Assembly: GCA_016196035.1 (NCBI GenBank) | Contig: JACPYM010000021.1 | Location: 1-64,000 of the forward strand | DNA length: 64,000 nucleotides | Direction of reading: 5' to 3' | Origin: Acidobacteriota bacterium | GTDB taxonomy: Bacteria > Acidobacteriota > Blastocatellia > RBC074 | Part shown: in pieces, positions 1 to 64,000 of the stretch | Position numbering within the stretch: position 1 is the first letter of the stretch | How the letters are laid out: each line of letters begins with the position of its first letter | Made by a program: the position numbers and the translations under genes | The notes under the pieces: generated by a model | Database searches by the model: none | What the model was told of the DNA's origin: nothing | What the model saw: only the letters and a program-made list of their open reading frames with translations

Positions 1-81
1 TTCGAGCATCGCACTTTTTACGTCGGCTGGCTGCGCTAACAGCCAGCGTAAATTCTCTTGGTTGATCTCAGGTTTGGACAT
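1..81 (-). CDS. N-terminal fragment of an unrecognised protein
   Basis: The minus strand reads an open frame from an ATG at 79-81 to the window edge, giving 27 residues that begin MSKPEINQENLRWLLAQPAD. A good ribosome site (AAGGAG) lies 7 bases upstream of the ATG, which supports a real start. The visible part is hydrophilic with no signal peptide. It diverges from dnaN, so the 120 bases between them probably hold both promoters. The family cannot be told from 27 residues. Confidence 0.5.
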   Translation of the reverse strand, partial: MSKPEINQENLRWLLAQPADVKSAMLE

Positions 82-204
82 TTCGGGTCTCCTTGTTGGG
101 TTTTTGATTGACAGAATTTCAACTAAGAATCCCGCTCTGCCAAGCCCGCCCCTTTGAAGGAATTTTAATTAAGTTTTGGACAATGCCAAAATCGCGGAGG
201 CACT

Positions 205-1308
205 ATGAACTTTATAGTGAGTAAATCAGTTTTCTTAAAAGAGTTAAATTCGATTCAAGGAGTGGTCGAAAGGAAGAACACCATTCCTATTCTTTCAAAC
301 CTGTTGCTGGAGACTAATGATGGAGGTATTTCAATTAAGGGAACAGACTTAGATTTATCGATTATCACTGGCTGTGAAGCTGAGATTAAAAAACCTGGCG
401 CTATCTGTGTACAAGCAAAAAAGCTCTTTGAGATTATTCGAGCACTGCCAGAATCTGAAATTGAGGTCAAATGCACTGAGCAGGATCAAGTTCTTCTAAC
501 ATGCGAACGTTCTAAGTTTAAATTGGTAGGATTGAGCAAAGAAAATTTCCCAGAGGTAAACTCTTTCGCGGGACCCTTTACGTCTTTGCCCGCCTCCCTG
601 ATGAATACATTTATTAACCGTACAGTATTTGCTATCACCAATGAAGAATCGCGCTATGCTTTAAATGGTGCCAAATTTGAGCTTTCTGAGCTTGGTGTGA
701 GGATGGTGGCCACAGATGGACATCGGTTGTCATTTATTGAAAAGGTTGATAAGTTTTATGAGGGCGAGAAGGTAGATGTCTTGATTCCGCGTAAGACATT
801 GAGTGAGTTAACAAAACTCAGTGCTGAAGCCAATGGGGTCCTTGAATTTGGCAAAGATGATAATCATCTTTATTTCAAAGTGGATAAGCGCTTGTTATGT
901 TCTCGTACTCTTAGCGGTCAGTTTCCAAATTATGAATTGGTGCTGCCCAAGGATAAGCGTACACCTGTGGTATTTGAGAATGCCAGATTATTTAGCGCTA
1001 TTAAGCGTGTTGCGTTAATGGCTGACGAAAAATCTCATTCCATCAAATTTGAGCTAACGGATGGGCAAGTCCGGATTACATCTCAAGCGGCGGATATAGG
1101 TGAATCAGAAGACATTCTCACTACAGATTATAGCGGACCAGCGATTACGATTGGGTTTAATGCCCAGTATTTGCTTGATTTCTTTAGTGTCATCCAGGAT
1201 GGTGATGTGATTTTTGATCTTAAAGACAGCAGTTCACAGGTTCAACTTAGGTCGGCTTTAGAAAGTGGATATGATTTTCGTTATATCGTAATGCCAATGC
1301 GGCTATAG
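205..1308 (+). CDS. dnaN: DNA polymerase III subunit beta (sliding clamp)
   Basis: This is the ring-shaped processivity clamp that tethers DNA polymerase III to the template and docks many repair proteins. The 367-residue length is standard. It opens with [14 protein letters not shown], has the expected [17 protein letters not shown] stretch in domain 1, and ends with the conserved VMPMRL C-terminus that forms part of the protein-binding pocket. GGAGG sits 4 bases before the ATG at 205. The gene is followed by a clear terminator, so it is probably monocistronic here. It is noticeably AT-rich against the later part of the window. dnaA, recF and gyrB, its usual neighbours, are not adjacent on the visible side. 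Confidence 0.98.
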
Positions 1309-1401
1309 TTGTGATTCCTCTTAAGCGTAATTAATAGCCTACTTACGGAACCTTTGTTAAAAAGGATCGTTATTACTGGCACGGGTGAACCTCCTGATAA
1401 C

Positions 1402-1452
1402 GGCGACCATAGCAAGTCTGGGGTGGGTTCTAGGCTATGGTCGCCATTTTTT
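1402..1452 (+). terminator. Rho-independent terminator of dnaN
   Basis: A perfect 12-bp stem, GGCGACCATAGC at 1402-1413 pairing with GCTATGGTCGCC at 1434-1445, encloses a 20-base loop and is followed by six T residues at 1447-1452. The T run is on the plus strand only, so it ends dnaN transcripts. It separates dnaN from the convergent gene ending at 1469. Confidence 0.85.
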
Positions 1453-1468
1453 GTCTAACTTCGCTAAG

Positions 1469-2659
1469 TCAACTTAGCAGCTTTCCTTCTTGCTTCTCAA
1501 AGTCATCTTCTAAATTTAGTTGAATTGTACCTCCAGCATCGCTAAAAAAGTCAGCTAAGCCCGCCTTTCTTCGTTGATAACGACGCCAGTAAAAAAAGCT
1601 GCTTCCCGCAAGCGTCCCAAGTATTGCTGCTAGTGAGAGCATGAGTCCTATCCAGTAAAATGTTCTAAGTAATATCACTGCAGTTTCTGAAGCTTCTTCC
1701 AAAGCTGCAGCGTCAGGCGGACGGTATTCTAAGGGAATATTGCGAAATGTTTTGCCCTCCCAATATACCACTGCCGTGTACTTAAGCTCTCCAAGTATGG
1801 CTTCAGCGGCCTTCATATCTTTGACAGGATTCGCGACGGCCACATAATTCCCGACCCTTTTGAGCAGCATTTGGGAGCGGGCAGTTTCTGACAAGGTCGC
1901 TTTCAATGACTCAATTTTGAGGTAAGCGTCCGTTGCTAATTGCGGGGTATGAAATTCCAGCAGCAGTAATCCAAAAGGCGTCTCAGATGACTCATATTCC
2001 GCCGATACAGCTTCAGTTCCACCATCAAACTTGACAATCTCTTTTAGAAAACCGAAACGCGGGTGAATGGCAAGCACTAGGGGGCCAATAAAGTAAATCT
2101 GCCCTTCCGCCAATTTTTTTGTCTTTGGCAAGTGACTTGGCAAGGAGGGAAGGGAGTCGTTTAGGATCGGAAACACTCTTAATAGCCCGTCGAAAAACTC
2201 TGAATTTACAGATACCTCGCTCTTCTCTTGTCGTACTCGTATTACTTGGCTATTGGTCCAGAATTGGCGCCGGTTTTTAGTTTCTTTTGAGCGTAGATAA
2301 GTGAAGAACCCATAGGCACTGGATGGGAACCGCATCTCAAACACTTCAACCTGATAATGATCCGAACCGTTGGTATAATTAGCAATTATGACTGAGTTCA
2401 GTCCATACTCAAGACCGATTTCGCTATCCGGTATGCTTGCGCACTCACTTCCCTTAAGTACGCGAATCACCCCGGTTGGTTTCCATTTATTACCAATATT
2501 TCCAGGTAATTGCACTGGCGAGTCTGGCAGGCCTTTCTGTTGAGGGGTTGGCTCAGCGCACCATGCAATGAGCGTATTGATACCTTGGAACAAGGGAGCG
2601 GCAATAAAAATTACTGTGAAGACAAGAAGCGTTAGGCTTCGTAGTTGAGATGCTGACAA
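1469..2659 (-). CDS. Membrane-anchored DUF6599-like protein
   Basis: A 396-residue protein with an N-terminal hydrophobic segment (about residues 9-31, signal anchor or signal peptide) and a second transmembrane segment near residues 328-352, followed by a short basic and then acidic cytoplasmic tail. The body between them contains a VEVFEMRFPSSAYGFFTYLR stretch, which resembles the DUF6599 family seen mostly in Acidobacteria and relatives. That assignment is from memory of the family and the function is unknown. The start is a TTG at 2657-2659, chosen because a strong AGGAGGG lies 6 bases upstream. It is followed upstream by the PH-domain gene with a 91-base gap and may be co-transcribed with it. 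Confidence 0.75.
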   Translation of the reverse strand: MSASQLRSLTLLVFTVIFIAAPLFQGINTLIAWCAEPTPQQKGLPDSPVQLPGNIGNKWKPTGVIRVLKGSECASIPDSEIGLEYGLNSVIIANYTNGSDHYQVEVFEMRFPSSAYGFFTYLRSKETKNRRQFWTNSQVIRVRQEKSEVSVNSEFFDGLLRVFPILNDSLPSLPSHLPKTKKLAEGQIYFIGPLVLAIHPRFGFLKEIVKFDGGTEAVSAEYESSETPFGLLLLEFHTPQLATDAYLKIESLKATLSETARSQMLLKRVGNYVAVANPVKDMKAAEAILGELKYTAVVYWEGKTFRNIPLEYRPPDAAALEEASETAVILLRTFYWIGLMLSLAAILGTLAGSSFFYWRRYQRRKAGLADFFSDAGGTIQLNLEDDFEKQEGKLLS

Positions 2660-2750
2660 AACAGTCCCTCCTGTGTCGCTTAAGCCGATGGGTCTGCGTC
2701 GCTGGCAAGCGAAAGGGAGACGAGCAACGCTTAAAAGTTGTGACGAGCAA

Positions 2751-3332
2751 TCAATTCCTGCGACGTAGTTGTGTCAAGATCAGATTTGCGTACTGACGTG
2801 GATTGCGGACGCTTTTCAAGGTTATTTTATCTGCCGTTCCAACACTGTCAATTAGCACATCGCCAATGCCAAGAAGTCTGTCGGGCAAACTCTGATAAAT
2901 GGACACATTGTTAATGTGCCGCAGCGCCAGGTTTTGTGATGTTCTCGAAAATAATCCTTGCTCAAGCTCAATTTTCTCAGGCCGCAACGTATAGATGATG
3001 TGATTTCTTTTCAGGTGTCTAATTAACGGGCTGCTGAAGAAAACAAGAACTGCGGTCCCCACCCAAATTACAGACCACTCCAAATAAGCGATCAGGATGG
3101 TCGCCGCTACTGTAACCAGCGCCGCCAGAGCGTAGGATATTGCAATCTTAAAAAAAGCTGGTCGCACGCTAAACAGACACCTCTCAATAGCTAGAGCGCT
3201 GTCGTCTAGTTTTTCTGGATAGGCATGCAAAAGCTTGTTTGTGTCAGAAACGTCGTCATACCTGCGCGCCCCGCAATCAAGGCATTGAGGCGACTCCAAT
3301 GAAAGTTGCTTGCCGCAATTGTGACAAAACAT
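2751..3332 (-). CDS. Zinc-ribbon plus bacterial PH-domain (YdbS-like) membrane protein
   Basis: The protein begins with a zinc ribbon (CHNCGKQ...CLDCGARR, two CxxC pairs in residues 3-22), followed by two closely spaced transmembrane segments at about residues 62-102 and a C-terminal bPH2/YdbS-type domain from about residue 110 (motif YTLRPEKIELEQGLFSR, then LRHINNVSIYQSLPDRLLGI). Such proteins sit in the inner membrane with the PH-like fold in the cytoplasm; their role is poorly known. At 193 residues it is a normal size for this architecture. The order minus-strand phosphodiesterase-like gene, then this gene, then the DUF6599-like gene suggests a single transcription unit. Confidence 0.85.
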   Translation of the reverse strand: MFCHNCGKQLSLESPQCLDCGARRYDDVSDTNKLLHAYPEKLDDSALAIERCLFSVRPAFFKIAISYALAALVTVAATILIAYLEWSVIWVGTAVLVFFSSPLIRHLKRNHIIYTLRPEKIELEQGLFSRTSQNLALRHINNVSIYQSLPDRLLGIGDVLIDSVGTADKITLKSVRNPRQYANLILTQLRRRN

Positions 3333-3348
3333 AGCTCAAGGTGGCGTC

Positions 3349-4698
3349 TTATGGTTGTAATAACTCGGTTAAAACTTTGCCTCTTGATGTCGGGTGCTGT
3401 ATCCCAAGAATCCGGGCGATACTGGGTGCAACATCTGTTAGGTGCGCTAACCCAAAACTTCCTTTGGGTTCTATTCCCTTACCAAAAGCGATGAACACCG
3501 GGCGCATTTCCAAACGTTGCGGTGAGAAACCTGTGGCGGCTCGCACACTGGTTTTAGATAATATGTTGCCTTTTGTCGCAGTTCCAAACATGTAATTTGG
3601 AGCTGTATCAAGCATAAGTGCTGCTTGGGGCAATGTCGCCATCCGCGAGAGTTCTTGCCGAGTAAAAATACGCCAGACTGGACTGTCGGGTATTTGATGA
3701 ATTTCACGGAAAATCTTCTCAACAGATTGCTCATCAGCCGGGCTCTTTACAAAGATGGCCGCCGCACCTTCCAGCGCTTGGGCGACCGCTTTCCAAGCCG
3801 CGATATTGCCTTGCGTATCCACCGTCAACCAGCCTTTTTTCGCTAGCACAACATTGGGATTGAACTCGTTTTCGACAGCGGCCATTCCCGTATCTGACAC
3901 GACCAAAAAAGTCGTCTGGTCTCGTGTTTTGGCTTTTTCCGTAGCGGTCAATATCTGCTCAATCCATGAGTCCAAATGCTGCAAGGTTGTATCCACTTCT
4001 TTGCTCCTAATGCCAAACTGACTTTGCGTCCAGTAGAGCGATCTGAAATTGATCAATAGCAAATTTGGTTTTACGGCTTCAATCAATTCACACGCCTTCT
4101 GCGCGCGCTGCTCGTCCATGTTCAATGCTTGTGTGTAGACGTCGCTCTTACGCTTTTTGTTCGCGGTTGGCTCATTCAGTGACTGTTTAGGATAGTCCGG
4201 ATAGTTAAACTTGATAGTTGCGCCAGTAGTAAGTTTGTAACCGATGGCGGCAACATTTAGCCCTGCCTTTGAAGCACTCTCCCAGACGAAGACATTCTTC
4301 TTCGCCTTTTCCTGTGGTTCTACAGCCAGCTTCAGCGCTGCTGCAAAATTATTATCGTTTGAGTAGATCCCATGATCGGCTGGGAGCATACCCGTAGCAA
4401 TCGTCGCCTGCGCCGGTTGGGTGAGCGATGGATAGACCCCCTCAACGGCGTTGGCCACGACACCTTGAACCATTGCTGCGTTTAATTTGGGTAACTGTTC
4501 GCGCCCCGCATTCAATAAATCTGCTCCAAGACCGCTCACCAGGATCATTACGACATGGGAACTAATTTTCGGTGGTGCTGGTTTAAGTGTGGGAGTGGCC
4601 TTGGGTGTTTCTGCCGGTCGTTGGGCCAGATTCATTCCCAGTGGGAATAATAGATAGGGCGCTATGTAAAACAGAAATCTGGTTAATTTCGTCGGCAT
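3349..4698 (-). CDS. Alkaline-phosphatase-superfamily phosphodiesterase homologue with most metal ligands missing
   Basis: The fold is that of type I phosphodiesterase/nucleotide pyrophosphatases: residues 84-111 hold VEGVYPSLTQPAQATIATG with the nucleophile threonine (Thr93), and the C-terminus has MRPVFIAFGKGIEPKG and LTDVAPSIARILGI. However, the first metal aspartate is serine (VSGLGADL near residue 55), the paired D-x-x-x-H motif is absent (RSLYWTQSQFG), DHG has become DTG (residues 269-271), and the late histidine motif reads ATGFSP. It is therefore probably not a normal hydrolase. The ATG at 4696-4698 is preferred because it yields a clean N-terminal hydrophobic segment. A longer form starting at a GTG at 4746 would overlap pdxJ and has no ribosome site. 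Confidence 0.8.
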   Translation of the reverse strand: MPTKLTRFLFYIAPYLLFPLGMNLAQRPAETPKATPTLKPAPPKISSHVVMILVSGLGADLLNAGREQLPKLNAAMVQGVVANAVEGVYPSLTQPAQATIATGMLPADHGIYSNDNNFAAALKLAVEPQEKAKKNVFVWESASKAGLNVAAIGYKLTTGATIKFNYPDYPKQSLNEPTANKKRKSDVYTQALNMDEQRAQKACELIEAVKPNLLLINFRSLYWTQSQFGIRSKEVDTTLQHLDSWIEQILTATEKAKTRDQTTFLVVSDTGMAAVENEFNPNVVLAKKGWLTVDTQGNIAAWKAVAQALEGAAAIFVKSPADEQSVEKIFREIHQIPDSPVWRIFTRQELSRMATLPQAALMLDTAPNYMFGTATKGNILSKTSVRAATGFSPQRLEMRPVFIAFGKGIEPKGSFGLAHLTDVAPSIARILGIQHPTSRGKVLTELLQP

Positions 4699-4735
4699 GG
4701 CTCTCAACAATTCGCGTTGAACAGTTTCATCTTGC

Positions 4736-5491
4736 TTATCGAACACGAGCGGTGCGAATGGCCGTTATCATCTCACGCACGGCTTGATCCAAACCAATAA
4801 AGGCGGCACGCGCAATGATGTTATGCCCGATATTGAACTCTTCGATTTCAGAGATGCAGGCTATTGCATTCACATTTCGATAGGTCAGCCCATGACCCGC
4901 AGCCACTTTTAACCCGGCACGCACAGCGGTCTTGGCTGCCGCACGTATGCGTTCGATTTCAACTTCGATCTCTTTGGTTCGGCGTACAGTCAAATCACCT
5001 GGTTGTTCATTTAAGCGCGCGTAATGCGCCGTGCAAATTTCGATCTGAAAAGCGCCGAGCTTGGCGGACTCCTTGATCTGTTTTACGTCGGGGTCAATGA
5101 ATAGACTGACGAAGATTCCCGCCGACCGCAGCTTTTCGATGGCTGCCTGGATAGCTAGCCTGTTTGAGATAACGTCTAAGCCGCCCTCGGTCGTGATTTC
5201 TTGCGGTCGTTCGGGAACCAGGGTGACGACATCAGGTTTTACGCGTAGGGCAATCTCCACCATTTCAGCCGTTGCGGCCATCTCTACATTCAAATGCGTA
5301 ACTACAACTTGCTTCAATGCCAGCAGATCGTAATCCTGAATATGGCGGCGGTCGCTGCGAAGATGTGTAGTAATGCCATCCGCCCCTGCCAATTCGCAGA
5401 TGACTGCCGCAGCCGCAGGGTTCGGTTCGTTGGTGCGGCGTGCCTGGCGGATGGTGGCAATGTGGTCAATGTTGACGTTGAGCCTGCTCAT
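4736..5491 (-). CDS. pdxJ: Pyridoxine 5'-phosphate synthase
   Basis: It catalyses the last ring-closing step of DXP-dependent vitamin B6 synthesis, joining 1-deoxy-D-xylulose 5-phosphate and 3-amino-2-oxopropyl phosphate. At 251 residues it is close to the usual 240. The N-terminal [20 protein letters not shown], the phosphate-site stretch [10 protein letters not shown], the catalytic glutamate in NVEMA and the late histidine in [10 protein letters not shown] are all present. The usual THLRED reads THLRSD here, a conservative-looking change outside the core catalytic set. It overlaps the upstream glycosyltransferase gene by 4 bases (ATGA), indicating translational coupling. Confidence 0.96.
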
Positions 5492-6279
5492 CTCTTTTGT
5501 GGTTCCGATTTCAGATTAGCGATTTGCGCATCCAGATTATATTTGCCAGTCAGGTCGTTCCAGCGAATCGTTGAAACTTCTAAAAACGCTTTGAGCGGCG
5601 AGCCAATGACGTGCAACTTTGATCCTTCAACGTGATTCCAGCGCACGGGCGTTTCCAGCAGTCGCCAGCCCAGTTTTTTGGCTATGAAGAGTACTTCCGG
5701 ATCGAAGCCAAACCCTTCAATTCGTTGCAACGGGAAGATGGATTGTACGGCCTCGCGGCGAAAGGCCTTGAAGCCGCATTGTGTATCTTTGAAATTCAAA
5801 CCGGTGAATGCGTATTGTACCCAGTTCGCGCCGCGCCCGATGTTTTCGCGCAACCATGTCTGATGTGTTCCGATCAAGCTGCGGTCAAGGGCGCGCGAAC
5901 CGAAGACGACGTCATAACGATCTTCGGCAATCGGCCCAACTACTTTTGGTATTTCGCTGGTAGGGGTCGCCAGATCTGCATCGTAAAACAATGCGATTTT
6001 GCCCTTGGCTTGCAGCATCCCATGCCGTACTGCATAGCCTTTGCCGCGATTGCCAGGGTTGTGTAGCAAGCGCAAGCGGCCAGCGGCGCGTGGCTCGTAC
6101 TCAAAGACACGGTCGGCGGTCTTGTCGCGCGAACCGTCATTCACGACGATCACTTCACTTTCGTAACTTTGCGCATCCAGATATTCAAACGTTCCGGTGA
6201 GCGTTTTTCCGATCCGCGCTTCTTCGTTATAAGCCGGAATGACGATGGATAGAAACGGCATCTCTTTTTGCATCTCCAT
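5488..6279 (-). CDS. Family 2 glycosyltransferase, dolichyl-phosphate glucosyl/mannosyltransferase type
   Basis: A 263-residue soluble GT-A enzyme. Recognisable features in order are [14 protein letters not shown] (nucleotide-sugar site), [22 protein letters not shown], the metal-binding [17 protein letters not shown] and the acceptor loop [13 protein letters not shown]. This matches ALG5/DPM-like enzymes that transfer a sugar from a nucleotide donor to a polyprenyl phosphate for later glycan assembly. There is no C-terminal membrane segment, so it is of the soluble class. It is the first gene of a minus-strand unit, with pdxJ overlapping its stop, and it diverges from xseA. ATG 6277-6279 is used; an ATG two codons later is equally possible. 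Confidence 0.9.
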
Positions 6280-6399
6280 AACAGAAACGGAACTCTACCC
6301 CACTTTGTTCGTCGGGCAAAGCTGCAAAATGTTCCATCCGCTACGCTGGACGGTGTATAGGGTGAATGCTAAGATGCCCGCCACCTCAGGTAGCACAGT

Positions 6400-7779
6400 A
6401 TGCACGAATCCAGTTCCAAATTGCTCGCCACTTTATTTGCGGAAAGCCGTGTTTACACCGTAAGCGAATTGAACGAGGGCATCAAAGAAGTTCTCGAGTC
6501 AGAGTTCTTTACCTTGCATGTGCAGGGTGAGATTTCCAATTACAAACGCCACACGTCCGGGCATTGGTACTTTACGCTCAAAGATGCGCACTCTCAGTTG
6601 CGCGCCGTTTTTTTTCGCCAGTGGAATCGGCTGCTGCGATTCGAGCCAGAAAATGGATTGGAAGTGCGCTTACGTGGGCGTTTGAGCGTTTATGAGCCGC
6701 GCGGTGAATATCAGATCGTGGTTGAAACTGTCGAGCCGGTTGGCGTCGGCACCTTGCAATTGGCTTTTCAACAACAGGTCAAACGGCTTTCGGCGGATGG
6801 CTTGTTTGATGAGGCGCGCAAACGTTCTTTGCCCGCCTATCCGCGTTGCATAGGGATTGTGACATCGCCTGTGGGCGCGGTCTTGCGCGACATGCTTCAA
6901 ATCCTGCTACGTCGAAACCCGGCCATCAACATTTTGATTGCTCCCGTGCGTGTGCAAGGCAACGGCGCGGCCGGCGAAATTGCCGATGCCATACGCTTGC
7001 TCAATAGATACGCAAAACAACGCGGCAATCAACTTGACGTGATCATTGTCGGGCGCGGCGGCGGTTCGATGGAAGACTTATGGGCTTTCAACGAAGAACA
7101 AGTTGCGCGGGCAATTTTTTCATCCGAACTCCCGGTGGTTTCGGCCGTGGGTCACGAAACTGATTATACGATTGCCGACTTTGTAGCCGACTTGCGCGCG
7201 CCGACACCTTCAGCGGCGGCGGAGTTGGTGGCTGTGGAAGCTTCGGCACTGATTGCCCGTTTTGAGGCGCTACAGGAGAACCTACGGCGCGCCACGATCT
7301 ATTACCTGCTACGCCGCCGGCAGCAACTCCGCAATTTGACCGAGAGCCGTGGTTTTACTGATGCTGCCCAGTTGGTGATTGATTTCGCGGTACGACGGCG
7401 CGAATTGGAAGAACGGGCTGCGTCCGCTTTGAAAGAGAATTTTCGCCGCGCAGTTTGGCGGCTGCTGGACTTGCAGCGTCGCTTATCCGCGACCGACTTC
7501 CGCGCGCCGATTTTGCTTCATCAGACTAAGCTTGTTTCCCTGACCCAACGGTTAGAGAGGGCGTTGCAACGTCGGGTTGAACGTGAAGCGCGCAAACTGG
7601 CAATCGCGGCCAGTAAGCTAGATACACTTTCGCCGCTGTCAGTACTGGGGCGTGGGTATGTCTTGGTTAAAGATGACTCAGGCAAACTGGTGACACGTGC
7701 GGCGCAGCTTTCATCAAGTCAAAATCTCAAGCTGCGTTTTGAGGATGGTGAAGCGGCTTGCCAAGTAGTCTCAGTTTAA
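6400..7779 (+). CDS. xseA: Exodeoxyribonuclease VII large subunit
   Basis: This is the catalytic subunit of the single-strand exonuclease that trims DNA from both ends during repair. At 459 residues it is a usual length. An N-terminal OB-fold ([19 protein letters not shown] then GHWYFTLKD) precedes the catalytic core with [15 protein letters not shown] and [15 protein letters not shown]...[11 protein letters not shown], then a long coiled-coil region with many arginines and the closing VLGRGYVLV. It is followed after 21 bases by xseB, so the two subunits are made from one message. Confidence 0.97.
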
Positions 7780-7800
7780 CTTTCTGGGAAGGGGGTCTTG

Positions 7801-8166
7801 ATGGCTAAAGCAAAAGAGAAAGAACCAGGGTTCGAGGAATCGCTCGACACTTTGGAGAAGATCGTTGCACAACTCGAATCAGGCGATTTACCGCTCGAAC
7901 GCGCGCTTGAAATCTTTGAAGCTGGTGTCGGTTTGGCGCGCCGCTGCCAAGCCCAATTGGAAGAAGCCGAGCGCAAGGTGGAAGTTTTACTGCGTGAACG
8001 GGGCGAGATCAAAACAATACCTTTCGAGCTTAGAAATGAAACCTACCTCAGTGATGGCGATAAGCTTGGCGGTTTCGTTGTACCTTCTTCGACCCAGACT
8101 TCGAGGGCGCTTCCACTCGAAGCGTCTGATGATGATGCCAATTCTGATGACATCATCCCTTTTTGA
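7801..8166 (+). CDS. xseB: Exodeoxyribonuclease VII small subunit with an SSB-like C-terminal tail
   Basis: The first 70 residues are the normal small subunit ([20 protein letters not shown], then [15 protein letters not shown]), which binds the coiled coil of XseA. The protein is longer than usual (121 residues against about 80). Its extra C-terminus is acidic and ends [12 protein letters not shown], strongly resembling the DDDIPF tip of single-stranded-DNA-binding protein. The ATG at 7801 is chosen because GGAAGGGGG lies about 5 bases upstream; a TTG directly before it is in the same frame. The stop codon nearly touches the next gene. Confidence 0.95.
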
Positions 8167-8174
8167 GCAATTCG

Positions 8175-9062
8175 ATGATTGACGTCAAAGAGTATTTCAA
8201 AATCAAGGCTGCCCGTGTAGACGAATGGCTGAATAGGCTTCTGCCCAGCGAGCAGGACGCTCCGGCCATTATTCATGAAGCGATGCGTTACAGTGTCTTC
8301 GCTGGCGGCAAACGCTTACGCCCCATCTTGACCATTGCCACTGGTGAGATGTTCGGAGCCGCTGAAGAAGAACTGCTCCCTGCGGCCTGTGTACTGGAGA
8401 TGATCCACACGTATTCGCTGATACACGATGATTTGCCCGCGATGGATAACGACACTTTGCGACGTGGTCGGCCAACCAATCACATGGTTTATGGCGAAGC
8501 GCTTGCCATCCTGGCTGGAGATGCCTTGCTGACACAGGCTTTCCTTACTTTGGCCCGAACCACAGCCATCCCGGTTGAGCGCCGAGGCCGCCTTATGTCA
8601 GAGGTTGCTGAAGCCGCAGGGACGAGGGGTGCCTTGATTGGTGGGCAGGTACTCGATCTTCAGTTCGAAGGTAAGTCGATCACTGGGCCTGAACTCGAAG
8701 TAATTCACCGGTCAAAAACGGGTGCCTTGATTCGTTGTGCCGTGCGCCTTGGTGCAATTCTTGGCGGCGCTCATGAAGCCGACTTAACCGCTGTGACCCA
8801 GTACAGTGAAAAAGTTGGATTGGCATTTCAGATTGCGGATGATGTGCTTGACGCAACTTCCACCAGTGAAGAATTAGGAAAAACGGCGGGGAAGGACGCA
8901 GCGGTGAAAAAAGCGACCTATACCTCGCTATACGGAATAGAAGGTGCCAAGCAACGAGCGCAGACGCTCTATCAAGAGGCACTCGCCGCCTTGCAAAGCA
9001 TTGACCGTCAAACACCTGTACTCGCAGCCCTAGCTCAATTCATCGTTGAGCGAAAGTCATAG
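8175..9062 (+). CDS. ispA: Short-chain (E)-polyprenyl diphosphate synthase, farnesyl/geranylgeranyl type
   Basis: It condenses isopentenyl diphosphate with allylic diphosphates to make C15 or C20 precursors for quinones and undecaprenyl phosphate. The first aspartate-rich motif is [20 protein letters not shown], with the two-residue insertion typical of bacterial FPP synthases. The second is [17 protein letters not shown] binds isopentenyl diphosphate. An in-frame TTG at 8163 overlaps the xseB stop, but the ATG at 8175 fits the family N-terminus better (about 295 residues). The xseA-xseB-ispA order is a common bacterial arrangement, often continued by dxs, which is not seen here. Product chain length cannot be fixed from sequence alone. 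Confidence 0.93.
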
Positions 9063-9063
9063 C

Positions 9064-9093
9064 TTGACAGCCTAAACCTGGATTGAGTAGTCT
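9064..9093 (+). promoter_or_regulatory. Possible sigma-70 promoter for the rpmH-rnpA group
   Basis: TTGACA at 9064-9069 is a perfect -35 box. Eighteen bases later TAGTCT (9088-9093) is a weak -10 match. It is correctly placed in the 90-base gap before rpmH. The weak -10 keeps confidence low. Confidence 0.3.
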
Positions 9094-9152
9094 CTCGCTT
9101 TTCCAAAATGGCATTGTTGCGATCAATGTAATCTTAAGTAGGAGACTGAAAT

Positions 9153-9296
9153 ATGAAACGTACATTTCAACCCAATAATCGCCGTCGTGCGAAAACTCAT
9201 GGGTTTCGGACGCGTATGAGTTCTAAAGCCGGTCAGTTGGTTATTAAGCGCCGCCGCGCCAAAGGCCGCAAACGCCTAACTCCGAGCCACTACTAA
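9153..9296 (+). CDS. rpmH: 50S ribosomal protein L34
   Basis: This 47-residue basic protein reads [20 protein letters not shown] at its start, followed by the [10 protein letters not shown] and [10 protein letters not shown] blocks that define L34, a small component of the large ribosomal subunit. AGGAG lies about 9 bases before the ATG at 9153. It is directly followed by rnpA, the pairing conserved in nearly all bacteria. Confidence 0.98.
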
Positions 9297-9309
9297 ATTA
9301 TTGTTCCTG

Positions 9310-9723
9310 ATGGACACACCGCCAAAACCGCTATTAAAACTTGGTAGGTTACGTACTGGCATAGAGTACAAGTTGGTTTATGGCAAAGGGCAGCGGTTCC
9401 ATTCGCCTTATTTTGCGGCATTTATCTTGCCAACAAATACCAGTGAAGCGCGCTTGGGTATTACTGTCACCCGAAAGGTGGGCAAGGCTGTTCTTAGAAA
9501 TCGGTGTAAGCGTCGTATGCGAGAGATCTTTCGACATAACCAGCCAGAAAGTCTGTGGGGCATTGGTTATGATCTGGTGATCAACGCCAAGACGGAATTG
9601 GCCCAATCGGAATTTGATTCGATAACCCAAGCTTTCCAGCAAACCTTGCAACGCTTTCAGGCGTTTCTTAAACGGCAGGCGCAGATGAAAACGTCAGATG
9701 CCAACACGCTAACAGAGACATGA
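9310..9723 (+). CDS. rnpA: Ribonuclease P protein component
   Basis: This is the protein cofactor of RNase P, which matures the 5' ends of tRNAs. The RNR motif that contacts the RNA subunit is present (AVLRNRCKRRMREIFR), after the central LGITVTRKVGKA. It has about 137 residues from ATG 9310. A TTG at 9301 would add three residues. No clear ribosome site is visible, so translation may be coupled to rpmH, which ends 13 bases earlier. Its stop overlaps the yidD start by 4 bases. Confidence 0.95.
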   Translation: MDTPPKPLLKLGRLRTGIEYKLVYGKGQRFHSPYFAAFILPTNTSEARLGITVTRKVGKAVLRNRCKRRMREIFRHNQPESLWGIGYDLVINAKTELAQSEFDSITQAFQQTLQRFQAFLKRQAQMKTSDANTLTET

Positions 9724-9929
9724 GATACTTGGCGATTGCAGTCTTGAAACTTTATCAGTTGACGCTTTCGCCTCTCCTGCCACCAGCCTGCCGCTTTTTT
9801 CCAACTTGTTCTTCGTACACGCTTGAAGCGATTGAGAAATACGGTTTTTGGAAAGGTGGCTGGCTGGGTTTGTGGCGGCTAGCGCATTGTCATCCTTTTT
9901 GTGCGGGTGGCTACGATCCTGTTCGGTGA
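9720..9929 (+). CDS. yidD: Membrane protein insertion efficiency factor YidD
   Basis: A 69-residue protein with the full YidD signature: an N-terminal amphipathic LAIAVLKLYQLTLSPLLPP, then the cysteine pattern CRFFPTCSSYTLEAIEKYG, then WRLAHCHPFCAGGYDPV. It assists insertion of inner-membrane proteins together with YidC. It overlaps rnpA by an ATGA and precedes yidC by 48 bases, the standard order. Confidence 0.97.
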   Translation: MRYLAIAVLKLYQLTLSPLLPPACRFFPTCSSYTLEAIEKYGFWKGGWLGLWRLAHCHPFCAGGYDPVR

Positions 9930-9977
9930 GCATGGCCCAATTGGTTGGCGAGCATTTCTTGCAGTTTGAGTTGTTAG

Positions 9978-11828
9978 ATGGAAAACGAAAATCAAAGCAA
10001 TCCTCGGTTTATCCTTTTCATTGTCCTCTCTATTCTGATCTTTCTGGGTTATTCATATGCCCATGAAAAGCTCTATCCAACTCAAAAGCCAAAGACCGCC
10101 GCAACTACCAGTCCACCCGCAATAAACAAGGATACGCAACCAACACCTACAACTTTACCGCAATCTCCGCGACCGCAAGCCTCCGCTTCAATCAGCACAC
10201 AGTCCGTCATTTCGGCTCAAACGGAGCTTCGTGAGATTCATGTAAAATCAGATTTTTGGCGCGCGACGCTGTCCAATCAGGGGGCTGTTTTTACTGAATG
10301 GACGATGCTTAAATCATCTGAAGGCACTTTGATTGATGCCCAAAAAGGAGGAGTCAACCTTATTTCGGCCAAGCTTAGCCAAGAGGTCGGGGGCTTTCTA
10401 AGATTTCATATTCCGGCTGATACAGTTCTGGAACAAGAACTTAATACGGCGCGCTTTGTGGTGGAGAATTTCTCTGAGCAGGAAGTTTCCTTGAACCGTG
10501 GTGACAAGAAAGAGATTGTTTTCAGCTATGCCAATGTAGGTGTAATAGCCCAGAAAAAACTGATTTTGAAAGGTGTGGGCGCAGAAAACGGGTCAGGTTA
10601 CGATTTTGATTTTCAAGCCGAGGTTACGCGTAATGGACAGCCGTTGGAAGCATTTATCGTCATCGGCCCGAATTTTGGCGATCAGGGTGTCGTTGAGGTA
10701 AACACCTATAAACATGCACCTCAAATAACCTATGCCTTAGGCAAAAAGGTTTATCGTGAACAAGGTGCAAGTGTTGCTAAATCAGGCGGCACAAAATCGC
10801 TTGGTGATGTTGCTTGGGCTGCTGTTGATGATAACTATTTTGCGATGGCCGTAGTGCCGCCACAGCCTGTTTCAGTGGTGGCGTTGGATATTAGCCGCAA
10901 TGAAACAATTAACAATAAGGAACACCAACTCAATTTTGTTTCTGTGGCTGTGCGTGTTAATCCTGGCCAACTCAATCGCGTTTACGCTGGCCCAAAGAAT
11001 ATTGGTACCCTTGGTCAGATAAGCGCCAACTTTGGTCTCGGCGATCAAAATGCCCATTTAGAAGATATTATCAGCTATGGAATCCTTGATTTTATCAGTT
11101 TCCTGATTAAGCCTATTGCACGTTTTATGTTAGGGGCGTTACGGGCAATAAATCAGTTTACACACAATTGGGGTTGGTCAATTGTGATACTGACCGTGTT
11201 GCTGAATATGATCTTCTTCCCCTTACGCTGGCGCAGCTCCGTAATGATGAAGAAAGCGGCGGCCATGCAGCCTAAAATGAAAGAGCTGCAGGATGAGATG
11301 AAGAAGCTCGACAAAAACGATCCGCGCACGCTCGAGCTTCAGCGTAAGCAACTGGAGTTGATGAAAGAAGGCAACCCCTTGATGGGGTGTTTGCCGTTGT
11401 TGTTACAGATGCCCTTTTTCGTGGCAGTCTATGCGATCCTTACTGTTTCGATTGAAGTGCGTCACGCTCCCTTTATTGGTTGGCTGAAAGATTTGTCCTC
11501 ACCAGACCCGTATTGGCTGTTGCCAATTATTATGTGTGTGACCATGATTGCACAGACCGCGTTGACCCCTTCGACAGCTGATCCGGTACAGAAAAGGGTC
11601 AGTTATATAATGCCCGTGGTTCTGACCTACTTCTTTTTCATTTCGGCGCCGGCTGGACTTGTGTTGTACTGGATGGTCGGCAATTTGGTTGGCGTGGGGC
11701 AGCAATTCGTAATCAATAAAATGACTGGCTCGACCACGCCGCCCGCTCCTTCACCTGTAGTTGATTCAATTAAAAATGCCGGTGCGAATCCTGGCAAAAA
11801 AAAAGCTAAAGAGGTTTTAGCAAACTGA
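9978..11828 (+). CDS. yidC: Membrane protein insertase YidC
   Basis: A 616-residue Gram-negative-type insertase. An N-terminal transmembrane anchor (about residues 11-28) is followed by a proline- and threonine-rich linker, the large periplasmic beta-sandwich domain (about 80-370), and the conserved five-helix C-terminal domain. That domain includes [21 protein letters not shown] with its groove arginine, then [16 protein letters not shown] and the [10 protein letters not shown] helix. It has a lysine-rich tail. It inserts proteins into the inner membrane alone or with SecYEG. The large periplasmic domain indicates a two-membrane cell envelope. Confidence 0.98.
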
Positions 11829-11881
11829 CACGACCCGGCATGGGCCACAGTTCATCCGGCCGTTTGACATTGAGAAATATC

Positions 11882-12349
11882 ATGACGGAACTGAATTTCG
11901 CAGCAATCAAACCTGAAGTTGAACACTTCGTTCGGGAAATGGTGGATAAATCCTCTTTGGATTTGCGCGTCGAGGTGCTACAGCCTGAACCCGATAATCT
12001 CCAGATTCAGTTTCAAGGCTTTGATTTGCCCTTATTGTTGGGGCACAACGCTGAATTGCTGGATGCCTTTCAATATATTGCCCGGCGCGCCTTCGCTAAG
12101 GCTGTTGCAGATGGTTTGCAGATTGATTTCGATGCGAACGGTTACCGCGAGTCCCGCTCACAGGAATTAGAGTTGATGGCGCAGAAAGCGGCGGAGAAAG
12201 TCAGGCTCACCAAAGTCCCCTTTGTGTTTGATCCGATGAACGCGCAGGATCGCCGCATTGTTCACATGGCGCTGGTAGACATGCAGGGCATTCGCACCGA
12301 AAGCGAGGGCGAAGGGCAACTGCGCCGTGTGAAGATTCTGCCGGTTTAA
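11882..12349 (+). CDS. khpB: KH/R3H RNA-binding protein, KhpB/Jag family
   Basis: A single-stranded-nucleic-acid binding protein. The KH-II module covers about residues 30-85 ([20 protein letters not shown], with GHNA in place of the usual GxxG loop). A C-terminal R3H domain has [15 protein letters not shown] and [15 protein letters not shown]. The N-terminal Jag domain found in Firmicutes is absent, as is common in other phyla. ATG 11882 is preferred; an in-frame ATG at 11840 adds 14 unconserved residues and neither has a strong ribosome site. The position between yidC and mnmE is the classic one. Confidence 0.93.
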
Positions 12350-12406
12350 GTGGGAGCCGCTATCTGTCGCTGACCATCGCGCCTCGTTGTTCCGCCGCAA
12401 AGACTG

Positions 12407-13783
12407 ATGCGTCCAGTCGACTTCAAAACTATTGCCGCTATCGCGACGCCAGCGGGATATGGCGGCATCGGAATTATCCGTATCAGTGGTCATGACTCCT
12501 TACATTTTACGCGGCAGCTTTTACATCAAAGCGCGTCCAAACAACTCACCCCGAATCAGGTCACCCTTCAGCAGCTTTTCAACCCTAATACGTCGCAGCT
12601 TATGGACGAAGCGCTGGTTACCTATTTTCAGGCGCCGCATTCCTTTACTGGGGAAGATGTCGTCGAGTTGTCTTGCCATGGCAGCCCGGTGGTCTTGGCC
12701 GAACTTCTTCGACTCTTAGTTAGCTTTGGCGCTGAACTCGCACAGCCAGGCGAATTCAGTCTGCGCGCCTTCCTCAATCACCGCCTTGATTTGACACAGG
12801 CCGAAGCGATTCACGACCTGATTCATGCCCAGACTTCTTTCCAGGCGCAACTTGCAGCCCGCCAGCTTCGTGGCGAATTATCGAAGCAGATGCAACCGAT
12901 CAAGCAAGCCTTGATTGAACTGATTGTTTGGTTTGAGTCCTCGGTAGAGTTTGTCGAAGATGATTTGGACGCTCTTGATCTACAGCATTTTCGTGAACGG
13001 TTAAGTGGTATTGCTGGTCAAATTTCCCGCCTTGCAGAGAGCTATCGCGCTGGCCGACTGATTCATTCAGGTGCCAAGCTCGCTTTGATTGGCCGTCCGA
13101 ATGTTGGGAAGTCGTCTTTGTTTAATGCGCTGCTTGGGATAGATCGTGCGATTGTCACGCCGCTTCCTGGGACGACCCGCGACACCCTTGCCGAAACCCT
13201 TTCCATCAATGGCATTCCCGTCAGACTGATTGATACGGCGGGTTTGCGAGAGACGGATGACGTCATAGAAAAACTGGGTGTAGAACGCACCCTGACAGCG
13301 GTGGCTGAAGCTGATCTGGTTTTAGCGATTGCGAGTGTCGAAAGCACTTTGTCAGACGAAGAACTTGACTTGTTTAAGAAAATGCCTGTAGGACTTTGCG
13401 TTTTAAATAAGTGCGATCTGACTTCGGCACGGCACGTTGAAGTCCAAACAGCATTGTCACAGTATGCGCCTGTTCTAAGCGTGTCTGCACTAATGGGTCA
13501 GGGCATTGTTGCCCTCAGACAAGCAATTTATCAACGACTTGTGTCCGCCGCTCAAATCAATACCGAAGATGCTATTATTACCAATGAGCGGCACTATGCC
13601 GCGTTAGAGCAAGCTTTAACTTCTTTGCGCGCAGCCGAACAGGATTTGACGCGCGGTTTTACCGAAGAGATTGCGCTGACCAATCTGCATCAGGCATTGC
13701 GCCAACTCGGGGTTATTACCGGTGAGACACTGATCGGCGACATTATCAACCAAATCTTTTCTACCTTTTGCATCGGCAAATAA
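12407..13783 (+). CDS. mnmE: tRNA uridine-5-carboxymethylaminomethyl modification GTPase
   Basis: With MnmG it installs the cmnm5 group on wobble uridine 34 of certain tRNAs. The N-terminal folate-binding domain begins [20 protein letters not shown]. The inserted G domain (about residues 220-375) shows [14 protein letters not shown] (P-loop), the switch region PGTTRD, DTAGLRE and NKCD. The C-terminus ends with the essential FCIGK. At 458 residues it is full length. It is followed 22 bases later by its partner mnmG. Confidence 0.98.
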
Positions 13784-13805
13784 CCGTTGCCATCGCTGAA
13801 TTGTT

Positions 13806-15710
13806 ATGTCGTATTTCGATGAAGAATTTGACGTGCTTGTCATCGGCGCTGGCCACGCTGGCTGCGAAGCTGCTCATGCCGCCGCGCAGATGGGCGCAAA
13901 GACTGCCCTCGTCACTTTCAACTTAGACTTGATTGCCCAGATGTCGTGCAATCCGGCCATCGGAGGCATCGCCAAAGGTCATCTGGTACGTGAAATGGAC
14001 GCGCTTGGCGGGTTGATGGGCCAGGTCATTGATGCGACCGGCATTCAGTTTCGCCTGCTTAATCGCAGTCGTGGCCCGGCGGTGCAAGCCCCCCGTGCCC
14101 AAGCTGACCGAGCGCTTTATCGGCAACAGATGCGGCGAGTACTCGAAGCGCTTCCGAACCTTTATTTGCGGCAAGGCGAAGTCGTTGAACTATTGCTTGA
14201 AGCAAACCGCATCGTAGGCGTCGAATTAATGGATGGACGCTTGTTGCGTGCCCATGCCGTTGTCGTGACGACCGGTACGTTCTTAAATGGATTGATCCAT
14301 ATCGGATCCAAGCGTTACTCCGCTGGACGGCATGGCGAATTGCCCTCCATTAAACTGGCGGAAAACCTTCGCGCACTCGGCTTTCGCACTATGCGGTTGA
14401 AGACCGGCACACCGCCCCGCTTGGACGGCCGCACCATTGATCTCAAAGCGTTCGAAGAACAACCCGGGGATGAAACGCCAACACCCTTTTCGTTTACCAC
14501 CAAAGCCATCACGCAATCCCAGATTGCCTGTTATATCGGTTACACGACACAATCCATTCATCAGATGATTCGGGATAATCTAAGCCGCTCGCCACTTTAC
14601 AGCGGCCAAATCGTCGGTATCGGCCCGCGTTATTGCCCTTCAATTGAAGACAAGGTCATCAAATTTCCGGACAAAGACCGTCATCAACTGTTTTTAGAGC
14701 CGGAAGGGCGGCATACCTACGAAACTTATCTGAATGGCTTTTCGACCAGTTTACCTGCGGATTTGCAACGTGAACTGGTGCATCTGATTCCCGGGCTTGA
14801 AAATGCAGTGATGATCAGACCTGGCTATGCCATTGAATACGACATGATAGACCCCACAGAGCTATGGCCTTCCCTGGAGACCAAACGTGTGCGCGGATTA
14901 TTTAACGCCGGGCAAATCAATGGCACCACCGGTTACGAAGAGGCTGGCGCGCAGGGCCTCATCGCGGGTATTAACGCAGCTCGGTTTGTACAGCAAGAAG
15001 ACCCTGTCATCATTAAGCGCGATCAAGGCTATATTGGGATTTTGATTGACGACCTTGTGACACAAGGTGTTGATGAACCGTACCGTATATTTACCTCAAG
15101 GGCGGAACAGCGGCTTAAATTACGGATTGACAATGCCGATGAACGCTTAACAACCCTGGGTGAGAGCTTGGGAATGCTAGCGACTGAGCGTTACTCGGAA
15201 TTTGTCGCCAAATCGAAGCGTAAAGAACTGCTTCGTGACTATTTCCGTCGCACCACGATCAGCCAGCGTTCGGAAGGCTTTGCTGAATTTTCACAGCGAA
15301 CCGGGATTCAACTTGCCGAAGCCGTCAATCTGGCCCAACTCGCCAAACGGCCTGAACTGGGTGCCAATCAAGTGCTTCCTTTATTACCTGCCTCCTTGCG
15401 CGACGAATGTCGTCTGGAGGAAGTCATTACGGTCGTTACCGATTTTAAGTATGAGGGGTATCTTTCCACCCAAGAGAATTTGGTCGCGCGTCTTGAGAAA
15501 GTTGCTCATCGGATTATCCCCGAGCAGGTTCAATATGCGCAGCTTCCTGGTTTATCGAATGAAATGGTCGAGCGCCTGAATCGCGTGCGCCCTCAGACCT
15601 TGGGGCAAGCCATGCGCATACCGGGAATAACACCGGCAGCGCTCTCGCTGCTGACGATTCATGTCGAATTGTTATCCCGGCAACTATTCTCCAACTCCGC
15701 TTTGCCATGA
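13806..15710 (+). CDS. mnmG: tRNA uridine-5-carboxymethylaminomethyl modification enzyme, FAD-binding subunit
   Basis: A 634-residue FAD enzyme. The Rossmann motif [12 protein letters not shown] is near the N-terminus, followed by [20 protein letters not shown] and the second signature [11 protein letters not shown]. Further on are [13 protein letters not shown]-like residues (here [13 protein letters not shown]) and a C-terminal helical domain that contacts MnmE and tRNA. It uses NAD(P)H, methylenetetrahydrofolate and glycine or ammonia with MnmE to modify wobble uridine. Its stop overlaps the rsmG start by 4 bases. Confidence 0.98.
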
Positions 15711-16345
15711 ATACGCAAAAAGTTGAATGCTTGAAGGAGCTTTTACTGACTCGCACTGAGCTTGCAGGGCAACCTCTTTCCGCTCAGGCGGTTGAGCAGA
15801 TCGTTCAGTATTACGCCCTGGTCCTTAAATGGAACCCTCAACTTCACCTTACGACCATCACTGAACCTGCAGAGTTCTTTCAGCGACATATCTTCGAGGC
15901 TTTTTTTTTAGCGCAGTATCTGGATCGAAAGGTGGCCGAGGTCTGGGATATTGGCTCGGGACTGGGAATTCCTGGTGTGCCGCTCGCGATTGTGAGACCC
16001 GACTTGCGCGTGCGTTTGGTGGAAGCGAATCGTAAGAAAGCAGTTTTTTTGCGAGAAGTTGCTGAGCGCCTCGGGCTTTCAAGTTTAACCGTAGTCAATT
16101 CCCGCTTTGAAACACTGGCTGGCTTGCCCCAGGATGCCGCTCTTGCCATTCGCGCACTTGAAAAATTGGAGACGCTCCTGCCCGAAATTCTGAAATTGGG
16201 TCGTGACGGCTGGCAAATGTTATTTTTGGGCGGAACTGGCCTGCTTGGACTGCTCGAACCGCCGACCAGGGGTTTTAACTTGAAAGCGGTGCGGGTTCCA
16301 GACACCCAAGCGGCGTTTTTAATCACTCTTACGCGTTCCACGTGA
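15707..16345 (+). CDS. rsmG: 16S rRNA (guanine-527-N7) methyltransferase
   Basis: A SAM-dependent class I methyltransferase (212 residues) that methylates G527 of 16S rRNA. The motif [17 protein letters not shown] forms the SAM-binding loop, with [15 protein letters not shown] following as the adenine-binding region. It has the usual [13 protein letters not shown]-terminal signature. It overlaps mnmG by ATGA. Its last codons (CGT TCC ACG TGA) are part of a parS site, so the gene end is under two constraints at once. Confidence 0.96.
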
Positions 16346-16349
16346 AACA
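16334..16349. promoter_or_regulatory. parS centromere site 1, containing the rsmG stop codon
   Basis: CGTTCCACGTGAAACA differs from the near-palindromic bacterial parS consensus (TGTTTCACGTGAAACA) at only two positions. It spans the last codons and stop (TGA at 16343-16345) of rsmG. ParB binds such sites, loads as a CTP-dependent clamp and spreads. It lies about 120 bases before parA and 38 bases from the second site. Confidence 0.92.
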
Positions 16350-16371
16350 GCCGCGCTGACTTCTGCCTGTT

Positions 16372-16387
16372 GGTTCCACGTGAAACA
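16372..16387. promoter_or_regulatory. parS centromere site 2
   Basis: GGTTCCACGTGAAACA is a second copy, sharing the last 15 bases of site 1 except for its first residue, in the same orientation and 38 bases downstream. It lies in the rsmG-parA gap and so may also let ParB affect parAB expression. Confidence 0.92.
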
Positions 16388-16468
16388 GTAGGCGTGAATT
16401 CTTTTCAGACTTCCCGTTCCTGTGTTAAGGTGCCGCTGGAAGCCAACTTGACAAATAAACAGACAAGC

Positions 16469-18092
<1,624 letters not shown>

Positions 18093-18191
18093 CCCCCTAC
18101 CTACGTCCGCATTGGTGTTCAACACCTGAATCAACTCATTGTCCCAATCCAACATGAAATTTCAGCGCTATTTTATTCAAAGGAGAGCTTG

Positions 18192-18638
18192 ATGATGAAA
18201 TTTGGCAATAAAACCAGCAGTGTTGAAGGCCCAACAGATTTGCGCAGCTTTTTAGGCGAGGGAACGGAGATTACCGGTGAGATCAAATTCACTGAGATCA
18301 TGCGTGTGGATGCAGTGATCAGTGGCAACATCATTTCGGATAATGGCAACCTCCTGGTCATGGAGCGGGGTCGGGTAAAAGCGACGGTAAAAGCCGGCGT
18401 GGTCGAGGTGAGTGGCACTATCGAAGGCACTGTGACCGCAAAAACGAGCGTCAAAATTCATCCGACAGGGCGGGTTTATGGGGATATTTACACCCCCTCG
18501 CTGATTATTGAGAATGGGGCCGTCTTTGATGGGAAGTGCCATATGCTGGATAGCAAAGATCAAAAGGCCAATTTGAAGGCCGAACAAAAATCCCTGCCGA
18601 CCGATTTGAAAGCTGCCAAAACGGCGGATGCGGTCTAG
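18192..18638 (+). CDS. Bactofilin (polymer-forming cytoskeletal protein)
   Basis: A 148-residue bactofilin: after a short flexible N-terminus (residues 1-18) comes a right-handed beta-helix of short repeats (FLGEGTEITGEIKF, then VISGNIISDNGNLLV, ATVKAGVVEVSGTIEGTV, IHPTGRVYGDIYTPSLIIENG), followed by a charged tail. Bactofilins assemble into nucleotide-free filaments. ATG 18192 is set by AGGAG 6 bases upstream. It follows parB by about 100 bases on the same strand and is closed by a hairpin terminator. Confidence 0.93.
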   Translation: MMKFGNKTSSVEGPTDLRSFLGEGTEITGEIKFTEIMRVDAVISGNIISDNGNLLVMERGRVKATVKAGVVEVSGTIEGTVTAKTSVKIHPTGRVYGDIYTPSLIIENGAVFDGKCHMLDSKDQKANLKAEQKSLPTDLKAAKTADAV

Positions 18639-18663
18639 GGCGTTTGATGAATGTAAGCGGCAA

Positions 18664-18703
18664 GGGCGTGTGTTGCTGACTGGTAACGCACGCCCATTGT
18701 TTT
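18664..18703 (+). terminator. Probable terminator after the bactofilin gene
   Basis: GGGCGTGTGTTGC at 18664-18676 pairs with GTAACGCACGCCC at 18683-18695 (11 of 13 pairs) around a 6-base loop and is followed by ATTGTTTT. It lies 26 bases after the bactofilin stop and would end the parAB-bactofilin transcript before the convergent gene at 18766. Confidence 0.6.
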
Positions 18704-18765
18704 AGCAAAGGGCTTTATGGTAAATAGTTCTTGTGGTAAGTAGAAAAGTCGCAATGGCCAAATGG

Positions 18766-19686
18766 CTAAAAATTGTATTTGAGCTTTTCTTCGATGAACC
18801 GTTTGCTGATGGCCGCGCTTTCTTGTGCTGTGCGGCCCTGCGGTGTGCGGTCGAGTGCGACGATAACCCAGCCTGCATAGTGATAATCTTTCAAGATTTG
18901 AAATACTGACGGCAAGTTGACTTTGCCTTGGCCGAGTTCGACGAAATCATATTTCGCAGGGACGCGCGAGCCGTCCAATGTGGTTGTGGCCGATTGGGAG
19001 ATGCGTACATCGGTGAAATGCGGAAAAGCCAGACGGTTCAGATAATCGCGCACAAAGCGCACCTCTTCACCGCCAGAGGCAGACAAATGCGCGCTGTCCA
19101 CGAGCAACCAGACATACTTCGGATCAGTGGCGTCCAAAATCCGATCTACTTCATCGCGCCGTTGACCCAGGCTTTGTATTTGATTGCGGTACGCAAGCTT
19201 GATCCCACCTTCGCCCAATGTGCGTTTGCCAATTTCGGTCAAGTGTTTGCCCAGCTTGCGATAGTCATCCGGCGCTGGCAGTGAAGCCGGAGGACGCGCG
19301 CCATCCGCAACCTGAAGGTAAATCCCGCCAACCTCCTTCAACCATTTTGCCATTAGCAAAGCGTCGGCAATTTCCTGTTTCATCGTTGTCGGGTTGAGGG
19401 TGATGTTGCTTGCGGCGAGTGCGACCAAGCTGAGTTTTCTGGCGGCAAGCAAAGCTTTGAATTCGCCGGGGCGATTGGCATATTTGGTATAGCTGGCTTG
19501 GCGAATTTGGATTCCACGATAGCCGAGTGCGGAAATTTCGGTGACAGCCTGTTCAGTCTGTGATTGCCAGGCGGCAGTATCGTAGCCAATGCTGAATTCA
19601 GCTTGTTGAGGTTTGGCAAAAGTGCTATGACCCGTTAACGCCGCAGCGCCAACCCCGCACATAAACTGCCGGCGTGAAAAACGCAT
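18766..19686 (-). CDS. Tat-exported TIM-barrel sugar isomerase/epimerase-like protein
   Basis: A 306-residue protein with a twin-arginine signal (RFSRRQFMCGVGAAALTG) followed by an AP-endonuclease-2/xylose-isomerase-type TIM barrel. Visible core pieces are ALGYRGIQIRQASY, a central GIKLAYRNQ and LLVDSAHLSASGGE with a metal-ligand-like D..H pair, then FVELGQGKVNLPSVFQIL and YAGWVIVALDR. Family members isomerise, epimerise or eliminate on sugars; export suggests a periplasmic sugar substrate. It follows the Gfo/Idh/MocA gene on the same strand with an 82-base gap and is probably co-transcribed. The exact reaction is not predictable. Confidence 0.85.
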   Translation of the reverse strand: MRFSRRQFMCGVGAAALTGHSTFAKPQQAEFSIGYDTAAWQSQTEQAVTEISALGYRGIQIRQASYTKYANRPGEFKALLAARKLSLVALAASNITLNPTTMKQEIADALLMAKWLKEVGGIYLQVADGARPPASLPAPDDYRKLGKHLTEIGKRTLGEGGIKLAYRNQIQSLGQRRDEVDRILDATDPKYVWLLVDSAHLSASGGEEVRFVRDYLNRLAFPHFTDVRISQSATTTLDGSRVPAKYDFVELGQGKVNLPSVFQILKDYHYAGWVIVALDRTPQGRTAQESAAISKRFIEEKLKYNF

Positions 19687-19768
19687 CGTAAAGGCTCCCT
19701 AGAAATGAAGAGCGCACAGTCCCAGCAATGAGGAAGTATGCGCTCTTTGATGTTAAAGCAGCGGGCGT

Positions 19769-21031
19769 TTAATTGCTGGCGACTTGCCGGGCGGCGTCCA
19801 GTGTCAGGCGCTGTTTGCGTCTGTACGACAGATTAGACATATGCGCGGCGATAGCCGATTTGTAGCCCAACTCGGCAGATGAATTGGGCTCTTTGCGCGA
19901 GCGCACGCATTCGACAAAATTAGCGTAGTGGTTATCGCCTTTCGCTTCACCTTTGATAAAAGCGCCCTCGGCATTGTTCATCTTTTCAGGCGCATAGTTC
20001 CAACCACTGGCCGATTTGCCCGAGACCATATCAGTCGTGCCCGCCAGCCATTCAATGGTGCCGTGCGAACCCAGGATGCGCACACCCAGGCCATAGCGGC
20101 TATTGCTAAACGTGGATTGCCAGGTCACGACCAAGTCGTTCGGATAATCCAGCGTCACGGCAATCGTGTCAGGCACTTCGCGACCGTCTTTTTCAGAGAA
20201 GACACCGCCGGACATATACGCTGCGGTCGGGACGCCCAAATCCAGCACGCCGATGATGTAACCGATTTGATGCACCATGTTCTCGGTCACATTGCCGCCA
20301 CTAAATTCCCAGTACAGGCGCCAATTGATAAATTTGTGCGCGTCAAAGGGGCGGTTCTCGCGTCCATTCAGGAATGCCTTCCAATCCACATTTTGAGCGT
20401 TGCAATCCGCCGGGATCGGGCGCACCCATTGGCCCTTGCCGGCGGGCGTGTTGCGGCTCATCCAGGATTCGACGTGCGCCACCTTGCCCAGCTTGCCTTC
20501 TTTGACCCAGTTGCGCGAGTCCACAAAATAGCCCGCGCTGTTGTGTTGCTGCCCGACGCCGATCACGCGCTTGCCCGCGACACCCTTGGCGGCGGCCAGA
20601 CAGGCTTCGGCCTCTTCGATAGACCAGGTCATGGTTTTTTCGCAATACAGGTCTTTGCCGGCGGCGAGCGTGTCCATGAAGTGGCGTGCATGACAATGCA
20701 ACGGGGTCGCGACGATCACGGCATCCACGTCTTTTGACTCAAGAAGCTTGCGATGATCGCCGAAATTTTGTGTGATCGAAGGGGCGATCTTTTTCGCCTG
20801 TTCGTGCCGGGCTTTGTAAACATCGGCGGTCGCGACAAATTCGGCATTCGGGACTTTGACGAATTGCTCCATCAATTCCTGGCCGCGTGCGCCGGGGCCA
20901 ATGATGCCGAGGCGGACGCGGTCGTTCGCGCCGGGCACACGGGCATACGACGATGCGGTGAACGTCGCCACAGTCGCTGTTGCCGCAGCCTGCTTGATGA
21001 AATCTCTGCGTTCGATTGGTTGTTTGCTCAT
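19769..21031 (-). CDS. Tat-exported Gfo/Idh/MocA family oxidoreductase
   Basis: A 420-residue NAD(P)-dependent sugar oxidoreductase. The Tat signal (IERRDFIKQAAATATVATF) precedes the Rossmann domain RVRLGIIGPGARGQELM. The catalytic-type motif VDAVIVATPLHCHARHFMDTLAAGKDLYCEKTM contains the family EK(P)-like pair, and the C-terminal domain has the WRLYWEFSGGNVTENMVHQI stretch common to the exported subfamily. ATG 21031 is chosen for its GGGAGA ribosome site and because it exposes the Tat motif at the N-terminus. It lies between TonB receptor 1 and the TIM-barrel gene, all on the minus strand. Confidence 0.92.
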   Translation of the reverse strand: MSKQPIERRDFIKQAAATATVATFTASSYARVPGANDRVRLGIIGPGARGQELMEQFVKVPNAEFVATADVYKARHEQAKKIAPSITQNFGDHRKLLESKDVDAVIVATPLHCHARHFMDTLAAGKDLYCEKTMTWSIEEAEACLAAAKGVAGKRVIGVGQQHNSAGYFVDSRNWVKEGKLGKVAHVESWMSRNTPAGKGQWVRPIPADCNAQNVDWKAFLNGRENRPFDAHKFINWRLYWEFSGGNVTENMVHQIGYIIGVLDLGVPTAAYMSGGVFSEKDGREVPDTIAVTLDYPNDLVVTWQSTFSNSRYGLGVRILGSHGTIEWLAGTTDMVSGKSASGWNYAPEKMNNAEGAFIKGEAKGDNHYANFVECVRSRKEPNSSAELGYKSAIAAHMSNLSYRRKQRLTLDAARQVASN

Positions 21032-21121
21032 AGTTGTCTCCCAGAAAGAAAGCGTGTCAGCAGTCCGGCAGTGAAAGTGTGTGACCTCCAATCGCCGGAC
21101 TGCTGACTCAGTCGTCACTAT

Positions 21122-24100
21122 TTAGAAGGTGACTCGCGCGCCGAAGCGCACCAGCCGCGCCGAACTGGAGACGCCAGTGATCAGCCCGAAGGTGCCTGGT
21201 GTGCTCACGCTGGTGCCCGGATTGCTCGGATTCGGGTGGTTCAAGCTGTCCAGATGTCCGCCCGCAACTCGCCGCCGATCCGCTCGGTGAATTTGAACTT
21301 CTTGAAAAGCGAACTGTCGAAGTTCCAGTAGCCCGGCCCGTTGATCAAACTGTTGCGCGTTACATTGCCGAAAGGCGCGTACAAAAGATTTGGGTCGTTC
21401 TTGCTGGCGACACTCGCCAGCGGTGTCGAGAAGACCGAGGTGTCAAAGTAGAGTTGCCCCGTGCGGATTCCAACTTCGTTAACCTTAGGCGTGCCGGTGG
21501 CGTTCGCACGCTGCGTGTTGCCGGGCGCATGCAAGGCCGTCCCGGTCGTGGTGAAATCAAGCGGCGTCCCGGAGCGGATATCAAGAATACCCGTCACTTG
21601 CCAGCCATCAAGCACCCATTTGACGAAGCCGTGCGTTTTGCTGGCGAAGGGAATTTGCCAGACGAAGCTCGACGCGAAAGAGTGCGTCCGGTCAAAGTCG
21701 GAGCGGCCATAACTCAACGCAATGTTGGCGGGTGTGCTGATGGTGCCCTGGTCGCCACCGGCGTAATCCAAAGACCGCCCGAGCGTGTAGTTGTTCGTAA
21801 ACAGCAGTCCTTTCGAGAAGCGCTTGTCCACTTTGATCTGTAGCGAGTTGTAGCTCGTGGTTTCCCGCACTCTGGTGGTGATCGAAGCCGTGCGCCCGAA
21901 GGAGTTGAAGTACGGACGCGCTGGGTTGTCGTTGGCCGCAGTCGCCAGCCCCAACTGGTTGGCGGCGTTCAGGTCGAGCACGAACACGACGTCGCGCCCG
22001 ACGTTGCCCACGTAAGCCGCCTCCCCTGTGAAGCCCCACCACAGTTGCCGCTGGAACGCGATGTTGTAGGAATGGAGTTTACCTTCGTGGAGGTCAGGCG
22101 GGGCGTAATACAGTCCGGTGGTTTTGAAGTTGCCGCCGTCAATGATCCCATTCGACGGAATATCGAAGAAGATCGGTGCGGGGAAGCCCGCCGCCATTGA
22201 GCCTGCCGGCGCGTAGGAGTTGGGCGCATTGAATTGATTGTTTTGTTTGACCGGGAAATTGAAGGCGTAGCTGTTGTCCGGGAAAGGCACCACGCTGGCA
22301 CCGTACCCGGCGCGTATCACGGTCTTGTCGCTCAAGCGATAGGCCGCGCCCACACGTGCCACAAAGTTTTTCCACGGCGCGCCCTTGACGTCAATGTTCT
22401 GCGGGACGTTGCCGTAGCCGGCCACGTGCAGCGCGTTCTCGCTCGGCACGTAATTCGACAGCCCGCCTTTGTTCACGATGCCGACCAGCGGTTGATAGTA
22501 CTCGTGACGCAATCCCAGAATCAGCGTCAGCTTCTTCGTCAATTGCCAAGTGTCTTGCGCGAAGCTGAAGGCGGCGTAGTGCTGCGTGCCGGGTTGGTCA
22601 ATCACCTTGATGTCGCGTCCGACGCTGTTGGGCAGGTCGAGCAGGAACGCGGCGAAGGCGTTGGCGGGCGCGGTTTGTGATCGCGTATCGGCGGTGGTCG
22701 CCGTGCGAAATCCGTTGAAATCGAAGTGACCGCGCACGCCGCCGTTGTCCTGAATCTGCAGCAACAGGTCGCGGTTGTGGCGAATCTCTTCGCCGAACTT
22801 GAACGAGTGATTGCCCCAGAGCTTGGTCAGAATAGCGGAGCCGAGATAAGTCTTCTCGCCGCGATCCCAGGGCAAGCTGCCCGAAAAGCCGAGCACCGGG
22901 CCGTCAAAATTGCTGATGTTGATCGAAGTCAGCCCGTCCGAAAAAGAATCCGTGTTGACGTTCGGGATGCCGACGTCTTTGGAAGTTTTCAGTCCGGTGG
23001 CCTGCGAGACCGCCACGTTGTGATACCAACTGATGCCGAAGCGCCCTTCCAGGATCAAGGTCGGGCTGAAGGTATGCGTGTAGTTGGCCGCCGTGCTAAT
23101 CGTGTTCTGCGTGCCAGTGCCGGCAAAGCCGCCGTTGGTCGGGCCGCCATAAAGCCCATAGGTGCCGGGATCGAAAACCTGCGGGCGCTGGTAGCTAAAG
23201 CGGTACGACAGCACGTTCTTGTCATTGATGTTGTAATTGATCTTGGTGTCGAAGGCATGCGTGGTCTTGATACGTACCTCGTTGAAAATGAGGTTGGGCA
23301 CCTGCGCCAAAAAGTAATTTGACGCACCGGGCGCCGGGCCGGCATTGGGACGCGCCAGGAAGGCCAGCAGCCTTTTGGCGATGGGGCTAATCCGGTTGTC
23401 CGGGATGATGTTGTTTGGGAAAGGATCGCGGGTGACATTGCCAGCCGCGTCGGTGCGCGTCGTCAGCGGATCATAAATAACAAACTGCTTACCGCTCGCG
23501 TCCACCGTCTTGCTGAAGTCGCCGTTGTACCACTCGGCGTAAGGAACTTTGTGTTGTTGCACAGTGCCCAGCGCGTCGGTGGTGTACTGGTAATCGCCAA
23601 AATAGAAAAGCTTGTTCTTCTTGATCGGGCCGCCGATGGTCGCGCCTGCCTGCCGGTAATGCGTCGGCGCGGTGGTGTGCGTGAAGAAATCGCCCGCCTG
23701 CAGCCAGCCATTGTTGTTGTTACCGAACATGAAGGCGCTGCCGTGCAGGCTGTTCGTGCCTGATTTGATTGTAACAGACGAGACCGCGCCGCCCGCGCGC
23801 CCGAACTCAGCGTCGAAGTTCGAGGTCGCCACGCTGACCGTTTCGATGGCGTCCGCCGCCGGGATCAAGACTTGCAGCAAGCCCGTCTTTTCGTTGTCAT
23901 CCACGCCTTCGATTTGGAAGTTGTTAGAGAGGCGCGATTGGCCGTTGACCTTCGATTCCAGGCTGTCCTGCGAGTTGAAGAATTGCGAATGGGGCCGCGT
24001 CGGGCGTGTCGCGCCGGGCACGGTGACGAGCAAACCCTGGAAGTTGCGGTTGAAGCCGAGCGGCAATTCACCGATCTGTTTGCTTTCGAGCAAGCGCCCG

Positions 24101-24555
24101 GTGTCGGCGCGGTCGGTTTGCAGGATCGCGGCGGCGCTGGCTTCGACGGTTACGGTCTCACTGACTTCGCCCACCTGCATCGCCAGATCAACGCGCACCG
24201 TCGTGTTGACGTCAACCGTGATGTTATCGCGCACGACCTTCTTGAAGCCTTTCAGGGTCGCTTCCACGCGATAGATGCCGTCCTTGATGTTTGAGAAGAC
24301 ATAGTTGCCATCTTGATTGGTGGCGGTGGTGACGGCGATGTTGGTGCGCACTTCGGTGGCGGTGACGGCGGCGCCTGCTGCCGCTGCGCCGTTGGCATCC
24401 GTGATGGTGCCGAGCAAGGCGCCTTTGACCGCTTGGGCCTGACCGGCGGAGGTCAGCAACATCGTCAATAGCAAGGCCGCGAGCAGCGTGCCCGTGTGTG
24501 TGAAGCGTTGCTGCCAGCGTACACGAGGGTGACGAGAGCTTAGTTTGAACTGCAT
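21122..24555 (-). CDS. Oar-like TonB-dependent receptor 1, frameshifted near the C-terminus
   Basis: A large outer-membrane receptor. A signal peptide (residues 1-42, ending SAGQAQA) precedes a carboxypeptidase-regulatory-like beta-sandwich (GALLGTITDANGAAAAGA, then YVFSNIKDGIYRVEATLKGFKK), then a plug domain (SRLSNNFQIEGVDDNEKTGL, NFDAEFGRAGGAVSSVT) and a long beta barrel. As read, the frame stops at 21241 after RADIWTA. One base is missing near 21250: shifting frame continues SLNHPNPSNPGTSVSTPGTF to a natural end in RVTF at a TAA (21122-21124). ATG 24555 has AGGAGA upstream. It heads a minus-strand group with Gfo/Idh/MocA and TIM-barrel genes, suggesting glycoside import. Confidence 0.88.
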
Positions 24556-24950
24556 AATCGAAGTCTCCTGATAAGGTTCCTGACGTTGAATGGAAGCAAT
24601 GCTGAATGTGCCGGGCCTTTCACACCGGTGTGCGAAGCGCGAGGCTATTTTCAACATTCGAAAATGCCCGTTACGGCTAATTCAGGTAGGAATCCCAGCA
24701 CGCTGACGAAAGAGGTGATGGTAAGTTGATGATGATGTTCCGCCAGCGGGGCGATTATCAGAATGGTAAGACCAGAAGTCAACGGCGGGTGAACGCCGGA
24801 CGCAAGCTATTTTCCGAATGCCCAAAGTGTAAGGAGCTTGAGGCAGCACGCGCTGGCCGGTGGTTTGGCGCAAATTTGGCGATTGATCCGCTTTGAGCAT
24901 GTTCCAGCTTTCCCACGACGTTGAGCGCGCGAGGCGGCTACCAGAGGTTT
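24556..24950. other. Intergenic region upstream of TonB receptor 1
   Basis: About 395 bases separate the receptor from the pseudogene stop. It holds the receptor promoter (24754-24782) and a leader of roughly 195 bases. No open frame here has a ribosome site or recognisable protein. Confidence 0.6.
24754..24782 (-). promoter_or_regulatory. Sigma-70 promoter of TonB receptor 1 with symmetric spacer
   Basis: On the minus strand TTGACT (24777-24782), a 17-base spacer and GATAAT (24754-24759) make a strong promoter about 200 bases before the receptor ATG. The spacer contains TGGTCTTACCA, an inverted repeat that could be an operator. The same layout is found before TonB receptor 2 (34955-34983). 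Confidence 0.6.
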
Positions 24951-26265
24951 TCACTTTGCTGGCGGCAGCGCAAACGCCACATACGTCCCGCCCGACGGCG
25001 CGCCGCGTTTACCGCCGCCCGCAGCGATGACGACGAATTGTCGTCCGCCCACCTGATAGGTTGCAGGCGTCGCGTTGCCCGCAAAGGGCAGCAAGCTTTC
25101 CCACAGCAACTTGCCGGTGGCTTTATCGAAGGCGCGGAACTTGCGGTCATAATTCGTCGCGCCGATAAAGACCAAACCGCCCGCCGTGACAATCAGGCCG
25201 CCGTAATTCCAACTGCCTGTGTCACGCAACCCTTGCGCGACCAATTCGGGATGTTCGCCCAAGGGAATCTGCCAGGCGATTTTGCCCTGGTTCAAATCCA
25301 CCGCGCTGAGCGTGCCCCAGGGCGGCTCGACCGCCGGATAGCCATCGGGATCGAGAAAGCGCGGATGGCCGTTTGTCGCATATTTTTGTTCGATAGGTGA
25401 GGCGCTCTTTTGCTCGACGGTGAGGTTGCTGTCTTCGCCGGTGAGCAGGAATTTGGTGAGGGCTTGCAAAGCCTCACGATTGAGCGAGGCCGTAAAACCC
25501 GGCATGCGTCCGAAGCCATTGCGGATGACTGTCTGCAATTCGGCGTCGTTGTATTTCTTGCTGACGTTGATCAGTGCGGGAAACTCCGGCGGCGTACCCT
25601 GCAAGTCTTTGCCGTGGCAACTGGCGCAGTTGCGTTCATACAAGTTGCGGCTGCTGGCTTGCGCGCGGGCTTGCGGACGCTCCACCAGTTTCAAGATGCA
25701 AGGCACTTCGCTGGCATTGACGAAGAGCAAGCTTGATTCAGGGTCAAAGGCTGCGCCGCCCCAGCCTGGCCCGCCGTCGAAGCCTGGAAAGACGATGACG
25801 CCTTGCAAATTGGGCGGCTCGAATTGGCCGCTGCTGGTGAGTTCACGAAACTGTTGCAACACAGCGGCGTGCGCGGCGGGCGTGCGCTTGGTCAGCATGG
25901 CTTCGGTCACGATTTGGCGAGCAATCGGCGGTGGCAGTTGGGGGACAGGCTGTGTGTCCGCCGGTTACTCGCCGTCCACGCCCTTGGTGGGGACTTTGCG
26001 ATATTCAATCGGGAAGACGGGTTTGCCGGTCTCGCGTTCAAACACAAAGATGTGCCCGGACTTCGTCAGTTGGGCCACGGCGTCCACCTTGCGGCCATTG
26101 TGTATGAGCGTGACCAACGCAGGGGCCGTCGGTAAATCCCTGTCCCACAAATCGTGTCGAATCGTTTAGAAATGCCATTTACGTTGGCCGGTTGCCGCAT
26201 CAAGACACAGCAGCAAATTGGCAAACAGGTTGTCGCCGTGCCGATTCGCGCCATAAAAATCATGG
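24951..26265 (-). pseudogene. Remnant of a PQQ-dependent (quinoprotein) dehydrogenase with a cytochrome c domain
   Basis: Read through, the frame gives the C-terminal part of a quinoprotein alcohol/glucose dehydrogenase: [59 protein letters not shown], a haem motif [15 protein letters not shown], and the closing propeller blade [20 protein letters not shown]. Two in-frame TAA codons interrupt it, at about 26165 and at 25965-25967. All the N-terminal half is missing, with homology ending about 20 bases from a MITE-like element at 26290. A 319-residue open frame remains downstream of the second stop, but it lacks a signal peptide and most propeller blades. Confidence 0.85.
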
Positions 26266-26289
26266 CTCAATAGCTGAATCTAGGAGCTA

Positions 26290-26392
26290 GTACTCCATCA
26301 AGCTGAAAATGAGGGATGTAGGGCGGGATTTAATCCCGCCCTACATCCCGGATGCGCTCTCAGCATCCATCACTTACAGCTTGATGGAGTAC
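26290..26392. repeat. MITE-like element A (103 bp, TA-flanked)
   Basis: Perfect inverted ends (GTACTCCATCAAGCTG and its complement) are flanked by TA on both sides (26288-26289 and 26393-26394). Inside is a second perfect palindrome at 26313-26349, two 18-bp arms around one base, with core TGTAGGGCGGG. No coding capacity. The same core is in element D (46753-46852). Confidence 0.85.
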
Positions 26393-26551
26393 TAGGTCAG
26401 TAACAACGCGAGCAATGATCCAAGCAGAGCCTTCCCTCGTTTGCGGGCGTTGTGAACTAACTCTAAAGAAACCGAGATAGAGCGGCAGCAATTCTTGCGA
26501 GATACCACGATGCGGGCGTAACCAGGAACGGCGCAAGGACCAGAAGCCTTC
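26392..26551 (-). pseudogene. C-terminal remnant of a DDE transposase (possibly IS1595/ISXO2-like)
   Basis: The minus strand encodes EGFWSLRRSWLRPHRGISQE and LLPLYLGFF, then after a frameshift ELVHNARKRGKALLGSLLA. EGFWS followed by an arginine-rich stretch and a YLGFF helix resembles the last DDE glutamate region of IS1595-type transposases. The family is an inference from pattern memory. It is cut by the IS1-family element on one side and ends in element A on the other. Confidence 0.5.
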
Positions 26552-26564
26552 GCGGTAGTGTTAC

Positions 26565-26999
26565 CTAGTGGTTGATACATTTAAGATTGTAATGCACGGC
26601 AAACAGTTTGAAGTGCAGGTTGAGCATATATTCTTTCTTTGAAAACGAGAGCGCCTTGCGCACGAGTCGGCTGCTGCGCTGCCGGAGTGCGTTGTTGAGC
26701 CGTTCAAGGTGCGCGGTCTCGCCGGTCTCTTTGCCGACCAGTTGAGGGGTGACTGCCGGCAGACAGTTGTAGGCCCGCCAGCAGTCGCTAAAACTGCGAC
26801 AGCGTAAATACTCATAAGGCAATTTGCGCCACAGCCGTTTGCAGGAATCCATTGAACCAGCGCCGCTAAAAAACGCGAGAATCTGACGAGTGCGCCGGGA
26901 CTGCACAATCCAGATGCGCACTTGCTGCACCTTCACCTGCACAAAGGTGAAGAGTTCAGCGGCTTCCAGCGCGTCCTCCGCCTGTGCTGGGGCAATGGT
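26565..26999 (-). pseudogene. IS1-family transposase catalytic part (InsB-like), inactive
   Basis: The frame reads LEAAELFTFVQ, VRIWIVQSRRTRQILAFF, CRSFSDCWRAYNCL, VGKETGETAHLERLNNALRQ and LSFSKKEYMLNLHFKLF, a clear match to the IS1 catalytic domain. The first catalytic aspartate (family ELDE) is replaced, reading EAAE. The second aspartate (FSDCW) and the glutamate (LERLNN) remain. The part joining it to the InsA-like frame is out of frame. Confidence 0.8.
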
Positions 27000-27033
27000 G
27001 GTTTTGAAGTTTACGGCGGCGCGCGCTTTTTTT

Positions 27034-27283
27034 TCAGATGCTGGAACACAGTGACGTGACTAATCCCGAAAATCCGCCCGGTTGCTCGTCAGGAGTTGCG
27101 TTCCAGATACGTGCGCTCCGGCACTGCCGGATCAAGCTGCCGGGTGGGCAGCCGATTGTCGAGGACGCTGGTGACCCCACAGTCCTTGCACTTGTAGCGT
27201 TGGTTCCCCACACGGTTTTTACCGTTGCGGACAATGTTGGGGCTATGACATTCATGACAAGTACGCGTTTCAGTGATCATATG
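27034..27283 (-). pseudogene. IS1-family InsA-like DNA-binding part, broken
   Basis: It begins MITETRTCHECHSPNIVRNG with a zinc-ribbon CxxC pair and GNQRYKCKDCG, as in InsA. A stop follows YLERNS, after which the helix-turn-helix text GRIFGISHVTVFQHLKKKRA continues in the same region. This shows decay by nonsense mutation. Confidence 0.75.
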
Positions 27284-27320
27284 CCACCTTGTCACATCAA
27301 CCACTAGATAACACTACCGC

Positions 27321-27835
27321 TTTGCGATAGAAATGTGGTTAGGTGTGATTTTCATGCTTAGCACGAACTGTCTTTTGTTATTCAGGATAAGAAGGTTACC
27401 ATTTCTTATTGTGTGCGAGTGTCATTGGCAAACTCGCTAAGGTTGCAGATAACTGATGCACATCCAGCACTCTAGCCGATAAAGGCCGAACCGTGCATAA
27501 GTTGATCGGAGCGTCACTATAAAGAGCTTGTTCCAGGGATGCAAAGGGAAGACGATGCACGCTCCAAGTTTCCAAAGATCACTTGCTCACCAGCACGCTC
27601 AAATGCAACTGATACGTCTTTGACTGAAAGAGGCGTTGCCATGTCGGGGCGATATTTATTTGTAAATGTTTTGGATTGAGCGCCCGGCAAAAACCGAGCG
27701 TTCGTTGGGCAAACCAGTTGCCAAAACCTCTTCTTCGGTTCAGTGAAGCGGGAATTGTTCAAGTGAATTTTCGGGCCGCAAGATGTTACATCGGAACATT
27801 ACGCCGAAATGACAGCGCACTGTTTTCACGCGTGC
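27321..27835. other. Gene-free stretch of about 515 bases
   Basis: No frame here has a credible start, ribosome site or recognisable domain, and no hairpin stands out. It lies between the IS1-family right end and the stop of the TIM-barrel gene, and is probably degraded sequence left by insertions and deletions. Confidence 0.6.
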
Positions 27836-28726
<891 letters not shown>

Positions 28727-28732
28727 GAAAAC

Positions 28733-29893
<1,161 letters not shown>

Positions 29894-29914
29894 TGCGTTT
29901 GTTCGTCACCTTGC

Positions 29915-30964
29915 TTACTTCGGCTGCAACACGGCTTTCACATACTTGCCGCCGTGCATCCCGTCGAAACAATCTTTCCAGTCTTCCAAAAAAGCCACGC
30001 GGCTGATGATTGGTTTGAGGTTGATCTGCCCCGACGCCAGCATCGAAACCACCATTTCCCAATTCTCAAACGTGTGGCTAAAGCTGCCCTGCAAACGCAC
30101 CGCCTTTTGCACCAGCGGATCAAGCGAGAAACCGAGTGGTTGCGGCCCCCAACCGACTTTGGTGATTTGGCCTGCCGGGCGCACGATGTCGAGCGCCGTT
30201 TTCAAGGCTGCTGAAGCGCCCGCCGCGTCTACGACCAAGTGTGCGCCGAGGCCGTCGCCGAGGCTCATCACCAAGTCTTTCAAATCGGTTTCTTGCAGAT
30301 TGACCGTGTGCGTCGCGCCCAACTCTTTCGCGGCTTCCAAACGCGAAGCGTCGCTGGCCAGCCCTGCGACGATCAGATTGCCTGCGCCTGCGAGGCGTGC
30401 CATTTCAGCGCACAGCAAACCAATTGGGCCGGGGCCGAAGACGACGACGGTGTCACCCGGTTTGACTTTGCTTTTCTCTACGACGCAGTTGTAACCGACG
30501 CAGCACGGCTCGGTCAGCGCGGCCTTTTCAAATGGCAGGCTGTCCGGGATGTGATGCAGGCAGCGTTCCGACACGCGCACGTACCCCGCCATTGCGCCGT
30601 TGATGCCGTAGCCAAACCCTTTGCGTTGCGGGCACAGGTTGTAAGCGCCCGTGCGGCACATCATGCATTGGCCGCAAATATACGAAGCCGTTTCCGACAC
30701 GACGCGGTCACCTTCTTTGAACAGTTTCACGCGGCTGCCTTTGGCCGCGACAATGCCGCCGAACTCGTGACCCAGGATCACCGGCGTATTGACCGGCCAG
30801 CTTTGCGAACCGTGGTATTGATGTACGTCGCTGCCACAGACGCTGACGCCGCCGACTTTGAGCAGCACTTCGTCATCATTGATTTCCGGCACCGGCACTT
30901 CGCGGACTTCGACGGAACCAGGTTTGAGGTCGTATTGGACGACCGCAGTCATTGTTTGAGTCAT
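29915..30964 (-). CDS. Zinc-dependent polyol/alcohol dehydrogenase (sorbitol dehydrogenase-like MDR)
   Basis: A medium-chain dehydrogenase of about 349 residues. The catalytic-zinc cysteine is in GVSVCGSDVHQYHG, followed by GHEFGGIV; the structural-zinc lobe is CGQCMMCRTGAYNLC; and the NAD-binding motif is VFGPGPIGLLCAEM. The combination fits sorbitol, L-iditol or galactitol dehydrogenases that oxidise polyols to ketoses. The start at ATG 30964 is preferred over an upstream GTG at 31000, which lies in a repeat sequence. It shares the cluster with the decarboxylase and isomerase genes, so a role in converting an imported sugar acid or polyol is likely. Confidence 0.9.
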   Translation of the reverse strand: MTQTMTAVVQYDLKPGSVEVREVPVPEINDDEVLLKVGGVSVCGSDVHQYHGSQSWPVNTPVILGHEFGGIVAAKGSRVKLFKEGDRVVSETASYICGQCMMCRTGAYNLCPQRKGFGYGINGAMAGYVRVSERCLHHIPDSLPFEKAALTEPCCVGYNCVVEKSKVKPGDTVVVFGPGPIGLLCAEMARLAGAGNLIVAGLASDASRLEAAKELGATHTVNLQETDLKDLVMSLGDGLGAHLVVDAAGASAALKTALDIVRPAGQITKVGWGPQPLGFSLDPLVQKAVRLQGSFSHTFENWEMVVSMLASGQINLKPIISRVAFLEDWKDCFDGMHGGKYVKAVLQPK

Positions 30965-30985
30965 AAATGCAAAGCGGGAATTTTC

Positions 30986-31241
30986 CGCCCACGAAGTCAC
31001 ACGAAGAAAGACACGAAGAAGAGGAATCTTTTACTTAGAGCGGTTTGCAATTGCGTTTACGGGAGTCAGTTGACGCCGGGACAGTATCGCGCGCGTGAGC
31101 AAGCGGTGCGTCAAGCTGGCATCATTGGCTAAACTGCCAAAGCTCCGCTTGCTTACGCGCGCGGTACTATCCCGTTGCGCGGGTTTCCCGTACAACGAAG
31201 TGAAAACCGCTCTAGTGCCACTTCGTGTGGCTTCGTGGGCG
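30986..31241. repeat. Inverted repeat CGCCCACGAAG-type flanking MITE-like element B
   Basis: A 21-bp sequence at 30986-31006 and its inverted copy at 31221-31241 match at 20 of 21 positions (core CCACGAAG, CACACGAAG). The 175-bp element B sits entirely within the loop, as if inserted into an older hairpin. Confidence 0.75.
31038..31212. repeat. MITE-like element B (175 bp, TA-flanked)
   Basis: The ends GAGCGGTTT and AAACCGCTC are flanked by TA at 31036-31037 and 31213-31214. Internal arms around GCGCGTGAGCAAGCGG and CCGCTTGCTTACGCGC are inverted. Length and most of the sequence match element C at 40125-40299, so the two are copies of one family. No coding capacity. Confidence 0.85.
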
Positions 31242-31248
31242 AAATTTA

Positions 31249-31941
31249 TTATTCCCGAATCCTCCGTGTAATTTCTGAAAGAATGGATTTGAGATCGTTG
31301 CCTCCGGTATGGGAGGCAGTGCTGAACGAGTACGCATCAATCGCCAGCGGCGCGCCAATCACCACCAGCGGCGCGCCGTGTTTCGGCATGCTGATGGCCT
31401 GTTCGATGGAAAGGCCACCGACAGCTTGGACGGGAATGCTGACGGCTGCAACGACGGCTTTGAGGTCGTCGAGCGGACTGAGCATGTGGCCCGTGTCGGC
31501 GTAAATGCCATTGCGTTCGTCGAAGCCCGTGTGATGCACGATGTAATCCACGCCGAGGTCTTCCATCCATTTCGATGCGGCGGCTTTGTCGTCGCAGACC
31601 ATGTTGTCGCCCATGACTTTGACGCCGAAATCGCGGCCCGCTTTGACAACGCATTTGATCGTCTCGGCGTGCGCGCGCGCCATCACGACGACGTGCGTTG
31701 CGCCCGCTTTCGCCATCATCTCGGCTTCGAGATAGCCGCCGTCCATGGTTTTCAAGTCGGCGACGATGGGCGTGTCGGGAAACTCTTGGCGCAAGGCGCG
31801 CACGCCGTGCAGCCCTTCGGCCAGAATGAGCGGCGTACCGGCTTCGAGCCAATCCACGCCTGCTTCGAGCGCGATGCGGGCAGTTTCGAGTGCTTCGTTG
31901 ATGTCAGTAAGATCAAGAGAGATTTGAACGATTGGTTTCAT
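31249..31941 (-). CDS. 3-hexulose-6-phosphate synthase / 3-keto-L-gulonate-6-phosphate decarboxylase family protein
   Basis: A 230-residue member of the orotidine-monophosphate decarboxylase suprafamily. The signature PIVADLKTMDGGYLEAEMM contains the catalytic Asp/Lys/Asp set (DLK..D), preceded by VDWLEAGTPLILAEGLHGV and followed by VVVMARAHAETIK, YIVHHTGFDERN and VQAVGGLSIEQA (phosphate loop). The family either condenses formaldehyde with ribulose 5-phosphate or decarboxylates 3-keto-L-gulonate 6-phosphate. With a polyol dehydrogenase and isomerases next to it, and no 6-phospho-3-hexuloisomerase, the decarboxylase role seems the more likely. This choice is an inference. Confidence 0.85.
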   Translation of the reverse strand: MKPIVQISLDLTDINEALETARIALEAGVDWLEAGTPLILAEGLHGVRALRQEFPDTPIVADLKTMDGGYLEAEMMAKAGATHVVVMARAHAETIKCVVKAGRDFGVKVMGDNMVCDDKAAASKWMEDLGVDYIVHHTGFDERNGIYADTGHMLSPLDDLKAVVAAVSIPVQAVGGLSIEQAISMPKHGAPLVVIGAPLAIDAYSFSTASHTGGNDLKSILSEITRRIRE

Positions 31942-31945
31942 TGTT

Positions 31946-32075
31946 GGTAGTCGGTAGCCGGTAGTCAGTCGTCGGTAGTCAGTAGGGGCGGTAGCCGAAA
32001 GCCAATCAAGAGCAACCTATTCAGTTGCGACATCTACTGACTACTGACTACTGACTACCGACGACTGACTACTTG
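31946..32075. repeat. Heptamer-built inverted repeat (GGTAGTC / CTACTGA)
   Basis: Left arm: five or six 7-bp units from 31946 (GGTAGTC, GGTAGCC, GGTAGTC, AGTCGTC, GGTAGTC). Right arm: six units from 32034 (CTACTGA three times, CTACCGA, CGACTGA, CTACTTG). A 25-bp perfect inverted match pairs 31961-31985 with 32048-32072. The right arm includes the TAG stop of the DUF1080 gene. Confidence 0.85.
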
Positions 32076-32818
32076 ATTTCGCGGATTTTGATATTGCGAT
32101 ACCACACCTTGTCGCCATGTTCCTGCAACAAAAGATGGCCTTTGGCGAAGGTGCCAAAGAGCGGTTGGTCTTTGAATTTGCTTTGGGCGATCAGGGCTTT
32201 GAGCGCTGCGCTGCCGCGTTCGTATTCGAGCACCTTTTGGCCGTTGAGCCAGTGTTCGATGTGATTGCCTTTGACGACGAGACGAATCTGATTGAACTCG
32301 CCGACGGGTTTGAGTTTCTTTTTGTCGTTGGGCGGCATGATGTCGTACAGCGCGCTGGCTTTGCGATTGCCGTTGATGCCGGCCTTGGCGTCAGGATGGT
32401 TGTCGTCGTCGAGTACCTGCATCTCGAAACTAACCGCTGAGCGGCCTGTGGGTGGCAGCGTTTCCGAAACGAGATACTTGATGCCGCTGTTGCCGCCTTT
32501 GCTGATCTTCCATTCCAGGGTGAATTCAAAATTCTCGAACTGGTCAGCAGTGATCAGATCGCCACCCGCTTGGCCGAGTTCGCCGTGCGCCTGAATGCGG
32601 CTGATGCAATTGTCCTCAATGATCCAGCCTTCGGGCACATTCTGTTTATGAAAGCCGCGCCAGCCGGTGAATGTTTTGCCGTCGAAGAGCAAGCGCCAGC
32701 CGGCTTTCTTTTCGGCTGCGGTGAGTTGATTGGCAGAGTCTGCTGCGTTTTTGGTTTGCGCAAACACCGCCAAAGCGGACAGCGCATAGATAGTGCTTAG
32801 CAAGAGAATCTTTTTCAT
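32069..32818 (-). CDS. Secreted DUF1080 protein (3-keto-disaccharide hydrolase domain)
   Basis: A 249-residue exported protein: a signal peptide (residues 1-20, ending VFAQ) followed by one DUF1080 concanavalin-like jelly-roll. Markers are GWRLLFDGKTFTGWRGF, EGWIIEDNCISR, GDLITADQFENFEFTLEWKI, GGNSGIKYLVSE, FEMQVLDDDNHPDA and FNQIRLVVKGNHIEHWLNG. Members of this family hydrolyse 3-keto-glycosides made by Gfo/Idh/MocA-type dehydrogenases, and one such enzyme is encoded two genes upstream. Its stop lies in the heptamer hairpin. Confidence 0.92.
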   Translation of the reverse strand: MKKILLLSTIYALSALAVFAQTKNAADSANQLTAAEKKAGWRLLFDGKTFTGWRGFHKQNVPEGWIIEDNCISRIQAHGELGQAGGDLITADQFENFEFTLEWKISKGGNSGIKYLVSETLPPTGRSAVSFEMQVLDDDNHPDAKAGINGNRKASALYDIMPPNDKKKLKPVGEFNQIRLVVKGNHIEHWLNGQKVLEYERGSAALKALIAQSKFKDQPLFGTFAKGHLLLQEHGDKVWYRNIKIREIK

Positions 32819-32881
32819 GATGGGTTACCGGTTACCTTAGAGTTGTTTTCGATGATGTTACTACTTGAACGCCTCAGCCAG

Positions 32882-33481
32882 CTAACGAACCAGGTGCTCT
32901 CTGCCGATGACGATCCACCTCAGCGGGTCAGATGGATCACGGCGCATCAGGAATCCGTGCCGCCACGCCGTGTCATCCTCGAAAGTTATGAAGTTAATTA
33001 CGAGCGTCAGCTCACCTACTTTCGCCAAGTTGAAATCTGCCTGCATACGTTGAAATGCCCGATAGAATTTTTCGCTGTAATCAACCTGCACAACCTCGCC
33101 TGGCAGCATGCGCCTGGCTGGTCCGACGGTTGGCGTCTCAGGGCGCGTGCCATAGGAAAACATTCGCAGGCTCGGATGTCGGCCATCCGGCGCAACAGCC
33201 TGTAAGCCAAGCTCAAAATAAGTGATGACTTTGTCCGAGACGTTCTTGACCTCAAACCGCAGGCCTTTTGCCCAATCGTCACTCGCCTCAAACCGGTTCC
33301 CGAATGTTACGGGCTGACCTTCAACCTGCAGGTTGGAGACGGCAAGCACTTCGATAGCGCCGGGGGCCAAGCGTTCAGTGTTAAGAACGCGCTCTGGCAC
33401 TTGTTGGGCGCGCACTAGCAGCGTGAAGCAGAGAGAAAAACAAATCAATCGTAGCGTTGTGCAAATTGCTCTTGTCAGCAT
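32882..33481 (-). CDS. Small secreted protein of unknown function
   Basis: A 199-residue protein with a signal peptide (LICFSLCFTLLVRAQQ, residues 11-26). The rest looks like a beta-sandwich: VSNLQVEGQPVTFG, GLRFEVKNVSDKVITYFELG, and RRMLPGEVVQVDYSEKFYRAF, ending with a statement-like DPLRWIVIGREHLVR. The VKN-ISDK-I layout is shared with the secreted proteins at 39082 and 40394, so these may be distant relatives. The start at ATG 33481 has GGAAAGGAGCGG upstream. It lies between the Gfo/Idh/MocA and DUF1080 genes and is probably co-transcribed. Confidence 0.75.
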   Translation of the reverse strand: MLTRAICTTLRLICFSLCFTLLVRAQQVPERVLNTERLAPGAIEVLAVSNLQVEGQPVTFGNRFEASDDWAKGLRFEVKNVSDKVITYFELGLQAVAPDGRHPSLRMFSYGTRPETPTVGPARRMLPGEVVQVDYSEKFYRAFQRMQADFNLAKVGELTLVINFITFEDDTAWRHGFLMRRDPSDPLRWIVIGREHLVR

Positions 33482-33510
33482 GGCTACCGCTCCTTTCCAG
33501 GTAGGTTGAT

Positions 33511-34839
33511 TTATGCCTTTGCCACGCGCGCCGTGGCGCGTTCCCGCCGCCCATCCCATTGCAGCGTCGTCTGCTGCCGATAAGCATCCACGCCCATCCG
33601 AATCGCGGCCATCACTTTGTAGCCCAGTTCGGCATTCAAGTTTGGTTGCTGGCGACTGCGCACGGCGTCCAGGAAGTTGTCCATGTGCGGGTGCGTGCCG
33701 CGCAGGTTGGGTTTGCATTCAAGCGACAATTTATCAACGCCGGTCTTGGCTTTGAATTCCTTGCGGTATTCGTTGTCGGGCAGGACTTCAATCGCGCTGT
33801 GACTGAAGTTCTCGCCGCTTTGCGCGAGGATGATGCGGCCTTCGGTGCCGTTGACGGCAACCAGCGGCGGCGCGCCAGCCGCGACCGAACACGAGAGATT
33901 TACGGTGAAGCTGGAATAATCCACGTTCATCAAAAACGTATCGGGCACCTCGCGGTCTTTTTGCACGTAGATGCCGCCAGAGGCTACGACCTTGGCGGGG
34001 AATTCCTGGCCCGTGATCATCACCAGCGGCGCGAGGGCGTGATAGAACAAATCGGTCGCGATGCCACCTGAATAGTCCCAATACTTGCGCCAGCGGAAAT
34101 ACCGCTCGGCGTCAAAGGCCCGTTTCGGCGCATTCCCAAGAAACGCTTTCCAATCAATGTTCGCGGCGCTGGCGTCGGCGTCAATCGCGTAATTCCACTC
34201 GCCGCCTTCTTTGTTCGCGTTGCGGCCATAGCCAGCGGTCGCCCAGACGACTTTGCCGATCAGGCCTTGCTCAATCGCTTTGCGCGCCTGGTGGAAGTGG
34301 TCGAACGAAGTGTATTGGCTGCCAACCTGCAAGACGCGCTTGTTGGCTTTGACGAATTCGGCGATTTCGCGGGCCTCTTCAATCGTATAGGTGAACGGCT
34401 TTTCCAGATAGACATCCTTGCCTGCCTTGAGCGCCGCCAGCGCGTGGCCGTGGTGCCAATGGTCGGGCGAAGCGATGACGATGACGTCAATGTCTTTGCG
34501 GGCGCACAATTCGCGGAAGTCATGCTGGACGTTCTTTTCATCCACGCCCGTGCGTTCACGCGCCAGCCGTTTGCGCTTCTCGTAAATGTCGCAGACGGCG
34601 ACCGGTTGCACATCGCCGCGTTCTTGGGCGCGGTTGACCAGCGCGTCAATGTGCGTGTTCATGCGCCCGCCGCAGCCCACAAAGCCGATGTTGAGCCGGT
34701 CATTCGCGCCCAGCACACGCGCACCGGAAGTGCTAGCCACAACCGGCGCAGCTTGGGCAATCGCTGGAACGGCCTTCAACAAACCGACGCCGAGGCCGGT
34801 TTGTTTCAGAAAATCACGACGCGAGTTACGCTTCGACAT
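33511..34839 (-). CDS. Tat-exported Gfo/Idh/MocA family oxidoreductase
   Basis: A 442-residue enzyme with a Tat signal (RNSRRDFLKQTGLGVGLLKA) and a Rossmann domain (RLNIGFVGCGGRMNTHI). The loop VIVIASPDHWHHGHALAALK and the catalytic lysine motif VYLEKPFTYTIEEA follow, then the C-terminal domain with FRWRKYWDYSGGIATDLFYH. It resembles the exported subfamily that oxidises glycosides at C3 with a tightly held NAD(H). It is the first gene of the seven-gene minus-strand cluster and diverges from TonB receptor 2, with the DUF1080 hydrolase two genes on. Confidence 0.92.
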   Translation of the reverse strand: MSKRNSRRDFLKQTGLGVGLLKAVPAIAQAAPVVASTSGARVLGANDRLNIGFVGCGGRMNTHIDALVNRAQERGDVQPVAVCDIYEKRKRLARERTGVDEKNVQHDFRELCARKDIDVIVIASPDHWHHGHALAALKAGKDVYLEKPFTYTIEEAREIAEFVKANKRVLQVGSQYTSFDHFHQARKAIEQGLIGKVVWATAGYGRNANKEGGEWNYAIDADASAANIDWKAFLGNAPKRAFDAERYFRWRKYWDYSGGIATDLFYHALAPLVMITGQEFPAKVVASGGIYVQKDREVPDTFLMNVDYSSFTVNLSCSVAAGAPPLVAVNGTEGRIILAQSGENFSHSAIEVLPDNEYRKEFKAKTGVDKLSLECKPNLRGTHPHMDNFLDAVRSRQQPNLNAELGYKVMAAIRMGVDAYRQQTTLQWDGRRERATARVAKA

Positions 34840-35278
34840 ACGTCAGGCCCGCCTTTGGTTTTAGGGATTGGATGGAATTGTTCACGGGATGCCACCGGAT
34901 GCATTTATCGGCGCGCATCATAGCGCAGGCCCGCGAAGCAGCGCCAGACTTAACTTGACACTTGGTCAAGCCATCCTGATAATCCGCAGCGTCAACGGAG
35001 CTACTTATTCAATTACACGGCAAATCATTCTTGCTTTACCGATAAAATGCCTGGGCGTCCTGCCTGCGGTGCTTCTCCGAGTGGCATGCTGGGAAGAAAA
35101 AATCACAGTTGAAAAATTCAGCTTTTCATCGCTGTAACGCTGGGTATGTCAAAACTTTTGACGGGCCAGCTTACGGCCTTTGCTCGTTGTCTACTGGGGC
35201 AGCCAGCGTAACTACTCCGGGCTGCGGCGCGCGCGCCGTGTCCATTGTCACTAGCTACTCTTTCAGAGGAATAAAACC
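34840..35278. other. Divergent intergenic region with receptor promoter
   Basis: About 440 bases lie between the Gfo/Idh/MocA and TonB receptor 2 starts. It contains the plus-strand promoter at 34955-34983 and a leader of roughly 290 bases. No open frame in it looks real. The promoter for the minus-strand cluster was not identified. Confidence 0.6.
34955..34983 (+). promoter_or_regulatory. Sigma-70 promoter of TonB receptor 2
   Basis: TTGACA (34955-34960), a 17-base spacer and GATAAT (34978-34983). The spacer (TTGGTCAAGCCATCCT) closely follows that of the receptor 1 promoter, including TGGTC and CCAT blocks. It would give a 5' leader of about 290 bases. Confidence 0.6.
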
Positions 35279-38200
35279 ATGAATACAAGCAAAAAGACGT
35301 TGCTGAGACTTTGTTTCGGCGTCCTGGCACTCGTCGCTTTTTGCACCTTGCAAGCGCTGGCGCAAGTCGGTTCGCAAGGGCAAATTTCCGGCTTTGTGCG
35401 TGATAGCGCCGGCGCGGCGATCAGCGGAGCCACCGTTATGGTGACCGATGTCGGCACCAAACAACAACGCAGAGCTACGACCAACGCCGACGGCTATTAC
35501 GTCGTCGCCAATATCGCCGCGGCGATTTACGACGTTTCAGTCGAACAGTCGGGCTTCAAAAAGTCCACGCAAACAAACGTCAAACTCGACGCGGCTGGTA
35601 AGGTCTCGATTGACCTGACAATGCAGGTCGGCAACGTGGCCGAGACCGTCACGGTCGAAGCCTCCGCCACACAATTGCAGGAATCCACCGCCACTGTGGG
35701 GCGTACCATCGAAGGCATCCAAGTCAGCGAGTTGGGGCTGAACGGCCGCAACCCGATCCGCTTGGGCGCGCTCAAAGCGGGCGTGCTGGGCGGCGGCAGC
35801 CCCGGTGCCTTCCAATTTACGCCGGGCGACGGCGGCTTCAACGTCAACGGCAGCCGTAGCGATGCGAATAGCATTCTGTTGGATGGCGTGCAGCAAGTGC
35901 GCACCCGTTCGGCAGGTTCCACCACGGGCGTCGTTGACGTTGACACCTTGCAGGAAGTGCAAATCCTGACCTCCAACTTCGCGCCGGAATTCGGGCGCTC
36001 ATCCGGCAGCCAGATGATCTTCGTGACCAAGTCGGGTACCAAGGAATTCCACGGCGGGCTTACTGAGTTCTTCCGCAACAACAAGCTCGACGCCAATACA
36101 TGGAACCGCAACCGGACGCCGGTGACGGCGGTGAACACGGTGGCTGTGACGCCGCCCATCACCAGATTCAATCAGCCTGGTTACTCGATTGGCGGCCCGG
36201 TCTACATCCCAGGCAAATTCAACACCAGCAAGGAAAAACTCTTCTTCTTCTGGGCCGACGAATGGGTCAGATTCCGCTCTGGCCAGACGCCAACGGCCAC
36301 CGTGCCGAGCGCAGCACTGCGCAGCGGTGACGTGCGTGAACTTGGGGCTGGCGCCGATGGCGTGTTTGGCACGGCTGACGATCCGGTCAAAGACCCGACG
36401 ACGGGGCGCGGCTTTGTTGATACGACGCGCGGCCCGGGCTTTATCCCCACGAACCGTCTCAGCCCGATTGGCAAGGCGATCGTCAATGCCTACCCGGCGG
36501 CGAATTGTATCGGCTGTTTTCCCGGCGCAACCACGAACTATATCGCGTCGGGCAATGATGCCACCGATACGCGCAACAAGACGCTGCGCGTTGACTACTA
36601 CAAAGGGAATCATCACCTGGCGTTTCGCGGCACGCTTTTCGACTGGAAGATTCGTACCGCGTTCCGTGGCTCGTTCACCTTCACGCCGGACAATAATAAC
36701 CGGCCCAACCGTAGCGCGGGGTTGACGCTGACCTCGACGCTCAAGCCGACCTTGATCAACGAATTCACCTACGGCACTTCAGCGGACATCGTCAAGCTGC
36801 GCGTGGGCGGGAAACCGAGCCGCACGGCTGTGGGCATTACTTTCCCTTACATTTTTCCGGGCAGCAAGGAACTCGACGACAAGATTCCGACCATCGCGAT
36901 CGCCAACTTCACCGGCATTGATGGCGGCCCGTACCCGGCTTCATCTTCCGGCCCGATCTTTACGTGGGCGGACAATCTGACCTGGGTGCGCGGCAGCCAC
37001 ACGTTCAAGACTGGCATCAACATTGAGCGTTCGGGGCAGAACGACTTCGATCAGGTCAATATCCAGTCGGTGCCGGGCGCTTCCAACAATCAGAATGGTT
37101 CGTTTGCCTTTGTGGCGAATCGGCCCGGCGGGACAGGGGTCGCCGTCAGCGATGCGCTGCTGGGTCTGTTCAGCACCTATGGCGAGATCGGCCAGAAGGC
37201 TTACACGCCGTGGCGCGCGACCACTTATGAGGGCTATGTGCAAGACAACTGGAAGGTGTCGCGCAAGCTGACGGTCGAGTATGGCGTGCGCTACAACTAC
37301 TGGCCGCCGTGGCATTCGCTCTTCAACAATATCGGGACATTCGATCCGAGCTTCTATAAAGCCGGTTTGCTTTCCATCAATCCGGCGAATGGCGCGGTCG
37401 TGATTGCAACGGGTGCTGACTATACCCTCGCGCGTTTCAATGGCATCTCGCTGGCCGGCAGCGGCTTCCCTGACGCCGCCAAAGGCCGCGTCGCGGTACT
37501 CAACAACCCGCTGATCAATTCGGCTTCGCTGTTCCGTGGCATTCCCGAAGGCATCTCTGAGACCCACAAGAATATCTTCGAGCCGCGCCTGGGGTTGGCT
37601 TATTCGTTGAATGACAAGACGACGATTCGCGTGGGCGCGGCGGTTTTTCATAGCCGCGTGTTTCTGAACGATTCGTCGCTGCTGGGCGGCAATGCGCCTT
37701 TGCAGATTCAGACCGGCGTTGAGAACGGCAGCGCGGATGCGCCCGGCGGCGTGATTACCTCGTTCGCCGATTCACTGCGGTTCCCCTTCAGCCTGACCGC
37801 GCAGGATAAGGTCTTCAAGCTGCCGACTTCCTACAACTGGTCGCTGACGGTGCAACGCGAATTGCCGGGCAAGTTCCTCGTTGAATTGGGCTACATCGGC
37901 AAGCACTCGCAATTCCTGCAACGTGAACGCAACATCAATTCGCTTCAACCAGGCCAAAACTTCACGCGTGACGCGGCGGGCAAGATCACGGGCACGGTGG
38001 CCTTCGCCAATGCCTTGCGCCCCTACTTGGGACACGGGCAGATTCGGTTGGCGGAAAATTCCGGCGACTCGATCTACCACAGCTTCCAGACGCAGGTGAG
38101 CCGCCGTTTCAATCGCGGGTTCAGCTTCGATATGGCCTACACCTTCTCGAAGTCGCTCGACAACACCTCGAACAAACGCGATGTGTTGCCGAATGCTTTC

Positions 38201-38869
38201 AACGACAAAAACATCCGGGGCGTGTCGGATTTCGACCGGCCGCACGCCTTCGTGGCGAACTTCGTCTACGAACTGCCCATCGGCAAGGGCCGTAAGTTGC
38301 TTGATCACGGCGGCGTGACCAACGTCATACTCGGCGGCTGGCAGGTGACGGGCATCACCTTCGTCCGTAGCGGCGGGCCTGGCTCAATTAGTATCCCCGT
38401 GGATGCGTTGGGCGTCGGACCCGGCGCGGGCAACCAAAGCACCTTCCAGGTGGCGAGCCTGCGTTGTCCGGTCAAGGTGGTGGGCGCTTCGCTGGGCGGG
38501 CAGTACTTCAGCGATCCGACCTGCTTCACCCTGCCGGCTCCCGGTACGGAAGGCAATTCGGGCCGCAACAACTTCCGCGGCCCGATCACCCAGAGCCATG
38601 ACCTGGCGCTCTTCAAGAACTTCCGTTTCAAGGAAAATTTGAAGCTGCAGTTCCGGCTTGAGACTTTCAACTTCCTCAATCACGCGAACTTCAACGGGCC
38701 GAACACCAACATCAATGACAACAACGCGATTGTCACCAGCTTTACCGACCCGCTTTACGGTACCTTTAGGCCGAATGCGAGCGGGCCGGTGACGCGCAAC
38801 TTCGGCTTGGTCACCAGCAAGACGGATGACCGGCGGACGGTGCAGTTGGGCCTCAAACTGAACTTCTAG
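35279..38869 (+). CDS. Oar-like TonB-dependent receptor 2
   Basis: A 1196-residue outer-membrane protein. A signal peptide (residues 1-29, ending ALAQ) precedes a carboxypeptidase-regulatory-like domain (GFVRDSAGAAISGATVMVTD, YYVVANIAAAIYDVSVEQSG), a plug (NGRNPIRLGALKAGVLGG, NVNGSRSDANSILLDGV, NFAPEFGRSSGSQMIFVTKS) and an intact barrel ending in RRTVQLGLKLNF. This family is greatly expanded in Acidobacteria and imports or handles carbohydrates or other large ligands; the ligand is unknown. Unlike receptor 1, the C-terminal RLETFNFLNHANF stretch and final strand are in frame. AGAGGA precedes the ATG. Confidence 0.95.
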   Translation: MNTSKKTLLRLCFGVLALVAFCTLQALAQVGSQGQISGFVRDSAGAAISGATVMVTDVGTKQQRRATTNADGYYVVANIAAAIYDVSVEQSGFKKSTQTNVKLDAAGKVSIDLTMQVGNVAETVTVEASATQLQESTATVGRTIEGIQVSELGLNGRNPIRLGALKAGVLGGGSPGAFQFTPGDGGFNVNGSRSDANSILLDGVQQVRTRSAGSTTGVVDVDTLQEVQILTSNFAPEFGRSSGSQMIFVTKSGTKEFHGGLTEFFRNNKLDANTWNRNRTPVTAVNTVAVTPPITRFNQPGYSIGGPVYIPGKFNTSKEKLFFFWADEWVRFRSGQTPTATVPSAALRSGDVRELGAGADGVFGTADDPVKDPTTGRGFVDTTRGPGFIPTNRLSPIGKAIVNAYPAANCIGCFPGATTNYIASGNDATDTRNKTLRVDYYKGNHHLAFRGTLFDWKIRTAFRGSFTFTPDNNNRPNRSAGLTLTSTLKPTLINEFTYGTSADIVKLRVGGKPSRTAVGITFPYIFPGSKELDDKIPTIAIANFTGIDGGPYPASSSGPIFTWADNLTWVRGSHTFKTGINIERSGQNDFDQVNIQSVPGASNNQNGSFAFVANRPGGTGVAVSDALLGLFSTYGEIGQKAYTPWRATTYEGYVQDNWKVSRKLTVEYGVRYNYWPPWHSLFNNIGTFDPSFYKAGLLSINPANGAVVIATGADYTLARFNGISLAGSGFPDAAKGRVAVLNNPLINSASLFRGIPEGISETHKNIFEPRLGLAYSLNDKTTIRVGAAVFHSRVFLNDSSLLGGNAPLQIQTGVENGSADAPGGVITSFADSLRFPFSLTAQDKVFKLPTSYNWSLTVQRELPGKFLVELGYIGKHSQFLQRERNINSLQPGQNFTRDAAGKITGTVAFANALRPYLGHGQIRLAENSGDSIYHSFQTQVSRRFNRGFSFDMAYTFSKSLDNTSNKRDVLPNAFNDKNIRGVSDFDRPHAFVANFVYELPIGKGRKLLDHGGVTNVILGGWQVTGITFVRSGGPGSISIPVDALGVGPGAGNQSTFQVASLRCPVKVVGASLGGQYFSDPTCFTLPAPGTEGNSGRNNFRGPITQSHDLALFKNFRFKENLKLQFRLETFNFLNHANFNGPNTNINDNNAIVTSFTDPLYGTFRPNASGPVTRNFGLVTSKTDDRRTVQLGLKLNF

Positions 38870-39081
38870 TCCGGCTCACGCGGGCAGTTGATGCCTGCGA
38901 CAATTCAATGGCGGGTTAGCTCCAGGCGAGTTGACCCGCCGTTTTTCATTTCGCTTGAAGCGTCTTTTGGGGTTAACACTTTTCCTCTGCTGGGCGTAAA
39001 ATCGCCGCCAACGCAGGCTTGATTCTCGCCGCAAGGCGTCACGTCGATTAATGGTTGTATCTTTGAGTTTGAGGAGGATGC

Positions 39082-39753
39082 ATGAAAACTTTGACTGGGT
39101 TGTTGTTGCTCTGCGTGCTGGCCGGTTCCGCTTTCACGCAAGCCGCGCCCGCCGCAGCCGCGCCGCCCGACCTTGAGATCGTCTTTGCTTATGTGGGCAC
39201 GCATAACTCCTGGCAACTGGCGGAACGTTACCGAAGCTTCCCCGCGCCTGGATTGCAGGGCGGTTATGCCGCCGAACTCGGCGCTGATCCGGGCCGGGTG
39301 CAAGGCGTGCGTGAAGTGAGCCGCCGGCAGGTTGCGACGCAATACGCGCTGTTGCGCGTCAAAAACACCGGAACCAAAACCATCAAAACCATCGAATGGG
39401 AAGCGCCGCACATGAATTTCAAAGACGGTCAGTTGCTGTGGCGTTTGGCGATCAAGAGAAAAGTCAATTTACCGGCGGCCGCGACGGCGCTCCTGAAAGA
39501 GACGCTACAGCCGCATAACAAACGCCTGCGGCTGAGTGCGCTGACCGACGCGGCAGGCAACACGCTTCAACTCGGACAAGCGGAGAGCTTTACACTCGTG
39601 CAGCGCGCCAGCGCTGGCGCGCCGTCGATCCAATTCCTCACCTTCACTTCCGTGCAAGGCCAGCGCTATACGGTTCCTGCCGATTGGCAGCGCCAGCCGA
39701 TTTCGCTCAAACGCATCGAATACGCCGACGGCACGGTCTGGCAACGGCAATAA
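39082..39753 (+). CDS. Secreted protein of unknown function, paralogue of the protein at 40394
   Basis: A 223-residue protein with a signal peptide (residues 1-21). The core reads YALLRVKNTGTKTIKTIEWE, then FKDGQLLWRLAIKRKVNLPA, and the C-terminus is SLKRIEYADGTVWQRQ. The protein at 40394 has matching stretches (LTVKNTAAKPIKALTWEYA, MEQGQLLTQATI, TLKRIEYADGSVWP). The beta-strand-rich NT-T(K)-I pattern suggests an extracellular Ig-like fold. AGGAGG lies 6 bases before the ATG. Function unknown. Confidence 0.8.
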   Translation: MKTLTGLLLLCVLAGSAFTQAAPAAAAPPDLEIVFAYVGTHNSWQLAERYRSFPAPGLQGGYAAELGADPGRVQGVREVSRRQVATQYALLRVKNTGTKTIKTIEWEAPHMNFKDGQLLWRLAIKRKVNLPAAATALLKETLQPHNKRLRLSALTDAAGNTLQLGQAESFTLVQRASAGAPSIQFLTFTSVQGQRYTVPADWQRQPISLKRIEYADGTVWQRQ

Positions 39754-39805
39754 CCTTTGCGCGTGCCCACCGGCACAGTAGAATCGCCGCCAAGAGGAAA
39801 TCGAG

Positions 39806-40048
39806 ATGGAATCCACCACCGAACAAATCGCGATTGAAAAACTGCGCACCCTGTCGCCGGAGCAGCAAGGGCAGGTGCTGCAATTCATTGAGGGCCTGGA
39901 GCCACCCGCCACGCCACGCCGCGTTACGATCTGGGATCAAGTCAAAGATATTATCGAGGCCGTGCCGCCGGAAGCTTGGGCCGAAGTGCCGAAAGACGGA
40001 GCGGCCAATGTTGATCACTACCGATACGGAGCGCCGAAGCGGATATGA
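39806..40048 (+). CDS. Antitoxin-like protein of a broken PIN-toxin module
   Basis: An 80-residue hydrophilic protein: IEKLRTLSPEQQGQVLQFIE resembles DUF2281-type antitoxins, and WDQVKDIIEAVPPEAWAEVP with a terminal DHYRYGAPKRI is the pattern seen before PIN-domain toxins. Its TGA overlaps the ATG of the toxin remnant (ATGA at 40045-40048), the usual toxin-antitoxin coupling. The family name is from memory and unverified. The partner is a pseudogene, so this antitoxin is now orphaned. Confidence 0.7.
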   Translation: MESTTEQIAIEKLRTLSPEQQGQVLQFIEGLEPPATPRRVTIWDQVKDIIEAVPPEAWAEVPKDGAANVDHYRYGAPKRI

Positions 40049-40378
40049 GGCAGGTCTTCGATGTTGCATGCGGCGCGACTGGATAAAGGCGATAGCCTGA
40101 CGGATTGCATCTCAATGAACATTAGATCGGTTTTCACATCAGTGTATGGGAAAAGCCGCGCAGCGGGGTGGTACCGCGCGCGTGAGCAAGCGGAGCCTGG
40201 GCGGTTCAGCCAGTAGCGTCAACTTGACGCGCCGCTTGCTCACGCGCGCGGTACCGTCCCGGCACAACGCGCTCCCATAAATGCAATTGCAAACCGATCT
40301 ATGCGCGCGCGTGGCATCGCCGAAGTGCTGACGCGCGACCATCACTTCACCCAGGAAGGCTTCAACGTTCTGCTTTGA
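40045..40378 (+). pseudogene. PIN-domain (VapC-like) toxin, deleted internally and split by MITE-like element C
   Basis: The start MRQVF remains at 40045. A large internal deletion and frameshift then jump to DKGDSLTDCISMNI (ending 40123), which contains the PIN aspartate, and after element C the frame resumes as MRARGIAEVLTRDHHFTQEG to a TGA at 40376-40378. Removing the 175-bp element with one TA copy joins the codons ...ATG AAC ATT ATG CGC... in a single frame, as expected for an insertion into an intact PIN C-terminus. The toxin cannot be functional. Confidence 0.8.
40125..40299. repeat. MITE-like element C (175 bp, TA-flanked)
   Basis: The ends GATCGGTTT and AAACCGATC are flanked by TA at 40123-40124 and 40300-40301. 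The internal arms GGTACCGCGCGCGTGAGC and GCTCACGCGCGCGGTACC are perfect inverses. It has the same length as element B and shares the TTTGCAATTGC end and GCGCGTGAGCAAGCGG core. Confidence 0.9.
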
Positions 40379-40393
40379 CAAGGATGGGCAGAT

Positions 40394-41080
40394 ATGAACC
40401 GCACTCCCAGCAAGACAATCGGTATCGCCAGCCTCCTGCTTTCAATCTGCCTCGGCGCCCTCGGCGCCCTCGGCGCGCTGGGGCAGGCCACGCCCGCCGC
40501 ACAGCCTGACCCGCTGCTCGACATACTCAGCTTCAAACTCGTTTCGTATAACAACCTGCTCTTGCAACCGTCCAATGCCAATTCCGCCGACGCCCGTGAC
40601 TTGCCGCGCACACCCGCCGAACGGGTGGCAAATGCCCAGCGCACGACGCCGCGTTCGCCGCAGGAACGCGCCAACGAGATTGGCGTCCCGCCCGGCGCGG
40701 CGCCTACGCTCAAAGTCATCAGCGCCGCCGAATGGGCCTATCTCACCGTCAAAAACACGGCGGCCAAACCGATCAAGGCGCTGACTTGGGAATATGCCTT
40801 TTTGCGGATGGAGCAAGGGCAGTTGCTGACGCAAGCCACAATCATCAGCCAAACCGAAATCAAACCCGGCGCGAAAAAGACTCTCCGGCAACCCTTGCCA
40901 ACGGGCGCGACGCGCTGCCAGGTGATTAGCGCCCGTGAGGCTGCACCTGTAGCCGGAGAAACCAAGCCGTTCGAATATGTCTGTGGACGCGGGTTCACTG
41001 ATCCTTCTTTGCTGCGCGAGAAACCCGCGCCCGTCACCCTCAAACGGATCGAATATGCGGACGGCAGCGTCTGGCCGTGA
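40394..41080 (+). CDS. Secreted protein of unknown function, paralogue of the protein at 39082
   Basis: A 228-residue exported protein (signal peptide residues 1-31, with repeated LGALGALGAL). Its middle and C-terminus repeat the pattern of the gene at 39082: LTVKNTAAKPIKALTWEYA, MEQGQLLTQATIISQTEIKP and LKRIEYADGSVWP. It has two cysteines (RCQVI, YVCGRG) that may form a disulfide. The pair flank the broken toxin-antitoxin unit, so a duplication spanning this region is likely. Function unknown. Confidence 0.8.
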   Translation: MNRTPSKTIGIASLLLSICLGALGALGALGQATPAAQPDPLLDILSFKLVSYNNLLLQPSNANSADARDLPRTPAERVANAQRTTPRSPQERANEIGVPPGAAPTLKVISAAEWAYLTVKNTAAKPIKALTWEYAFLRMEQGQLLTQATIISQTEIKPGAKKTLRQPLPTGATRCQVISAREAAPVAGETKPFEYVCGRGFTDPSLLREKPAPVTLKRIEYADGSVWP

Positions 41081-41323
41081 ACGCGAAATGACGCCAAGTT
41101 GTCCGGCAAGCGGGCCGCTTGGTGAGAGGCGGGTGTGAACTTATTCGGCTGTGGGCCAAGGCTGTGAAGAGCGGCCTGCTCATCGCACAGGCATGACGTG
41201 AATGAATCTTTCCGCCATCTGGACAAGCCTGCGGACGCAAAACTACAATACAAACGCCGCTCATCACTGAATCATGCATTCCGAAATACGCAAAGACACT
41301 AATTAGTGGAAAGGATTGTCCCA

Positions 41324-43024
41324 ATGTGGAGCCAAAAGAAAAGAGTCCCTGTTGCTCGCCCAGAACCCGTGTATGACGCTGTGATCGTCGGCTCTGGCGC
41401 GGCGGGTGGCACGATGGCCTGGGTGCTGGTCAATGCCGGGTTGCGCGTCGCGATGCTCGAAGCCGGGCCGAAACGCGAGCCTATGGTGGATTTCGCCTAC
41501 CACGAACCCTTCCCTTACGAGGATCCCCACCGTGGCCTGAAAACCGAAGAATCGCCGACCGATGCGATGCGCAAGAAATACATCTTCGGCCCGAACGCTT
41601 ACGCGCCTTGGTCCAACCCGGATGAACCATATACAACCCCGAAAGACTTGCCCTACGAATGGATGCGCGCGCGCAATGTCGGGGGCCGCACGATGTTTTG
41701 GGGGCGCTTTGCCAACCGTTTTAACGAAGCGGATTTCAAAATGCGTTCGCTGGACGGTCAGGGCTTGGATTGGCCGATCGAATACAAGGACCTCGCCCCT
41801 TACTATGACAAGGCCGAGATTTTCATGGGCGTGTGCGGGGCCAAAGAGAATCATCCCGATCTGCCGGACGGGGACAATTTCCTGCCCCCGGCGGCGCTGA
41901 AGTGTCCGGATCATTTGCTGACAAAAGCCGCCGGGAAATTGGGCATTCGCACCATGCGCGTGCGGCGGGCGATGATGACCAAAGCCTATAAAGGCTACGC
42001 GCAGTGCCATTATTGCGCCGGTTGCGATGATGGCTGCGAGACCGATTCGTTTTACAGTTCGACGTCGCGCCAGATACAGCCACTGCTGAATAAATTCCCG
42101 CGCACCTTCAAACTGATTCCCAATGCGATGGCGCACAAGGTCAACCTGAATGGCAAAGGGCTGGCCAGCAGTGTCAGCTACATTGACAAGACCACGGGCC
42201 ACGAACGCGAAATCAAAGCGCGCGCCGTCGTGCTGGGGTGCGGCACGCTCGAAACGACGCGGCTCTTGTTGTTGTCGAACATCGCCAATTCCAGCGGCCT
42301 GATCGGCAAAAACTTCATCGAGCATTTGGACGCGGGCGCGCAGGCCTTCTTGCCCGAACTCAGTTTTTCAGAACGCGAAGAGGGCGATGGCATCGGCGGT
42401 TCGCACATCATCATCCCGTGGTTCGGTTACTTCCGTCCGCAGGAAAAGCGTGATTTCGTGCGCGGCTTTCAGATCGAGCCTTCGGCGCGTCAACGGATGC
42501 GGCCCGACAAGAACCCGAAGCGCATACGGGGTCTGGGCGTAGCCTTCAAAAAAGAGATTCGCCGCTGGCAGGGCACGCGCGTCTCGCTGGCCTGTCACGG
42601 CGAAATGCTGCCCGGCCCGGACAAGTTCGTCGACCTCGACTCGACGGTGCAAGACAAATGGGGCAGCCCCGTGCTCAAGATTCACCACCCCGTGGATGAC
42701 AACGCGCGGAGCATGTACAAATACATCCGGCAAACTTATGAAGAGTTGTTTGCCGCCGCCAAAGCCACGGAAGTCACCTTGCCCGATGCGCCGGACAAAC
42801 CGGGCCATTCGATTCACGAAATGGGCACGGTGCACATGGGCAGCGATGCGAAAACCTCGGTGCTCAATTCCTTCAATCAAGCGTGGGATGTCAAAAACCT
42901 GTTCGTGACCGACGCGGCGTCGTTTGCTTCGGGCACGCACAAAAACCCAACGCTGACGATCATGGCGCTCTCGTGGCGGGCGGCGGAGTATTTGCTGGCC
43001 GAGCGCAAGAAAGGAAATCTGTAG
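41324..43024 (+). CDS. GMC family oxidoreductase
   Basis: A 566-residue FAD enzyme. The dinucleotide motif [17 protein letters not shown] is at the N-terminus, [16 protein letters not shown] is the GMC signature-like block, a four-cysteine cluster [11 protein letters not shown] lies at mid-protein, and the catalytic pair is [11 protein letters not shown] and [16 protein letters not shown]. It resembles the large subunit of gluconate 2-dehydrogenase and related sugar or polyol dehydrogenases, but the usual cytochrome and gamma subunit genes are not next to it. The start at ATG 41324 (GGAAAGGA upstream) is preferred over a GTG at 41306. No signal peptide is seen. Confidence 0.92.
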
Positions 43025-43028
43025 AAAT

Positions 43029-43126
43029 CAAAAGGCAAAAAGCAAAAGGCAAAAGTGCGGAACGCAGCTTTCAAATCGAAAAGCAGTTCCTCATTTTTGC
43101 CTTTTGCTTTTGCCTTTTGCCTTTTG
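43029..43126. repeat. Heptamer-built inverted repeat (CAAAAGG / CCTTTTG)
   Basis: Four 7-bp units (CAAAAGG, CAAAAAG, CAAAAGG, CAAAAGT) at 43029-43056 are answered by inverted copies at 43094-43126 (TTTTTGC, CTTTTGC, TTTTGCC, TTTTGCC). The hairpin exactly fills the gap between the GMC oxidoreductase stop and the next gene start. Confidence 0.8.
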
Positions 43127-43130
43127 AGTT

Positions 43131-44702
43131 ATGAAGCGCGCACTCCCTTTCATTCTCTGTGCCGTTCATCTGGTGTTGCTGATTTTGCTGGCACGCCAGC
43201 ATCCCTTTGGCACCTACGCGACCGAAACCGATTTCTATCACTTCTTTGCCCCCGACGCCGAACGGCTGGCGGCGGGGCAATTTCCCGTCAATACCTATCA
43301 AGGGCCGGGTTACCCGGCGGCCTTGGCCCTGCTCGGCAAACTGACCGGATTGGGCGGCGCTTTGTTTACCGTGGGCAAGTGGTTGTCGGTCGTGTGCGCG
43401 GTGCTGTGCGGGTGGCTGGTGTTCCGGCTGTTTGCGCAAGTGTGTGGTTTCTGGGTGGGCGTGGGCGCGCAATTGCTGACCGTGGCGAGCGGAGAGTTTC
43501 CGCAATTCTCAATCAGCGCGACAACCGATGTATTTTTTCTAGCGCTGTGTTTGGCGACGCTGGTGGTGTTTACGAATGAGAAGTTAGCGCGGCGCTGGCG
43601 CATCGGTGGGGCGGCGGTGCTGACCGGCTTGAGTTATTTGACGCGCTACAACGGGCTGTTTTTGCTGGCGGCGTGTTTGCTGGGCATCGTCGTGTTTGAT
43701 TTGTTCGGATTGACGTGGCGCGCACGTGTACGGCAGGTGGCGCTGTTTGCCGGGCTGTTCGTACTGGTGGCGCTGCCCTGGTTTTACTACAACGCGAAAC
43801 ATCATGGCGCGCCGCTCTACAACACGAACTACCTCAACATCGCCACCGAGTTTTATCCCGAACTGGTCAAAGGCGAGGTCAATCAGGACGCCACCCGCGC
43901 CTTGGAAGCGCGCTTTCACTCGTTTGGCGATGTGCTGCGCTACGATCCGCTGAAATTGTTCAAACGCTATCCGGTGAATTTGTGGGAGAGCGTGCGCAAC
44001 CTGGGCGGCACTTCGCTAATGCCTGTGGCGCTGGCCTGGGCGGCGCTGGGCGGCTTGCTCCTGTTGCTGGCGCTCGAACGGCGCAACAAGGCGGCGCAGG
44101 TGCTGCTGAGCGCGGGGTTGTTGTACCTGTTGTTGATGGCGCTCAATCATTGGGAGACGCGCTATTACTTTTTCGTGCTGGCGTTGTGCGCGGGGCTGGC
44201 GGTTTATTTGGTGGCCAGGCTGTTTGAACTGGCACGGGCACGGGGTTGGCTCACGCAGCCAGCGTTTGCCTTGTTACCCGTGGCACTCGTGGCAGCGTTG
44301 GTTGTCGTCACCGTGCGGGGCAGTCGCAAAGAAGTGCGCGACTTCCTCGACAGCCACCCGTCCGAAGTCACGGCGGTGCAGGCGTACTTGCAAAGCACGG
44401 GCGCATGCACAGCGCAGGCGCACAAACGCATCGTGGCGCGCAAACCGCATTTGGCGTATCTGTGCCGGGGCGAATGGATTTTCTTCCCCCAGGTCAAGTC
44501 GCCGGAAGAATTGCGCGCCTGGCTCGCGCAAAACCCAGTGGATTATCTGCTCATCAGCGAGCGCGAAATGAAAGAGCGCAAGGGCTTGAAACCGCTCGGC
44601 GATCCGGCCAAAGCGCCTGCCTGGTTGCAGCCGGTCTGGTCGCAGCGCAAACCCGTGGCGGTGTTGTACCAGCCTGTGGCCGCGGCCTTAACACAGGAGT
44701 AA
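43131..44702 (+). CDS. Multi-pass membrane glycosyltransferase (ArnT/PMT-like, GT39/GT83 type)
   Basis: A 523-residue inner-membrane protein with about 10 transmembrane helices and a C-terminal soluble domain of roughly 120 residues. The first periplasmic loop carries TETDFYHFFAPDAERLAAGQ, with an acidic residue placed as in the catalytic Asp/Glu of polyprenyl-phosphate-dependent glycosyltransferases, then NTYQGPGYPAALALLGKL. The fold fits GT-C enzymes that transfer a sugar from a lipid carrier onto protein, lipid A or other acceptors; the substrate is unknown. It precedes murA by only 4 bases, so both are probably on one message. Confidence 0.85.
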   Translation: MKRALPFILCAVHLVLLILLARQHPFGTYATETDFYHFFAPDAERLAAGQFPVNTYQGPGYPAALALLGKLTGLGGALFTVGKWLSVVCAVLCGWLVFRLFAQVCGFWVGVGAQLLTVASGEFPQFSISATTDVFFLALCLATLVVFTNEKLARRWRIGGAAVLTGLSYLTRYNGLFLLAACLLGIVVFDLFGLTWRARVRQVALFAGLFVLVALPWFYYNAKHHGAPLYNTNYLNIATEFYPELVKGEVNQDATRALEARFHSFGDVLRYDPLKLFKRYPVNLWESVRNLGGTSLMPVALAWAALGGLLLLLALERRNKAAQVLLSAGLLYLLLMALNHWETRYYFFVLALCAGLAVYLVARLFELARARGWLTQPAFALLPVALVAALVVVTVRGSRKEVRDFLDSHPSEVTAVQAYLQSTGACTAQAHKRIVARKPHLAYLCRGEWIFFPQVKSPEELRAWLAQNPVDYLLISEREMKERKGLKPLGDPAKAPAWLQPVWSQRKPVAVLYQPVAAALTQE

Positions 44703-44706
44703 CTCA

Positions 44707-45966
<1,260 letters not shown>

Positions 45967-46084
45967 ACACGCACGAGTGCGGCGGCAAACACAGACGCGC
46001 ACAAAGCGATGGATTGAGCACCCGTTGCTTTGTGAGCGTTGCGTTTTGGCAGCGCTGTTGCGGCGGCTGTGCTTGGCGGATTGA

Positions 46085-46720
46085 TTACGGAGCGACGGCG
46101 CGCTGGCGTGTACCTTTGGTCGTGATGTTATCTGAAAAGACCACCGCGCCTTTGTCGTCTTTGACTTCAAACACGGCGCGCCCGGTGAAGCTTTCCTGAT
46201 CGGAGTTGACGGTAATGGCGTGCCGGAAGCCGACGGTACCGGCCGGATGTTCAAAGGTCGCATCCACGGCATAGCCGCGATACGAGGCGATGAATTGCAA
46301 GCCGCCCGCGTGTTGCCAGACGCCTTGCTCCGGCGTGGTCGGATTGGGCAAAAGCAGCGAGGCTTCGGCGGCGTGCAGCACCGAACCTTCGTTGTCATCG
46401 CGGCCTGGGAAAACGTTCAGCGTGGATTTTACTGACGAACCATCGCTGAAGGTCAAGGTGAGACTCCAAGTGCCCAGCAAGGCGCGCTTTTGCCGCTCAA
46501 CAATATCCAGGATGCCGCCTTGTTGCGCGAAAGGTAATTCAATGGCCGGGTTGGCGCTTTCAAGCGTCTCTGCCGGGGGCACGGGCGTGCCGCTGGCGAC
46601 GTGTTCCGCGACACGCTTTTTGAGGGCCGCCGCTCCGTTGTTTTGCGCGAAGCCGGTGGTGGACGCGAGGGCCATGAATGCCGTGATGGCAAGTGCGAAG
46701 AAAATGTTGCTGCGTTGCAT
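46085..46720 (-). CDS. Secreted protein of unknown function
   Basis: A 211-residue protein with a signal peptide (residues 1-25, ending GFAQ). The body has LLGTWSLTLTFSDGSSVKST and AITVNSDQESFTGRAVFEVK, suggesting a lipocalin-like or beta-barrel fold of the kind seen in proteins that begin with G-x-W. No known family is recognised. The MITE-like element D sits between its ATG and any upstream promoter, and could affect expression. It converges with murA. Confidence 0.75.
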   Translation of the reverse strand: MQRSNIFFALAITAFMALASTTGFAQNNGAAALKKRVAEHVASGTPVPPAETLESANPAIELPFAQQGGILDIVERQKRALLGTWSLTLTFSDGSSVKSTLNVFPGRDDNEGSVLHAAEASLLLPNPTTPEQGVWQHAGGLQFIASYRGYAVDATFEHPAGTVGFRHAITVNSDQESFTGRAVFEVKDDKGAVVFSDNITTKGTRQRAVAP

Positions 46721-46752
46721 CGTTACGTTACCTCCAAGTCATACGTTGTTTA

Positions 46753-46852
46753 CAGCGGTTTCAAGTTGTGTGTTCAGGGCCGCGCAAGGTGTAGGGCGGG
46801 TTAGTAACCCGCCCTACACCTTGCTACCTGCACATCCAAAGTAAAACCGCTG
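46753..46852. repeat. MITE-like element D (100 bp, TA-flanked)
   Basis: The ends CAGCGGTTT and AAACCGCTG are flanked by TA at 46751-46752 and 46853-46854. Inside, two perfect 19-bp arms around a single G (46785-46823) share the core TGTAGGGCGGG with element A. The ends, however, match elements B and C, so D combines parts of both classes. Confidence 0.85.
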
Positions 46853-46997
46853 TAAGTTCTCGGTTACGAGCGCCTCCTGGCGGCTCGTTGCTATAGGCGG
46901 GAAAGCGCGGGCGAACCGGGTCATGTCATGAAGAAAAATTTTCAGCCTGCGCCGGGCAGGGTATAATCCGCCCGCATCGCACATCCTGTGACAATCT

Positions 46998-47582
46998 ATG
47001 GCAACGCCCCCATCACAAGCAGTCACCGAGTTATTACTCGCCTGGAACAGCGGCGATGAATCGGCTTTGGAAAAGCTGATGCCGCTGGTCTATGACGAAT
47101 TGCACCGGCTGGCGCACCGTTACCTGGGCGGCGAACGCGCGGGGCACATGCTGCAAACGACCGCGCTGGTCAACGAGGCCTACTTGCGGCTGATTGATGC
47201 GAGCCGTGTGCAATGGCAAAACCGGGCGCATTTTTTTGCCGTCTCGGCGCAACTGATGCGGCGTGTGCTGGTGGATTTCGCGCGCGCGCGCCAGTACCAG
47301 AAACGCGGCGGTGGCGCGCAGCAGGTTTCGCTGGAAGAGGCGCTGGTCGTTTCAAACGAACGCGGCGCGGAACTGATCGCGCTGGATGACGCGTTGCAGA
47401 CGCTGGCCGCGGCGGACGAACGCGCGAGCAAGGTCGTGGAGTTGCGTTTCTTCGGCGGCTTCAGCATCGAAGAAACCGCCGAGGTCTTGCGCGTCTCGCC
47501 CGAAACGGTGAAGCGCGATTGGCAATGGGCGAAGGTCTGGTTGTTGCGCGAATTGAGTAACGAAAGCCGTGAGCAAGCCTGA
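46998..47582 (+). CDS. ECF-type RNA polymerase sigma factor
   Basis: A 194-residue extracytoplasmic-function sigma factor. Region 2 includes LEKLMPLVYDELHRLAHRYL and GHMLQTTALVNEAYLRLID, region 2.4 is near FFAVSAQLMRRVLVDFARAR, and region 4 has KVVELRFFGGFSIEETAEVL and VSPETVKRDWQWAKVWLL for -35 recognition. This is the subgroup routinely found next to Ser/Thr kinase genes in Acidobacteria and Planctomycetes. It overlaps the kinase by 14 bases and has no anti-sigma factor beside it. Confidence 0.93.
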   Translation: MATPPSQAVTELLLAWNSGDESALEKLMPLVYDELHRLAHRYLGGERAGHMLQTTALVNEAYLRLIDASRVQWQNRAHFFAVSAQLMRRVLVDFARARQYQKRGGGAQQVSLEEALVVSNERGAELIALDDALQTLAAADERASKVVELRFFGGFSIEETAEVLRVSPETVKRDWQWAKVWLLRELSNESREQA

Positions 47583-50500
47583 ACGAATCCTGCAAATCAA
47601 ACGCATTTACCAGGAAGCCCTTGAGCGCGACGCCAACGCGCGCGCGGAGTTTCTGGCGGACGCCTGCGCGGACGACGAAGCGTTGCGCCGCGAGGTCGAA
47701 GCCTTGCTGGCTTACGAAGAGCAGACCGGGAGCTTTCTGGAAACGCCCGCCGTCAAATGGGCGGCGGAAATGCTGGCCGATGAGCAGGCGGCTGCGCTGG
47801 CCGGGCGCGAGTTCGGCACGTACCGGATTGAATCCTTGTTGGGCGCGGGCGGCATGGGCGAAGTCTGGCTGGCGCGGGACAGCCGCCTGGATCGCAAAGT
47901 CGCGCTCAAACTTTTGCCGGCGCGCTTCACCCAGGATGAAGCGCGCGTGCGCCGCTTCGTGCGCGAGGCGCGCGCGGCCTCGGCGCTCAATCATCCCAAC
48001 ATCCTGACCATTCACGAAATCGGCCAAGCTTCGGCGGAAGCGGGCGGCACGCATTTCATCGCCACCGAATTCGTCGCAGGCGAGACGCTGCGCCAACGCA
48101 TCGCGTGCGGCCGCTTGCCGATTGCCGCCGCGCTCGACGTGGCGATGCAAGTCAGCGCCGCGCTCAGCGCCGCGCACGAGGCCGGCATCATCCACCGCGA
48201 CATCAAACCCGAAAACATCATGCTGCGGCGCGATGGTTACGTGAAGGTGCTCGATTTCGGCCTAGCGAAACTGATCGAAGCGCCGGGCATGGACAGCGCG
48301 GAAGAGGCCGCGCATTCGGCCTTCACCACCACGCCAGGTTTGGTGATGGGCACGCCCGCGTACATGTCGCCCGAACAGGCGCGCGGCGTGAAAGTGGATG
48401 CGCGCACCGATCTGTTCAGCCTGGGCGTGGTGCTTTATGAAATGCTCACAGGCAAGGCACCCTTCGCCGGGACGACCGCCGCCGACGTGATCGCGGCGTT
48501 GTTGGAACGCGAACCCGCGCCGTTGGCGCTGAGCGGCCTGGACGCTTCGGAAACGCAGGAATGGATCGTGTCGAAGGCGCTACGCAAAGACCGCGACGAG
48601 CGCTATCAAACGGCGAAGGAATTGCGCGACGATCTGAAGCGGCTAAAACAAAAGTTGGAACGCCAGGCCGAAACGAGTTATGCCAGCGGCGCGGTGATGC
48701 CGGAAAGCGGATTGACGACGAACATCATGACGCCTGTCGGTGAGCGCGCTGTCACGACCAATCCGAGCGAAGCTGTCACGACTGCTTCGAGCGCGGAGTT
48801 TTTGCTGACCAGCTTGTTGCAACACAAGCGCGGTGTAGCGGTCAGCCTTGTCGCGCTGCTCGTTGTCATCAGCGCGTTGGGCTATGGCGCGTACCGCTTG
48901 CTGCAAAGCGCGCCCGGCGCAACGCCGCCCGCCACGCAGCGCGCGCTGACGCAATTGACCTTTGGCGCGGGCTTGCAGAGCGAACCGACCTGGTCGCCCG
49001 ATGGCCGCTTCATTGCTTACAGTTCGGATCGCGGCGGCAACTTCGACATTTGGGTGCAGCAGGTCAGCGGCGGCAATCCGGTGCAGGTGACGAAAACGCC
49101 CGCGCACGATTGGCAGCCCGATTGGTCGCCCGATGGCAACAGCCTGGCCTTTCGTTCCGAACGCGAGGGCGGCGGCCTTTTCGTCGTGCCGGTGCTGGGC
49201 GGCAACGAACGCAAGGTCGCGGCTTTCGGCTATCGCCCGCAATGGTCGCCGGATGGCACGCAGCTTCTCTTTTACAGTTCGAATCTGAAAAACGTCACCG
49301 CGCCGCCGAAAATTTATGTCGTGGGCTTGGACGGCGCGCCGCCGCGCGAAGTGCTGGCGTCACTGACCGGTGAATTTCCCGGACGGCTGCGCGTGGCCTG
49401 GCATCCCGATGGGCAGCGGCTTTCGCTCTGGGGCGAACATCATCAGGCAGGGTTGAGTTTTTGGACGGTGACGTTGGCGGCCCCGGCGAGTGGCCCGCCC
49501 GTCAAATCGGAATTCAGCCCGCAGGTCGCGGCACAAATCAAAACAGCATCGGTTGATCTGTTCGATTTCCGCTGGGCGCGCACGGGGCGGGCGCTGTATT
49601 TCGAGGGCGTTTCGCGCGGCGTGCGCAATCTTTGGAAAGTGGAAGTCGAACCCGCCAGCCTGCGTTGGACGAATGGGCCGGAGCGCTTGACGACCGGCGC
49701 GGGGCTGGACACCGACATCACGCTTTCGCCCGATGGAAAGAAACTGGCGTTCACCACGCGCAGCGAACACACGCGGCTGTGGTCGTTGCCATTCAACGCC
49801 GCCACCGGCCAGTTGCGCGGTGCGGGGCAACCAGTCACGCCCGTGGGGCTGAATACGCAGGGTTTCGATCTGACGCTCGACGGCAAGAAGCTCGTCTTCC
49901 TGGTGCAACGCGCCGAGCAGCGCGAGTTGTGGGAAAAGTATTTTGCAGATGGAAGCGAAAAAATGTTATTGGCGGGCGATGAATACACGCGCTCGGCGCC
50001 GCGCTGGTCGCGTGACGGGTTGCGTGTCGCGTATGTGCGCAGCCGTCCGCCCAGCCCCGAACGCAGCCAGCAATACACCTTTAACTTCGAACACGCCATC
50101 GTGGTGCTGAATGAAGACAGCAATAACGAACAAGTGCTCACGGCGGCGCACCCGCGCCAAGGGTGGCCCTGGGACTGGACTGCCGATCAAAGCGCCATCC
50201 TCGCCAGCAGCGGACGCCAGACGCCGGAACACTGGGGCTTATTCCTTTTTCCGCTGGCCGCCGCGCCGCAAGCCGAGACGCAAAAACAACTGCTCGCCGC
50301 GCGTCCCGCTTACGACGCCTTCAACGCGCGTTTCTCGCCGGACGAACGCTGGGTCTGTTTCATCGGCGTCAACCGCACCGACGCGGGCGACGCCGGGCTA
50401 TATGCCGTACCGGCGCAAGGCGGCGCATGGGTGCGGCTGACCGAGGGCAAGTTTTATGACGATAAACCGCGCTGGTCGCCGGATGGCCAGGCGTTCTATT

Positions 50501-50727
50501 TCATCTCTAACCGCTCGGGCTTTTTCAATGTGTGGGGACGGCGCTTTGATCCGCAAGCGGGCCAGCCTGTGGGTGAGGCCTTTCGCGTGACCAATTTTGA
50601 AAGCCCCGGCCAGATGATTCCGCCGACCGTGGTGCAGATCGAATTGGCGCTGGCGGCTGACCGGCTGGTCGCGCCGATTATGGAAGTCGCGGGGAGCGTT
50701 TGGATTTTGGAGAACGTGGATCGTTGA
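47569..50727 (+). CDS. Membrane serine/threonine protein kinase with a periplasmic TolB-like propeller
   Basis: A 1052-residue Hanks-type kinase. Glycine loop LGAGGMGEVW is at residues 91-100, the ATP lysine at 114 (VALK), the HRDIKPEN catalytic loop at 209-216, DFG at 229-231 and the SPEQARG activation segment at 267-273. One transmembrane helix (about 422-441) is followed by a C-terminal beta-propeller with repeated WSPDG blades (PTWSPDGRFIAYSS, PDWSPDGNSLAF, PQWSPDGTQLLF, PRWSPDGQAFYFIS). It starts at a GTG (47569) inside the sigma factor gene. It probably senses an extracellular or envelope signal and phosphorylates cytoplasmic targets, with the sigma factor a plausible one. Confidence 0.94.
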   Translation: MSKPERILQIKRIYQEALERDANARAEFLADACADDEALRREVEALLAYEEQTGSFLETPAVKWAAEMLADEQAAALAGREFGTYRIESLLGAGGMGEVWLARDSRLDRKVALKLLPARFTQDEARVRRFVREARAASALNHPNILTIHEIGQASAEAGGTHFIATEFVAGETLRQRIACGRLPIAAALDVAMQVSAALSAAHEAGIIHRDIKPENIMLRRDGYVKVLDFGLAKLIEAPGMDSAEEAAHSAFTTTPGLVMGTPAYMSPEQARGVKVDARTDLFSLGVVLYEMLTGKAPFAGTTAADVIAALLEREPAPLALSGLDASETQEWIVSKALRKDRDERYQTAKELRDDLKRLKQKLERQAETSYASGAVMPESGLTTNIMTPVGERAVTTNPSEAVTTASSAEFLLTSLLQHKRGVAVSLVALLVVISALGYGAYRLLQSAPGATPPATQRALTQLTFGAGLQSEPTWSPDGRFIAYSSDRGGNFDIWVQQVSGGNPVQVTKTPAHDWQPDWSPDGNSLAFRSEREGGGLFVVPVLGGNERKVAAFGYRPQWSPDGTQLLFYSSNLKNVTAPPKIYVVGLDGAPPREVLASLTGEFPGRLRVAWHPDGQRLSLWGEHHQAGLSFWTVTLAAPASGPPVKSEFSPQVAAQIKTASVDLFDFRWARTGRALYFEGVSRGVRNLWKVEVEPASLRWTNGPERLTTGAGLDTDITLSPDGKKLAFTTRSEHTRLWSLPFNAATGQLRGAGQPVTPVGLNTQGFDLTLDGKKLVFLVQRAEQRELWEKYFADGSEKMLLAGDEYTRSAPRWSRDGLRVAYVRSRPPSPERSQQYTFNFEHAIVVLNEDSNNEQVLTAAHPRQGWPWDWTADQSAILASSGRQTPEHWGLFLFPLAAAPQAETQKQLLAARPAYDAFNARFSPDERWVCFIGVNRTDAGDAGLYAVPAQGGAWVRLTEGKFYDDKPRWSPDGQAFYFISNRSGFFNVWGRRFDPQAGQPVGEAFRVTNFESPGQMIPPTVVQIELALAADRLVAPIMEVAGSVWILENVDR

Positions 50728-50824
50728 AGTGCGCCACCATTCGGCGCGCGCGGTGGGTGAATGCAGGAGGCGTGATTAGCTGCGGTGCGCCGGGCTGACG
50801 CAAGGAAGACATAGCCAAAAGCTG

Positions 50825-50857
50825 GTGACGGCGCAGCCTGCGCACCTGCGCCGTCAC
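50825..50857. terminator. Stem-loop between convergent genes
   Basis: A perfect 12-bp stem (GTGACGGCGCAG at 50825-50836, CTGCGCCGTCAC at 50846-50857) with a 9-base loop lies between the kinase stop and the DUF3574 stop. There is no immediate T run, but it is well placed as a shared transcription stop. Confidence 0.4.
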
Positions 50858-50889
50858 AGCCTGCTCAGTTTTGCCAGGCGCGCCTTCCC

Positions 50890-51345
50890 TCAGAACGAGA
50901 CCGCCGCCAGACTGTCCACGCGCAACACCGATTCCTGCTGGAAGGTTTGTTTGTAGGCGGTGCGAATCTCTTCGATCTTGCGGTCGGCATCGCGCATTTG
51001 CGGCGGGTACAGCAGAATCAACTCCATCGAGCGTTCCTTGACGATCACGCCAGCCGAGTTGCGGAATTGGCCGTAGCCGGTCAGCACCGTCAGTCCATCG
51101 GGAAAGCGCGGCGTGATTACCGTGTCTACGAACTGCATGAACTGCGCTTCGGTCACAACCGTCCCGTCAGGCTTTTGCGAACCGAAGTAGAGTTCTGTGC
51201 GCCGCCAGACTTCAGCGCGTTGCGCGGCGGGCGGCGCGGTGGCGATGCGCATGGCCGGGCGCGTTTTGGCGTTGCCAGCCGGTGCGAACAACGTTGTGAC
51301 GAGCAAGGCCAGCATGAGTAGGTGGTTGGTCAAGTGTTTGTTCAT
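50890..51345 (-). CDS. Secreted DUF3574 protein
   Basis: A 151-residue protein: signal peptide (residues 1-26), then a small domain with WRRTELYFGSQKPDGTVVTE, FVDTVITPRFPDGLTVLTGY and SMELILLYPPQMRDADRKIE. This matches DUF3574, short exported proteins of unknown role found in many Gram-negatives. The start at ATG 51345 has AGGAGA upstream; longer readings would place the signal peptide internally. It is a likely single-gene unit. Confidence 0.85.
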   Translation of the reverse strand: MNKHLTNHLLMLALLVTTLFAPAGNAKTRPAMRIATAPPAAQRAEVWRRTELYFGSQKPDGTVVTEAQFMQFVDTVITPRFPDGLTVLTGYGQFRNSAGVIVKERSMELILLYPPQMRDADRKIEEIRTAYKQTFQQESVLRVDSLAAVSF

Positions 51346-51504
51346 GAGGTTTCTCCTAATTGGTGAATTTGAGTTAAAAGCGCCGTAGGTTGTCCAACCT
51401 GCGGCTGACGCGGCTGAGGATTCTGAAAGGCGCGGAACGATTTGGCAAATTATCCTGCGCCTGCGCCAATCAGTCATTAGACCTTATCGGGTTAAGCTGC
51501 GGAC

Positions 51505-51619
51505 TAACCACGGGGAACACGGGGGGCACGGGGCAATCGAGCAAAATACGTGCGGAAGAAGAGTTACGATTTGCTGGTTCGTTTATGCTTTCCCCTCATC
51601 CCCGTGTTCCCCGTGGTTA
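51505..51619. repeat. Inverted repeat with 9-bp units (CACGGGGAA type)
   Basis: A 20-bp arm at 51505-51524 (TAACCACGGGG, ACACGGGG) is perfectly inverted at 51600-51619. The left side continues in 9-bp steps (CACGGGGAA, CACGGGGGG, CACGGGG). It fills the gap between the DUF3574 start and the truncated haemoglobin stop. Confidence 0.8.
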
Positions 51620-51639
51620 ATTTCTATTCCCGATAATGT

Positions 51640-52092
51640 CTATTGTTCGACGATGTCTGGCTTGAGACTGGCGATGGCGGCGAGGACTTCTGCCTTTTCT
51701 TTCTTCGGCACTTTGAATTTATCGAGCGTGGCCGTGAGGTGCCTGACGGAACTGTCCCAGTCCTTCTCGGTGATCTTCAGCCCTTTGTGCGCGGTCTTCA
51801 TGTCGCGCCCGATATAAAGGCACGGTCCGCCGGTCGCGGCGCACAATTGATCGAGCACGAGTTGACGAATGCGCTTCTGCGAATTCTCGCTCGCGCCCAC
51901 GAAAAAGCGCCCGAGGTCTTTGTCTGCCGCCAGCCGCCCAATGAAATCATCCGTCACCGCCGCCAGCGCGTCGTAGCCGCCCACGCGCTGATAAAGCGAT
52001 TTTTGTTGGGCGCGCGCCAGGTCTGCCGCGCCGCACAAAAGCAGCGCCGCCAAAAGCCATACTGTTTTTCCTGACCTGAAAAAGTTACGCAT
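51640..52092 (-). CDS. Exported group I truncated haemoglobin
   Basis: A 150-residue globin: signal peptide (residues 1-28, ending ARAQQ), then SLYQRVGGYDALAAVTDDFI, GRFFVGASENSQKRIRQLVLD and GGPCLYIGRDMKTAHKGLKI, where the histidine in KTAHKGL is the proximal haem ligand. The two-over-two helix layout and glycine motifs fit group I trHb (glbN-type), which bind oxygen or nitric oxide. An N-terminal signal is unusual for such globins and suggests a periplasmic role. GGAGG lies 8 bases upstream of ATG 52092. DUF3574 follows on the same strand across the repeat. Confidence 0.88.
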   Translation of the reverse strand: MRNFFRSGKTVWLLAALLLCGAADLARAQQKSLYQRVGGYDALAAVTDDFIGRLAADKDLGRFFVGASENSQKRIRQLVLDQLCAATGGPCLYIGRDMKTAHKGLKITEKDWDSSVRHLTATLDKFKVPKKEKAEVLAAIASLKPDIVEQ

Positions 52093-52620
52093 CGTGATCG
52101 TCCTCCGGTTGTTTGATCGTATTAAAGGTTGCGCAAAGCAACTGCGGTTTCGCCGGAAGGTACGCAACGTCGCCACCAACCGGATTCAGACGGTCACGCG
52201 GCGCGGCTGGTTTTGTTGCCCGGAGAGCACGTGGCTGCGGGCGCGACTGCGGATGTTGCCGCAGCGACTGTGACCTGTTCAAACAGCGCTGCGGGGTAAG
52301 GCGCTTGGTGTTTGCGGCGTGCGCTTGCCGGGTAAAGAGTGTTAAGCAAGCTGTCAACGTAACGGCCAGTTTGGCGGACAGCCCACACCCCATATAGTTG
52401 GCCCCGCCATGCGATATGGGATAAAACTCGCGCCGCACTATCGCCCTGCCACGAAAAAAGCCTTAGAATCCCCGCCTGCTGAGGCAACCCGTGTGGCGGC
52501 ACAATGCTTGCAGCGCGAGTCAATGAGCACCCCAACCAGGCAGTTCCTGCAAAGGACTTTTGACAACAACCTTCGAGTTGCCCGGCGCACCGCCGGAGCT
52601 CGATTTGCGCGGAGGACATT
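52093..52620. other. Divergent intergenic region, about 530 bases
   Basis: Between the truncated haemoglobin and FecR/DUF6600 starts there is no frame with a ribosome site or recognisable protein. It must contain the promoters of both genes, but none is clear. Confidence 0.55.
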
Positions 52621-55005
52621 ATGAAGTTCCTGGCTAGGCTTTCGGGATTCTTCCCCAACCGATCCGTCAGGTCAGCAAGTGTGGCAGCGTTGGCGCTGCT
52701 GGCGCTCGGCCTGTGCGCGTTGGCCCAAGATCAAACTCAGCCGCAAGCTCACTCTCAATCACAGGCTCAACCGCAGCCTCAACCTCAGAGGGCGATTCGG
52801 GTGGCCCGCGTCAGCTTGATCGAAGGCGATGTCAGTTATCAACGGGGTGGTTCCAACGATGACAAAACCACCGACTGGTTCGACGCTACGGTCAATCTGC
52901 CGCTCGACGAGAAAGATCAGGTTTACAGCGCGAAAAATGGCCGCGCCGAAGTGCAATTCAGCGGCGGCACGCTGGCGCGCATTGATCGCGACACCAACCT
53001 GCGCATCGTGCAATTCAACACCAGCACCATTCAACTGGCCCAATCCATCGGCACGGCCACCTATCGCGTAGAAAGCCTAGACCGGCGGCAGTTCCAGGTT
53101 TACGACGTGAAGAGCGGTTCGATTGATAACCCGCTCTACTTTGAAGTGGACACGCCTACCGTCGCCATCACGTTTCTGAAAGAAGGCAATTACCGCGTCA
53201 ACGTGCGCGATGACGGCACGACCGAAGTCATCGTGCGCAAGGGCCAGGCCGAAGTTTACAACCAGGAACTCGGCACCGTGCCGGTCAAGAGCGGCCGCCG
53301 CATCATCATCGAAGGGCGCGATGCGGGCTATTACCAAATCGCCAAGCTCAACGACAAAGACAACTGGGATCGCTGGAACGACCGGCGCGACGACGATTTT
53401 TATGCGCGCGTCAGCAGCATCCCGGACAGTCGGCGCAGCACGCGTTACGTGCCGGCCTCGGTGGCGGGCGTTTACGATTTGGATGATTACGGCGATTGGT
53501 TCGAGACGCCGGATTACGGCTGGGTCTGGTCGCCACGTGGCGTGCCGGGCGGCTGGGCGCCTTATCGTGCGGGTTACTGGCGTTGGTATGGCGACTGGGG
53601 TTGGACGTGGGTTTCGTCTGAGCCGTGGGGTTGGGCGCCCTATCATTACGGGCGGTGGAATTACTATCGCAGCCGCTGGTGCTGGACGCCCTACATCAAC
53701 TTCGGCGTGGGCCACGTCGGTGTGGGTTTCTGGGATTGGTCGCCGCATTTGGTCGCCTTCTTTGGCTGGGGCGGCAGTTACGGAGCCGGTTATCGCAACG
53801 GGTATTGGGATGGTTACCGCGACGGGCGCGGCTATCTGGGCTGGTGTCCGTTGGGTTGGGGTGAACGCTGGGGCGGCGGCTATTATGGACGCAGCACGAC
53901 GATCATCAACAACACCGTGATCGTCAACAACACGAACCACGTGCGCTCGCTTGACAGCTTGCGCAATTACAACGCGCCCAACGCCGTGAGCGGAATGGAA
54001 GGCCGCCGCTTCGCGCAGCCCCGTGTCGTGGCCGACAACATCACAGTACCGCCACGTGGTTCCGGACGTTTGTTAGCAGATGACAACACTGGGAATGCCA
54101 GCGGCAATGCTGGCCCCGGGAACAGCGGTAACACAGGGCGCGGTGGCGGGCGCGAGTTGGCCCTGGCGCGCAATGATGTTTTCCGGCCTACGGAACGCGA
54201 GATCGCGCGCCAGTTGCCGGTTGAGCGGAATTCGTCCGTGGCCCGTGCCCTGGACGCCCCAGTCACCGCGCGCCGTGCGCCGGTGAGCGATGGCGGGGGG
54301 ATGCCGACACGCAATAGTTTGGATGGGAACGCGCCTACACGCGGGCAAGTGACGACCGAACGCAATTTGCCGTCACGTGATGCCGCCATACCGGCGCGTA
54401 ATTCGTCCAGGGAAACGGTGTTGGAAGGTGTCGCCCGGCCTGAGCGCCGCGCGCCGGAATATCGTCCGGTCGAACGTGTCGAACGCCCGGCCGTGACGCG
54501 GCCATCCAGCGAAGACCGTTCAATGCCACGGCGGGAAAACAGCAATACCGAAACAGGCTCAGGTTCCGCCGTGCCGCGTGACCGCAACATGCCCCGTGGC
54601 GATGGCGAAACGCCGCGCCGCACCGAGGCGCCTACGCGTTCCAACGACCGGTACGACATGCCGTCACGCGGGCCGGAACGTGCGCCGGAACGTGTCGAAC
54701 GTCCACCCGTCGAACGCCGCATGCCCGCACGTACCGAAGCGCCACGTGCCCCGGAACGCAGCGAACCGCCGCGCGAATACCGCACGCCACCCCGTGACAG
54801 CAGTCCGTCGCGCGACAGCAGTCCGGCCCGTGACAGCAGTCCGGCGCGTGGGGCAGAGCGGCCTTCGATGCCGGAACGCTCCGCGCCTGCTCGTGAAAGT
54901 GCGCCTGCCCGTGAGAGTGCGCCTGCCCGTGAAAATGCGCCGTCTAAACCGGAACGACCGTCAGGCAGTTCGGATCGTTCAATGCCGACGCGCAAGAACA
55001 ATTGA
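52621..55005 (+). CDS. FecR-domain and DUF6600 protein with a long repetitive tail
   Basis: A 794-residue exported protein. A signal peptide (about residues 1-36) and a glutamine/proline-rich spacer lead to a FecR-type domain ([55 protein letters not shown]), then an aromatic DUF6600-like block ([49 protein letters not shown]). The last 280 residues are disordered and rich in Arg, Pro and Ser, with 6-residue repeats. FecR domains usually bind ligands or relay signals across the envelope. No partner sigma factor is adjacent. GGAGGA precedes the ATG and a strong terminator follows. Confidence 0.9.
54793..54936 (+). repeat. Two 18-bp tandem repeat blocks in the DUF6600 gene tail
   Basis: Three units of CGTGACAGCAGTCCGKCG-type sequence (54793-54846) encode RDSSP(S/A), and three units beginning GCGCCTGCYCGTGA (54883-54936) encode APARES. 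Unit number could vary by slippage or recombination. Confidence 0.85.
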
Positions 55006-55032
55006 GCGCAAATCTTGTCTGTTAAACAGGCC

Positions 55033-55075
55033 AGCGCCCCGGTTGAGTTGCAAACTTAACCGGGGCGCTTTTTTT
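55033..55075 (+). terminator. Rho-independent terminator after the FecR/DUF6600 gene
   Basis: AGCGCCCCGGTT at 55033-55044 pairs with AACCGGGGCGCT at 55058-55069, with weaker pairing continuing into the loop, followed by seven T residues (55069-55075). It separates this gene from the convergent one ending at 55092. Confidence 0.9.
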
Positions 55076-55091
55076 GTGACACAGATTGCTG

Positions 55092-55577
55092 TTACAGCTT
55101 TTTTGTCGTGCCGGTCACGGCAATGCCCAGATCGGTGGCGGTAAAAAACGTCTCTTTCCCATCGTTGACGATAACAAAAGTGCCGTTGGCCGAGACGCCG
55201 GCAATCGGCAAATCCACGCGCACGGTGCCTGTGCAATTGCCATTCACAGTGATCTGGCCGCTCAGATTCCCCTGCAACGGTTTGCCGCCCAAGGTGCCGT
55301 TATATGCGCCAGAGATATTGCCTTGCTGGTCAAAGCTGATGGGGCCGGCAATGGCGATAGCGGAACCCATCACGTTCCCGCTGTATGAATAGCCGTGCGC
55401 TCCCAGCATTGTGCCTAATGTGCATGATTTGCTGCGGGCGCGGTCAAAGGGGTTCTCTTGTGCAGCTTGCACGTTGGGCAAGAGACCGCTGGAACGCTGT
55501 CCGTCAGCGCCGCGCCACAATGACAACAGTGCAGCCAATACCAGCAAAGTAAGTGTGATCTGTTTTGCGTTTTTCAT
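55092..55577 (-). CDS. Small secreted protein of unknown function
   Basis: A 161-residue exported protein with a signal peptide (residues 1-26). The mature part is a beta-rich module: GSAIAIAGPISFDQQGNISG, AYNGTLGGKPLQGNLSGQIT, VNGNCTGTVRVDLPIAGVSA. The two halves look like repeated beta-strands with glycine turns, and two cysteines (SCTLG, NCTGT) could pair. AGGAGA precedes ATG 55577. No family is recognised. Confidence 0.75.
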   Translation of the reverse strand: MKNAKQITLTLLVLAALLSLWRGADGQRSSGLLPNVQAAQENPFDRARSKSCTLGTMLGAHGYSYSGNVMGSAIAIAGPISFDQQGNISGAYNGTLGGKPLQGNLSGQITVNGNCTGTVRVDLPIAGVSANGTFVIVNDGKETFFTATDLGIAVTGTTKKL

Positions 55578-55842
55578 CAGGGTTCTCCTCATAGCAAAAG
55601 GGCAGCAAATAGTTCGATACGAGCCAGAGCCGCAACCAAGGCCCGCCAATTTCGTGCGCGCAATGCGCCTCAGGACGCTGTGGAAAGTAACGGAAGGCCG
55701 GGCAGAAATCTTGAAGCGGGCGTGAAATTGTTTTGAAAGAATTGTGAAGGCCGCCTTTTCGCATTGCCGCCGCCGCTCCGTTATACTGGCGCACGCAAAA
55801 CCAGCACGACCAAAACAATCCGCAAGAGAAAGGTTGAACGCC

Positions 55843-56409
55843 ATGCAACGCATCATCATCGCCGTCCTGTGCTGCGCGCTCGCGCTTTGCGCGTCGGCGC
55901 AATCAAAGCACAGCCCCGTGGCTTTTCATCCTTCCCCTTTCCTCCCTCATTCTTCACATAAGTTTCACGCCACCATCGCCCAACTCGAATACAACGCCAG
56001 AGAGCAGTCCGTCGAAGCCGTCATCCGCTTCTTCGCCGATGATTTCGAAACGGCCATCAGCCAGCACGCCAAACGCGAGATCAAATTCAACACGCCGCAA
56101 GCCCTGAAAGACAAAGCCAGCAACGAAGCCGTCTTTGCCTACGTGCGCGAGCGCTTCGAGTTGAAGGGCAAGAACGGCAACGCCGTCAAACTCACTTGGG
56201 TCGGGATGGAAATGCAGGCCGAGATGATCTGGGTGTATTTCGAAGGCAAACTGCCGGGCGGATTGAGCGGCGCACAATTAAGCAATCGTGTGATGCAAGA
56301 ACTCTTTGACGATCAGGTCAATATCGTCAATTTCAAATACGACGGTAAACAGACGGGGACGATGTTTAATGTGCAGGATGGGTTTAAGGTGGTGCCTGAC
56401 AAGAAGTAA
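55843..56409 (+). CDS. Secreted DUF6702-like protein
   Basis: A 188-residue exported protein: signal peptide (residues 1-20, ending ASAQ), then HKFHATIAQLEYNAREQSVE followed by VIRFFADDFETAISQ, the pattern of DUF6702, plus a C-terminal FDDQVNIVNFKYDGKQTGTM. DUF6702 is a small exported domain of unknown function in Bacteroidota and relatives; the match is by motif memory. ATG 55843 has AAAGG upstream. The next gene, a Sel1 protein, follows after 26 bases. Confidence 0.75.
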   Translation: MQRIIIAVLCCALALCASAQSKHSPVAFHPSPFLPHSSHKFHATIAQLEYNAREQSVEAVIRFFADDFETAISQHAKREIKFNTPQALKDKASNEAVFAYVRERFELKGKNGNAVKLTWVGMEMQAEMIWVYFEGKLPGGLSGAQLSNRVMQELFDDQVNIVNFKYDGKQTGTMFNVQDGFKVVPDKK

Positions 56410-56435
56410 TTGCTGAACCCTTTGAATGAATTGTT

Positions 56436-57023
56436 ATGAAAGAGAGCGAAGAACATCCATCAGAGATTGGGCAGCGATACTTTTACGGCGAAGGAGTCAG
56501 AAAGAACTATCGCAAAGCCTTTCCGTATTTGCTCGAAGCTGCTCAGGCCGGTGATATTCATCCGCAAAATCTAGTGGGCTATTGTTACTGTCTGGGTTTG
56601 GGAGTGGCAAAAGATAATGCGCAAGCACTCTTCTGGTATCGGCAAGCCGCCAAACATCATCACAAAGAGGCGCTCTTCAGTCTCGCCTTGCTATACGACA
56701 AAGGCGAAGGCGTTGAAGCCAATCCCCGCAAAGCCTTTGCGTTATACAAACGGGCGTCTTTGTTGGGTGATGACTGGGCGCAATGTAATCTTGGCATTTG
56801 TTATCTCGAAGGGCGAGGAACCAAGCAAGACTTGGCGCAAGGCGTTTTCTGGATGCGCAAAGCTGCACGGCAGGGTGATGACAAAGCCCAATTTAACTTG
56901 GGACGTGCCTATCTTGACGGCGAAGGAGTTCGTAAAAATGTGCGCTGGGCTCGCCACTGGCTTGAGAAAGCGGCGCAACAAAACCATCGTCAGGCGTTGC
57001 GCTTACTGAGCCAACTTAAATAA
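56436..57023 (+). CDS. Sel1-like repeat protein
   Basis: A 195-residue cytoplasmic protein of five Sel1 repeats (36 residues each) with the typical GDxxAQxxLGxxYxxGxGVxxDxxxA pattern: IGQRYFYGEGVRKNYRKAFP, LVGYCYCLGLGVAKDNAQAL, LALLYDKGEGVEANPRKAFA, LGICYLEGRGTKQDLAQGVF and LGRAYLDGEGVRKNVRWARH. Such proteins act as binding scaffolds. Its last 8 bases overlap the convergent MFS gene. Confidence 0.92.
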   Translation: MKESEEHPSEIGQRYFYGEGVRKNYRKAFPYLLEAAQAGDIHPQNLVGYCYCLGLGVAKDNAQALFWYRQAAKHHHKEALFSLALLYDKGEGVEANPRKAFALYKRASLLGDDWAQCNLGICYLEGRGTKQDLAQGVFWMRKAARQGDDKAQFNLGRAYLDGEGVRKNVRWARHWLEKAAQQNHRQALRLLSQLK

Positions 57024-58347
57024 CTCTGGCTTCTTTAGCGCGCGCTGCCTCTTCCGCCTGCTTCTGCGCAATCCCTTCGCGTCCTTTGTACTGGATGAAG
57101 CGCGGCAAGCAAAACGCCAATGCGACGCAACCCGCGACACAGAGCGCGCCGCCCAGCGCCACCGAGTTGCGCAACCCCAGCAAACTCGCGGCCAAGCCAG
57201 CTTCGGCGTTGCCCAGATAAGGGCCGGTCGTGTAGCTGATCATCTCGATGCTCGCCATGCGCCCGCGTAAGTGATCGGGGATCGTCTGGTTCCAAATCGT
57301 CATGCGAAAGATGCCGCTGACGGCATCCGCGCCAAAGGCGACGACGAGAAAGGTCAAGGCTAGCCAGAGTTGCTTCGTCAGCCCGAAGCCGATGATTGCC
57401 AAGCCCCAAACTGCGGCGGCCAACACCACGGCGCGTCCGTGACGTTCGACTCTTTCCGTCCAACCGGAAGAGAGCGTCACGAGTAGCGCGCCCAGCGCTG
57501 GCGTGGCGTAAAACATCCCGACGGCGCTGGGGCCAAACGGTTCGGCTAGCGCGGGGAACAGCGCCATCGGCATGCCAAAGAACATGGCGTTGATGTCAAT
57601 CAGATAGGTGCCCAACAACTCCTGCCGGCTGCGCGCGTAACGCCAAGCCTGCTTGACCGCTTCCAAACTGGGCTGTTCGGCGGCTGCGGGCGGCGGCACT
57701 GGCTTCATCAACCAAAGCGCGGTGACTGAGGCCAGAAACGTCAAACCATCCAAGGCATAACCAATGCTTGCGCCCAGCTTGCTGGTGACCAGCCCCGCGC
57801 AAGAAGTGCCGATGATGAACGCGATGCTGTAGCGGAACATTGTCAGCGCGCCGACGGCGGCCATTTGTTCAGGCGGCACCAGGCGCGGCGTCAAGGCCTC
57901 GTGCGCCGGACGATGCAACGCATTGCAGGCGGCAAATAGCGCGGCCACGGCAAAGAGCACCGCTACGCTGGGCTGTGGCGCTAGGGCATTGGCCACGAGC
58001 ACGGCGCAGCAAAGCGTCATCGCAGCTTCCATCAAAATTACCAGCCGCCGCCGGTCAAAGGCATCGGCCAGCGCGCCGCCCACAAAGGCCAGCACGAACA
58101 TCGGTACGAATTCCGCGACGCCCAGCATCCCGACGTAAAACGACGAGCGCGTCAGTTGATACATCTGCCACGGCAGCACGACATAGCTGATGGCGGAACC
58201 GAACGCGGAAACGAATTGACCAAAGTAAAGCAGCCGGTATTGCCCTGACGTTCTGAGCGGCGTCAGATCAAGCGTTAAGGCGCTCGCCCAATGCCGTTTG
58301 GCAGGCGACGCATCTGTTTGGGTTGGGAATGAGGATTGATCGGACAT
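57016..58347 (-). CDS. Major facilitator superfamily transporter (EntS/MFS_3-like exporter)
   Basis: A 443-residue membrane protein with 12 predicted transmembrane helices. The first helices carry LYFGQFVSAFGSAISYVVLP and the loop motif GGALADAFDRRRLVILMEA (motif A, with Asp and RR), and a midpoint repeat is at GLTFLASVTALW. It resembles enterobactin exporter EntS and macrolide or drug exporters. Substrate unknown. The start at ATG 58347 gives a short charged N-terminus; longer forms add residues with no support. It overlaps the Sel1 gene at its 3' end. Confidence 0.88.
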   Translation of the reverse strand: MSDQSSFPTQTDASPAKRHWASALTLDLTPLRTSGQYRLLYFGQFVSAFGSAISYVVLPWQMYQLTRSSFYVGMLGVAEFVPMFVLAFVGGALADAFDRRRLVILMEAAMTLCCAVLVANALAPQPSVAVLFAVAALFAACNALHRPAHEALTPRLVPPEQMAAVGALTMFRYSIAFIIGTSCAGLVTSKLGASIGYALDGLTFLASVTALWLMKPVPPPAAAEQPSLEAVKQAWRYARSRQELLGTYLIDINAMFFGMPMALFPALAEPFGPSAVGMFYATPALGALLVTLSSGWTERVERHGRAVVLAAAVWGLAIIGFGLTKQLWLALTFLVVAFGADAVSGIFRMTIWNQTIPDHLRGRMASIEMISYTTGPYLGNAEAGLAASLLGLRNSVALGGALCVAGCVALAFCLPRFIQYKGREGIAQKQAEEAARAKEARVI

Positions 58348-58393
58348 AAGGTTACAAGCTAAGCAGTGCCAATGCTGCTTCGACGCGCAACAT

Positions 58394-58424
58394 CTTTGGA
58401 GTGCGTGCGGCACGCACTCCAAAG
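58394..58424. repeat. Perfect 31-bp intergenic palindrome
   Basis: CTTTGGAGTGCGTGC, one G, then the exact inverse lies between the MFS start and the next gene's stop. Its single-base centre is like the inner palindromes of MITE-like elements A and D. Confidence 0.75.
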
Positions 58425-58471
58425 ACTCCGCCAATCCAAAGGTTGCCCGTTGATGGGCTGGCTCAAGTGGC

Positions 58472-60097
58472 TCAAGTGAAGGACGCTCTCACTGCCGCGC
58501 CGTAGCCGGTGATGTACGGCTCGCCATAACGAATGGCAACTTCGCCCGCGACAATCACGTGTTCAATGCCTTGGGGAAATTGTTTGGAGTCCTCGAAGGT
58601 CGCGCAGTCCAACACTTGATTGGGGCTGAAAACGACGAGGTTCGCGCGCGCGCCGTCCTCGATTTTGCCGTGGTAGGGAAGCCGAAAGGTTTCCGCCGCC
58701 AGGCCGGACATTTTGCGAACGGCTTGTTCCAGTGTCAGCAGGTTTTGTTCGCGCACATAACGGCCCAGAATGCGCGGGTAGGTGCCGTAAGCGCGCGGAT
58801 GCGGTTTGCCGCCCAGCAGGCCGTCGGTGCAAACGTTGACGTAAGGCTGTTGCATGATTTTGCGCACGACCTCTTCGGATTGGCTAAACGAGATCATCCC
58901 CACGCCCATCCGTTCCGCCAGCAATAAATCAAAAGCGAATTCAACGGCGTCGGCTTCGCTGACTTGGTCAACTTGGTTTTTCAGGCAAGCGGCTTGCGCC
59001 AGATTTTTACCGAGATATTCAGGGTGATGGCCCGAAGGAATGTCAGGGATCACGATGCCTTCCGGCCCCGACCATTTCCAGAAATTGTCCCAGTGCGAAG
59101 GCGCACGATCCAGCATCGCCATGCGCAGCTTGCCGCGTTCATCCGCGCTCGCCAGGCGTTGCAACGTCGCCTCGACGCCGCCCGCGTGCGCCCACGGCGG
59201 CAAGATTGCGCCCAGCATCGTCGAACCGGCGATGTAAGGATACTGATCCGCCGTGACGCGAACGCCTTCGGCCTGCGCCTGTTCAATCAACGCCAGCACG
59301 CCGTCAATGCGCGCCCAGTTTTCGCGCCCGGCGATTTTGAAGTGCGAGATGTGCACGCGCACGCCGGACTGCTTGCCGACTTCGATCATCTCGGCGACGG
59401 CGTCCTCGATGTAATCGCTTTCGCTGCGCATGTGCGCGACGAAGATGCTGTCGAACTCAGCGACCGTGCGGCACAATTCGATCAATTCGCTGGTGTCGGC
59501 AAAACAGCATGGCGGATAGATCAAGCCGGTCGAAAGTCCCAACGCGCCTTCGCACAGGGATTGGCGAATCAATTCCTGCATCGCGCCGATTTCAGCAGGC
59601 CGCGCCTGCCGATCTTCCATTCCCATCGCGCTCAGCCGCACCGCGCCATGCGGAATCAGATACGCGCAATCAATAGCCGGACGCGCGCGTTCAAGCGCCG
59701 CCAGATATTCCGCCACCGATTCCCAATCCCACGCGCGGCCCAGATCGCCGTCCAACCCCGCCAGTGAACGCGCCACCTGCGGTTGATCGGCCCTGCGAAT
59801 CGGCGCGACCGAAATGCCATCCTGCCCGAATACTTCCAGCGTGATGCCTTGCCGAAGTTTCATTGGCAGTTCCGGTTCGAGCAGCACGCGCAAATCCGAA
59901 TGGCTGTGCGTATCAATGAAACCCGGCGCGATGACGAGGCCCTTGCAATCCAGTTCTTCCATTGCGTGCAGCGAATTGGGCGCGTCAATCGCCAGAATGT
60001 AGCTCCGGCGAATCGCCACGTCTGCCGGATACAGCCCGCGCCCCGTGCCGTCGGCCACCATCCCGTTTCGCAAAACCAGTTCAGGCGTTTTCATCAT
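58472..60097 (-). CDS. N-acyl-D-amino-acid deacylase-type amidohydrolase
   Basis: A 541-residue amidohydrolase of the D-aminoacylase family. The N-terminal beta-sandwich leads to PGFIDTHSHSDL, the HxH metal motif, then RQGITLEVFGQDGISVAPI and SLCEGALGLSTGLIYPP, VHISHFKIAGREN, TADQYPYIAGSTMLGAILP and a C-terminal LPYHGKIEDGARANLVVFSP. The usual NCG cysteine ligand region reads GQDG, so metal binding may differ and the substrate is uncertain. Its ATG directly follows the stop of the GNAT gene. It is the last gene of the amide cluster. Confidence 0.88.
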   Translation of the reverse strand: MMKTPELVLRNGMVADGTGRGLYPADVAIRRSYILAIDAPNSLHAMEELDCKGLVIAPGFIDTHSHSDLRVLLEPELPMKLRQGITLEVFGQDGISVAPIRRADQPQVARSLAGLDGDLGRAWDWESVAEYLAALERARPAIDCAYLIPHGAVRLSAMGMEDRQARPAEIGAMQELIRQSLCEGALGLSTGLIYPPCCFADTSELIELCRTVAEFDSIFVAHMRSESDYIEDAVAEMIEVGKQSGVRVHISHFKIAGRENWARIDGVLALIEQAQAEGVRVTADQYPYIAGSTMLGAILPPWAHAGGVEATLQRLASADERGKLRMAMLDRAPSHWDNFWKWSGPEGIVIPDIPSGHHPEYLGKNLAQAACLKNQVDQVSEADAVEFAFDLLLAERMGVGMISFSQSEEVVRKIMQQPYVNVCTDGLLGGKPHPRAYGTYPRILGRYVREQNLLTLEQAVRKMSGLAAETFRLPYHGKIEDGARANLVVFSPNQVLDCATFEDSKQFPQGIEHVIVAGEVAIRYGEPYITGYGAAVRASFT

Positions 60098-60703
60098 TTA
60101 ACTCAGCGCAGTTCCGTGACGGGCCAGCCGCGACTCAAGATGCCGTTTCACCGCGGGCCATTCACTGGCAAGGATGCTGTACATCACGCTGTCGCGCACG
60201 GTGCCGTCACGGCGGGCTGCGTGATGACGGAGGACACCATCTTTCTTCGCGCCCAGCGCCTCAATCGCGCGTTGCGAGGCGAAGTTGAAATTATCAGTAC
60301 GCAGTCCGACTACTTTGCAACCCAGTGTGTCGAAGGCGTGTGTCAGCAACAACAGCTTGCAACTGGTGTTGACGTGGCTGCGTTGCCAGCGGTTGCCGTA
60401 CCATGTGTAACCAATCTCGACGCGATCAAGCGCGGCGACAATATCGTGATAGCGCGTGCTGCCGATGATTGCGCCGCTCGTCAATTCGCGCACGATCCAG
60501 GGCAACATCTGCCCATCACGCTGCCCTGCGAGGGCATGGGCAATGTAGCCGCGTGCCTGTTCCGGTTCAGGAACCGAAGTGAACCACAGTTCCCAAAGCT
60601 TGCCATCCGCCGCCGCGCCAACCAGTCCTTCGTGATGTTCGTCAGTCAATGGCTCCAGCCGGACGCCGTAACCTTCCAATGTGACAGGGTGAATCTCGAT
60701 CAA
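60098..60703 (-). CDS. GNAT family N-acetyltransferase (RimJ/RimL-like)
   Basis: A 201-residue Acetyltransf_3 enzyme: VTLEGYGVRLEPLTDEHHEG, IIGSTRYHDIVAALDRVEIG, TWYGNRWQRSHVNTSCKLLL for acetyl-CoA contact and GLRTDNFNFASQRAIEALGA for the closing helix. It may acetylate an amino group of a small molecule or protein. Its TAA stop is immediately followed by the deacylase ATG, so the two are coupled. The pairing of an acetyltransferase with a deacylase suggests related substrates, but this is inference. Confidence 0.88.
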   Translation of the reverse strand: MIEIHPVTLEGYGVRLEPLTDEHHEGLVGAAADGKLWELWFTSVPEPEQARGYIAHALAGQRDGQMLPWIVRELTSGAIIGSTRYHDIVAALDRVEIGYTWYGNRWQRSHVNTSCKLLLLTHAFDTLGCKVVGLRTDNFNFASQRAIEALGAKKDGVLRHHAARRDGTVRDSVMYSILASEWPAVKRHLESRLARHGTALS

Positions 60704-60732
60704 ATGTGCCTCCCGCCGTTTTGCATGTAATG

Positions 60733-61617
60733 TTAGCCTTTCGCGCCGTCCATCCCCGCAAGCGCCCCGTACATCTCTGGCCGCCGGTCACGGTAAAACT
60801 GCCAGTGCGTGCGCACCTCGCGGATTTCATCCAAATCCAAATCAGCCACGATCAACTCGTCCTTGTCTTCGCTGCCTTTCGCCAGAATACGTCCGTCGGG
60901 ATTGCTGAAATACGACGAGCCAAAAAACTCGCCGATATTCCACGGCGCTTCGGTACCGACGCGATTGATCGTGCCGACGAAATAGCCGTTGGCGACGGCG
61001 TGCGCGCGCTGCTCTAACTCCCACAGATAATCGGCGTGACCTTTGGTCGTCGCCGACGGGATGAACACAATCTCCGCGCCGTTCAACCCCAACGCCCGCG
61101 CGCCTTCCGGGAAATGCCGGTCGTAGCAGATGTAAACGCCGATGCGCGCGTACTTCGTCTCAAACGTCGGGAAGCCCAAATTGCCGGGCGTGAAATAAAA
61201 CTTCTCCCAAAAGCCCGGCAGGCAATGCGGAATGTGCGTCTTGCGATACTTGCCCAGGTATGTGCCATCGGCGTCAATCACGGCCGCCGTGTTGTAATAC
61301 ACGCCGGTCATTTCTTCTTCGTAAATCGGCGCGACGATGACCATCTTGTGTTGCTTGGCAATCTCCTGCATCAATCGCGTCGTCGGCCCATCGGGGATGC
61401 GTTCGACCAAACCGTACCAATGCGGATTCTGTTCGGCGCAAAAATACGGGCCGTAAAACAACTCCTGCAAGCAAATGATCTGGACGCCCTGTTTGGCGGC
61501 GTCAGCGATCATCGCCACGTGTTTATCAATCATCGCCTGTTTGATCTTTTCGATAGGGCTATCGGCAGGCTCCGCGTTCGTGGCCTGGATCAAGCCGCAT
61601 CTGACAACTCGTGACAT
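60733..61617 (-). CDS. Carbon-nitrogen hydrolase, beta-ureidopropionase/N-carbamoylputrescine amidase type
   Basis: A 294-residue nitrilase-superfamily enzyme with all three catalytic residues: Glu in IICLQELFYGPYF, Lys in YRKTHIPHCLPGFWEKFYF and Cys in IGVYICYDRHFPEGARALG. The GLNGAEIVFIPSATTKGH and GTEAPWNIGEFFGSSYF stretches resemble beta-ureidopropionases, which release CO2 and ammonia from N-carbamoyl-beta-alanine at the end of reductive pyrimidine breakdown. GGAGG precedes ATG 61617. Upstream in the same strand are a luciferase-like monooxygenase and an SsnA-type aminohydrolase. Confidence 0.9.
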   Translation of the reverse strand: MSRVVRCGLIQATNAEPADSPIEKIKQAMIDKHVAMIADAAKQGVQIICLQELFYGPYFCAEQNPHWYGLVERIPDGPTTRLMQEIAKQHKMVIVAPIYEEEMTGVYYNTAAVIDADGTYLGKYRKTHIPHCLPGFWEKFYFTPGNLGFPTFETKYARIGVYICYDRHFPEGARALGLNGAEIVFIPSATTKGHADYLWELEQRAHAVANGYFVGTINRVGTEAPWNIGEFFGSSYFSNPDGRILAKGSEDKDELIVADLDLDEIREVRTHWQFYRDRRPEMYGALAGMDGAKG

Positions 61618-61635
61618 AGAAAAATCCTCCGAAGA

Positions 61636-61719
61636 AGATGCTAGATGCTGGATGCTGGATGCTAGTGAAGAAAGACGTCTTCTCCCCACTCACATCTAGC
61701 ATCCAGCATCTAGCATCTG
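61636..61719. repeat. Heptamer-built inverted repeat (AGATGCT / CATCTAG)
   Basis: Four 7-bp units at 61636-61663 (AGATGCT twice, GGATGCT twice) are answered by CATCTAG, CATCCAG, CATCTAG, CATCTG at 61693-61719. A 19-bp perfect inverse match pairs 61636-61654 with 61700-61718. It fills the gap between the nitrilase start and the next gene's stop. Confidence 0.85.
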
Positions 61720-61723
61720 TTTT

Positions 61724-62719
61724 TCATTGCGCAAATGTATCAATCATCAAGTAAGGATCGCTCATCGGATAGAGCACCGGACAAGTGCAGCCGCGCCGCC
61801 GGTATTCAGCCACCTTGGCGCGCACTTCCTCGGGCGTGCCCGTCGCCGAAATCTTCAGCACGAATTCATCCGGCACGTACTGCATCGCCGCGTGAATCTG
61901 CTCAATGGTTGCGGGCCAGGTCAAGATGGATTGCACCTGTTTGACGATGTCCGCGCTGACGCCCGAAGCCTTGGCGATGTGCGGCTGCTGCGCCAGATAC
62001 TGCGTCAGCAGAACCTTCGCCGCTTCGATGGCTTTTTTGCGGTCGTGGTCAACCGAACAAACGACCAGTTGCGGGCGGTCAATTTCATCAAGCGAGCGCC
62101 CGGCTTTCTTCGCGCCCGCTGCCAGCAATTCCAGCGCACGGTCGTTGTATTCGGGCGGCACGCAATAATTCAGCAACACGCCGTCAGCAATCTCGCCGGT
62201 CAACTCCATCATCTTGTCGCCGGTCGCGCCGATGTAAATCGGCACGTTGCGCGGTTCGCGGCGGCCATGCACCACATCGAGTTCAATACCCGTGACGTGA
62301 TGAAACTCGCCGTGAAAGGTAACGTTTTCCATACGCAGCAAGCGGCGCAAGACTTCAACCGTCTCGCGCATCGCCAGCAGCGGCTTGCGCCGTTCGATGC
62401 CTACGTTGGCCGCCAGCGGATCCCACCACGCGCCGATGCCGCAAATCATGCGATCCGGTGCCAGATCATCCAGCGTCAACCACGTCGCGGCCAGTAAGCC
62501 GATGTTGCGCGTCCAGTTGTTGATGACGCCCGCGCCGATCTTGATGCGCTCGGTCGTCGCGGCAAAGGCCGCCATCGGCACAATCGCATCGCGCACCAAC
62601 CGGCTTTCGGCTTGCCAGACGGCTTCAAAGCCTTTGCGTTCGGCGTACTGTGCGTATTTGATTCCGTCTTGCAAGGAATGCGCGTCTTGCAGGTAGAGCG
62701 CAACTCGTTCAGTTGGCAT
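61724..62719 (-). CDS. Luciferase-like (LLM class) flavin-dependent oxidoreductase
   Basis: A 331-residue TIM-barrel flavin enzyme: [119 protein letters not shown]. This is the bacterial luciferase/F420-dependent tetrahydromethanopterin reductase superfamily, using reduced FMN or F420. Cofactor cannot be settled from sequence. AGGAAAG precedes ATG 62719. It sits in the amide/nucleobase cluster, where such enzymes often oxidise a ring or side chain. Confidence 0.9.
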
Positions 62720-62736
62720 GTTCTTTCCTATCTCTT

Positions 62737-63093
62737 TCAAAATTCCAAGCTCCTGTTTTCTTCTACCCATCTGTCCTCAATGATTGGTAGTTCGCGCTCA
62801 CATCTTTCAAGCCAGAGGTCAATTTCACCATAGCTCTGTGACGCAACAAGTGTAAACAGTTCATTGAGCAAATCCATTTTCTCAGCCGATACGTGCTGTA
62901 GTAATTCGTTGTAAGAGACTTCCTGGTATCCCATGTGAAGATGCCACTTAAGCCAGAGGAGGTAGCGGCATTCAGCTTGAACCCGGTCATCAGCAAGCCG
63001 CTGCACTATCACCGCTCCTACACGATCAGCTTGGGCGTGATCTCGAAACCAATTTTCTTTTCGGTTCCATATTTCTGTTATGTGTATTTTCAT
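62737..63093 (-). CDS. Unrecognised 118-residue protein
   Basis: A small soluble protein rich in Trp, Glu and Leu ([59 protein letters not shown]), probably helical. GGAGTA precedes the ATG. It lies between the SsnA-like and luciferase-like genes on the same strand with small gaps, so it may be an accessory protein of that cluster. No family is recognised. Confidence 0.65.
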
Positions 63094-63145
63094 TACTCCG
63101 ACGTACTCGCTGTTTCAGTTTTATTTCGGCTGCATAGCCTGCCTT

Positions 63146-64000
63146 TCAGTCTACAAATCGTGCCCACACGTTCGTCGCCAGTTCGCGGCTTTTCGCTGTG
63201 ATCTCTGCTTCGTCCAGAAACACCAGTTGCCGGTCTTTCATCAACACCTTGCCCGCGCAGATGGTCGTCGTCACCATTGAATTTTCAAAGCCAAACAGGA
63301 TGTGCCACGGCAGATTGCCAGCGTTGAGCGGCGTGGTCGGGTGATAGTCCACAAAGATAATGTCGGCGAATGCGCCCGGCGTGAGTACGCCCAGCGGCGC
63401 TTGCGGAAAGAAGACGCTGGCGAGCGCAGCGTTGTTGGTCACGGCCATCTCGGCGACGGTCGCGCCACCCATCCGGCGCGGGTCGCGGTGCGCGGCTTTG
63501 TGCGAAAGGTAGGCCGCTTTCCATTCGTCCCACATCGCGTTGGAAAAGCCATCGTTGCCCAGGCCGACCTGCACGCCCAATCGCAGCAAGCTTTCCACGT
63601 CTGCCGCACCGACGGCGTTGTTCATATTCGAGCGCGGTTGATGCGTCACCCAGGTGCCAGTTTCGGCCAGCAACGCCGCTTCGCGATGATCAATGTGGAC
63701 GGCGTGCGCAACGACGGAGCGTTCACCCAAGATGCCGAACTTGTGCAGCCGGTCAATCACGCGCAGACCGCTCTTTTGCAGACTGTCAGACTGGTCGGAT
63801 TCGTGTTCAGCAGCGTGAATGTGAAAGCCGCCATCGTGGGTATTGCGGCAGGCTTCCAGCGTCGCATCAGATAGTGTCAGCGAAGCATGCAGACCGAAGG
63901 TGGCGGCTATTTGCGATTGCGAATTTGAAATTTGAGATTTCAGGAAGCGCAGATTTTCAGCAATGCCAGCTTTGGCTTTTTCTTCGCCAGCGCGGTCGGT
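63146..64000 (-). CDS. SsnA-like aminohydrolase (chlorohydrolase family), N-terminus beyond the window
   Basis: The frame is open to the edge (64000), giving 284 residues of the C-terminal part. GFHIHAAEHESDQSDSLQ holds the third metal histidine and the catalytic glutamate, VVAHAVHIDHREAALLAETG another histidine, and LGVQVGLGNDGFSNAMWDEW the metal aspartate of the TRZ/ATZ/guanine deaminase group. The closing block FFPQAPLGVLTPGAFADIIF, then AGNLPWHILFGFENSMVTTT, matches SsnA. It probably deaminates or opens a purine-like compound. A tandem array of 7-bp units at 63909-63943 is embedded in frame (residues KSQISNSQSQIAA). The gene heads the amide/nucleobase group. Confidence 0.85.
   Translation of the reverse strand, partial: TDRAGEEKAKAGIAENLRFLKSQISNSQSQIAATFGLHASLTLSDATLEACRNTHDGGFHIHAAEHESDQSDSLQKSGLRVIDRLHKFGILGERSVVAHAVHIDHREAALLAETGTWVTHQPRSNMNNAVGAADVESLLRLGVQVGLGNDGFSNAMWDEWKAAYLSHKAAHRDPRRMGGATVAEMAVTNNAALASVFFPQAPLGVLTPGAFADIIFVDYHPTTPLNAGNLPWHILFGFENSMVTTTICAGKVLMKDRQLVFLDEAEITAKSRELATNVWARFVD
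63909..63943. repeat. Five 7-bp tandem units inside the SsnA-like gene
   Basis: ATTTGCG, ATTGCGA, ATTTGAA, ATTTGAG and ATTTCAG in a row (plus strand), on the consensus ATTTGAR. They encode a serine/glutamine-rich insert without stops. It has the same 7-bp pitch as the intergenic heptamer hairpins. Confidence 0.75.

Follow-up and report, generated by a model that had tools for sequence, protein, structure and literature searches.

Coding DNA is expected to be cleared of tandem repeats whose unit length is not a multiple of three. A run of 7-bp units inside the gene of a conserved enzyme raises the question of whether it is a genuine array, whether it is peculiar to one strain, and whether a process that makes 7-bp arrays between genes acts in coding DNA as well. 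Such a run had been pointed out in an SsnA-like amidohydrolase gene from an acidobacterium. The window, meaning the whole stretch of 64,000 nucleotides that was analyzed, comprises positions 1–64000 of contig JACPYM010000021.1 (G000:C21), which belongs to an assembly of 9.59 Mb and 139 contigs (G000, hereafter the home genome).

A 7-bp array in an SsnA-like gene

The gene and the array occupy the following positions.

63146..64000, minus strand: SsnA-like amidohydrolase gene, an ORF with its 3' 284 codons within the window and open to the window end.
63909..63943, minus strand: degenerate 7-bp-pitch array of five units, residues 178–189 (LKSQISNSQSQI), called from its sequence, its lag-7 identity, and orthologous arrays at the same columns.

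The complete gene encodes 442 aa and is equivalent to 63146–64474 of the contig, with its start at the equivalent of 64474. The protein matched Pfam PF01979 (E 1.4e-23), and the partial protein, the only form scanned, matched NCBIfam NF005540 with an E-value of 4.6e-91 and 305.7 bits against a cut-off of 444. The minus-strand frame of 63146–64000 is free of stops and includes ENLRFLKSQISNSQSQIAATFGLHASL, and the coordinates, strand, and stop-free translation of the array, LRFL-KSQISNSQSQIAA-TFGLHASL, were borne out. The units are approximately AATCTCA, AATTTCA, AATTCGC, AATCGCA, and AATAGCC on the coding strand, and ATTTGCG, ATTGCGA, ATTTGAA, ATTTGAG, and ATTTCAG on the plus strand. The first-pass annotation had described five ATTTGAR-type units; five units at 7-bp pitch are present, but only two of them fit ATTTGAR.

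The lag-7 identity of the array is 19/28. At this score, period 7 forms 7 clusters in the 64-kb window, none in five shuffles, and each of six other periods forms 0–2; at the lower score of 18/28, one of the five shuffles shows one period-7 cluster. The stretch thus consists of head-to-tail 7-bp units beyond chance, as in a heptanucleotide simple sequence repeat. No inverted pair was found in 63850–63990, and the coding array is accordingly not a palindromic or MITE-like insert of the Rickettsia palindromic element type. The ssnA units AATCTCA, AATTTCA, AATCCGC, and AAACCGC contain no run of three G or C and do not qualify as G-quadruplex repeats. In a 21-base window the home array scores 16/21, under the 17/21 cut-off used in the multi-gene counts below. 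Taken alone, it is modest, and it is made secure by its orthologs, which score 20–21/21 at the identical place.

Ordinary low-complexity coding sequence with chance periodicity is hardly credible as an explanation. The score within the window alone is modest, TRF giving 2.7 copies and a score of 31 with a floor of 30, but this reading is refuted by the four orthologs, whose arrays in these columns are perfect or nearly so, and only 9 of 2,160 random 67-bp segments from loci L111–L146 reach 16/21.

In an AlphaFold model of the G006 ortholog built with 36 sequences (mean pLDDT 94.2), the array spans the end of helix 164–183 and loop 184–188 up to the next strand. This placement over a helix end and loop agrees with the earlier proposal that the site lies in a tolerated loop.

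The ssnA site in orthologs

Among 58 genomes including the home genome, four close orthologs of the SsnA-like protein were found (G003, G006, G008, and G009) with 84–89% protein identity, the next best having 42%. DNA alignment revealed a 7-bp-pitch array at the same place, of the same length, and without a gap in all five acidobacterial genes (5/5), and no length variant occurs at the site among these five species, each represented by one genome. The arrays of the four relatives are as follows.

G003 and G006: (AATCCGC)4 plus a partial unit, 21/21 each.
G008: AATCCGC twice, then AATCCAC twice, 20/21.
G009: (AAACCGC)4, 21/21.

A scan of the collection returned 44 ssnA loci, mostly from Chloroflexota, three of which were the sister genomes again. 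The loop count comprises 44 loci, five acidobacterial and 39 others, with each loop-covering locus entered once; L109, L110, and L147 (repeat sister genomes) and L151 and L152 (loop uncovered) were dropped, and L138 and L143, identical in the loop stretch, were nevertheless entered as two. One of the 39 more distant orthologs, L131 from an Anaerolineales MAG, has a clear array (20/21) of the unrelated unit CAGTGAG/CAGGAGG. The other 38 have ordinary loops with lag-7 scores of 6–14 of 21; L114 (Anaerolineae), considered as a second independent array, was rejected at 13/21, which is no better than an ordinary loop (14 for L127). Near the start of the same Anaerolineales ssnA-like gene we also noticed a second heptamer array, of ACTCGTT/ACCCGTT units (L131:3107–3132).

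The array had been thought to be an insertion unique to this strain. Same-length arrays at the site in the four sister genomes exclude this idea; in addition, the ordinary loop of several array-less orthologs (e.g., L112, L113, and L146) is just as long, so that the array adds no net length when measured against these. The opposite outcome, named in advance as evidence against a repeat, was that distant SsnA proteins would share the same conserved, ordinary residues. This was also excluded, since the loop varies among the 36 sequences of alignment A2 and seven class-level relatives (L024–L030) show no 7-bp periodicity at the loop (6–8/21). The description of the loop as Ser/Gln-rich suits the home genome's unit but not the site, where relatives encode NPQSAIR- or KPQTANR-type peptides. 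These results indicate that the observation first made at this locus stands in a weakened form, namely, as a real but degenerate array.

Period 7 across the home genome

The window also contains three 7-bp-pitch hairpins, listed here without an assigned strand.

31946..32073: hairpin with GGTAGTC / CTACTGA arms (31947–31985/32034–32072), the right arm between called ORFs.
43025..43126: hairpin between called ORFs with CAAAAGG / CTTTTGC arms (43031–43063/43086–43118).
61636..61718: hairpin with AGATGCT-type arms (61636–61667/61687–61718), of the same pitch as the coding array.

The 7-bp hairpins that had been cited as intergenic do exist, as three inverted pairs whose longest arms are 85–91% complementary. 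The left arm of the third (61636–61663) falls within called ORF 60733–61689 and probably lies upstream of the true start of that ORF as inferred here.

In a 675-kb sample of the home genome, which was chosen by contig order rather than at random and from whose genome-wide rates targeted loci were kept out, we detected 34 period-7 runs (score ≥14) and none at period 7 in shuffled sequence. Other periods from 4 to 16 gave 0–5 runs each, save the harmonic 14 with 25 runs. The unit vocabulary is narrow, as the 46 arrays in the sample fall in 22 of 1172 possible classes. Because period 7 is an outlier and arrays lie deep inside ORFs, the core of the earlier interpretation, that the process making 7-bp arrays acts in coding DNA too, is supported; its other part, the strain-unique insertion, is not. 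Two further loci of the home genome were noted. At L057:5651–5896 (G000:C2), five heptamer arrays of GATGCTA, GGATGCC, and CTAGCAT types cluster between called ORFs, apparently as a compound hairpin. At L017:11240–11310 (G000:C8), within a 1144-aa ORF, CAGCCCC units with GGGGCTA/GGGGGTTA upstream resemble, by eye, a whole heptamer hairpin that is translated.

Three consecutive AATCCGC units (AATCCGCx3) divide the 11 family assemblies into an array-rich group, with 63 matches in G000, 159 in G003, 24 in G006, 42 in G008, 52 in G009, and 14 in G010 (overlapping matches counted), and an array-poor group (G001, G002, G004, G005, and G007) with none; one of the latter assemblies, from the same genus, is 73% complete. 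This patchy distribution over six and five genomes, the narrow vocabulary, and the paired inverted arrays in the window would suit mobile or copied arrays, spread by ectopic gene conversion or by a putative insertion machinery, as palindromic elements enter genes in frame. We nevertheless regard mobility as improbable: neither target-site duplications nor shared flanks were noticed by eye in the alignments, and the behavior of individual sites described below also speaks against it.

Change of unit at the ssnA site

In the ssnA gene tree, G003 lies outside a group of the home genome, G006, G008, and G009 (UFBoot/SH-aLRT 98/97 for protein and 96/97 for DNA), which the tree does not order among themselves. 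Because the outside-branching G003 has AATCCGC, as do G006 and, in part, G008, this unit is probably ancestral at the site. Comparison of the register showed that identity peaks at shift 0 in 9 of 10 pairs, a trivial result for pairs that both have AATCCGC. A permutation test on differences stacking at the same unit position was set aside: its values were low in most pairs and it is trivial for internally homogeneous arrays, and only the register comparison was used.

The G009 array differs by a T-to-A change in four adjoining units. Across the 11 family assemblies, AAACCGCx3 occurs at the G009 ssnA site only (two overlapping matches), and G009 has AATCCGCx3 52 times; the change thus most likely arose inside the ssnA array. 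Since the identical change falls on three different codon positions, it would reflect a DNA-level spread within one array and not selection on one amino acid. Import of AAACCGC from elsewhere in G009 was rejected, as this assembly (83% complete) holds no second exact three-unit copy, and the same fact weighs against mobile or copied arrays.

Array sites in other proteins

We followed eight coding sites in seven proteins, namely, the SsnA-like protein, HypF (two sites), ThiD, PurL, CoaBC, a GlcF-like protein, and an Fe-S/CCG-domain protein; the six besides the SsnA-like protein were chosen by eye from longer array lists, not at random. ThiD, PurL, CoaBC, and HypF scored above the family cut-offs and GlcF below, and the Fe-S protein was assigned by Pfam. 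An array was called at ≥17/21 lag-7 identity in a 21-base window, and array-rich genomes were those with AATCCGCx3 matches. Arrays were present in 29 of 37 cases in array-rich genomes (22/29 once the eight query rows are removed; seven of these pass, and the home ssnA, at 16, is scored as lacking an array). In array-poor sisters the count was 0 of 23. The background was 4 windows of ≥17/21 in 103,959 other bases of the same genes. Inclusion of the partial loci L159, L227, and L238 moved the counts from 28/36 to 29/37 and from 0/21 to 0/23. We excluded eight HypF rows of 45–49% identity as probable paralogs (L156, L157, L162, and L163 at two sites; G000, G003, G004, and G008), and no array occurs in any of them. 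The rows of this protein from G002 (49.5%) and G005 (46%) stayed in the count as array-poor cases, with some doubt as to whether they are orthologs.

The units found at the two sites with the greatest variety are listed below.

CoaBC: AATCTCA (G000); AATCCGC (G003, G008, and G009); ACCACCG (G010); ACTCCCG (G006).
GlcF-like: ACCCAAC (G006); AATCCAA (G010); AATCCGC (G008); ACTCCCC (G003); none in G000.

In CoaBC, all six array-rich genomes have an array, with four units in all and every score at 21/21, and G002, G004, and G007 have none. The GlcF-like gene has arrays in four of five array-rich genomes, again with four units, and PurL in five of five (17–19/21) with at least three different units. 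HypF site 2 carries TCCAAAA in G008 and ACTCCGC in G000 at equal length, with G006 scoring 15. The Fe-S protein has arrays in three of four array-rich genomes (CATCTCC in G000; AATCCGC in G008 and, at 19/21, in G009; none in G006). A constant 7-bp pitch with a changed unit is therefore seen at ssnA, CoaBC, PurL, the GlcF-like gene, HypF site 2, and the Fe-S protein (L054). At ThiD (three of six array-rich genomes) and HypF site 1 (two of three), the array-bearing genomes all have AATCCGC and no unit change is shown; at HypF site 1, the array-less G006 is exactly 21 bp shorter. Within the home genome, two paralogous 652-aa proteins (48% identity) have AATCTCA versus AATCCGC arrays at nearly the same position, and the paralogs L017/L185 have CAGCCCC versus CAATCCG arrays. 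Across PurL, CoaBC, HypF, and the amidohydrolase, arrays recur at fixed sites, and the near-perfect unit often differs from one genome to the next. On the G008 and G009 contigs (G008:C11 and G009:C465), the purL and ssnA-like genes, both array-bearing, lie within a few kilobases of each other.

The CoaBC arrays of G003 and G006 are of equal length and share 0 of 32 bases in register. Replacement of such dissimilar units at constant length is a further point against mobile arrays. The unrelated units at one site speak for independent births, in which every lineage separately builds an array in one permissive loop from short native heptamer matches in conserved codons, with no persistence of arrays through time. 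The CAGTGAG/CAGGAGG array of the distant Anaerolineales L131, with an unrelated unit in the ssnA loop, points in the same direction, as does a possible native seed in the paralogs L183/L193 (which we take to be of the DUF1501 family), where Asn-Pro codons spelt AATCCGC adjoin AATCCGC arrays. By contrast, recurrence in 22/29 cases in array-rich genomes, with 0/23 in sisters, at the chosen sites seems to exceed by far what births scattered at random over thousands of loops would yield, and at ssnA the length is identical and the register mostly conserved, the latter partly trivially. The conserved register favors descent at ssnA, and the 0/32 shared bases favor re-seeding or independent birth at CoaBC. 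We consider independent births throughout to be a possible but rather unlikely account.

Between array-bearing genomes, 41–49% of fourfold-degenerate sites differ in ssnA, 35–53% in CoaBC, and 42–57% in PurL. Perfect arrays despite this 35–57% divergence must hence be recent or maintained and are not passive relics of a common ancestor. A heptamer array of at least three units is read in all three frames and stays open only with a stop-free unit. AATCCGC is stop-free on both strands, and of 14 arrays with 50 or more codons between them and either ORF end, 12 read NPQSAIR and not LRIADCG, a bias expected if only a hydrophilic loop is tolerated; this count rests on greedy ORF calls at loci selected for AATCCGC arrays in G000 and G003, with gene strands not curated.

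The arrays in the followed genes mostly have 4–5 units (28–37 bp), the lower limit being fixed by the test. This size resembles the four-unit preference reported for GGGAATC repeats (PMC4692102) and a four-unit Geobacter family (PMC2700814), and the pitch recurs at fixed sites while units change. Both features could be taken as signs of selection for an array or peptide with a role in protein binding or in tuning translation of the enzyme, the pitch being read and not the unit. We find this very unlikely, because sister genomes and most distant orthologs have open genes without arrays, the peptides are wholly different between units, and the home genome's own copy is degenerate (16/21).

Proposed mechanism of array turnover

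On balance, we think it fairly probable that the arrays result from a slippage-like 7-bp turnover, from which genes retain only frame-keeping steps, stop-free units, and tolerant loops. The ssnA stretch would belong to a set of short 7-bp tandem arrays spread over the genome; a DNA process akin to slippage, advancing 7 bp at a time, would both create and refresh them, and the enzyme would gain nothing from their presence. Within genes, arrays would be tolerated only with a stop-free unit, with the frame kept (three units being 21 bp or seven codons), and in a surface loop or linker. Array sites would last long within the array-rich group, and the unit at a site would be swapped as a whole. In the cycle that we envisage, a five-unit array would lose three units (21 bp), the remaining one or two would mutate or be re-seeded from neighboring codons, and three units would then be regained, so that a regular array built of another unit stands where the old one was, at its former length. 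Pitch, recurrence at sites, change of unit, perfection of arrays in spite of high synonymous divergence, and a coherent change restricted to one array (AAACCGC in G009) are observed directly, whereas slippage as the agent and the 21-bp cycle are proposals.

Several observations run against parts of this scheme. Among five species the ssnA site shows no length variant, and hence no direct sign of the 21-bp cycle. The CoaBC arrays of G003 and G006, which share no bases in register, are easier to reconcile with wholesale re-seeding or independent birth than with stepwise change. Persistence of sites is incomplete, arrays being absent from some array-rich genomes at ThiD, the Fe-S protein, and the GlcF-like gene. 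The narrow vocabulary, moreover, is not predicted by plain slippage on random seeds and suggests copying between arrays or a seed preference.

Set beside its relatives, a repeat that is marginal by itself becomes a single case of a broader behavior. It suggests a route for a DNA-level process that keeps rewriting protein loops and linkers, and it offers a natural experiment on the old question of why bacterial repeats favor 7 bp.

Comparison with known heptamer repeats

Heptamer repeats as such are known; what appears to be new is their conservation at sites within core coding genes together with the switching of units. Among the literature matches listed, none describes a switch of unit at a conserved coding site, and the array peptide and DNA strings had no match in the papers of the literature searched. 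As described in PMC4679880 and PMC4692102, Mrazek et al. (2007) found heptanucleotides to be the commonest category of long simple sequence repeats in most genomes studied, and contact with the polymerase has been proposed as the cause of slippage. The arrays reported here have the same 7-bp pitch as those repeats, but the coding regions in that study favor units divisible by three, whereas we find 7-bp arrays in core enzymes, at conserved sites and with switched units.

For the GGGAATC / GGGGA(C/T)T repeats of Xanthomonas and Nostoc, PMC4692102 reports a preference for four units and positions common to two Xanthomonas species, in both cases for one G-rich unit. That single G-rich family is read as G-quadruplexes and is under-represented in coding DNA; the acidobacterial arrays are of similar size and have many unrelated units at the same coding site. 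Since AATCCGC, AATCTCA, AAACCGC, and ACCACCG have no G-tracts, G-quadruplexes cannot be the common cause, although some units at other sites (ATCTCCC, ACTCCCG, and ACTCCCC) do hold a run of three C. Unit-specific explanations of heptamer repeats in other bacteria are weakened to that extent.

The TAACTGA repeats of Beggiatoaceae are likewise dispersed heptamer arrays with a minority inside ORFs; in the part of PMC4679880 available, they differ in having a single unit, in lying mostly just upstream of start codons with intragenic ones mostly at protein ends, and in that no unit switching is seen. The Geobacter metallireducens elements resemble ours in having four tandem heptamers between and within genes but have one consensus in 49 copies and a proposed role as regulatory RNA (PMC2700814). 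Rickettsia palindromic elements are also in-frame repeats tolerated in unrelated metabolic genes; they are palindromes of ~150 bp with a conserved peptide (PMC10969869), unlike the short 7-bp tandem arrays described here. A bolder reading, which we hold to be doubtful, is that this acidobacterial group has an active, perhaps enzymatic, process that rewrites 7-bp arrays of ~4–5 units at stable sites including core genes, swapping the unit wholesale while site, frame, and often length stay. The heptamers of Xanthomonas, Nostoc, Geobacter, and Beggiatoa would then be frozen or single-unit outcomes of such a process.
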